In this document: positions 1 through 35,990 of the stretch, piece by piece
How the letters are laid out: every line of letters begins with the position of its first letter
How positions within the stretch are numbered: position 1 is the stretch's first letter
From: Bacilli bacterium
Lineage (GTDB): Bacteria > Bacillota_I > Bacilli_A > ML615J-28 > CAG-698
DNA length: 35,990 nt
Reading direction: 5' to 3'
NCBI GenBank assembly: GCA_028691715.1
Contig: JAQUYR010000005.1
Coordinates: 1 to 35,990 of the forward strand
The notes under the pieces: model-generated
What the model was told of the DNA's origin: nothing
What the model saw: the letters and a program-made list of their open reading frames with translations, nothing else
Databases searched by the model: none
Translations under genes and position numbers: made by a program

Positions 1-2
1 TC

Positions 3-470
3 AATGAGTTAAAAGAATCAGGGATAGTAGATCCAAATAAGATAAAGGTTGTCAGAGTTAATCTCCCCAACATAGATCCAAAAAAGAAGTTTTTATTAGG
101 AGTTGTCGAGACAATCGTCTCTATATTGTTGTTTTTTGGATTAAGTGGTTATATAAAATGGGTAAATTACAACAACCTCTATTATTTCCTTCTCCTTGAG
201 ATGATTTTTATTGTAGGTGAGATAATTTTAAAAAAAGCAATAGACTTACTTATGCCAAAATTTGCAGTATACTCCTTAGGGGCATTTACAATTATTGCTA
301 GTATTATTTCATTTGTTATTGCTCTATTAGTGGCTCCTAATGTCTCAATAAATTCCACTTTTTCACTTATTATGTTTTTTATTATTTTCTTGATAACCAG
401 GGCTTTTATAAAAACCTTAATCATTAATAGGTTATTTATGAGACCAAGAAAGAACAAGCCAGTATTATGA
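3..470 (+). CDS. Integral membrane protein of unknown family, 5' end outside the window
   Basis: The reading frame is open from base 3, so the gene starts upstream; the TTG at 126 is internal and is not the real start. The visible 155 residues begin with a polar stretch (about 1-30), followed by about four hydrophobic segments (near residues 32-48, 57-75, 85-107 and 115-135) and a short basic tail (RPRKNK). The stop overlaps the ppaX start by 4 bp, so the two are translationally coupled. In Bacilli the gene next to ppaX is often lgt or another small membrane protein, but no Lgt motif is visible here. I do not recognise the family; a small holin-like or YvlD-like membrane protein is only a guess. 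Confidence 0.7.
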   Translation, partial: NELKESGIVDPNKIKVVRVNLPNIDPKKKFLLGVVETIVSILLFFGLSGYIKWVNYNNLYYFLLLEMIFIVGEIILKKAIDLLMPKFAVYSLGAFTIIASIISFVIALLVAPNVSINSTFSLIMFFIIFLITRAFIKTLIINRLFMRPRKNKPVL

Positions 471-1111
471 TAACAATAATTTTTGATTTAGATGGAACTG
501 TTTTAGACACATATGGATTAATAAGAGAAACTTTTATTCGTTTGTTTGCAAGATTTTTACCAGAATATACTTATACTGAAGCGGATTTGCAAAGTTTTTT
601 TGGACCACCATTAAGGGATACCTTCAGAAGAATTGGTTGTGATGACTTGGAAACTGAAAAAATGTTTCATGAATATAGGAAATTAAGCGTTGAGCTACAA
701 CCAGAATACTTGAATGTCTTCCCTGATACGGAAGAAACCCTGAGCGTTTTAAAAAAGTCAGGATATAAGTTAGCTATTTTTTCTAATAAGATTGAAGAAG
801 CAATAACTTCTGGTTTGAAACAGGTTGGATTATATGAATACTTTGATATGATTGTTGGAATAGATCAGGTAAAAAATCCCAAACCAAACAGCGAAGGAAT
901 CGAATTAATAAGAAAAGAGATGCAGGCAGATTTATGTATCTATATTGGAGATACAAAGATAGACATAGAAACAGCTAAGAATGCTAATGTTGATGGAATT
1001 GGTGTCAGTTGGGCTCTTACTTCTAGAGAAGAGCTTTTAGCAAGTGGAGCAAAGCATATAGCAGGTAATATGAAAGAACTTTTAAAGATAGTGAGGGAAA
1101 ATTATGTATGA
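467..1111 (+). CDS. ppaX: HAD-family phosphatase, pyrophosphatase PpaX-like
   Basis: A cytosolic HAD hydrolase of 214 aa, close to the usual PpaX length of about 216. Motif I is FDLDGT (residues 6-11) with the nucleophile and acid/base aspartates. A cap domain follows, containing the FFGPPLRDTF signature typical of PpaX/Gph. Motif II is the Ser of FSNK, motif III is the Lys of NPKP, and motif IV is IGDTKID. PpaX in Bacillus hydrolyses the pyrophosphate released by HPr(Ser-P) dephosphorylation and lies in the hprK-lgt-ppaX cluster. Here it is followed directly by trxB (8-bp overlap), which supports that identity over a general phosphoglycolate phosphatase. The substrate is inferred. Confidence 0.8.
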   Translation: MITIIFDLDGTVLDTYGLIRETFIRLFARFLPEYTYTEADLQSFFGPPLRDTFRRIGCDDLETEKMFHEYRKLSVELQPEYLNVFPDTEETLSVLKKSGYKLAIFSNKIEEAITSGLKQVGLYEYFDMIVGIDQVKNPKPNSEGIELIRKEMQADLCIYIGDTKIDIETAKNANVDGIGVSWALTSREELLASGAKHIAGNMKELLKIVRENYV

Positions 1112-2015
1112 TGTTTTAATAATTGGTGCCGGACCTGCAGGTATGACTGCAGCAATTTACGCCGCTAGAGGGAATTTAAAAGTAGGTATTATTGAGCATG
1201 GTGCCCCTGGAGGTGCAATGGTAAATACCTCTACAATAGAAAACTATCCAGGATTTAAAAAAATCGATGGTGCCTCTTTATCAATGGAAATGTTTGAACA
1301 GGTGAATGAACTCGGAGTCGAATATTTGGGATATTCAGCACAAATGATTAAAAAAGAGGATAGGGAATTCACTATTAAAGTAGATGGCTTAGATGAAGAA
1401 TTAGAAGCAAAAGCTGTAATCATTGCTACAGGGACAAAAAATAAGGTCCTTAATATTCCTGGAGAAAAGGAATACACTGGGCACGGAATATCTTGGTGTG
1501 CTATCTGTGATGGATCTTTTTACAAAGCAAAGGATGTTGCTGTCATCGGTGGGGGAAATTCTGCTTTAGAAGAAGCTTTATATCTTTCTGATATTGCTAA
1601 GAAGGTCTATATAATTCATCGCCGTGAAGGCTTTAGGGGTGCTGAGATTCTTTTAAGCAAGTTAAAAGAGAAGAAGAATGTTGAATTTATTCTAAATACA
1701 GTTCCTATTGAATTTCTAGGTAATGATAATCTTCAAGAAATAAAATTAGAAAACAAAGTGGAGAACAGAATTTTTAATATTAAAGTAGAGGGATGTTTTG
1801 AATATATTGGACAACAACCATCTAGTACTTTAGTTCATGCTTTAGATATTTCTGATGAAAATGGTTATATTCTAGTTGACAGGAACTATGAAACAAAAAT
1901 TAAAGGACTTTTTGCCTGTGGCGATATAGTGGCTAAAGAAATCAGACAGATTGCAACAGCTGTAAACGATGGAGCTATTGCTGCCTTAAATGTTATTAAA
2001 TATTGTAAGGAATAA
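1104..2015 (+). CDS. trxB: Thioredoxin reductase (NADPH)
   Basis: A flavoprotein of 303 aa that passes electrons from NADPH to thioredoxin in the cytosol. The N-terminal FAD site is GAGPAG (residues 8-13). The redox-active pair is Cys132/Cys135 in WCAICDG. The NADPH site is GGGNSA (149-154) followed by HRREGFR (172-178). The C-terminal FAD motif is CGD (about 273-275), followed by the QIATAVNDGAIAA stretch. All catalytic elements are present, so the enzyme is expected to be active. The start overlaps ppaX by 8 bp and whiA follows after 3 bp, so the genes form one operon. Confidence 0.95.
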   Translation: MYDVLIIGAGPAGMTAAIYAARGNLKVGIIEHGAPGGAMVNTSTIENYPGFKKIDGASLSMEMFEQVNELGVEYLGYSAQMIKKEDREFTIKVDGLDEELEAKAVIIATGTKNKVLNIPGEKEYTGHGISWCAICDGSFYKAKDVAVIGGGNSALEEALYLSDIAKKVYIIHRREGFRGAEILLSKLKEKKNVEFILNTVPIEFLGNDNLQEIKLENKVENRIFNIKVEGCFEYIGQQPSSTLVHALDISDENGYILVDRNYETKIKGLFACGDIVAKEIRQIATAVNDGAIAALNVIKYCKE

Positions 2016-2018
2016 AAT

Positions 2019-2966
2019 ATGTCTTTTGCTAGTGATGTAAAGAAAGAAATCAGTAACATCCAAGGCGATGATTGTTGTTTGAAGGCTGAACTATATTCAA
2101 TAATAAAATACCGGGCAACTATAAAAATATCATCAGGTGATTTTAAAATAGAAATTGTAACAACTCTAAATTCAATAGCGAGAAGAATAGTCTATTTATA
2201 TAAAAAGCTATATAATATAAAACTCGAAATAATCCTTGTTGAACAAAAAAAGCTAAATTATAAAGATGTATATGTTCTGACAACAACAGAAAAAGGATTA
2301 TATGTCCTTAAAGATCTCAATATAATCGATGATAATTATGAAATAAAGCAAGATATTGCTGAGGTTATGTTCACAAAGAAATGTTGTAAAATAAGCGTTT
2401 TAAGAGGAGCCTTTATGGTTAGAGGTTCGCTTAACGATCCCAAAAAGAGTAATTATCATTTAGAAATAGTTGCTATGAATCAGAATGACGCTGATTTTTT
2501 AATAAAAATTCTTGGCGATGTTGGGATAGTAGGGAAGAGTATTGTTCGCTCTAAAGGTGTTGTTGTTTATCTGAAAAAAGCTGAACAAATTGCAGATTTT
2601 TTACGATATATCGGAGCAACAAATAGCTTATTTTATTTTGAAGATGAAAGAATTAGACGTGATTATAGCAATTATGCCAATAGAACAATTAATTGTGATA
2701 TCGCCAATGAAGAAAAAGCGATAACTACTGCTGCTAGACAGTTAAAAAACATTGCCTACATTGAGAACAACTATGGATTGTTAAATCTATCTGAAAGATT
2801 AACAGATGCTGTTTTACTCAGAAACACATATCCTGATGATTCCTTATCACAATTAAGTGAAAAATCTGAGGAATTAATAGGAAGGTATATCTCTAAATCG
2901 GGTCTGAGTCATTGTTTTAAGGATATCGAGAGAATGTGTATCCAAATAAAAAAAGATAAGAAATAA
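2019..2966 (+). CDS. whiA: DNA-binding protein WhiA
   Basis: At 315 aa it matches the usual WhiA length. WhiA combines a degenerate LAGLIDADG homing-endonuclease-like N-terminal domain (about 1-200, including the LRGAFMVRGSLNDP block) with a C-terminal helix-turn-helix (about 225-310, with the block LTDAVLLRNTYPDDSLSQL). In Gram-positive bacteria it affects cell division, chromosome segregation or development. It follows trxB by 3 bp. In Bacillus subtilis rapZ (yvcJ) and yvcK lie between trxB and whiA; both are absent here. The 3' end faces the minus-strand XRE gene, with only 3 bp between the two stop codons. Confidence 0.93.
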   Translation: MSFASDVKKEISNIQGDDCCLKAELYSIIKYRATIKISSGDFKIEIVTTLNSIARRIVYLYKKLYNIKLEIILVEQKKLNYKDVYVLTTTEKGLYVLKDLNIIDDNYEIKQDIAEVMFTKKCCKISVLRGAFMVRGSLNDPKKSNYHLEIVAMNQNDADFLIKILGDVGIVGKSIVRSKGVVVYLKKAEQIADFLRYIGATNSLFYFEDERIRRDYSNYANRTINCDIANEEKAITTAARQLKNIAYIENNYGLLNLSERLTDAVLLRNTYPDDSLSQLSEKSEELIGRYISKSGLSHCFKDIERMCIQIKKDKK

Positions 2967-2976
2967 ATCTTATCTT
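2948..2976 (-). terminator. Terminator of the minus-strand XRE gene, overlapping the whiA 3' end
   Basis: An 8-bp perfect stem (AAGATAAG at 2953-2960, CTTATCTT at 2969-2976) encloses an 8-base loop. Read on the minus strand, the stem is followed by a run of T (the A-run at about 2948-2954). On the plus strand there is no T-run, so it should act mainly for the minus-strand gene. The stem uses the last codons of both convergent genes. Confidence 0.6.
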
Positions 2977-3197
2977 AGATTCGAAAAGTCAAATAAATCT
3001 TTTATATCTACATCAAGTGATTTAGCAATTTTTTCAATGTTTTTTAAGGTGATATTCTTTTCTGCTCTTTCGATGTGACCGATGTATGTACGATGTAATC
3101 CTGTTTCGTAACCAAGTACTTCTTGGGAGTAACCTTTACTATTTCTTAGTTGTCGTACTCGTAATCCAAATAGCACATTTATGCTTTTTTCTTGCAT
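2970..3197 (-). CDS. Small XRE-family HTH regulator
   Basis: 75 aa, essentially one Cro/CI-type helix-turn-helix domain: LRVRQLRNSKGYSQEVLG forms the first helices, HRTYIGHIERAEKN the recognition helix, and TLKNIEKIAKSLDVD the closing helices. The frame stays open upstream to 3251, but GAAGGTGAT lies 6 bases before the ATG at 3197, and a good minus-strand promoter ends at 3220. The shorter start is therefore chosen. Size and layout resemble restriction-modification controller proteins and stand-alone phage-type regulators; no restriction gene is nearby. It is divergent from acpS. Confidence 0.8.
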   Translation of the reverse strand: MQEKSINVLFGLRVRQLRNSKGYSQEVLGYETGLHRTYIGHIERAEKNITLKNIEKIAKSLDVDIKDLFDFSNLR

Positions 3198-3219
3198 TGC
3201 TATCACCTTCAATACATAT

Positions 3220-3248
3220 ATAATAAGCAAAACAAGAATTTTTATCAA
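3220..3248 (-). promoter_or_regulatory. Sigma-A-type promoter of the XRE gene
   Basis: On the minus strand the sequence is TTGATA (plus 3243-3248), exactly 17 bases, then TATTAT (plus 3220-3225). It is followed by the ribosome binding site and the ATG at 3197. Each hexamer has five of six consensus bases. Confidence 0.6.
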
Positions 3249-3277
3249 CATACTATAAGTAGCATTTAGGAGACATT

Positions 3278-3625
3278 ATGATTGAAAAAATAGGCGTTGA
3301 CATCTCAAAAAATGAGCGTTTTAGAGATTTTATTTTTGATGCTAAGAAATATGGGAAGATATTATCACCTCAGGAAATTGTTATTTTCAATGGATTTGAT
3401 CTTGAGAAAAGAAGGATTGAATATTTAGCCAGCCGCTTTTCTGGAAAAGAAGCATTGTATAAAGCATATAACAAAAAATTTTCTTTTGATAAAGTGAGTA
3501 TCCTTAATGATGAGACTGGTGCCCCATATATTGAAGCAGATTTTTTAAATGAATATATTATTCATATTTCTCTTTCCCATGAAATAGATAATAGTATTGC
3601 ATTTGTTATTCTTGAGAAAAAATAA
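3278..3625 (+). CDS. acpS: Holo-[acyl-carrier-protein] synthase
   Basis: AcpS transfers 4'-phosphopantetheine from CoA to a serine of acyl carrier protein, activating it for fatty acid synthesis. At 115 aa it has normal size. The metal-binding Asp is D8 in IGVDIS, and the second motif FSGKEALYKA (54-63) carries the catalytic Glu58 and Lys residues. HISLSHE near the end is the usual closing strand. The start is supported by TAGGAGA about 6 bases upstream. In many Bacillota acpS stands alone or near alr; here it stands between the XRE gene and a membrane protein gene with its own promoter. Confidence 0.92.
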   Translation: MIEKIGVDISKNERFRDFIFDAKKYGKILSPQEIVIFNGFDLEKRRIEYLASRFSGKEALYKAYNKKFSFDKVSILNDETGAPYIEADFLNEYIIHISLSHEIDNSIAFVILEKK

Positions 3626-3637
3626 TTGAAAAGTTGC

Positions 3638-3666
3638 TTGATAAAAATAACTTTTTTTAGTATAAT
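3638..3666 (+). promoter_or_regulatory. Sigma-A-type promoter before the membrane-tethered thioredoxin-like gene
   Basis: TTGATA (3638-3643), 17 bases, TATAAT (3661-3666). The -10 box is preceded by a T-run and TAG, a pattern shared with other promoters in this window. The -35 box lies just after the acpS stop. Confidence 0.7.
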
Positions 3667-3706
3667 ATGTATAGTTTTAAAAATAAGTATTAAAAGGTGA
3701 GATGAA

Positions 3707-4240
3707 ATGAACAAAAAAGTTGTTAAGACTAATTCAACAAGTTATAAAACCATTATTTTTTGGGGTGTTATTGCTATATTAACATTAGCATTTGTAGTTA
3801 CCATTGTTATAAGATTCATAGGATCAAGAACAATTAACAGTTATGATTCTATTGATCATGTAGTGGGTGATGAGATTTTTGAAAAGAAAGAAGAAACCTA
3901 TTTAGTATATCTATATAGTTCAGATGATGAATATAGTGAAGCAGTTGATGCTATGGAAGAAATAATTTTTAATTATGTAACTTTCCAAGGAAGAAATGAT
4001 AGTGATGCTGATGTATATAAGATGTATGCAGCTGATTTATCAAATCCTGAAAATGCTAAATCAGTGGTTTATGAATCAACAACAAATGTTTTGAGTGTTG
4101 ATGATTTTGATTCACTAAAGGTAAGCGATAAATCCATCCCTGTTTTATTGGTTATAAAAGATGGTTCAGTTATATCATATGATATCACTGACAATGACAT
4201 AAGTGATTATTTACAAACAATAATTGATGAAAACAAGTAA
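3707..4240 (+). CDS. Membrane-anchored thioredoxin-fold-like protein without cysteine
   Basis: 177 aa. A basic N-terminus precedes one membrane segment (about residues 17-37), and the rest should face outward. The soluble part looks like a thioredoxin fold: TYLVYLYSSDDEY matches the strand that normally leads into CxxC, and SIPVLLVIKDG matches the strand with the cis-proline. The protein contains no cysteine at all, so it cannot act as a dithiol oxidoreductase. A structural, chaperone-like or scaffold role is possible. AAAGGTGAGATGAA gives the ribosome binding site. It is monocistronic, with a promoter before it and a strong hairpin after it. The fold assignment is a judgement from sequence pattern. 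Confidence 0.7.
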   Translation: MNKKVVKTNSTSYKTIIFWGVIAILTLAFVVTIVIRFIGSRTINSYDSIDHVVGDEIFEKKEETYLVYLYSSDDEYSEAVDAMEEIIFNYVTFQGRNDSDADVYKMYAADLSNPENAKSVVYESTTNVLSVDDFDSLKVSDKSIPVLLVIKDGSVISYDITDNDISDYLQTIIDENK

Positions 4241-4270
4241 TATAAAGAAGGGGAAGCCCTTCTTTATATT
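4239..4270 (+). terminator. Strong 14-bp hairpin at the end of the thioredoxin-like gene
   Basis: A perfect 14-bp stem with a GAAG loop (loop 4253-4256) begins at the stop codon. The 3' arm is T-rich, but it is followed by A rather than T, so the U-tract is internal to the arm. It is probably a terminator and also separates this gene from the tRNA promoter. Confidence 0.6.
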
Positions 4271-4278
4271 AAAAAATC

Positions 4279-4307
4279 TTGACATTAAAGGCATTTTGTT
4301 ATAACAT
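4279..4307 (+). promoter_or_regulatory. Promoter of the tRNA-Ser/tRNA-Glu unit
   Basis: Perfect TTGACA (4279-4284), 17 bases, TAACAT (4302-4307). It ends 13 bases before the first tRNA base. Confidence 0.75.
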
Positions 4308-4320
4308 ATTAAAGGACTGT

Positions 4321-4411
4321 GGAGTAGTACTCAAGTGGCTGAAGAGGTGCCCCTGCTAAGGGTATAGATCGGGAAACTGGTGCAAGGGTTCAAATCCCTT
4401 CTACTCCGCCA
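4321..4411 (+). tRNA. tRNA-Ser (GCU anticodon)
   Basis: The acceptor stem GGAGTAG/CTACTCC pairs perfectly. The loop CTGCTAA gives anticodon GCT, which reads AGC/AGU. A long variable arm (class II), the T loop GGTTCAAATCC and an encoded GCCA end are present, as expected for serine. Confidence 0.95.
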
Positions 4412-4422
4412 TTTTATTTATT

Positions 4423-4499
4423 GGCCTTTTGGAGAAGCGGTTTAACTCACATGCCTTTCACGCATGCATTCACGGGTTCGAATCCCGTAAAGGTCACCA
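4423..4499 (+). tRNA. tRNA-Glu (UUC anticodon)
   Basis: The acceptor stem GGCCTTT pairs with AAAGGTC with one G-U. Anticodon stem CATGC/GCATG holds the loop CTTTCAC, anticodon TTC. T loop GGTTCGAATCC and encoded CCA follow. It is cotranscribed with the Ser tRNA 11 bases upstream. Confidence 0.95.
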
Positions 4500-4542
4500 T
4501 GTATATAAGTCAATAAGCCTTCTGACTTAAAGACATTAATAT

Positions 4543-4579
4543 GACTATTTTACTAATTTATAGTGAAATAGTCTTTTTT
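4543..4579 (+). terminator. Intrinsic terminator of the Ser/Glu tRNA unit
   Basis: A 13-bp stem (4543-4555 with 4561-4573, one G-U pair) with loop ATTTA is followed by six T (4574-4579). Confidence 0.85.
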
Positions 4580-4654
4580 AATACTCAAACACTATTTTTT
4601 TATATAGTTAAGAGTAAAGAAAGAATGATGAAGTAGAGCAAAAATAATTAAATA

Positions 4655-4684
4655 ATAGATATTTTCTTTTATCTATGATATAAT
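4655..4684 (+). promoter_or_regulatory. Promoter with an overlapping inverted repeat before the Clp-fold protease gene
   Basis: TAGATA (4656-4661), 17 bases, TATAAT (4679-4684). A 7-bp inverted repeat, ATAGATA (4655-4661) and TATCTAT (4670-4676) with 8 bases between, covers the -35 box and most of the spacer. That is a typical position for a repressor operator. No regulator can be assigned. Confidence 0.55.
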
Positions 4685-4703
4685 GTAAAGTGAGGTGAGG
4701 ATA

Positions 4704-5618
4704 ATGCCAACATGGGGAGAACTATTAAAAGAATTGACTCCAACTAAAGATAAAGATGGAAATGATATACAAGGATTAAATTTTGATGAATTAAGATTAA
4801 AATATATTCAATTGTTAAGTCAAAATACTGGTAGAAATGTTATTGCATACTATTCTGGTTGGCTAAAACCTGGAAGAACACAAAACATAGATATAAACGA
4901 TAGTGATATTACTGGATTTATGAATTCAATATATGAGTTAGACTGTTCTAAAGGTTTGGATATTATTTTACATACTCCTGGTGGTAATCCAACTGCTACA
5001 GAAGGAATCGTAAAATATTTACATAATAAATTTGGAAATGATATACGTGTTATTGTTCCTCAAATGGCTATGTCAGCAGGTACTATGTTAGCCTGTGCAG
5101 CAAAAGAAATATTCCTTGGATCGCACTCGTGTCTTGGTCCAATTGATCCACAGTATGGAGGTATTCCAGCATATAATATTATACAAGAATTTAAAGAAGC
5201 AAAAGTTGATTTAGAAAATAATCCAAAATCGAAGGAATTTTGGAGAATACAATTTGAAAAATATCCTGCAGCATTTTTTTACTCTGTTTGCGATAGTATA
5301 AATTTATCAAGCCTTCTTGTTGGAGAATGGTTAAAAAAATATATGTTTATTGATTCTCCATCCGAAGATATTAGTAAAAAAGTTAAAAAAATTTTAAAAA
5401 ATTTGAATAGTAATAATAGATCACATTCACGTCATTTTACTTTTGATTTTTGTCAAGAAATTGGTTTAAATGTTAAAAAAATTGAGGATGATCAGACATT
5501 ACAAAATTTAATTTTAAGTGTTCATCATGCTTTTATTATAACATTGGATAATACTAATGTTACAAAGATAATTGAGAATCAAAATGGATTGAGATATATA
5601 AGTAGCCAAAGTAAGTGA
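4704..5618 (+). CDS. SDH-family Clp-fold serine protease (serine dehydrogenase proteinase type)
   Basis: 304 aa. The frame opens at GTG 4695, but GAGGTGAGG lies directly before the ATG at 4704, which is chosen. The crotonase/Clp fold is evident: HTPGG (90-94) forms the oxyanion region, MSAGT (123-127) holds the likely nucleophile Ser124, and CLGPIDPQ (143-150) holds Asp148. The C-terminal part has HSRHF (241-245), EIGLNV and VHHAF (273-277), all characteristic of the SDH/S49-like family. No signal peptide or membrane segment is seen, so it is probably cytosolic. Such proteases are scattered in accessory regions and their substrates are unknown. A 62-aa gene follows 7 bp later in the same unit. 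Confidence 0.85.
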   Translation: MPTWGELLKELTPTKDKDGNDIQGLNFDELRLKYIQLLSQNTGRNVIAYYSGWLKPGRTQNIDINDSDITGFMNSIYELDCSKGLDIILHTPGGNPTATEGIVKYLHNKFGNDIRVIVPQMAMSAGTMLACAAKEIFLGSHSCLGPIDPQYGGIPAYNIIQEFKEAKVDLENNPKSKEFWRIQFEKYPAAFFYSVCDSINLSSLLVGEWLKKYMFIDSPSEDISKKVKKILKNLNSNNRSHSRHFTFDFCQEIGLNVKKIEDDQTLQNLILSVHHAFIITLDNTNVTKIIENQNGLRYISSQSK

Positions 5619-5625
5619 GGGAAAG

Positions 5626-5814
5626 ATGGAAAATAAATTAATAATAAATAAAATCGATGAGCTATATCAAAAATTATTTTCTCAAGAAGAAATACAAAAT
5701 TTTAAATATAACAATGAATGGATTACAATTGAAAATTTTGGTAAAGAAGCAGATTATTCTACATCAACTGATAAAACTGATTTTTCTTTAGAAATGATTA
5801 ATGGTAATAAGTAG
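5626..5814 (+). CDS. Small acidic protein of unknown function, cotranscribed with the protease
   Basis: 62 aa, acidic, no membrane segment, predicted mostly helical in the first half (IINKIDELYQKLFSQEEIQNF). GAGGGA 6 bases before the ATG is a good ribosome binding site, and only 7 bp separate it from the protease stop. That supports a real gene and a functional link such as adaptor, inhibitor or substrate of the protease. No family is recognised. Confidence 0.65.
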   Translation: MENKLIINKIDELYQKLFSQEEIQNFKYNNEWITIENFGKEADYSTSTDKTDFSLEMINGNK

Positions 5815-5914
5815 TAAATAAAATAGATTATTAAAGACTAAGACACTTGTATTATTAACTTATATCTACAATATTTATTGATTTTATATTTATAAATATA
5901 AACATTAAGATTGC

Positions 5915-5951
5915 ACCACCTAAGGCAGAAGTGCTAAAAGGTGGTTTTTTT
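5915..5951 (+). terminator. Terminator downstream of the protease unit
   Basis: Outer stem ACCACCT (5915-5921) with AGGTGGT (5939-5945) encloses a small inner GCA/TGC stem and is followed by a run of seven T ending at 5951. Confidence 0.75.
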
Positions 5952-6310
5952 ATTCAATATAGACAAAGCACCAACGCAAATTCCTTTTTCTAGTTAAAAT
6001 AGACTTTTTACTATCTCGAGGAACGTTGAAACTGTGGTCTGTCTAGAGAGAAGATAGGCATTTTAATTAAAAAGTAAAAAAATAAAGGAAAATATTCATT
6101 TTAAATGATTAGAGAGCATTCTACATTGAAAGTGGCTATTTTTTTATTAAAAGTAACATTGATAAATTGCATTTTTGAGATATAGTTGAAATTGTGTTTT
6201 ACATGTGTAATGTAGAAACATATCGAGATAAAAGAACTATTTCCAAATTGTGATGCTTTGTTAGTTCTTAAAAAAAGAGTGGAAAACTATCTATTGAAAT
6301 TGAAGATAGC
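5952..6310. other. Noncoding stretch with a possible folded RNA at 6003-6075
   Basis: No supported gene between the terminator at 5951 and the promoters from 6311. There is a nested pair of complementary arms: ACTTTTT (6003-6009) with AAAAAGT (6069-6075), and CTATCT (6011-6016) with AGATAG (6052-6057). A smaller hairpin lies around 6196-6219. None matches a riboswitch or small RNA I know. Confidence 0.35.
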
Positions 6311-6374
6311 GTTAGAATATTTCTGAGACAAATAATGGAAATGTTTAAACAAACGAGTGAAAAATTGATATAAT
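6311..6374 (+). promoter_or_regulatory. Promoter module, copy 1 of a duplicated pair
   Basis: Contains GTTAGA (6311-6316), ATGGAAATG (6335-6343), TAAACA (6346-6351), 17 bases, TATAAT (6369-6374). The same elements with the same -35/-10 geometry recur at 7590-7652. It lies about 100 bp before the XRE-fusion gene. Confidence 0.6.
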
Positions 6375-6427
6375 GTGTTTTAAGATTTATTCTACTTTAA
6401 TGAGAATTTTTCTCGCGATATAAGTTA

Positions 6428-6456
6428 TTTACTAAGTTCAGTTAAATAGATATAAT
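6428..6456 (+). promoter_or_regulatory. Second, proximal promoter of the XRE-fusion gene
   Basis: TTTACT (6428-6433), 17 bases, TATAAT (6451-6456). Transcription would begin about 15 bases before AGGAGAG, the ribosome binding site of the ATG at 6478. Confidence 0.5.
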
Positions 6457-6477
6457 TTTAGTAAGGAGAGTGAAAGT

Positions 6478-7473
6478 ATGGAACAATTTGGAGAAAAACT
6501 TAAAGAATTAAGAACTAAAAATGGTGAAAGTCAAAAAAAATTAGCTGAAATACTTAATGTTTCATTTCAATCAATTTCAAAATGGGAACAAAGTATTCAT
6601 TATCCTGATGTCTTTTTAATAGAAAAAATAGCAATGCATTATAATGTTAATATAAATTATTTATTCGATAATGAAATCATAAAGGAAATAAAATCAGAGA
6701 ATAAAATAGAACATTTTAAACTTGTCACTACTATAAATCACAGTGATTCAATCGTTACTTGGACTGATTATGAATATGAAGGCACAATTGCACCGATTGC
6801 TAATCTTGATTCGAGACGTCATTGTGCTGGGAATCGTTTTATTAAAACACATCCTGGTCCCAAAGGATACTTAATCATTGCCGTAAATGAAAAGAATGAA
6901 ATATGTTTTATGGCAGAACACCGAGACCATCCCTATTTTCCTATTTGTGGTCCAATAGGTGAGTTTTATTCTCGATTAGATGGTATTGGAAAGGCTAATC
7001 CTTGTTTTATTATTGAAGAATCTTATGAAAGTAGAGGACAGAATGCGAAAGATTTTGAATTTGTTATTCCTAAAAATGGTATTTTAATTAATATTCCTTA
7101 TCAATCAATAGAAACAAAAAATTTATTAATGTTTATTGTTTCAAATAGACTAAGAAAGAAAATACAAAATTATTTTCCTAATGTGAAAATAAGTGGGAGA
7201 ACATTATTTAATGGTCTTATAATTACAAATGAGTTAAACAATGTAAAAGTTTATTTAGAAGATAATCAGATAGTTTTCGAAAAAGAATTTAGTTGTGAAG
7301 AAATAAGAGAAGATTTATCAGATAATAACACTAGAGATTATATAGAAGATTTGGAATACCAAATTAATGATTTAGAATCAAGGCTTGAAATTTTAGAGGA
7401 GCAATTAACACGATTTGATGAATTAGAGCAACAAATTGACAATTTAGATTCACGATTGTGCGACATGGAATAA
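6478..7473 (+). CDS. XRE-family HTH protein with an unrecognised middle domain and C-terminal coiled coil
   Basis: 331 aa. Residues 1-65 are a clear Cro/CI-type helix-turn-helix (FGEKLKELRTKNGESQKKLA, then SFQSISKWEQ as recognition helix). Residues about 80-270 form a mixed alpha/beta domain I do not recognise, rich in His, Cys and aromatic residues (RRHCAGNRF, AEHRDHPYFPICGP). Residues 287-331 form a leucine/isoleucine heptad coiled coil ending in CDME, which suggests oligomerisation. The middle domain could sense a ligand or be a toxin-like or effector part. It has two upstream promoters and its own terminator, and lies between the protease unit and the HEAT/glycosyltransferase pair. Confidence 0.8.
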   Translation: MEQFGEKLKELRTKNGESQKKLAEILNVSFQSISKWEQSIHYPDVFLIEKIAMHYNVNINYLFDNEIIKEIKSENKIEHFKLVTTINHSDSIVTWTDYEYEGTIAPIANLDSRRHCAGNRFIKTHPGPKGYLIIAVNEKNEICFMAEHRDHPYFPICGPIGEFYSRLDGIGKANPCFIIEESYESRGQNAKDFEFVIPKNGILINIPYQSIETKNLLMFIVSNRLRKKIQNYFPNVKISGRTLFNGLIITNELNNVKVYLEDNQIVFEKEFSCEEIREDLSDNNTRDYIEDLEYQINDLESRLEILEEQLTRFDELEQQIDNLDSRLCDME

Positions 7474-7481
7474 TTAAGTTG

Positions 7482-7507
7482 GCTTGCTAGAAATAGTAAG
7501 CTTTTTT
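7482..7507 (+). terminator. Intrinsic terminator of the XRE-fusion gene
   Basis: An 8-bp stem (7482-7489 with 7494-7501, one G-U) with a GAAA tetraloop is followed by six T (7502-7507). Confidence 0.85.
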
Positions 7508-7589
7508 CATTTGTAAGTAATTTGTAGAGCTTATATTAGTTTTTTAAGAAAGATTTGATAGAATATCAGTAATAATAATTAAAAGGAAT

Positions 7590-7652
7590 GTTAGAGATAT
7601 TTGTTACTACTAATGGAAATGATTAGACAAATAATTGGTAATTTGATATAAT
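7590..7652 (+). promoter_or_regulatory. Promoter module, copy 2, driving the HEAT/glycosyltransferase pair
   Basis: Contains GTTAGA (7590-7595), ATGGAAATG (7613-7621), TAGACA (7624-7629), 17 bases, TATAAT (7647-7652). It is homologous to the module at 6311-6374. Confidence 0.65.
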
Positions 7653-7685
7653 TAAATTAATCTCAATGAAAGGATGGAGCTAACC

Positions 7686-8774
7686 TTGTTAATAATACTA
7701 ATCATAGTATACGTTACAATATTTCTCATTATTCTACTCATTTCATTTTGGTATTTTATCAATGAAAAAATGTATCAAAGGCATGTTGATAAAAAAACTA
7801 ATCTTTTTTTACATGCTGAAAAAGAAGAGATTAAATTAATTGGTGAAACAAAAACGGCGACAACAAAACATATTTCTTTTCTGACAAAGCAACTAAAGAA
7901 AAACAAGAATTTACAGGCATTTGATAAGATGATATCTCTTGTTCATGAGGAAAACGCTGAAGAAGCATTTTTATATGTTTATTCAATTACTGAAGTGTTT
8001 GTTAACATTGTAAAGGAGTTTTATCATAAAGCTACTATTTATCAGGCATATTTTGCTTATTTAATTACTAAATATCCTATTAATTTAAAGATTGAACAAG
8101 GAAAGATTAGGGAATTTCTCCTTGAAATTTGTACATCTAAATCCATATATTGTCGTGAGAACGCTTTGTATGGTTTAGCAATGATTGGTGATGCTAAGAT
8201 ATGCTTTGAAGCTCTAAACGCTCTAGCTATTAGTGGAAGAATGACTCAAGTAAAATTGTTAACTGAATGCTTGATTGATTTTAAAGGAAATAATAGTGAA
8301 TTATTAAATTATTTATTAAATAATTTTAATAACTATCCTCGGCAAATAAAGATTTCTATTATTGATTATGCTCGTTTCGTAAGCTGTGATAGTGTTGAAG
8401 AAATATATGAGATACTAAAAAAGGAAACCGATGAAGAAGTTTTATATTCGTGTTTAAGATATTTTGGAAAACATAAATATAATGATGCTTTAGAATATAT
8501 AATCAACTTTGGTAATAAAGCTTTACAGGATGAATGTTGGGGATTTGTTGCTGTGATATCCTCTGTTTTAAAGTTATACAAATATTCTGTATCAACAAAT
8601 TTTCTATATAAGGCAGTGATTTGCCCTGATTGGTCTTCTCGTGAGAATGCTGCCAAAACGCTTATCCATTTTTTTGGTAAAAGAACATTACAGATTTTAT
8701 CAAAATATCAAGATAAATATGCTAATGAAATGATTCAATATCAACTAAATACAAAAGATCTTGTGAAAGAATAG
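7686..8774 (+). CDS. Membrane-anchored HEAT-repeat-like protein
   Basis: 362 aa from the TTG at 7686, which lies 6 bases after AAAGGATGGAG. An in-frame ATG at 7674 sits inside that ribosome binding site and is less likely. One N-terminal membrane helix (about residues 1-26) is followed by an all-helical cytoplasmic region. Paired helices of the HEAT/armadillo kind recur (ENALYGLAMIGDAKICFEAL; EVLYSCLRYFGKHKYNDAL; RENAAKTLIHFF). The stop codon abuts the glycosyltransferase start, so the two are coupled. HEAT-like membrane proteins next to processive glycosyltransferases occur in other Gram-positive bacteria, and a scaffold or regulator of polysaccharide export is plausible. Confidence 0.75.
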   Translation: MLIILIIVYVTIFLIILLISFWYFINEKMYQRHVDKKTNLFLHAEKEEIKLIGETKTATTKHISFLTKQLKKNKNLQAFDKMISLVHEENAEEAFLYVYSITEVFVNIVKEFYHKATIYQAYFAYLITKYPINLKIEQGKIREFLLEICTSKSIYCRENALYGLAMIGDAKICFEALNALAISGRMTQVKLLTECLIDFKGNNSELLNYLLNNFNNYPRQIKISIIDYARFVSCDSVEEIYEILKKETDEEVLYSCLRYFGKHKYNDALEYIINFGNKALQDECWGFVAVISSVLKLYKYSVSTNFLYKAVICPDWSSRENAAKTLIHFFGKRTLQILSKYQDKYANEMIQYQLNTKDLVKE

Positions 8775-10190
8775 ATGGTGATAATAATGATGGAGATTCT
8801 AAAATCTATTTTACAAATCATCAGTTATATGTTTATTGGTTATTCAATGATATATACGACGATAATGGTAATTTTCGTAATCATGGGGTGGTTTTTGTTA
8901 TATAAACAAAAGCAACAAAGGAGATTTGAGAATCGTTTGATAAATAAATTTTATTTACCAATTTCGATTATCGTTCCCGCATACAATGAAGAGTACACAA
9001 TTATTGGTTCAATAAAATCATTGTTAAAACTGGATTATAATTTATATGAAATTGTGGTTATTGATGATGGTTCAAAGGATGAGACGAGTAAAAAAGTTAT
9101 TGAAGAATTTCATATGCATAAAATAAACCGACCAATCCATAAGATGATTAAATGTCAACTAGAGGAATTTTTGTATGAATCCCATAGCGAGAAGGTTCCA
9201 ATTACTCTTGTCAGGAAGAAAAATGGTGGAGTTAAAGCCGATGCTATAAATATGGGAATAAATGTTTGTAAATATCCCTATTTTATATGTATGGATGCTG
9301 ATTCGGTCCTTCAAAATAATTCATTAAAGGAAATCGCAACACCTGTTATGAAAGATGATTCAATAGTTGCTGTTGGTGGAGCTATAAGAATCCTTAATGA
9401 TGTAAAAATAAAGGATGGCAAGGTCATTAAGTATCGTATACCGCGAAATTGGCTTTCTGCTTTACAAGTAGTTGAATATGACCGAACATTTGCTTCAGCA
9501 AAATTCTTTTTTAACAAAATACGGGGAAATGCTATCATTTCTGGAGCTTTTGGTCTCTTTAAAAAGGATATTGTCATCAAGGTAGGGGGATATGATTCCA
9601 AAGCTATTGGTGAAGATATGGATTTGGTTATGAGTATCAGTGGATATTGCATGGAGAATCACATCCCATATAATATTGATTACGTTCCTTCAGCAATCTG
9701 TTGGACTCAGGCTCCTGAGAGTTTAAGAGATATTAAGAGCCAAAGAACCAGATGGCATATTGGAATGAGACAAAACATTCGTAAATGTAAAAGAATGATA
9801 GGTAACCCTAAATATGGTAGTTTAGGAACGATTACAATTCCTATATTTTTGCTATTTGAACTATTTTCTCCAACAATTGAGGTTGTTGGAATGCTGAGTC
9901 TAATTATAGCAATTGCTTTAGGAAAGGTATCATTAATGCATACTTTAATGATAACAGCAATATATTCTCTATTCGGTATTTTTTCATCGATTGTAGCTTT
10001 TTCAGCTGGAGTACAATCGTTTGATATCAAACTATCCTTTAAAGATATTCTCAAGGTAATCGGTGTCTGTCTTTTTGAGTTATTATTCATGCATCCTTAT
10101 CTATTGTATGTTCGCCTTGTTGCTTCCTATAAACCATCGAGAAAGAAAATTGTTTGGAAGTCTCTGGAAAGAAAAAAGATTGATAGTTAA
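8775..10190 (+). CDS. Processive family 2 glycosyltransferase (cellulose/hyaluronan/PNAG synthase type)
   Basis: 471 aa, polytopic. N-terminal membrane segment(s) at about 12-43; GT2 domain from about 62 (ISIIVPAYNEE). UDP-binding DDGS is at 97-100, the metal-binding DAD at 174-176, the catalytic-base GED at 279-281, and QRTRW (323-327) is the QxxRW signature of processive enzymes. Three to four membrane segments follow (about 348-460). Such enzymes polymerise a beta-linked sugar from UDP-sugars and push the chain across the membrane; the sugar is not identifiable. ATG 8775 abuts the upstream stop; ATG 8787 after GGTGAT is an equally good start. The neighbouring HEAT-like protein is the likely partner; no deacetylase or hydrolase is nearby. 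Confidence 0.88.
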   Translation: MVIIMMEILKSILQIISYMFIGYSMIYTTIMVIFVIMGWFLLYKQKQQRRFENRLINKFYLPISIIVPAYNEEYTIIGSIKSLLKLDYNLYEIVVIDDGSKDETSKKVIEEFHMHKINRPIHKMIKCQLEEFLYESHSEKVPITLVRKKNGGVKADAINMGINVCKYPYFICMDADSVLQNNSLKEIATPVMKDDSIVAVGGAIRILNDVKIKDGKVIKYRIPRNWLSALQVVEYDRTFASAKFFFNKIRGNAIISGAFGLFKKDIVIKVGGYDSKAIGEDMDLVMSISGYCMENHIPYNIDYVPSAICWTQAPESLRDIKSQRTRWHIGMRQNIRKCKRMIGNPKYGSLGTITIPIFLLFELFSPTIEVVGMLSLIIAIALGKVSLMHTLMITAIYSLFGIFSSIVAFSAGVQSFDIKLSFKDILKVIGVCLFELLFMHPYLLYVRLVASYKPSRKKIVWKSLERKKIDS

Positions 10191-10206
10191 TAATTTATTG
10201 CAAAAA

Positions 10207-10236
10207 AAACTTACCTTTATTGGTAAGTTTCTTTAA
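10207..10236 (+). terminator. Terminator after the glycosyltransferase gene
   Basis: Stem AACTTACC (10208-10215) with GGTAAGTT (10222-10229), loop TTTATT, then TTCTTT. The A-run on the 5' side makes it usable on the minus strand too. Confidence 0.75.
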
Positions 10237-10262
10237 ATTATAATGAATAAATATCATATTTC

Positions 10263-10291
10263 TTTCTAATTTTTATTTGTTGTTGTATAAT
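10263..10291 (+). promoter_or_regulatory. Possible promoter of the ZIP transporter gene
   Basis: TATAAT at 10286-10291 has correct distance to the gene; the -35 hexamer TTTCTA (10263-10268, 17-base spacer) is weak. No metal-regulator palindrome is apparent. Confidence 0.4.
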
Positions 10292-10319
10292 AAAGATAAC
10301 AAAAGAAAGGGTTAGTTTT

Positions 10320-11099
10320 ATGAAAGAAACGATTATCGGATTACTTATCCCATTTTTAGGGACAACACTTGGTGCTGGAATGGTATTTTTAATTAGAAAA
10401 GAAATAAAGCCGGCAATTCAAAAACTATTATTGGGATTCGCTTCTGGAGTAATGATTTCGGCATCTGTTTGGTCTTTACTCATCCCTTCAATTAATATGT
10501 CAGAGACTCAAGGAGTGATTGCTTGGCTCCCACCAACAATCGGATTTCTGTTGGGAATGGGATTTTTATTGTTACTCGATACAATAATTCCCCATTTGCA
10601 TTCTAGAACATCTAAACCTGAAGGGGTAAAGACAAAATTAAATCGGACTACTATGTTAATCTTTGCGGTTACACTACATAATATTCCTGAGGGAATTTCT
10701 GTTGGGGTGGTTTTTGCTGGAGCTTTAGCGGGAAATACTGGGATAACAATGGCTGGAGCTTTAGCTTTAGCTATCGGTATTGCTATTCAAAATTTTCCTG
10801 AAGGAGCAATTATTTCCATGCCATTAAAAGCTGAAGGAAATACTAAAAGAAAATCCTTTGCATATGGAGTTTTATCGGGAATTGTTGAACCAGTTGCCGC
10901 CTTTATCACTATTTTGCTGACTAATATTATGGTACCAATTTTACCATATCTACTAGCTTTTGCTGCTGGAGCTATGATTTATGTAGTTGTTGAAGAATTG
11001 ATACCTGAATCTCAAAAAGGGGAGCATTCTAACATTGCCACTATTGGTATTGCTGTTGGTTTTGCTATTATGATGATTCTTGATGTAGCCTTAGGGTAA
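10320..11099 (+). CDS. ZIP-family divalent metal transporter
   Basis: 259 aa with about eight membrane segments. The two signature helices are intact: HNIPEG (120-125) in segment IV and QNFPEG (157-162) in segment V, which together form the binuclear metal site. EELIPE (about 225-230) is the conserved late motif. A short His-containing loop (PHLH, 91-94) lies in the cytosolic loop between III and IV. It most likely imports zinc, perhaps iron or manganese; specificity cannot be read. AAAGAAAGGG precedes the start by about 8 bases. It is monocistronic, ended by the hairpin at 11130. Confidence 0.9.
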   Translation: MKETIIGLLIPFLGTTLGAGMVFLIRKEIKPAIQKLLLGFASGVMISASVWSLLIPSINMSETQGVIAWLPPTIGFLLGMGFLLLLDTIIPHLHSRTSKPEGVKTKLNRTTMLIFAVTLHNIPEGISVGVVFAGALAGNTGITMAGALALAIGIAIQNFPEGAIISMPLKAEGNTKRKSFAYGVLSGIVEPVAAFITILLTNIMVPILPYLLAFAAGAMIYVVVEELIPESQKGEHSNIATIGIAVGFAIMMILDVALG

Positions 11100-11129
11100 A
11101 CAGAAACTCAATAAGATATTATTGAGTCA

Positions 11130-11162
11130 GAGCGTTGACAAAGTCAACGCTCACATTTTTTT
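11130..11162 (+). terminator. Terminator of the ZIP transporter gene
   Basis: A perfect 10-bp stem, GAGCGTTGAC (11130-11139) with GTCAACGCTC (11143-11152), loop AAA, followed by a run of seven T (11156-11162). Confidence 0.85.
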
Positions 11163-11261
11163 GTTTACTAGTTTTTACTAAGTGGGGATTTATTTCATAT
11201 ATAGGCCATTTGTGGGGGTATATTACTATAATATACTCCTTTTTATACCTTGTGTGGTGAA

Positions 11262-11302
11262 AATAAAAAACTACCTTTTTTAAAAATACAAAAAGGTAGT
11301 TT
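11262..11302 (-). terminator. Minus-strand terminator inside the hairpin-rich element
   Basis: A 13-bp stem (11268-11280 with 11290-11302). On the minus strand it is followed by a T-rich tract; on the plus strand it is followed by TGTCATC, so it is oriented for leftward transcripts. Confidence 0.6.
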
Positions 11303-11314
11303 GTCATCAGTCTG

Positions 11315-11342
11315 ACTCAATAAGATATTATTGAGTTTTTTT
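11315..11342 (+). terminator. Right palindrome of the element, terminator-like on the plus strand
   Basis: A 9-bp stem with GATA loop runs directly into a run of seven T (11336-11342). Confidence 0.6.
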
Positions 11343-11343
11343 A

Positions 11344-11372
11344 TTGTCTGGGAGATTAAAATATGTTAGAAT
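11344..11372 (+). promoter_or_regulatory. Promoter of the GNAT/nitrilase/CAT-like cluster
   Basis: TTGTCT (11344-11349), 17 bases, TAGAAT (11367-11372) with an extended -10 TG at 11364-11365. Confidence 0.55.
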
Positions 11373-11395
11373 ATTAATAATTGGAAGGTAAAAAA

Positions 11396-11887
11396 ATGAG
11401 AGAACTTGAATTTGTATTGTTAACAGAAAAGGATATTATTCCGATGACAAAAATAATGAAGGAGGCTTTTGATGCCGATTCATTGATGCACTTAGGAAAA
11501 ATTGGAGGACCTCCAGGATATGATAATGGTGAGTTTCTGAGGAAATATGGATTACATGAGAAATCAACAGCTTATAAAATATTGCTAGAAAAGGAAGCAA
11601 TTGGGGTAGTTATTTTATGGATTAACGAAAAGACTAACATCAACTTCCTTGGCTGTATCTTTATAGATCCTAAAGTTCAAGACCAGGGACTTGGCCTAGA
11701 TATATGGAAGATGATTGAAAAAATGTATCCCGATACTATCAAATGGTGTACTGAAACACCAACATTTTCTCGTAGAAATCATAACTTTTATGTCAACAAG
11801 TGTGGCTTCCATATTGTTAAAATTGATAATCCCCATAGTATTGAAGAGGGATCATTTAATTTAGAAAAGGTTATGAAGAAGGGATAG
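11396..11887 (+). CDS. GNAT-family N-acetyltransferase
   Basis: 163 aa from the ATG at 11396, set by GGAAGGT six bases upstream (an in-frame TTG at 11381 precedes that site). The acetyl-CoA binding motif A is FIDPKVQDQGLGLDIWKMI, with QDQGLG as the pyrophosphate loop. The closing YVNKCGFHIVK is the usual GNAT end (Y..xGF). The acceptor substrate is unknown. The stop is one base from the start of the nitrilase gene, and a CAT-like enzyme follows, so the three may act on related small molecules or amines. Confidence 0.85.
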   Translation: MRELEFVLLTEKDIIPMTKIMKEAFDADSLMHLGKIGGPPGYDNGEFLRKYGLHEKSTAYKILLEKEAIGVVILWINEKTNINFLGCIFIDPKVQDQGLGLDIWKMIEKMYPDTIKWCTETPTFSRRNHNFYVNKCGFHIVKIDNPHSIEEGSFNLEKVMKKG

Positions 11888-11888
11888 A

Positions 11889-12839
11889 ATGATGAAGGTT
11901 GCTGCCATACAGTTAAATAATTACCTTGGAGAAATGGTCCAGAGTTTTATTGCTGCTGAAAATTTAATTATTAAAGCAGTTGAAGAAAAAGCAGAAATGG
12001 TTTTCTTGCCTGAATTATCAACCTGTGGGTATATTCCTAATGATGATATTTGGAGCTTTGGTGAAAAATCAAATGGAATAACAAATAAATGGTTATCGGA
12101 GATGTCAAAAAAATATTCAATCTATATTGGTGCTGGCTTTTTAGAATGTGATGGTCATGACTTTTATAACTCATATGCTATTTCTAGTCCTGAAGGAAAG
12201 ATTTTAGGAGTCATTCGGAAAGTAGAACCTGAAGCGTCATGCTTTAAAGGTAGTGATGTTGGAAGCATCATCAATACGCCAGTAGGAAAAATTGCTGTGG
12301 GTATTTGTGCTGATAGCCATAAAAAATGGTTTTTCCAAAGAATGAAAAAGGAGAGACCAGACTTATTAATTCTTCCTCATGCCTGGGCTACACCAAGCAC
12401 TAAAACTGGGATAGTCAAGGATAAAGATATTGAAGATAGTAAAAAGATTGTTCATGATTTCGGAGCAATTTATGCTAGACAATTAAATATACCAGTTATC
12501 TTCATAAATTCTTGGGGAATTATGCCAAAGATGATGGGAATCTTGGGGAAAACTATGTTTACCAATAGGTATTTAATCCAGGGAGCTTCAGCAATTTTTG
12601 ATTCTCATAATCTAGCAGTATATTGTAAAGATGAAGAAAATTATTTAGTTGCAGATATCAGCTTTCAAGACAAGAAAGATGAAGATAACATTAAACAGAG
12701 GTTTTACTGGGGATGGATTCATCCTGGCTCTTGGTTTATCAGAAAGATTATTATTCCCCTTGATATTGCAAAGGGAAAGAAGCATTATCTTAAGAGTAAA
12801 GTGAGAAAAGAAAAGGCCGATGCTGTTTTTGATTTATAA
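11889..12839 (+). CDS. Carbon-nitrogen hydrolase (nitrilase superfamily)
   Basis: 316 aa, cytosolic. The Glu-Lys-Cys catalytic triad is visible: E42 in FLPELS, K111 in IRKVEPEA and C140 in GICADS. These enzymes hydrolyse amides, carbamoyl compounds or nitriles. The sequence after the nucleophile (CADSHKKWFFQRMKKERPDLLILPHAW) differs from the common omega-amidase and N-carbamoylputrescine amidase patterns, so the substrate is open. The start is ATG ATG after GAAGGGATAGA, one base after the GNAT stop. A polyamine-uptake operon begins about 720 bp downstream, which makes an amine-derived substrate conceivable, but that is speculation. Confidence 0.85.
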   Translation: MMKVAAIQLNNYLGEMVQSFIAAENLIIKAVEEKAEMVFLPELSTCGYIPNDDIWSFGEKSNGITNKWLSEMSKKYSIYIGAGFLECDGHDFYNSYAISSPEGKILGVIRKVEPEASCFKGSDVGSIINTPVGKIAVGICADSHKKWFFQRMKKERPDLLILPHAWATPSTKTGIVKDKDIEDSKKIVHDFGAIYARQLNIPVIFINSWGIMPKMMGILGKTMFTNRYLIQGASAIFDSHNLAVYCKDEENYLVADISFQDKKDEDNIKQRFYWGWIHPGSWFIRKIIIPLDIAKGKKHYLKSKVRKEKADAVFDL

Positions 12840-12863
12840 TATAACATTAAGGATGGAAAGAAA

Positions 12864-13511
12864 ATGAAAATAATAGATATTAAGACATGGAAGGGCAGAA
12901 AACATTATGAGTGGTTTAAGGAATACAAAGTTCCATATTATAATGTAACAATGCGCTTAGATATTACTAAATTTTATAACTATATTAAGAAAGAAGGATA
13001 TTCCTTTTTTATTCCTTTGATGTATATTGTGAATATAGCTCTTAATGAAATAGAAGAATTTCGTTTGCGCATAAGGGGTGAAGAAGTTATTCTTTATGAT
13101 GAGTTATCGCCAGCTTATACGATAATGACTGATGATGGAATTTTTGATAACTGTGAGAATGAGTTTGTTAAGGATTTTAAAGAATACTATCACTTAGCAA
13201 AAGAAGCAATTATTAGGGGAAAAAAGGGAATTGATGATGAAAAAAAATATAATGATCCCAATCGCTTGGATCAACTATATTTTACCTGCCTTCCCTGGAT
13301 TGATTTTTTAAGTGTTACTCATCCGATGACTGATGATAACAACTCATGTATTCCCCGAATTATTTGGGGTAAATACACGAAGAAGGATGAAAATGTTGAA
13401 ATAACTATGGGAATTCAAGTGAATCATGCCCTTGTTGATGGTAAGCCATTATGTGATGGTTTTAACAAAATTCAGGAATTTTTAAACGAACCAGAAAGAT
13501 ATTTGAAATAG
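12864..13511 (+). CDS. CAT-like acetyltransferase (chloramphenicol O-acetyltransferase fold)
   Basis: 215 aa, the usual length of trimeric type A CAT proteins (213-220). The N-terminal pattern WKGRKHYEWF and the C-terminal catalytic block VNHALVDGKPL are typical; the catalytic His is H188 and the structural Asp is D192 in HxxxDG. The first His of the HHxxxDG motif is Asn here. Real resistance enzymes usually have HHAVxDG, so this may be a housekeeping or different-acceptor acyltransferase rather than a drug-resistance gene. It is the last gene of the three-gene cluster; AAGGATGGAAAG precedes the start. Confidence 0.75.
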   Translation: MKIIDIKTWKGRKHYEWFKEYKVPYYNVTMRLDITKFYNYIKKEGYSFFIPLMYIVNIALNEIEEFRLRIRGEEVILYDELSPAYTIMTDDGIFDNCENEFVKDFKEYYHLAKEAIIRGKKGIDDEKKYNDPNRLDQLYFTCLPWIDFLSVTHPMTDDNNSCIPRIIWGKYTKKDENVEITMGIQVNHALVDGKPLCDGFNKIQEFLNEPERYLK

Positions 13512-13534
13512 GCCTAATAGGCTTATTTTTTTTT
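13507..13534 (+). terminator. Terminator of the GNAT/nitrilase/CAT-like cluster
   Basis: An 8-bp stem (one G-U) with loop AAT overlaps the stop codon of the last gene and is followed by a run of nine T (13526-13534). Confidence 0.8.
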
Positions 13535-13555
13535 ATAAAAAAGTATAAAAAAATA

Positions 13556-13584
13556 TTGACAAACAGGGATAATATATTTATAAT
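13556..13584 (+). promoter_or_regulatory. Perfect-consensus sigma-A promoter of the polyamine operon
   Basis: TTGACA (13556-13561), exactly 17 bases, TATAAT (13579-13584). Transcription should start near 13591, leaving a leader of about 80 bases that holds the repeated operator-like sites. Confidence 0.85.
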
Positions 13585-13595
13585 ATATATGTTTT

Positions 13596-13658
13596 GTTTA
13601 CATTTACTAAACTTAAAGTTTAATATTTTATGACTTACTAAACGATGAGTTTAATATT
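13596..13658 (+). promoter_or_regulatory. Duplicated operator-like sites in the pot operon leader
   Basis: The pattern TTACTAAAC, 5 bases, GTTTAATATT occurs twice, at 13604-13627 and 13635-13658, 31 bp apart, which is about three helical turns. Each contains the inverted pair TAAAC/GTTTA; an additional GTTTA lies at 13596-13600. They sit between the transcription start and the start codon of the regulator gene, a position suited to autorepression. Confidence 0.65.
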
Positions 13659-13672
13659 AAAGGGAGAAAAAA

Positions 13673-14209
13673 ATGGACATTGGGGTAAAAATAAAAAGAT
13701 TAAGAGTCTTGTGTCAACTCACACAAGAAGAATTGGCAAATCGTTGTGAACTCACCAAAGGGTATATTTCCCAGATTGAGAATGATTTAACAAGTCCTTC
13801 CATTAGTACTCTAACTGACATTTTAATAGCTCTAGGAACAAATTTGAAAGAGTTTTTTAATGATGGTGAAGATGATGAAAAAATCGTCTTTACAAAAGAA
13901 GATTATATTGTGAAGGAAGAAAAAAACCATACGATGACCTGGTTAGTTCCTAACAGTCAGAAAAACGAGATGGAACCAATCCTGTTTACTTTAGAGGCAA
14001 ATAGTGAAACAACAATAGATATGCCCCATGAAGGTCAGGAATTTGGTTACATTCTTGAAGGGGAAATCGTCATCGTTCTTGGTGGAAAAAATATCTCGTG
14101 TAAAAAGGGTGAAACATTCTATTTTACAACTGATAAAAATCACTACTTAAAGAATACTACGAGGAAAATTGCAAAGATTATTTGGGTTACTAGCCCACCA
14201 AACTTTTAG
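13673..14209 (+). CDS. XRE-cupin transcriptional regulator of polyamine uptake
   Basis: 178 aa. Residues 1-62 are a Cro/CI-type helix-turn-helix (GVKIKRLRVLCQLTQEELA, KGYISQIEN). Residues about 100-176 are a single cupin barrel (PHEGQEFGYILEGEIVIVLG, then KKGETFYFTTDKNHYLKN), which binds the effector. This two-domain type heads potABCD operons in many Bacillota and is taken to sense polyamines. AAGGGAGA gives the ribosome binding site; potA follows 15 bp after the stop. The repeated sites in its own leader suggest autoregulation of the whole operon. Confidence 0.88.
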   Translation: MDIGVKIKRLRVLCQLTQEELANRCELTKGYISQIENDLTSPSISTLTDILIALGTNLKEFFNDGEDDEKIVFTKEDYIVKEEKNHTMTWLVPNSQKNEMEPILFTLEANSETTIDMPHEGQEFGYILEGEIVIVLGGKNISCKKGETFYFTTDKNHYLKNTTRKIAKIIWVTSPPNF

Positions 14210-14224
14210 AATGGATTATAAGAT

Positions 14225-15739
14225 ATGAGAAAAAAGAATGTGATCATCGAATTAATTGGTGTCTCAAAGGAATTTGATGGAAATACTGTTGTTGATGATT
14301 TTAATTTATATGTGAAAAAAGGGGAATTCATAACCTTTTTGGGCCCATCTGGCTGTGGTAAAACCACCACTCTTAGGATGATTGCTGGCTTTGAAATGCC
14401 GACGACTGGGCAAATTTTGTTAAATGGTCAGGATATTACATCGCTTCCTCCATTTAAAAGACCAGTTAATACTGTCTTCCAGCGTTATGCTTTGTTCCCT
14501 CATTATGATGTGTATGACAATGTAGCTTTTGGTTTAAAGATGAAAAAAATCAAAGGGGAAGTTATAAATAAAAATGGTGAGACTGTTGAAGTCAAAAGAA
14601 AACTAACAGTTGAAGAGATAGATGAGAAGGTTACTAAGGCCTTAAAAATCGTTGATCTTGAGGAGTTTGAATCTCGTGATATTTCCACTCTGTCTGGAGG
14701 GCAACAACAAAGAGTTGCTATTGCCCGAGCAATAGTCAATGAACCAGAAATATTGTTGCTTGATGAACCACTAGGAGCTCTTGATTTAAAAATGAGAAAA
14801 GAGATGCAACTTGAATTAAAGGAAATGCATAAGAAATTGGGAATCACCTTCATTTATGTAACTCATGACCAAGAAGAGGCTTTAACAATGTCAGATACAA
14901 TTGTGGTCATGAAGGATGGTATGATTCAACAAATCGGAACACCAATGGATATTTATAATGAACCAAAAAATGCCTTTGTTGCCGATTTTATTGGTGAAAG
15001 CAATTTATATAATGGAACAATTACGGGAGAAAAACATGTAATGTTCTTAAATCATATCTTTGAGATGGTTGATGATTTTGCTAAGAATGAAAAAGTGGAC
15101 ATCATTATCAGACCAGAAGACATCTTTTTGATGGATAAGGACAAAGGGATGGTCAATGGAAAATTGGTCAGCAAGATATTCAAAGGTGTTTATTTTGAGT
15201 ATGTTATGATGATTGGTAAAAACGAAGTTGTCATTCACGACACTAAAGAATACGATATCAATCAAGTATTAAGTATCTATATAAAACCTTTTGATATTCA
15301 TATCATGAAAAAAGAGTTCATAAACAATGTTTTTGAGGGATACATCACTAAAAATAATAAGGTTGTTTTTGCTGAAGGAGAGTTTGATTGTGATGTTACA
15401 CAATTGATTCCCAATACAATTCTTGATGATGATGGTTATCTAGTCGATAATAAAGGTGTACGTTATGATTTAACTGATGCCGATGTTAAGGTTGAAATAG
15501 GATTAAAGGATATTGATATCAGTGATAATGAAGAAGACGGTGTAGTTATTGGACAGATAGTTTCCATAATATACAAGGGCGATCATTATCAGGTAATCGT
15601 CAGAACTGAAGATTATGATGATTTTGTCATTGATACTGAATATACTTGGAATGAAGATGATACAGTCAGTGTCGCTATTCTTCCTGAAAATATAAAGATG
15701 ACACTAAAGGCTGAGGCTAAAAACTATGTCAAGGATTAG
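14225..15739 (+). CDS. potA: Spermidine/putrescine ABC transporter ATP-binding protein, extended form
   Basis: 504 aa, clearly longer than the 378 aa of Escherichia coli PotA. The nucleotide-binding domain has Walker [10 protein letters not shown] (40-48), Q-loop Gln86, signature LSGGQ (156-160), Walker B LLLDEP (177-182) and switch His214. A charged insert of about 25 residues (about 106-131, [18 protein letters not shown]) lies in the helical region. From about 250 on there are repeated beta-rich segments of the TOBE/MOP kind, roughly two units (about 255-355 and 415-500), with many acidic residues. It powers polyamine import with PotB, PotC and PotD. The last 14 bp overlap potB. Confidence 0.92.
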
Positions 15740-16523
15740 ATTTTCTCGTAAGCAATTATCTCTTCCATATGCTCTGTTTTTGTTGTTCTTTGTCGTTTTT
15801 CCCCTATTCTTGATAATCTACTATGCTTTTACAGGAAATGATGGGAATTTCACATTAAACAATTTTATTAATTTCTTTAGTGATAATACCAAGCTCAATG
15901 TGCTTTTAATCAGCGTTGTAATCGGCTTTGGTAATACTGTCATTTGCTTATTGCTGGGATACCCAGTAGCGATGATTTTGAGTAACAAAACCTATAATAA
16001 GAGCAAAGTAATTGTAATGCTCTTTGTCATGCCGATGTGGATAAACTTTGTTTTAAGAATTGCCGCAACAAGAGATTTGCTTTATTGGATTGGAATCAAT
16101 GGCGGTGAATATCCATATCTAGCAACCATGATTGGTATGGTTTACAATTATCTGCCATTTACAATTCTTCCTCTTTATACGACGATGTTAAAGATGGATA
16201 AGAGTTTAATCGAGGCTTCATATGATTTAGGAGCCAATAAAAATCAAACATTTGTTAAGACAATAATTCCTATGACAATGCCAGGAGTTATCAGTGCTGC
16301 CACGATGGTTTTCATGCCCACTATGTCCTCTTTTGTCATCAGTGATGTCATGGGAGAGAATAAGATTCAATTAATAGGTAATTCAATTCAACTCAATTTT
16401 GAACAGGGTCAATGGCATAGCGGTAGTCTAATCGCTTTAATTATGTTAATCATTATTGGTATATCTATGTTAGCAACAAAAAATGTTCAAAAACAAGAAA
16501 ATGTTCGTGGTAGTTTATGGTAA
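15726..16523 (+). CDS. potB: Spermidine/putrescine ABC transporter permease PotB
   Basis: 265 aa, six predicted membrane segments. The cytoplasmic EAA loop is [25 protein letters not shown], which contacts the ATPase. It forms the channel with PotC. GAGG lies about 8 bases before the ATG, inside the potA reading frame (14-bp overlap), and the end overlaps potC by 7 bp; such tight coupling supports equal production of the subunits. Confidence 0.93.
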
Positions 16524-17314
16524 AAAAATTTTTTGCTAAGGCTTATATCATCATAATGCTACTTTTTATGTATGCTCCATTGTTGGTGTTGGCGATATTT
16601 AGTTTTACTAATACTCAAAACATCGGTACATGGAATGGGTTTTCTTTTGAATTATATGGATTAATGTTCAAAAATAAGGACATAATGAATGCCCTTTATA
16701 ACACAATTACCGTAGCTATAGCCTCAAGTATTGTTGCTACTATTCTAGGAACACTAGGAGCTATCGGTATCTTTTATAGCAGTAAAAAAGTAAAGAAATC
16801 AATGGAGGCTGTATCACAAATTCCCGTGTTGAATGCGGAAATAGTAACAGCTCTATCGCTGACAATTCTTTTCGTTTTTGTTGGTATTGAGTTTAATTTT
16901 ATAACTTTATTGATTGGACATGTCGTTTTAACGGTTCCCTTTGTTGTTTTAAGTGTGACACCCAAGTTAAAACAGATGGATCCTAGTATTTATGAGGCAG
17001 CGCTAGATTTAGGAGCAACTCCTAATAAAGCGTTATGGAAAGTTATTATGCCTGAGATTATGCCAGGAGTATTTTCTGGTTTCGTTCTAGCAATCACCCT
17101 GTCTTTAGACGATTATATTATTACGGCATTTACTCGTAATAATTCTTTTCAAACACTGAGCACTTATGTTTATGGAGCTACTGCAAGAAAGGGTGCATTA
17201 CCACCAGCTTTAAGGGCCTTGTCAACAATAATCTTCATTGTCATATTGATTGGCTTGATTGTTGTCAATGCGAAAACTAAAAATAATAATGGAATAAAAA
17301 AGGAGAGACATTAA
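16517..17314 (+). CDS. potC: Spermidine/putrescine ABC transporter permease PotC
   Basis: 265 aa, six predicted membrane segments. The EAA loop is EAALDLGATPNKALWKVIMPEIMPG. It is followed by LSLDDYIITAFT, a conserved PotC segment. It is the heterodimer partner of PotB. The start overlaps potB by 7 bp and the stop shares one base with the potD start. Confidence 0.93.
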   Translation: MVKKFFAKAYIIIMLLFMYAPLLVLAIFSFTNTQNIGTWNGFSFELYGLMFKNKDIMNALYNTITVAIASSIVATILGTLGAIGIFYSSKKVKKSMEAVSQIPVLNAEIVTALSLTILFVFVGIEFNFITLLIGHVVLTVPFVVLSVTPKLKQMDPSIYEAALDLGATPNKALWKVIMPEIMPGVFSGFVLAITLSLDDYIITAFTRNNSFQTLSTYVYGATARKGALPPALRALSTIIFIVILIGLIVVNAKTKNNNGIKKERH

Positions 17315-18741
17315 TGAAAAAAACAATTTTTTCTTTACTAGTTATGATTATGGCAGTATTTATTATCACTCAAATCAGTGTAAAGGCTGAAGAAGAAGTA
17401 ACATATTTAAGAGTGTATAATTGGTATGAATATATTGAGGATGGTAAAGACGAAGATGGTAATAAAATTACTACTTCAGTAATGGAAGAATGGGAAGCAG
17501 ATTATAAAGCGAGAACTGGTAAAACAGTTAAGGTTGTATATGATATGTTTGAGACCAATGAGATCATGTTGAACACTCTAAAGACTGGTAAAACCAGTTA
17601 TGATTTGGTTTGCCCTTCTGATTATATCATTCAAAAGATGATTAGGGAGGATATGCTTGAGGAAATAGATCTAACAAAGATTCCTAACTATGTAGCTTAT
17701 GCTTCACCATATTTAAAGCAATTGTTTGCTGATAATGGGTGGACAAATTATGCTATCGGTTATATGTGGGGAACTATGGGTTTCATCTATAATCCTGATA
17801 AGGTTTCTGAGAGTGATATCAGCAGTTGGACAATTCTTTGGAATGAAGCATATAAGAATCGTTCTACAGCTAAAAATAGTGTTCGTGATACTTATATAAT
17901 CGGTGTATTCTATGTTTATCAGGATGAACTAAATCAATTAGCCAGTGATTACAAAAATGAAGTAATTGATGAAGAAACATATAATAAGCAAATCGGTGTT
18001 ATCATGAATAGGACTGATGATGAAACACTGGCTAAGGTTGAAGAAGCTTTGAATTTAATGAAAGCCAATATCTATGGATTTGAAGTGGATAGTGGTAAAA
18101 AAGATATCGTGACTGGTAAGATTGATATCAACTTTGCTTGGAGTGGCGATGCTGTTTATGCCATGGATACAGCAGAAGAAGAAAATGATATGGAATTAAA
18201 TTATATCGTTCCCGATGAAGGCAGTAATGTCTGGTTTGATGGTTGGGTAATGCCCAAAGGTGCTAATGTTGATCTAGCATCTGACTTTATCAACTATTTA
18301 TCTCTACCAGAAGTAGCAGTTAAAAATATGAATAAAATTGGATATACTTCAGCAATCGCTGGTGATGCAATATTTGATCAGATTATCGACTGGTATGGTG
18401 AAGAAGATGGTATAGAAGTCGATTTGAGCTATTTCTTCAATGGTACATTATCAGATGACAGGCTGACTGATGGAAAGGCTATTGTTACAATAAACGAAAG
18501 AGGGCGCCAATTTGATGCTCAATATCCTGATGAAGAAATAATAGCAAGATGTGGTGTTATGGAAGATTTTGGAGACCGCAATGAAGCAGTTTTAGAAATG
18601 TGGCAAAGAGTAAAGGGTAATGAAGTATCAATCTGGGTTATTCTGGGAATTGTTTTGTTCATTTCTGGTGGAGTTGTAGCATATATATTGAATAATAAAT
18701 CTAAGAAAGTCAGAAACAATAGGTTGAAGAAAAGAGTTTAA
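17314..18741 (+). CDS. potD: Polyamine-binding protein PotD with a C-terminal membrane anchor
   Basis: 475 aa, longer than the roughly 350 aa of typical PotD. The N-terminus is a signal peptide (residues 1-25, KAEEE after cleavage) with no cysteine lipobox. The binding domain begins at YLRVYNWYEYIEDG and includes YDLVCPSDYII and INFAWSGDAVYAMD, which are usual ligand-pocket segments. Residues about 438-459 form a hydrophobic helix followed by a basic tail (KSKKVRNNRLKKRV). The protein is therefore expected to stay outside the cell with its C-terminus in the membrane, replacing the usual lipid anchor. No LPxTG motif is present. AGGAGAGA gives the ribosome binding site. Confidence 0.9.
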   Translation: MKKTIFSLLVMIMAVFIITQISVKAEEEVTYLRVYNWYEYIEDGKDEDGNKITTSVMEEWEADYKARTGKTVKVVYDMFETNEIMLNTLKTGKTSYDLVCPSDYIIQKMIREDMLEEIDLTKIPNYVAYASPYLKQLFADNGWTNYAIGYMWGTMGFIYNPDKVSESDISSWTILWNEAYKNRSTAKNSVRDTYIIGVFYVYQDELNQLASDYKNEVIDEETYNKQIGVIMNRTDDETLAKVEEALNLMKANIYGFEVDSGKKDIVTGKIDINFAWSGDAVYAMDTAEEENDMELNYIVPDEGSNVWFDGWVMPKGANVDLASDFINYLSLPEVAVKNMNKIGYTSAIAGDAIFDQIIDWYGEEDGIEVDLSYFFNGTLSDDRLTDGKAIVTINERGRQFDAQYPDEEIIARCGVMEDFGDRNEAVLEMWQRVKGNEVSIWVILGIVLFISGGVVAYILNNKSKKVRNNRLKKRV

Positions 18742-18759
18742 TAACTCTTTTCTTTTTTT
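18729..18759 (+). terminator. Terminator of the pot operon
   Basis: A 10-bp stem (18729-18738 with 18743-18752) around a TAAT loop that contains the potD stop codon, followed by seven T (18753-18759). Confidence 0.88.
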
Positions 18760-18783
18760 ATGGAAAATAATTTAAAAAACATT

Positions 18784-18811
18784 TTGAAAAACTAAAAAAT
18801 TATAGTATAAT
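18784..18811 (+). promoter_or_regulatory. Promoter of the EF-G-like gene
   Basis: TTGAAA (18784-18789), 16 bases, TATAAT (18806-18811), again preceded by TAG. Confidence 0.65.
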
Positions 18812-18855
18812 AATCATAGTGCGAATACGTTTTCTTTTATAAGGAGGTATATTTA

Positions 18856-20916
18856 ATGAAAGAGTATAAAACTAGCAAAATTAGAAATGTCACATTGATG
18901 GGACATTTGGGTAGTGGCAAAACGAGTTTGGGTGAATCCTTATTATTTGCTACAAAGGCAATTGAAAAGAAGGGCGAAGTAGAGAAAAAAACTACTGTCG
19001 GCGACTATTCAGTTGAAGAGCAACTACGCCAAACCACATTGACATCTTCATTACTTCCATGTGAATGGAAAGATTACAAGATCAACTTCATTGACACTCC
19101 AGGATCTGAAGAATTTATAGGTGATATTGAAAATGTATTATCTAGTACTGATGGTGCTGTTATTTTAATCGATGCTACAAAAGGTGTTGAAGTTGGTACT
19201 GAAAGAGTTTGGGATGAACTTCATAAACGCAATATCCCAACAATAATTTTTATCAATAAAATGGACAAAGAAAATATCAAGTTTGATGAAGTAGTCGCTT
19301 CTATTAATAAAAAATTAAGCAAAAATGCAACCGCTTTCACATGGCCAATTGGTGGCACTAATGACTTCCGCGGCTTTGTTAACCTGTTAGATAAATCAGC
19401 GGTATTATTTGATGGCAACTCATGTAAAGAGGGTCCAATACCAACAGAACTTAGTAAAAAGGTTGAAGAGGTTAACGGCGAACTTATTGAAAAGGTTGCT
19501 GAGACATCAGAAGAATTGATGGAAAAATATTTCAGTGGTGAAGAACTGACAGCAGAAGAGATAAGAGAAGGATTAAAACTAGGAGTTTCTGATTCTGAAC
19601 TATTCCCCGTTTTGGTCGGCTCCGGAACAAAGAATGTCGGTGTAGAAACATTGCTTGACATGATTATAAATTTCTTACCAGCACCAGATGAAAGACCTCT
19701 TAAAGAGGGATTTGATGCCAATAAAAAAGAAGTTACTAGAGAAATGAATGATTCTGCTCCTTTAGCAGCATACGTTTTTAAGACAACAATCGATCCATTT
19801 GTTGGTACTATTAGTTTCTTCAAGGTATATTCAGGATCATTGAAATCGGGTCAGGAAGTATATATTCCATCGACGGGAACTACTGTTAAAATTGCTCAGA
19901 TTTTTACTGTTATGGGAAAAAATCAGATTTCTGTTGATGTTGTCAATGCTGGTGATATCGCCTGTGTTGCCAAAGTATCGGAATTTTATAATGGTCTGAC
20001 ATTCTGTGATAAAAAGGATCCAATCACTTATCCAAAAAATGAACATCCTACTCCAATAATCTATGTTGCTATTCAACCAAAGAATAAAAATGATGAGGAT
20101 AAATTATCGGGATCACTTCAAAAATTACGCTTAGAGGATGAGACTTTTGAGATACTTAGAAATCCAGAAACTGCTCAACAACTAATCGGTGGTCAAGGAA
20201 TGACACATCTTGGATATGTTTTAGAAAAGATGCGCAATATGTTTAAAGTTGAAATGGAAACTTCTGATCCAAAAATCGTTTATCGCGAGACAATCAAGGC
20301 AAAGGGTGAGGCCCAGGGACGTCATAAAAAACAGTCTGGTGGAGCTGGACAATTTGGTGATGTTTGGATTCGCTTTGAACCATGTAAAGAAGATTTCATC
20401 TTTGCTGAAGAAGTTGTCGGTGGAGCTGTTCCAAAAAACTATTTCCCTGCTGTTGAAAAGGGATTGATTGAAACATTAGAACATGGTCCATTAGCTGGTT
20501 TCCCAGTAATCGGAGTAAAAGCAACACTATTTTATGGCTCTTACCATCCAGTTGATTCCAATGAATTATCATTTAAATTAGCTGCTGGATTGGCTTTTAA
20601 AAATGCTATTGATAAGATTAAACCAACAATACTTGAACCTATATGTGAAGTAAGTGTTACAGTAAAGGATGAATTTGTTGGTGATATCATGGGTGATATG
20701 ACTAAACGTCGTGGACGCGTATTGGGTATGGAACAAGGTCACGGAATGCAAACAATCGTTGCTGAGGTTCCAGAAGCCGAAATTATCAAGTATGCAACCG
20801 ATTTGAAAGCAATGACTCAAGCAAGCGGTCGTTTTAGCCGTAAGTTTATCCGCTATGATGAAGTTCCTGAATTATTAATCAAGAAAATCATTGAAGAGTA
20901 TAAGAAAGAAAAATAA
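18856..20916 (+). CDS. Elongation factor G-like GTPase (EF-G paralogue)
   Basis: 686 aa, similar to EF-G in length and domain order. G1 is GHLGSGKTS (16-24), G3 is DTPGSEEF (80-87), G4 is NKMD (134-137). Domain II is at about 300-385, domain III at about 400-480, and domain IV, which enters the decoding site, contains GGAVPKNYFPAVEKG and YHPVDSNELSFKLAAG. In true EF-G the G3 motif is DTPGHVDF, whose His activates GTP hydrolysis; here the position is Ser84. This places it in the EF-G-like paralogue group rather than as the housekeeping fusA, and its ribosomal role is not established. AAGGAGGT before the ATG is a perfect ribosome binding site, suggesting strong translation. Confidence 0.88.
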   Translation: MKEYKTSKIRNVTLMGHLGSGKTSLGESLLFATKAIEKKGEVEKKTTVGDYSVEEQLRQTTLTSSLLPCEWKDYKINFIDTPGSEEFIGDIENVLSSTDGAVILIDATKGVEVGTERVWDELHKRNIPTIIFINKMDKENIKFDEVVASINKKLSKNATAFTWPIGGTNDFRGFVNLLDKSAVLFDGNSCKEGPIPTELSKKVEEVNGELIEKVAETSEELMEKYFSGEELTAEEIREGLKLGVSDSELFPVLVGSGTKNVGVETLLDMIINFLPAPDERPLKEGFDANKKEVTREMNDSAPLAAYVFKTTIDPFVGTISFFKVYSGSLKSGQEVYIPSTGTTVKIAQIFTVMGKNQISVDVVNAGDIACVAKVSEFYNGLTFCDKKDPITYPKNEHPTPIIYVAIQPKNKNDEDKLSGSLQKLRLEDETFEILRNPETAQQLIGGQGMTHLGYVLEKMRNMFKVEMETSDPKIVYRETIKAKGEAQGRHKKQSGGAGQFGDVWIRFEPCKEDFIFAEEVVGGAVPKNYFPAVEKGLIETLEHGPLAGFPVIGVKATLFYGSYHPVDSNELSFKLAAGLAFKNAIDKIKPTILEPICEVSVTVKDEFVGDIMGDMTKRRGRVLGMEQGHGMQTIVAEVPEAEIIKYATDLKAMTQASGRFSRKFIRYDEVPELLIKKIIEEYKKEK

Positions 20917-20922
20917 AAAACT

Positions 20923-20944
20923 GGGCTATTTAATATAGCCCTTT
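20923..20944 (+). terminator. Weak terminator after the EF-G-like gene
   Basis: Stem GGGCTAT (20923-20929) with ATAGCCC (20935-20941), loop TTAAT, followed only by TTT. Some readthrough into the pseudouridine synthase gene is likely, since no clear promoter lies between. Confidence 0.6.
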
Positions 20945-20959
20945 AATTATAGGTGAAAT

Positions 20960-21793
20960 ATGAGACTAGAATATATTGTTGATGTTGAAGAAATGATGAT
21001 CAAGGATTATATTTTATCAATCGGTCTATCACAAAGACTGGCTAAAAAAATAAAACTATACGGAAATATGTCGGTTAATGGTCTTGCAGTGAAAAATTAT
21101 GAAAAGGTTAGACGGGGAGATATTTTAGTTTTAGAGTATGATGAAATGATGAATGAAGATATTAAAGTAAATATGGAGAAAGTTGATATCCTATATGAAG
21201 ATGAATGTTTATTGGTCGTCAACAAACCAGTTGATTTAGCATCACAACCATCAAGAAAACATCAGGATGATAATTTGGTTTCAAGGCTAAAGGGTTATTT
21301 TATAAATAAAGGAATAACTTCAAACATTCATATTGTGAACCGCCTTGATTATTCAACATCCGGTCTTTTAATAGTCGCCAAAACAGGAAATATTCATCAT
21401 CAGTTGACCAAAGATAACAATATCAAGAGAAAATACCTAGCAATCGTTGAGGGAAAATTTATAGATAAAGTGGGAAGAATTAGTCTACCAATTGCTAGAG
21501 TTGAAGAATACAACATTAAAAGAGCAGTTGATTATAAAGGACAGGAAGCAATAACTAACTACAGAGTTCTTAAGGAGAAGGATGATACTAGTATAGTGGA
21601 ACTATGTTTAGAAACTGGAAGGACTCATCAAATAAGAGTCCATCTCTCCTATCTTGGTCATCCAGTATTGGGAGATAAGTTATATGGCAAAGAAAATGAT
21701 CGCTTATATCTTCATTGTTTCTATTTAGAATTTCCTCATCCACTAACGAATAAAATAATAAAAATTGAAAATAAACCAAAATGGAATGTTTGA
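20960..21793 (+). CDS. RluA-family pseudouridine synthase
   Basis: 277 aa. An N-terminal S4-like RNA-binding part (about 15-62, LSQRLAKKIKLYGNMSVNG) precedes the catalytic domain. The catalytic Asp is D130 in NRLDYSTSGLLI; the usual HRLD is NRLD here. ETGRTHQIRVHLSYLGHPVLGD is the second conserved block, followed by LHCFYLEFPHP. It isomerises uridine in 23S rRNA or tRNA; the target position cannot be told. TAGGTGA precedes the ATG. Confidence 0.9.
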   Translation: MRLEYIVDVEEMMIKDYILSIGLSQRLAKKIKLYGNMSVNGLAVKNYEKVRRGDILVLEYDEMMNEDIKVNMEKVDILYEDECLLVVNKPVDLASQPSRKHQDDNLVSRLKGYFINKGITSNIHIVNRLDYSTSGLLIVAKTGNIHHQLTKDNNIKRKYLAIVEGKFIDKVGRISLPIARVEEYNIKRAVDYKGQEAITNYRVLKEKDDTSIVELCLETGRTHQIRVHLSYLGHPVLGDKLYGKENDRLYLHCFYLEFPHPLTNKIIKIENKPKWNV

Positions 21794-21798
21794 AATGC

Positions 21799-21827
21799 TT
21801 GTAATAAATAAAAATATTTAGTATAAT
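21799..21827 (+). promoter_or_regulatory. Promoter of the frameshifted lipoprotein gene
   Basis: TTGTAA (21799-21804), 17 bases, TATAAT (21822-21827), preceded by TTTAG. Confidence 0.6.
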
Positions 21828-21855
21828 AGTAGTATTGAAAAGTAAAGGTGAAAAT

Positions 21856-23026
21856 ATGAAAAAAGTATTTGGAATTATTGTTTTAAGCTTAACTTGTTTA
21901 TTCTTAGTAGCTTGTGGTGGTAATGAACCTACTGAGTATAAAATCAGTCTAACAGGACCAAGCACAGTTGAAGTTGAAGATGAAATTACTTTAGAAGCTA
22001 AGGTAAATGATTTGGAAAATCCTGTTTTTGTTTGGAAATCAGAGAATGAAAAAAATTGCTACAGTCGTTGATGGAAAAGTAATGGGTATTTCTGTTGGGA
22101 AAGTAAATATTACTGTTAGTGTTAAAGATAACGAAGAGATTGAAGCAGTGACAAAGGAAATCGAAGTTACTGAAAAGGCAATCCAATATAATATTATTGT
22201 CTCTAAAGACATTTTAAATTTAGTTATAGGAGATGAAGAAACAGTTACAGCAACTGTAACCCCTGAAACAGCCTTGTCATGGACTTCTAATACTTTAGCA
22301 GTCGCTACAGTTGTCGATGGTAAAATTGTTGCTGTTGGTGCTGGTACTGCTACTATATCTGTAACAACAGCTGATGGATTAGCATCAAGAGCAATCAGTG
22401 TTATTGTTACTGCTCCAAAAAATTTGACACCTGAACAGGCTCAAGAAAAATTAGAGAATAAGATCACCGAATATCTTGAGGCAACAGGAGGAAACTTTAC
22501 ACTATATACCAGTGATGGAACCGAAGAATTAACCTTCGCAGTCCAATATAATATCAGTGATAATATTTTTTCTGGCTTGAAATATGTCCTTAGTGGTAGT
22601 TCAGAGGCTCACATTTATTTAAAAGATGGCTATGCTTATATGGCATCTAATGGTACTACTAGTAAAACCGTAGTTAATACTTCCGAAAATCAAAGATTAG
22701 TCAGTCAATACGGCTTTGAAAAAGTAGCTGAACAAGTAATTGCTTATTGCCAGGATAATGCCTTGTTTGATGCGATGACATTTGTCAGTGAAACTGAGAA
22801 TGTGAATAAGTTTGAGATTGATGTTGCTAGTTATGCCGGTTCAGTAATGGACTTTGGTGGTGTAGAAAAGGCCGAATTATATGTCACTGTCGTTGACGGC
22901 GAAGTGACAGAAGTCAAATTAGTCGTTGTCTCAACAGCAACATTTACTATTACAGGAACATTTGGTGGTACTGGAACTCAATCAATCAAATACCCTAGTG
23001 ACTTAAATACATATCCAGAAGTATAA
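21856..23026 (+). pseudogene. Lipoprotein with two Big_2-type Ig-like domains, frameshifted in a 7-A run
   Basis: The start ATG follows AAAGGTGAAAAT. Residues 1-20 are a lipoprotein signal with lipobox LVAC (Cys20). A first bacterial Ig-like domain begins at EYKISLTGPSTV but the frame ends at 22071. The rest continues in another frame (IATVVDGKVMGISVG onward), with a second Ig-like domain (ALSWTSNTLAVATVVDGKIVAVGAGTATI) and an unrecognised beta-rich domain to 23026. Removing one A from the run of seven at 22049-22055 restores a continuous 389-aa surface lipoprotein. This could be a sequencing error, a phase-off state, polymerase slippage or real decay; the remainder of the frame is free of damage, which argues against old decay. 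Confidence 0.85.
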
Positions 23027-23040
23027 ATATTTATAGGTAT

Positions 23041-23067
23041 AAAAAATCCTCTTTTTGAGGATTTTTT
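23041..23067 (+). terminator. Terminator of the lipoprotein gene
   Basis: An 11-bp stem (23041-23051 with 23057-23067), loop TTTTT, with A-run and T-run arms, so it can work in both directions. Confidence 0.88.
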
Positions 23068-23092
23068 ATTTGTTTAAAATTACAATATCTCT

Positions 23093-23120
23093 TTCAAAGA
23101 TAATCTTTTTGTGATATGAT
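23093..23120 (+). promoter_or_regulatory. Promoter of the lplA-glycine cleavage operon
   Basis: TTCAAA (23093-23098), 16 bases, TATGAT (23115-23120). The -10 box ends 6 bases before the lplA ATG, so the transcript would start at or next to the start codon. Confidence 0.55.
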
Positions 23121-23126
23121 ATTAGT

Positions 23127-24116
23127 ATGAAATCACTAATTTTAAAACAGTATGGAAAAAACGAGATATCATTTTATTTAGCTGTTGAAGAATACTTGTT
23201 GGACAGGTATCAGGAAGATATTTTTTTCCTATGGGATTTGAATAAATCGATAATCATTGGCCGAAATCAACTAATTGATGCCGAGGTCAATGTAAAATTT
23301 GTCAGGGAAATAGGAGCAAAAATTTATCGTCGTCCGAGTGGTGGAGGGGCAATTTTTGCTGATGAGGGATGTTTTATGTTTACCTTTGTCAGTAAAACAA
23401 TATCGAAAGAAGAAGCATTTAAGAAATATCTAGCGTTAATGGTAAAAGCATTGCAAAAGATGGGAATAGATGCTTATTTTTCTGGAAGAAATGATTTGAT
23501 GTTTAAAGAGAAAAAATTCTCAGGAAATGCTTATTACCAGACCGAGAAGGGCTCAATCTTGCATGGAACATTTCTGTTTAAAACAAATCTGGAAAATCTC
23601 GTGCGCTCTATCACCCCTGATAATGAGAAGCTAATCTCAAAAGGAATAAAAAGTGTCTCTGAAAGAGTTATTAATATTGGTGATTACACCAATATATCTC
23701 AAGAGCAATTGATGGATTCTTTGCTTGAAGAGATGAGTCAAGATAAAATCTACCTGGATGAAGATGAGTATCAGAAGATTAAAAGAATAGAGAAGAAATA
23801 TTTATCCGATGAATGGATTATTGGTGAAAATCCTCCCTATACTTTCAAGAATGAAAAAAGATTTCCTTTTGGGAAACTGATGGTTTACATCGACGTTAAG
23901 AAAAAAAGAATTAACAAAATTACTTTTAAGGGGGATTTTTTAATTCTTGATAACCTGGAGTTATTTTCTCAGGCTTTCATTGGTGAGGAATTTTGCTTGA
24001 AGAACATTAAAAAAGTTTTGAGTGAAAATGATATAAGTAAATATATAATGAATAGTAATAACGAACAATTTTTGAGTCTAATTTTTGAGGAGGAGTATTG
24101 TGGAAGCACAGAATAA
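23127..24116 (+). CDS. lplA: Lipoate-protein ligase A
   Basis: 329 aa. It activates lipoate with ATP and attaches it to a lysine of lipoyl domains, here most likely GcvH. The core motif RRPSGGGAIF (68-77) and the catalytic Lys130 in KKFSGNAYY are present; the C-terminal accessory domain begins near residue 245. It is the first gene of the glycine cleavage operon, and the 3' end overlaps gcvT by 17 bp. No ribosome binding site precedes the ATG. Confidence 0.92.
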   Translation: MKSLILKQYGKNEISFYLAVEEYLLDRYQEDIFFLWDLNKSIIIGRNQLIDAEVNVKFVREIGAKIYRRPSGGGAIFADEGCFMFTFVSKTISKEEAFKKYLALMVKALQKMGIDAYFSGRNDLMFKEKKFSGNAYYQTEKGSILHGTFLFKTNLENLVRSITPDNEKLISKGIKSVSERVINIGDYTNISQEQLMDSLLEEMSQDKIYLDEDEYQKIKRIEKKYLSDEWIIGENPPYTFKNEKRFPFGKLMVYIDVKKKRINKITFKGDFLILDNLELFSQAFIGEEFCLKNIKKVLSENDISKYIMNSNNEQFLSLIFEEEYCGSTE

Positions 24117-25194
24117 AAAAACTGTTTTATTTGATGAGCATGTACATCATGGAGGAAAGATTGTTGAATTTGGGGGCTTCTTGATGCCACTTGAATATGT
24201 TGGAATCACTGAAGAACATCTAGCTGTTCGAAAAGACTGTGGTTTATTTGATGTATCGCATATGGGAGAGATTTATATCAGAGGTGTTGATACCTTACCT
24301 TTTATTGATTATCTAATAACCAATGATATTATCAATGCTCCAACAATGAAGATGACATATGGATTAATGCTATATCCTGATGGTGGTGTTATCGATGATT
24401 TAATGGTGTACAAGTACAGCAATGATTTTTGCCTATTGGTCATTAATGCCTCTAATATCGAAAAGGATTATAACTGGATTACTGAACATGTTGATGGTTT
24501 CAAAGTGACTGTTGATAATATGTCAGATAAGTACTCCCAATTAGCACTTCAGGGGCCTAATGCTGTAAAAGTTTTACAAACATTAACCGATTATAATCTG
24601 AATAGCTTAAAATTGTTTGATTTTACAGAGATAATGATTATTGGTAAAAAGTTTTTAACCTCACGTAGTGGTTACACCGGAGAGGATGGTTTTGAAATAT
24701 ATGGCAGTAATGAGGATATTGTTGAACTCTTCAGAATTCTTGTTGATGAGAAAAAGGTTCAGCTTTGCGGCCTTGGTTGTCGCGATACGCTGAGGTTTGA
24801 ATCAGCAATGCCTCTTTATGGTCATGAAATAGATAAAGATATCAATCCCCTTGAAGCAGGGTTGAATTATGCAATCAAATTGGATAAGGATTTTATTGGT
24901 CACGATGTTCTAGTAAAGACTAAAGAAAATGGTCTTAAGAGAAAGTTGGTTGGCCTAGAAATCCTTGATCGAGGAATCGCTAGAGGAGGTTATGAAATTG
25001 TAGATGATGATGTGGTGATCGGTCATATCACCACGGGCTATATGATTCCAGGTACTTCAAACTGCTATGCTTTAGCTTTAATTGATAGTAATTATTGTAA
25101 AATTGGTACGGAAGTATTTATCAGAATCAGGAAAAACTTAGTTAAAGCGAGAGTACGAAACAAGAAATTTTTAGAAAAGAAATATATCAGATAG
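24100..25194 (+). CDS. gcvT: Glycine cleavage system aminomethyltransferase (T-protein)
   Basis: 364 aa from the GTG at 24100. The frame is open from TTG 24085, but GAGGAGGAG (24087-24095) sits ahead of GTG and fixes the start. T-protein moves the methylene group from aminomethyl-lipoyl-GcvH to tetrahydrofolate and releases ammonia. DVSHMGE and RSGYTGEDGFEIY are family blocks; GLGCRDTLRFESAMPLYGHE is the folate-site region. The overlap with lplA and the 10-bp gap to gcvH show one transcript. Confidence 0.95.
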   Translation: MEAQNKKTVLFDEHVHHGGKIVEFGGFLMPLEYVGITEEHLAVRKDCGLFDVSHMGEIYIRGVDTLPFIDYLITNDIINAPTMKMTYGLMLYPDGGVIDDLMVYKYSNDFCLLVINASNIEKDYNWITEHVDGFKVTVDNMSDKYSQLALQGPNAVKVLQTLTDYNLNSLKLFDFTEIMIIGKKFLTSRSGYTGEDGFEIYGSNEDIVELFRILVDEKKVQLCGLGCRDTLRFESAMPLYGHEIDKDINPLEAGLNYAIKLDKDFIGHDVLVKTKENGLKRKLVGLEILDRGIARGGYEIVDDDVVIGHITTGYMIPGTSNCYALALIDSNYCKIGTEVFIRIRKNLVKARVRNKKFLEKKYIR

Positions 25195-25204
25195 GAGAGT
25201 ATTT

Positions 25205-25582
25205 ATGAGTAAAATTTTAGAAAATTTGAAATATGCTAAAAGCCATGAATGGGTCAGAGTAGAAGGTAAGACAGCTTTTATTGGTATTACTGACTTTGCT
25301 CAGAACAGTTTGGGATCAATTGTTTATGTTGAAGGTGGAGACGAGGGGGATGAAGTAGTCCAGTTCGAATCCTTTGGAGCTGTTGAAAGTGTCAAGGCAG
25401 CATCGGATATTCTATCTCCATTGAGTGGAACGATTGTTCAAGTGAATGAAGAAGTAATCGATAATCCTGAACTTTTAAATGAAGATCCTTATAAAAATTA
25501 TATTATCAAAATTGAATTGAGCAATGAAGAAGAATTAGGTAATTTATTAACTGCTAATCAGTATGCTGAGGTTGCCAAATAA
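25205..25582 (+). CDS. gcvH: Glycine cleavage system H protein
   Basis: 125 aa, normal length. A lipoyl-carrier sandwich with the modified Lys64 in ESVKAASD. It shuttles the aminomethyl group between P, T and L proteins and should be the substrate of the lplA product. AGGAGAG precedes the ATG; the stop shares a base with gcvPA. Confidence 0.96.
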   Translation: MSKILENLKYAKSHEWVRVEGKTAFIGITDFAQNSLGSIVYVEGGDEGDEVVQFESFGAVESVKAASDILSPLSGTIVQVNEEVIDNPELLNEDPYKNYIIKIELSNEEELGNLLTANQYAEVAK

Positions 25583-26901
25583 TGACGATGTATAAGTATT
25601 TTCCTCATAGCGAAAAGGATATAAAGGAAATGCTTGAAGTCATTGGAGTAAAAAAAATTGATGATATATTTGGTGATATTCCCCAAAACATCCTTTATCA
25701 GAAAAAAATCAATATCGATCACAGTTTATCAGAGATTGAACTTCGAAGAAAATTGATGAAAATTGCTGGGATGAATAAGGAATATATCAGCTTTTTAGGA
25801 GCTGGAGCATATGATGTATATACCCCAAGTGTCATCAAAGCGATTACTTCAAGACAGGAGTTTTTAACATCATACACTCCATACCAAGCAGAAATATCTC
25901 AAGGAACTCTCCAATATATATTTGAATTCCAGAGTATGATTTGTGAACTGACAAATATGGATGTTGCTAATGCTTCACTATATGATGGAGCAACTTCAAC
26001 AGCTGAAGCTGTTTTTATGGCAGTATCTCAAACAAAAAGGAAGAAAATTCTGATTTCTAAAACTGTTAACCCCAGAACTATTGAGGTTATTAAGACATAT
26101 ACAAAATATCGAAATATCGAAATTTCTTACATCGAGGAAAAAGATTTTTCTTATGATGAAGAAGATTTGTTAAATAAGCTTAATGATGAGGTCTCTGGTG
26201 TTTTAGTTCAAAATCCTAATTATTATGGAATTATTGAAAATTATAATAGTGTTGTTAGTACTATTCATGAAAACAAGTCATTATTAATTATGAATGCTGA
26301 TCCGAGCACTCTTGGTTTAATTAAAACACCAGGAGAGATAGGCGCTGATATTGTCTGTGGTGATGCTCAGACATTGGGAATTCCCCTTGCGTTTGGAGGA
26401 CCATATATCGGGTATATGGCAACAACAGAAAAGTTAATGCGAAAATTACCTGGTAGAATTGTGGGTATGACCAATGATACTGAGGGAAAAAGGGGTTATG
26501 TTTTGACAATTCAAGCTCGTGAACAGCACATAAGAAGAGAAAAAGCGACTTCTAATATCTGTTCAAACCAAAGTCTGATGGCTCTACACACTGTAATATA
26601 TGGCAGCCTATTAGGGAAAAAAGGACTTGTCCAGGTAAATGAAATTGCTTATAGCAATTCTCATTACCTATATCAACAACTATTACAGACAGGAAAATTT
26701 GAAGAGGTCGCAAAAAAACCTTTTTTAAAGGAATTTGTTATAAAATCACTTATCGATATCAACAAACTAAATCAAAAACTAATGACTAAAGGTTTTTTAG
26801 GTGGATTAAATATTGGAAATAATCTCTATTTACTATGTGCAACTGAAGTTAGAACAAAAGATGAGATTGATGAATTCATCAATATCGTGAAGGAGTTTTA
26901 A
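25582..26901 (+). CDS. gcvPA: Glycine dehydrogenase (decarboxylating) subunit 1
   Basis: 439 aa, the N-terminal half of P-protein in its split form (about 450 aa is usual). YKYFPHSEKDIKEML is the typical beginning, and EISQGTLQYIFEFQSMICELTNMDVANASLYDGATSTAEA is the conserved cofactor-side region. It works with gcvPB as a heterotetramer to decarboxylate glycine with pyridoxal phosphate. ATG 25582 overlaps the gcvH stop; ATG 25588 is an alternative. Confidence 0.95.
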   Translation: MTMYKYFPHSEKDIKEMLEVIGVKKIDDIFGDIPQNILYQKKINIDHSLSEIELRRKLMKIAGMNKEYISFLGAGAYDVYTPSVIKAITSRQEFLTSYTPYQAEISQGTLQYIFEFQSMICELTNMDVANASLYDGATSTAEAVFMAVSQTKRKKILISKTVNPRTIEVIKTYTKYRNIEISYIEEKDFSYDEEDLLNKLNDEVSGVLVQNPNYYGIIENYNSVVSTIHENKSLLIMNADPSTLGLIKTPGEIGADIVCGDAQTLGIPLAFGGPYIGYMATTEKLMRKLPGRIVGMTNDTEGKRGYVLTIQAREQHIRREKATSNICSNQSLMALHTVIYGSLLGKKGLVQVNEIAYSNSHYLYQQLLQTGKFEEVAKKPFLKEFVIKSLIDINKLNQKLMTKGFLGGLNIGNNLYLLCATEVRTKDEIDEFINIVKEF

Positions 26902-26902
26902 T

Positions 26903-28345
26903 ATGTATGATAAACTGATATATGAAATTTCTAAGGGTGATCGAATCGCCTATAGTCTTCCAAGCAATGAGATAGAGGGCTTTAAAATAGCTGATGACCT
27001 CAGAAGAAAGACTCCACTGGATATGCCAGAAGTTACTGAACTAGATGTTGTTAGGCACTACACTAAATTATCATTAAAAAATTATGGCGTCGATCAGGGC
27101 TTTTATCCTTTAGGTTCTTGTACAATGAAATACAATCCTAAAATTGATGAAGAAATCGCCAGTCTTTCAGGATTCATGAATATTCACCCCTTACAAAGCG
27201 TTGATACTTTACAGGGAGCTTTGAAAATATATTATGAAACATCACTTCTTTTAAAAGAATTAACAGGAATGGAAGAATTTTCCTTCAATCCTTTTGCTGG
27301 TGCCCATGGGGAATTAGTGGGATTGATGATAATGAAACAGTATCACATTAATCGTGGAGATTTTAAAAGAACAAAGGTAATCGTCCCCAATAGTGCTCAT
27401 GGTACTAATCCAGCAAGTAGCAGTGTTTGTGGCTTTGAAGTTATTGAAGTGGAATCAACTGACAAAGGAACTGTTGACATTGAAAAATTACGAGCTGTTG
27501 TTGATGATACTGTTGCTGGTATCATGCTTACTAATCCCAATACAGTGGGAATTTTTGAAAAAGATATTTTAGAAATTGCTAAAATCATGCATGATAATGG
27601 TAGTTTGTTATATTATGATGGGGCGAACCTAAATGCTGTTTTAGGAACTGTTCGTCCAGCTGATATGGGATTTGATATCATGCATATCAATCTGCATAAG
27701 ACATTTTCGACTCCTCATGGTGGTGGTGGACCTGGCAGTGGACCAGTTGGTGTCAAGAAGGAATTGGTAGATTTATTACCAAATCCTCGAGTTGTTAAAA
27801 ATAAAGAGGGATATGATTTTTTGTATAGCGATAAATCAATAGGTTCAATAAGTGGCTTTTATGGGAATTTTCTCGTTGTTGTTAGAGCATATTGCTACAT
27901 TCTCAGCTTGGGAAAAGAAAATATTGCCAATGTATCGAAATTAGCGGTACTGAATGCTAATTATATCAAGGAATCATTAAAAGATTGTTATAAATTACCA
28001 ATTACTGGATTGTGTAAACATGAAGTAGTTTTTGATGGCTTAATTGAGGGAGATGCTTCAACTTTAGAAGTTGCTAAAAGGCTACTTGATTATGGATACC
28101 ATCCACCAACGATATATTTTCCTCTTTTGTTTCACCAGTCAATAATGATTGAGCCAACAGAAAATGAATCTAGGGAGACTATTGATGACTTTATCAAGGT
28201 GATGAAAAAAATTGCCGTTGAAGCCAAAGAAACTCCTGAATTGCTTCACAATGCTCCTCATAACACCATTGTTAAGAGACTTGATGAAGTAAAAGCAGCC
28301 AGATTCCCCATAGTGAAATATAAGGATTTATTGAGGACTCAATAA
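26903..28345 (+). CDS. gcvPB: Glycine dehydrogenase (decarboxylating) subunit 2
   Basis: 480 aa, the C-terminal half of P-protein. Pyridoxal phosphate binds Lys266 in INLHKTFSTPHGGGGPG; the glycine-rich loop follows directly. FYPLGSCTMKYNPK and NSAHGTNPAS are also intact. It lies 1 bp after gcvPA, and the stop shares a base with the lpdA start. Confidence 0.96.
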   Translation: MYDKLIYEISKGDRIAYSLPSNEIEGFKIADDLRRKTPLDMPEVTELDVVRHYTKLSLKNYGVDQGFYPLGSCTMKYNPKIDEEIASLSGFMNIHPLQSVDTLQGALKIYYETSLLLKELTGMEEFSFNPFAGAHGELVGLMIMKQYHINRGDFKRTKVIVPNSAHGTNPASSSVCGFEVIEVESTDKGTVDIEKLRAVVDDTVAGIMLTNPNTVGIFEKDILEIAKIMHDNGSLLYYDGANLNAVLGTVRPADMGFDIMHINLHKTFSTPHGGGGPGSGPVGVKKELVDLLPNPRVVKNKEGYDFLYSDKSIGSISGFYGNFLVVVRAYCYILSLGKENIANVSKLAVLNANYIKESLKDCYKLPITGLCKHEVVFDGLIEGDASTLEVAKRLLDYGYHPPTIYFPLLFHQSIMIEPTENESRETIDDFIKVMKKIAVEAKETPELLHNAPHNTIVKRLDEVKAARFPIVKYKDLLRTQ

Positions 28346-29685
28346 TGAAAGATCTAATAATAATTGGAGCAGGTCCTGGTGGTTATGAACTTGCCTTAGA
28401 GGCTAGTAAAAAAGGTTTGAAAGTAACCTTGATCGAGCAAGATCAACTGGGAGGTACTTGCTTAAACTATGGTTGTATACCAACAAAATCATACTATCAG
28501 AATGCTAAAATATTGAAAGAACTCGAAAAAAAGGAAATTTTTGGAATAACTGGAAAACTGGATTTTGATTTTTCTGTGGCATATAAGCGTAAAGAAGAAA
28601 TTATTTCTTCTTTAAAAGAAGGAATAAAATTTTTACTTGATAAAACAGATATTGAGTATATCAACGGACGTGGAAGGTTAATCAATAGCAATACAGTTAA
28701 AGTTGGTGAAGAAACATATATAGCAGAAAATATCGTAATAGCTACGGGATCTAGACCAATACGTCTAGATTTACCAGGCTTTTCTTTAGAAGGTGTCCTG
28801 ACATCTAGAGACTTACTGGAATTGAAAGATATCCCTCAAAAGATGGTGATAATTGGTGGTGGCGTTATCGGTATTGAAATGGCTTCAATTTTCCATAAAT
28901 TTGGTTGTGATGTTGAAGTAATCGAAATGTGTGATGCAGTTTTACCAAACTATGACCAGGAAATAAGTAAGCGACTTCAGGGCTACTTAAAGCAACAGGG
29001 AATAAAAATTCATATGCGAAGTAAAGTCGTAAAAATAGATAAAAAAGAAAATCTAATTGTCAATTTTATTGAAAAAGATTCTGAGAACTTGATCGTGTGT
29101 GATAAGGTTTTACTGGCAATCGGGAGAAAACCTAATATAGATAATTTAGGACTAGAAGATGTTGGTATAAATTATACTGGAAAAGGAATAACAGTAGATG
29201 ATAACTTTATGACCAATATTCCTCATATCTATGCCATTGGCGATGTCAATGGCAAGACAATGCTAGCTCACGCGGCAACATATAGTGGCTATAAGGTATT
29301 ATCAAATATATTAAATGAGCCAGATGAAATTGATTTAGAGAATATTCCTTCCTGTGTCTTCACTTTCCCAGAGATTGCATCTATTGGACTAACTGAAGAA
29401 GAAGCTAGAAAAACAGGTTTAGAAGTTAAAATTGGAAAATCTATGTATCGAGCTTGTGGAAAAGCAGTTGCTATGAATGAAGTAGAAGGCTTTGTAAAGC
29501 TAATTGCTATCGATAATGTAATCATGGGAGCTCATATCATTGGTTATGATGCCAGTGTTATCATTCATGAAGCCTTGCCGTTAATTAATGAAAAAATAAC
29601 AGTTTCAAGAGCATCTGGTTATGTTCATGCCCATCCAACTTTGAGCGAAGTATTTTCTGGTGCTTTAAAGGAATTAAAAAAGTAG
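28345..29685 (+). CDS. lpdA: Dihydrolipoamide dehydrogenase (L-protein)
   Basis: 446 aa flavoprotein that reoxidises the dihydrolipoyl arm of GcvH with NAD+. FAD site GAGPGG (8-13); redox cysteines C39 and C44 in GGTCLNYGCIPTK; NAD site GGGVIGIEMAS (about 172-182); FAD motif AIGDVNG; C-terminal His-Glu pair in HAHPTLSE. No E2-type lipoyl domain is fused. As the last gene of the operon it completes the glycine cleavage set in a single transcription unit. No pyruvate dehydrogenase genes are nearby. Confidence 0.95.
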   Translation: MKDLIIIGAGPGGYELALEASKKGLKVTLIEQDQLGGTCLNYGCIPTKSYYQNAKILKELEKKEIFGITGKLDFDFSVAYKRKEEIISSLKEGIKFLLDKTDIEYINGRGRLINSNTVKVGEETYIAENIVIATGSRPIRLDLPGFSLEGVLTSRDLLELKDIPQKMVIIGGGVIGIEMASIFHKFGCDVEVIEMCDAVLPNYDQEISKRLQGYLKQQGIKIHMRSKVVKIDKKENLIVNFIEKDSENLIVCDKVLLAIGRKPNIDNLGLEDVGINYTGKGITVDDNFMTNIPHIYAIGDVNGKTMLAHAATYSGYKVLSNILNEPDEIDLENIPSCVFTFPEIASIGLTEEEARKTGLEVKIGKSMYRACGKAVAMNEVEGFVKLIAIDNVIMGAHIIGYDASVIIHEALPLINEKITVSRASGYVHAHPTLSEVFSGALKELKK

Positions 29686-29711
29686 ACTAATTAAAGTCTA
29701 CTTTTATTTTT
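29678..29711. terminator. Bidirectional terminator between lpdA and udk
   Basis: An 11-bp stem (29678-29688 with 29695-29705) with an A-run on its left and a T-rich tract on its right. It serves the plus-strand glycine cleavage operon and the minus-strand udk gene, and overlaps the stop of both. Confidence 0.85.
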
Positions 29712-30324
29712 TGAATAGATCAACAATCTTAGTGACAAGAAAATCGATAGCTACATGATTTTCTCCGCCTTCGGGAATAATAATATCAGCATATTTCTTT
29801 GATGGTTCAACAAATAATAGGTGCATCGGTCTTACAGTTGCAAGATATTGGTCGACAACCGAATCAACAGTCCTTCCGCGGTGTTTTATATCTCGGGAAA
29901 GTCTTCTGATGAATCTGATGTCATCAGGAGTATCAACAAATATTTTTATATCAAAGAGATCTTTTAATTCGGGAATTGCAAAAATCATAATTCCCTCAAC
30001 TATTACAACATTTGCTGGATTAATTATTTCTTTTTCCTGACTGCGATTATGGATGACAAAATCATATGTTGGTTTTTCTATGCTATTACCATTTTTTAAT
30101 TGTTTTAGATGTTCTATCAGTAGAGTTGAGTCGTAAGAATCGGGATGATCATAGTTTATTTTCGCTCTTTCTTCTAAAGAAAGATTGGAAATTTCCTTAT
30201 AATAATCATCCAGTCTGATGACTACTACTGAGCCATATTTTTCAGATGCCTGAAAAACTTTCTTAGCAATTGTTGTTTTACCACTGGCTGTTCCACCAGC
30301 AATACCAATTAATGTAGTTTTCAT
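29704..30324 (-). CDS. udk: Uridine kinase
   Basis: 206 aa. Walker A is GGTASGKTT (10-18), followed by LDDYYKEIS and YDHPDSYD, which bind the nucleoside; RRLSRDIKHRGR is the lid region. It phosphorylates uridine and cytidine in pyrimidine salvage using ATP or GTP. Close to the ATG there is no ribosome binding site; the only good one, AAAGGAGGA, is about 63 bases upstream. Convergent with lpdA, divergent from the diguanylate cyclase. Confidence 0.93.
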   Translation of the reverse strand: MKTTLIGIAGGTASGKTTIAKKVFQASEKYGSVVVIRLDDYYKEISNLSLEERAKINYDHPDSYDSTLLIEHLKQLKNGNSIEKPTYDFVIHNRSQEKEIINPANVVIVEGIMIFAIPELKDLFDIKIFVDTPDDIRFIRRLSRDIKHRGRTVDSVVDQYLATVRPMHLLFVEPSKKYADIIIPEGGENHVAIDFLVTKIVDLFKK

Positions 30325-30490
30325 AATTTATCTATATGACATTTGTAATCAGATTACTAAAAAATAATATTAAAATATGATTACAGTGTCCTCCTTTAAT
30401 AAAAATATTATAGCATGATTTCTCAGGAATATAAATAAAAACAATAAAAATATTAAATTTACCAAGCAAAAATTGCAACATTTGTAAATA
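30325..30490. other. Divergent intergenic region with a displaced ribosome binding site
   Basis: No gene. On the minus strand there is a TATAAT-like box (around 30407-30412), AAAGGAGGA (around 30388-30396), and a palindrome GTAATC/GATTAC at 30345-30357 with a further GATTAC at 30379-30384. These could pair alternatively in the udk leader. Confidence 0.4.
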
Positions 30491-30519
30491 TTGACATTAA
30501 ATGATTTTTGTATTATTAT
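30491..30519 (+). promoter_or_regulatory. Promoter of the diguanylate cyclase gene
   Basis: Perfect TTGACA (30491-30496), 17 bases, TATTAT (30514-30519), 49 bases before the ATG. Confidence 0.75.
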
Positions 30520-30568
30520 ATGTGTATCTATGCTTTTTGGATTCATGAAGATGAAGTGGGGTATTTTT

Positions 30569-33211
30569 ATGAAAAAAAACAAAAAGAGTTATCAAAAAGC
30601 TTTTCTTTTAATTCCGCTTTTAATAGCTTTAACATTATCACTTTTGTTTTTAGATTCATTTAATTCAAAAGCTATTAATCATATTGAAGATTTATCAAGA
30701 AATCAACTGGAAGAATTGTCAACTCAAACCAGTAATGCCTTTCGTGAAAGAATCGCTACATCTTTGATCTATGTGAAGAGTGCCGCGGTTGTTTTCTCCA
30801 AAAATGATGATCTTTATGGAGTTGATTCTTTAAGCACGCTTAATAGAATTGGTGAAGAGAGTATTTTCGATCGCCTTTTTATATGTGATATGACTGGTAA
30901 TGCTATTTATAGCAATGGCGATACTATCAACATCGCTGACAGGGATTATTTTAATAACGCTATAAATGGGGAAACAGGAATTTCTGATATTATTATTTCA
31001 AAGCTGGATGGTAATAAAGTTTTCATAGTGTATTCACCAATTTACTACGATAATGAGATTGTGGGGATGCTTGGAGCAACTTATCTGGTGTCGAGATTAG
31101 CGGATAAAATTGAGACAAATTTCTTTAATAATCAAGGATATACAGTAATTTTCCAAAAAGAAAATGGAGAGTATATTCTAAATAGCAATATTAATGATGA
31201 TGATTTTGAAAATGATATCTGGGGATTTCTTGAAAGTGTAGAATATGATCCAGATTACAATTTTAACATGCTCAAAAATGATATCAATAATGATATAAGT
31301 GGTTATACTAAATATATCTTTTCTGGTGATACTCAATATGTTTATTATTCAAATGTGGGTATTAATGATTGGGAGATATTATTAGTTCTTCCGATGAGTG
31401 TTATCAGTGCAAATACTCTCAAGATAACTAGTTATGCCTTAATTCTTCTGACGGAAATAGTGGGAGTTATTTTTCTAGTTTTCCTGATAATATTTTTATA
31501 TGAGAATAAAAAGAGTAAAGAATATAGAAACATCTATGAAGAATTATTATTCTTGACAAACACCTCTCCTGGTGGTCTATTAAAGTATCGTTTCAACGAA
31601 GAAAAGGAAATAATCTATGCCTCAGATAGATTTTTTGAAATGATAGGATATACCAAAGAAGAAGTAGCCACTAAATTTAAGAATTCTTTTAGAGAAATAG
31701 TCTGTGATAAAGTTTTAGGAACCCAAATAGAAGAAGCTCAGATGAAAGAAAACAAGATTTATCAGACCCAGTATTGTATTAAAACAAAATCAGGGCTACC
31801 ATTATGGATTTCTGATCAGAGCACTATAATCTATGAAAAAGGGCAAAAGTATTGTTGTTGTTTAATAGTCGACATCACGGAAGTTAAGAAGGTCGAAAAG
31901 GAATTAAGGTTGAGCAACGAGCGATATGACATCATTATTTCACAAACTGACAAGGTAATGCTTGAATACAATATTAAGGATGATGTCTTGAAATTCTTAA
32001 CAAACACCGATAAAATTTATGGAATGAGTCCTGTGATGAAGGGACTTACTTCGAAAGTTGATGAAATGAGTTTCATCGATGATGAGAGTAAAACTAATCT
32101 CAAAGAATTAATAGAAAAAGTCAGAAATGGAGCTAGCAAAGTTTTTTGTATTGTTAAAACATATAACAGCCGGGGAACGAATTCCTGGAAGCGCGTCTAT
32201 GGCTCAGCAATTTTTGATGAATTTGGTGTCCCAACAACAGCTGTTGGAATAATAGAAGATATTTCAACACAAAAAGAAGCTCAAATAAAGATTGAGAAGA
32301 CTCAAGCTAATTTAGAGGGAATGATTTCTTATGCAACATATGCTTTCATAATTGATCTAAAAGATGGAAAAGTGGTTTATAAGATTGATAAGAAAAATCC
32401 TAATTCAAAAATAGAGCAATCAACTGACTGGTACATTGAATTACAAAATACGATTTTATATTATGTCAGTCGTGAAGATCAGAGAAAAGTTCAGAATTAT
32501 TTCAACCTTAAAACTATTCTTAGTGACTATCGAAATGATCGGGTTAAAAAAACGGTTGAGTTCAGAATTAAGAATGATAGTGGTGAATTTGTATGGGCTC
32601 GGGCTAAAGTCAATGTTATTGAAGACACTGAGAAAAAAGAATTCCTATGTTATGCCTATATAATCGATATCGATGCTGAAAAGAAACGTGAATTCTACTT
32701 GTTACAACAATCTGAAAGAGATTCTTTGACGAAATTATATAATCGCCGAACAGCCAAGAAGAAAATTGATGAATTCTTGAGCAAGGACAACAAATCAATT
32801 CATGGTTTCTATATGCTTGATTTGGATAGATTTAAAGATGTCAACGATAAGTTTGGTCATAATTTTGGTGATAAAGTTATAAAGAGTTTCGCTGATACCT
32901 TACAGGGAATGTTCAGTGATAACGATATCGTCTGTCGTTTAGGTGGCGATGAGTTTATAATCTTACAAAAATATGCTTATTCTGAGAATCGTATTAAAGC
33001 AAAACTTGGCGAGGTTTGCAATTTGATTGCTGAAAAATATCATTTTACAGAATTAAAACTGCCAATGACAACCAGTATTGGAGCTGTTATTGCTCCATAT
33101 GAAGGAAAGAATTTTGATGAATTATATAAAAAAGTTGATAAAGCTTTATATATTGCCAAAGAAGAAGGCGGTAATAAGTTTATTTTATATAAAGAAGATC
33201 AAAACAATTAA
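30569..33211 (+). CDS. Membrane sensor diguanylate cyclase: dCache, PAS repeats, GGDEF
   Basis: 880 aa from ATG 30569. The frame is open from 30491, but that codon is part of the promoter -35 box. Order: membrane helix 11-28; extracellular dCache-like sensor about 30-285 (DRDYFNNAINGETGISD); membrane helix about 288-311; three PAS-like units (about 325-440, 455-575, 590-705); GGDEF domain about 715-880. The catalytic motif GGDEF is intact at 792-796, with metal-binding DLDRFK. The inhibitory RxxD site is not kept: the equivalent positions read SDND. It should make cyclic di-GMP in response to a small external ligand. No EAL or PilZ gene is in the window. Confidence 0.9.
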   Translation: MKKNKKSYQKAFLLIPLLIALTLSLLFLDSFNSKAINHIEDLSRNQLEELSTQTSNAFRERIATSLIYVKSAAVVFSKNDDLYGVDSLSTLNRIGEESIFDRLFICDMTGNAIYSNGDTINIADRDYFNNAINGETGISDIIISKLDGNKVFIVYSPIYYDNEIVGMLGATYLVSRLADKIETNFFNNQGYTVIFQKENGEYILNSNINDDDFENDIWGFLESVEYDPDYNFNMLKNDINNDISGYTKYIFSGDTQYVYYSNVGINDWEILLVLPMSVISANTLKITSYALILLTEIVGVIFLVFLIIFLYENKKSKEYRNIYEELLFLTNTSPGGLLKYRFNEEKEIIYASDRFFEMIGYTKEEVATKFKNSFREIVCDKVLGTQIEEAQMKENKIYQTQYCIKTKSGLPLWISDQSTIIYEKGQKYCCCLIVDITEVKKVEKELRLSNERYDIIISQTDKVMLEYNIKDDVLKFLTNTDKIYGMSPVMKGLTSKVDEMSFIDDESKTNLKELIEKVRNGASKVFCIVKTYNSRGTNSWKRVYGSAIFDEFGVPTTAVGIIEDISTQKEAQIKIEKTQANLEGMISYATYAFIIDLKDGKVVYKIDKKNPNSKIEQSTDWYIELQNTILYYVSREDQRKVQNYFNLKTILSDYRNDRVKKTVEFRIKNDSGEFVWARAKVNVIEDTEKKEFLCYAYIIDIDAEKKREFYLLQQSERDSLTKLYNRRTAKKKIDEFLSKDNKSIHGFYMLDLDRFKDVNDKFGHNFGDKVIKSFADTLQGMFSDNDIVCRLGGDEFIILQKYAYSENRIKAKLGEVCNLIAEKYHFTELKLPMTTSIGAVIAPYEGKNFDELYKKVDKALYIAKEEGGNKFILYKEDQNN

Positions 33212-33237
33212 ATTCATTAAAATAAATTAAAATAATA

Positions 33238-33266
33238 TTGAATAATAATGTATAATGTTGTATAAT
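33238..33266 (+). promoter_or_regulatory. Promoter of the ABC exporter pair
   Basis: TTGAAT (33238-33243), 17 bases, TATAAT (33261-33266). A further TATAAT lies at 33251-33256. Confidence 0.6.
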
Positions 33267-33303
33267 ATTGTCTGTAGGTAAAAAAAAGAAAATTGGAGGC
33301 ATT

Positions 33304-34017
33304 ATGTTAGAAATAAAAAACTTATCAAAAACGTATACTAAAGGTAAAAAGGCCGTCGATGATGTAACATTGACCATTGAATCAGGAGAAATATTTGCTT
33401 TTATAGGCCATAATGGTGCTGGTAAAACAACAACAATCAAATGTGTTGTTGGCATTTTGGATTTTGAAGAGGGAGAAATTTATATTGATGGAGTATCGGT
33501 TAAAAAGAATCCTCTTGAATGCAAGCGTAATATTGCCTATATTCCCGATAATCCCGATTTATATGAGGCTTTAACAGGTATACAATATTTGAATTTCATA
33601 TTTGATATTTATCAGATTTCTAAAAACGATCGCACTGAAGGAATAGGTAAATATGCTAATATGTTTGAAATAACCAATAACTTGGGAGATATAATTTCTA
33701 GTTATTCACATGGTATGAAACAAAAATTGGCTTTAATTTCCGCGTTAGTCAGAAAGCCTAAGCTTTTGATTCTCGATGAGCCTTTTGTTGGCTTAGATCC
33801 AAAAGCATCTTTTCAGGTTAAAGAAGTGATGAAAGAGATGTGTGCGAATGGTTCAAGCATTTTCTTTTCAACTCATATTCTCGAGGTTGCTGAGAAATTG
33901 TGCGACAAGGTAGCAATAATCAAAAATGGAAAGCTTGTGGCAAGCGGTACTATGGAAGATGTCCGCGGTGATAAATCATTAGAAGATGTGTTCTTGGAGC
34001 TAGAAAACCATGAATAA
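33304..34017 (+). CDS. ABC-2-type transporter ATP-binding protein
   Basis: 237 aa from ATG 33304, fixed by TTGGAGG six bases upstream (the frame is open from 33268). Walker A is GHNGAGKTT; the signature is SHGMKQK in place of LSGGQ, common in the exporter group with EcsA/CcmA-like proteins; Walker B is LLILDEP; switch His is in STHIL. It drives the membrane partner encoded next (8-bp overlap). The substrate is unknown; lipid, peptide or polysaccharide export are all possible. Confidence 0.9.
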   Translation: MLEIKNLSKTYTKGKKAVDDVTLTIESGEIFAFIGHNGAGKTTTIKCVVGILDFEEGEIYIDGVSVKKNPLECKRNIAYIPDNPDLYEALTGIQYLNFIFDIYQISKNDRTEGIGKYANMFEITNNLGDIISSYSHGMKQKLALISALVRKPKLLILDEPFVGLDPKASFQVKEVMKEMCANGSSIFFSTHILEVAEKLCDKVAIIKNGKLVASGTMEDVRGDKSLEDVFLELENHE

Positions 34018-35605
34018 TTTTTGGGTAATACTTAAGGCTAATATCATAAATTCGTTTGCCTTAAATAAAGTCTTTAAGAAAAACAATCATGGAACGAGAT
34101 CTTTATTGATGTTGGTTTTCGTAATTGTTATGGCGATTGCCATGATGGCTTTATTCTGGCTATACATGTATATATTTGAACTCTCTTTTTTGAGTGGTGG
34201 TAAACCAGAAACAATTTTACTGGTCGGTATTGTTTTTTGGTCGCTGATGTCAATTATTATGACGATAACTAGAGCTAATGCCTACCTTTTCAAATCCAAG
34301 GATTTTGAAATGCTAATGGCTCTTCCCGTTAAGTCGAATGTAATTATTGCCAGCAAGCTGGTAAATCTTCTTTTAGTAAACTACTTTATGATGCTTTATA
34401 CCTATGTTCCAGCATTGATTGTTTATGCAATGTTTAATACAACAACCTTCTTGTTTTGGGTTTTAGCTATCATTGCTATTATATTTATTCCCTTGTTGCC
34501 AGTTACTATTTGTGGAATCATCGCTTATTTACTAGGCTTTATTCCTATTAAAAGAAAACTGAAGAATTTAGCAACAATAATCTTTTCTCTAGCATTTATT
34601 TTCATTATTATGCTTGGAAGCATGAGTGCTCAGGTAATTGAAACAGATCCTACTGGTTTTGCAAATAGTGTCTATAATACTCTAAATAAGGCCTATTTTT
34701 TGGGCTCATATGCGTTTTTCGGTATCCGGGGGAATATTATTCAATACCTTTTATTCGTGGCCATATCGCTAATTCCATTCCTTGGTTTTATCTGGTTGGT
34801 TAGTCTGAACTATTTAAAATCTAACACCAATACAGTATCTGGCGATGTCATTAAAGATTTTAAATTGGGTGAATCAAAGGTTACTGGCCAAGCAGAGGCT
34901 GTTTTTGGAAAAGAGATCAGAAAATATTTTGGAACACCGATGTATGTTTTAAACACAATTGTTGGCCCAGCTTTATCTTTGATTATGCTCATCCTTTTAA
35001 TTACTAAGAAAGACGAATTCTTTAATGATGTTAATGGTATTCCTCTTGATTTAGCTCCACTCATCGTAATAGGGTTAATTACTTTTATGGCATCATTAAC
35101 AAGTACAACATCGAGTTCTCTGTCTTTAGAAGGAAAGAATTTCTGGATTATTAAATCTGCACCAATCCCAACAAAAACTGTTTTTATTGGAAAAATAATT
35201 GTTAATCTTGTAATAACAATTCCGTTTATTTTAATAGATGCTATTTTATGTGCCATTTTCTTAGATTTTAATTTCTTCTATACTTTAATGGTATTTATTG
35301 TTCCTGCTCTATTTGCTATTTCAATTAGTATTTTGGGTTTGTATGCCAACTTACTTCTTCCTAGATTTGATTATGATCAGGAAATCAAGGCGATAAAGCA
35401 ATCTATGAGTGTCTTAGTAACGATGGGATTTTCTTTTTTGATAACCATCTTGCTTGTTGGGACAATAATTCTTGGACTTTCTGTTATCGGTAGCACAGTT
35501 TACGCTTATTTATTGATTACTTTACTTGCAATTATTATAGCAGCAGTATCATACATATTAATTTCCACTCATGGTATTAAACTATATGATAAATTGAATT
35601 GCTAG
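34010..35605 (+). CDS. ABC-2-type transporter permease
   Basis: 531 aa with about twelve hydrophobic segments in two groups (about 30-260 and 310-525), separated by a soluble loop (about 265-305, with EAVFGKEIRKYFGTP). KDFEMLMALPVKSNVIIASKL is a conserved cytoplasmic element seen in large permeases of the putative ABC exporter type. The start overlaps the ATPase gene by 8 bp. Nothing in the sequence names the substrate. Confidence 0.85.
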   Translation: MNNFWVILKANIINSFALNKVFKKNNHGTRSLLMLVFVIVMAIAMMALFWLYMYIFELSFLSGGKPETILLVGIVFWSLMSIIMTITRANAYLFKSKDFEMLMALPVKSNVIIASKLVNLLLVNYFMMLYTYVPALIVYAMFNTTTFLFWVLAIIAIIFIPLLPVTICGIIAYLLGFIPIKRKLKNLATIIFSLAFIFIIMLGSMSAQVIETDPTGFANSVYNTLNKAYFLGSYAFFGIRGNIIQYLLFVAISLIPFLGFIWLVSLNYLKSNTNTVSGDVIKDFKLGESKVTGQAEAVFGKEIRKYFGTPMYVLNTIVGPALSLIMLILLITKKDEFFNDVNGIPLDLAPLIVIGLITFMASLTSTTSSSLSLEGKNFWIIKSAPIPTKTVFIGKIIVNLVITIPFILIDAILCAIFLDFNFFYTLMVFIVPALFAISISILGLYANLLLPRFDYDQEIKAIKQSMSVLVTMGFSFLITILLVGTIILGLSVIGSTVYAYLLITLLAIIIAAVSYILISTHGIKLYDKLNC

Positions 35606-35618
35606 AATTAAGCTATAA

Positions 35619-35646
35619 AAAAGCACTAGAAATAACTAGTGCTTTT
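35619..35646 (+). terminator. Terminator of the ABC exporter pair
   Basis: An 11-bp stem (35619-35629 with 35636-35646), loop AAATAA, ending in TTTT. Confidence 0.85.
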
Positions 35647-35664
35647 AATTTGTTCAAAAAATAC

Positions 35665-35693
35665 TTGCAAAAGATGATAACTTTTAGTATAAT
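35665..35693 (+). promoter_or_regulatory. Promoter of the Trp/His tRNA unit
   Basis: TTGCAA (35665-35670), 17 bases, TATAAT (35688-35693), preceded by TTTTAG. The first tRNA begins 16 bases later. Confidence 0.75.
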
Positions 35694-35708
35694 ATTAAAG
35701 CATGAGCT

Positions 35709-35782
35709 AGGGGTATAGTTCAATGGTAGAGCAGCGGTCTCCAAAACCGTAGATGAGGGTTCGAATCCTTCTACCCCTGCCA
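35709..35782 (+). tRNA. tRNA-Trp (CCA anticodon)
   Basis: Acceptor AGGGGTA/TACCCCT, anticodon loop CTCCAAA with anticodon CCA, discriminator G and encoded CCA. It reads UGG only; no UCA-anticodon tRNA is seen, in keeping with TGA as stop. Confidence 0.95.
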
Positions 35783-35789
35783 TTTTTTT

Positions 35790-35866
35790 GGCGAACGTGG
35801 CGAAGTGGTTAACGCTCCGGATTGTGGCTCCGGCATTCGTGGGTTCGATTCCCATCGTTCGCCCCA
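35790..35866 (+). tRNA. tRNA-His (GUG anticodon)
   Basis: Acceptor GCGAACG/CGTTCGC with an extra encoded G at position -1 (35790) pairing with C73 (35863), the histidine identity mark. Anticodon loop TTGTGGC gives GTG. CCA is encoded. Confidence 0.95.
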
Positions 35867-35879
35867 TTAGAGTTAAGTA

Positions 35880-35909
35880 TAGTCGATACCAAAATATCGG
35901 CTATTTTTT
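35880..35909 (+). terminator. Terminator of the Trp/His tRNA unit
   Basis: A 9-bp stem (35880-35888 with 35895-35903, one G-U), loop CCAAAA, followed by six T (35904-35909). After it, to the window end, no gene is visible. Confidence 0.85.
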
Positions 35910-35990
35910 CTTTTTTAGACATAAATACTGCAACTATTAATGATTTATAGGGTATTTCTGCAATAAATATAGCAGTAGTAGTATATATAA

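Follow-up and report, generated by a model that had tools for sequence, protein, structure and literature searches.

The window examined here, a stretch of 35,990 nucleotides, comes from the genome of a Bacilli bacterium (G000; assembly 82% complete). The stop codon of a ZIP-family metal transporter gene in this window lies 6 bp upstream of the first of two identical copies of the palindrome ACTCAATAAGATATTATTGAGT (11106-11127 and 11315-11336), which an earlier note had correctly recognized. The inverted match that it saw in the flanks is also present and extends over 39 nt with 87% identity (11104-11142 versus 11300-11338), because the palindromic duplication adjoins the imperfect terminal inverted repeats, CAGAGCGTTGACAAA (left) and CAGACTGATGACAAA (right), of the intervening element. 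All three of its inner stems can be found as well, including one plus-strand and one minus-strand terminator (Table 1). The left-end stem pairs 11130-11139 with 11143-11152 and precedes a T-run, the central stem pairs 11215-11225 with 11229-11239, and the right-end stem, a terminator when read on the minus strand, pairs 11268-11280 with 11290-11302. The structured region as a whole folds at -84.2 kcal/mol, compared with -42.8 (sd 4.4) for shuffled sequences (z -9.5), and its structure is real and far beyond chance.

Table 1. Features between the ZIP and acetyltransferase genes, in window coordinates
Feature	Position	Strand	Remarks
ZIP-family metal transporter gene; its terminator is the target	10320..11099	+	Pfam PF02535 Zip, E 1.2e-24
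Left target-site duplication, 22 bp, ACTCAATAAGATATTATTGAGT	11106..11127	+	Terminator hairpin, now without T-tract
Mobile element (MITE), 187 bp, CAG...CTG	11128..11314	+	Further copies in G000, G002; diverged in G011, G004, G025
Left terminal inverted repeat CAGAGCGTTGACAAA	11128..11142	+	
Left-end hairpin, partly terminal repeat, then T-run: plus-strand terminator	11130..11152	+	
Central A+T-rich hairpin GGGGGTATATTACTATAATATACTCCT	11214..11240	+	Clear only in the genus of G000
Right-end hairpin AAACTACC...GGTAGTTT	11268..11302	-	Minus-strand terminator
Right terminal inverted repeat CAGACTGATGACAAA	11300..11314	-	Minus-strand reading
Right target-site duplication	11315..11336	+	Retains original T-tract 11336-11342
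GNAT-family acetyltransferase gene, downstream	11396..11887	+	Pfam PF00583

The palindromes had been taken as the ends of a 233-bp element. The unit that recurs elsewhere is the 187 bp between them, from CAG to CTG, and this mobile unit is non-coding, with no ORF of at least 80 aa inside 11128-11314. Its boundary is set by copies whose adjoining base is not T or A, namely one spanning contigs C62 and C96 of the same genome, with the duplication ACGACTCATAATTGAGTCGC, and the enterococcal insertion sequence ISEfa7, with the duplication GGATTGAACATTATGTTCAATCC. The palindrome itself has no further match with up to three mismatches in the window or the assembly (0 expected in window shuffles). The two 22-bp palindromes thus represent the duplicated target site, the terminator hairpin of the upstream ZIP gene, and not the ends of the element.

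A search with 371 bases around the element finds three more copies in G000 that are 93-98% identical (two in C62, one of them continuing in C96). G002, which represents another species of this genus, has further copies, and G011, G004 and G025 have diverged ones with the same ends. Every copy lies in a different hairpin, likely a terminator, that is present on both sides of the element (for example AGCTCTTTTCAATAAAGAGCT, AGAAAGAAGATACTTCTTTCT, AAGTCTATATCAAAATATAGACTT and AAACCCCTATCGGGGTTT), and a T-tract usually follows just one of the two hairpin copies, as expected if a terminator was doubled. The element was not found in plasmid DNA, nor was its exact left-end pattern found in viral contigs.

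The association with hairpins is general. A hairpin that starts at the boundary adjoins 68 of 78 distinct element ends, compared with 357 of 20,000 random positions (1.8%). Both flanks are available for 24 insertions, 12 of mini-elements (including a 166-bp one in G022) and 12 of full insertion sequences; the duplication measures 17-30 bp, is always the target hairpin, and has two identical copies in all but two cases (22/24). At most one outer hairpin pair fails in the 19 listed insertions, and windows of this quality make up 0.8% of random ones. Flanking hairpins are unrelated between sites, and most insertions lie directly behind genes, next to stop codons, with a T-tract following.

Comparison with related genomes, which between genera rests on diverged flanks, reveals sites without the element. 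The occupied site in G004:C62 reads AAACTACTGGCAACAGTAGTTT-element-AAACTACTGGCAACAGTAGTTTTTTT, and with synteny on both sides the empty counterparts in G018 (AAAACTACTGTAATCAGTAGTTTTTTT) and G025 (AAAACTACTGGAAACAGTAGTTTTTATT) carry one hairpin each. A second G004 site also has one hairpin, diverged, in its G025 orthologue. At these sites one hairpin became two on insertion. Empty sites, which the earlier note had suggested looking for, therefore exist for the G004 insertions but not for the window copy: the ZIP orthologues in G001 and G002 yield no orthologous empty site because another gene follows each of them. None was found for the G000:C62 copy either, where synteny ends after the upstream gene. 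The ZIP orthologue in G004:C47 (L132 / L286) has a diverged MITE at its terminator, the result of an independent insertion.

A third comparison sets the hairpin-element-hairpin arrangement of G002:C77 (L114) against G001:C16:10300-11000 (L330), where the element is missing and two tandem, slightly different hairpins are present. This site could be read as support for a simple slip of the element between two pre-existing tandem hairpins, with nothing duplicated. Such a history is very unlikely, since flanking hairpins are identical within a site and unrelated between sites, and site 2 has a single hairpin in both G018 and G025. The G001 tandem also fits a possible excision that left both target copies behind, although it could instead be an older tandem.

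The same observations bear on whether the locus is a mobile element at all. Strong stems, two of them terminator-like, might be nothing else than nested terminators or a structured-RNA cassette, as the earlier note had also considered. This reading is extremely improbable in view of the multiple copies in unrelated flanks, the inverted ends, the empty sites and the autonomous relatives described below. A search of the window against Rfam at gathering scores detects tRNAs only, and no Rfam family matches the stems, which are end-proximal terminators. The single immobile copy in constant flanks that would have spoken against mobility is contradicted by the copies and empty sites, and the suggestion of a MITE is borne out: several copies have differing flanks, the ends are inverted repeats, targets are duplicated, and both empty sites and autonomous relatives exist.

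These relatives are full-length, agree with the MITE in their ends and in the type of duplication, and encode IS1182-family transposases of an ISEfa7-like branch. The G034 element has 1583 bp between its ends and a 22-bp repeat, the G039 element has 1651 bp and a 26-bp repeat, and full-length cases with one flank occur in G018, G025 and G049. The transposases of G034, G039, G018 and G049 match NF033551 above its cut-off, and Pfam assigns DUF772 and DDE_Tnp_1_6 to those of the autonomous elements. The same ends and duplication recur in plasmid elements of E. casseliflavus, B. subtilis, Listeria, Sutcliffiella, Peribacillus and E. faecium (ISEfa7), and in elements of streptococcal phages; CAGACTGTWGACAAA-type ends are common to the MITEs and the insertion sequences.

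ISEfa7 is the closest named counterpart. ISEfa7 and ISEfa7-like elements share with the MITE their terminal repeats (CAGACTGTAGACAAAG versus CAGAGCGTTGACAAAG) and insertion at hairpins, and ISEfa7 likewise duplicates the whole hairpin; its duplications in two plasmids of E. faecium measure 20 and 23 bp. It differs in being autonomous and 1536 bp long, whereas the MITE has 187 bp and codes for nothing. Its transposase and that of the G034 relative share 49% identity.

Hairpin duplication is absent at IS1182 elements with other ends, namely ISSau3, ISBf3, the GGGG-ended enterococcal type and an element of G054. In a tree of 20 transposases, which has long branches and an arbitrary root, one branch (support 100/99) parts 12 duplicating from 5 non-duplicating elements; IS1272 is outside this tree, and the non-duplicating comparison consists of ISSau3 and GGGG-ended IS1182 elements. 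In a Staphylococcus simulans plasmid (L336), the hairpins on the two sides of an IS1182 element of the same branch differ from each other, probably because copies have recombined.

Autonomous elements with matching ends are present in G018, G034 and G039. Neither G000 (82% complete) nor G002 yielded a transposase with matching ends; the genomes of this lineage are, from their contig numbers and completeness, fragmented metagenome assemblies, and such assemblies frequently lose multicopy elements. G000 has a single IS1182 element, in C136, with other ends, so the partner of the MITE is missing from the assembly or the strain. Between the interiors of the MITE and the insertion sequences there are matches at the ends and weak matches only, with no clear likeness to any one insertion sequence.

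A terminator-like hairpin, AAAAAAAGGGCAAATTTATA / TAAATTTATATTTGCTCTTTTTTG, has the C136 element (L247, about 1331-3077) inside its loop. AAATTTATA stands on both sides of the element, which recalls pathway c of PMC5678879, where only the loop is duplicated. In G003:C12, a candidate autonomous element of 1.8 kb was discarded because no hairpin flanks its left end. In G003:C54:1-234 (L216 / L225), a similar end lies beside a hairpin and after a coding sequence with the rve-like motif VERSHRIDNERFY, which suggests from sequence that ends of this type may also occur with a different family of transposases.

An IS30-family transposase might in principle move the MITE. IS1630 of Mycoplasma fermentans belongs to this family and, according to the title of Calcutt 1999 as cited in PMC3317919, targets and duplicates inverted repeats. 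In G045, whose in-frame TGA codons suggest a mycoplasma, part of a terminator hairpin is repeated on either side of each IS30-family copy (L167, L177, L181, L184, L187, L189, L191); the IS30 copies of G052 are not flanked in this way. IS1630 differs from the MITE in its unrelated transposase family, its other ends and its autonomy. The carriers G000, G002, G004, G011, G018 and G025 contain no IS30 transposase, and the ends of the G045 copies, ACGAATTAAAATTGG, differ from the CAGACTGTTGACAAA that is common to IS1182 elements. Mobilization by an IS1630-like IS30 transposase was rejected on these grounds and is scarcely credible.

The element is very probably a 187-bp non-autonomous MITE of the IS1182 family, ISEfa7-like branch, that took the ZIP gene's intrinsic terminator as its target and doubled the hairpin there. 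The target is apparently recognized by shape and not by sequence, because the relatives use many unrelated hairpins. The same MITE might instead be served by a transposase that is drawn to transcription termination, through paused polymerase or supercoiling, with the hairpin as a by-product. The position of most targets just after stop codons and before a T-tract speaks for this alternative, but it is unlikely: over the range of 17-30 bp, cut points coincide with the feet of the hairpin in question, and some targets are poor in T (1 T in 8 in G022, 2 T in 8 in G039). The absence of a common target sequence, together with cut points that match the hairpin feet, would favor recognition of structure.

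Under structure recognition, an ISEfa7-like IS1182 transposase acting in trans would recognize an extruded hairpin or cruciform at the target and carry out strand transfer at the 5' feet of the hairpin. Gap repair could then duplicate the whole hairpin on both sides of the MITE, and the duplication would be as long as the hairpin because repair copies all of it. Comparable elements are IS1272 and TnSha1, IS1182-family elements of staphylococci that target hairpins, often terminators, with no sequence preference and that delete or replace the target hairpin without duplication (PMC4923244, PMC5678879). The hairpin is replaced there and doubled here; no deletion of the IS1272 type is seen, as a hairpin stands on both sides of the element. 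In the model proposed for IS1272, the extruded stem-loop is removed when joining takes place at its 3' feet, whereas 5'-foot joining would lead to its doubling (PMC5678879, Fig. 13 pathway b). By their sequences, the present elements display the doubling outcome predicted as pathway b. According to PMC5678879, palindromic targets had already been mentioned for some IS1182 members by Siguier et al. Our literature search, with ISfinder outside its scope, found no report of hairpin duplication by IS1182 elements or of such a MITE.

The stems at the ends of the element appear to be maintained. All copies retain the left-end hairpin pairs, with one two-sided change, and three pairs of the right-end hairpin have two-sided changes across genera. 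Taken together across genera, the end terminator stems include 4 pairs and 8 cells with two-sided changes, and 97.6% of cells are paired. The score of the stems exceeds those of all 500 shuffles, in an alignment of only 9 distinct rows, several of them closely related. Selection for insulation would account for this conservation, and so would selection on end shape alone. A GTGGG motif recurs in the same orientation within 11180-11270, once at about 55 bp from the left end and once ahead of the right stem, and it is conserved across genera (alignment A1); these repeats are possibly an inner transposase-binding site. The pneumococcal MITEs SPRITE, RUP and BOX are also short, non-coding, intergenic repeats with strong stems, and SPRITE resembles a terminator, but duplication of a target hairpin is not described for them in the review (PMC10969869).

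Insertion may be nearly neutral for the host gene. The left hairpin copy has lost its T-tract, but the left end of the element forms a terminator of its own. The original T-tract stays with the right copy, which so restores the target terminator, and the right end would stop transcription on the other strand. Landing behind genes and restoring a terminator on both sides would explain how such elements could spread cheaply. Paired identical terminators may likewise mark a mobile element, and annotators should be warned accordingly.

The target duplications of most DDE transposases have a fixed length. Here the length follows the target's own hairpin, and hairpin duplication has arisen in two unrelated transposase families, IS30 and IS1182. 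We regard it as reasonably probable that ISEfa7-like transposases recognize DNA secondary structure and cut an extruded hairpin at its feet, which would leave the duplication length (17-30 bp) to be set by the target and not by the enzyme; within the same family, the replacement caused by IS1272 would then differ only in the foot attacked, and the MITE would be a minimal substrate whose terminator ends silence the insertion. The branch includes named elements of culturable bacteria such as ISEfa7, and recognition of target structure is therefore directly testable.
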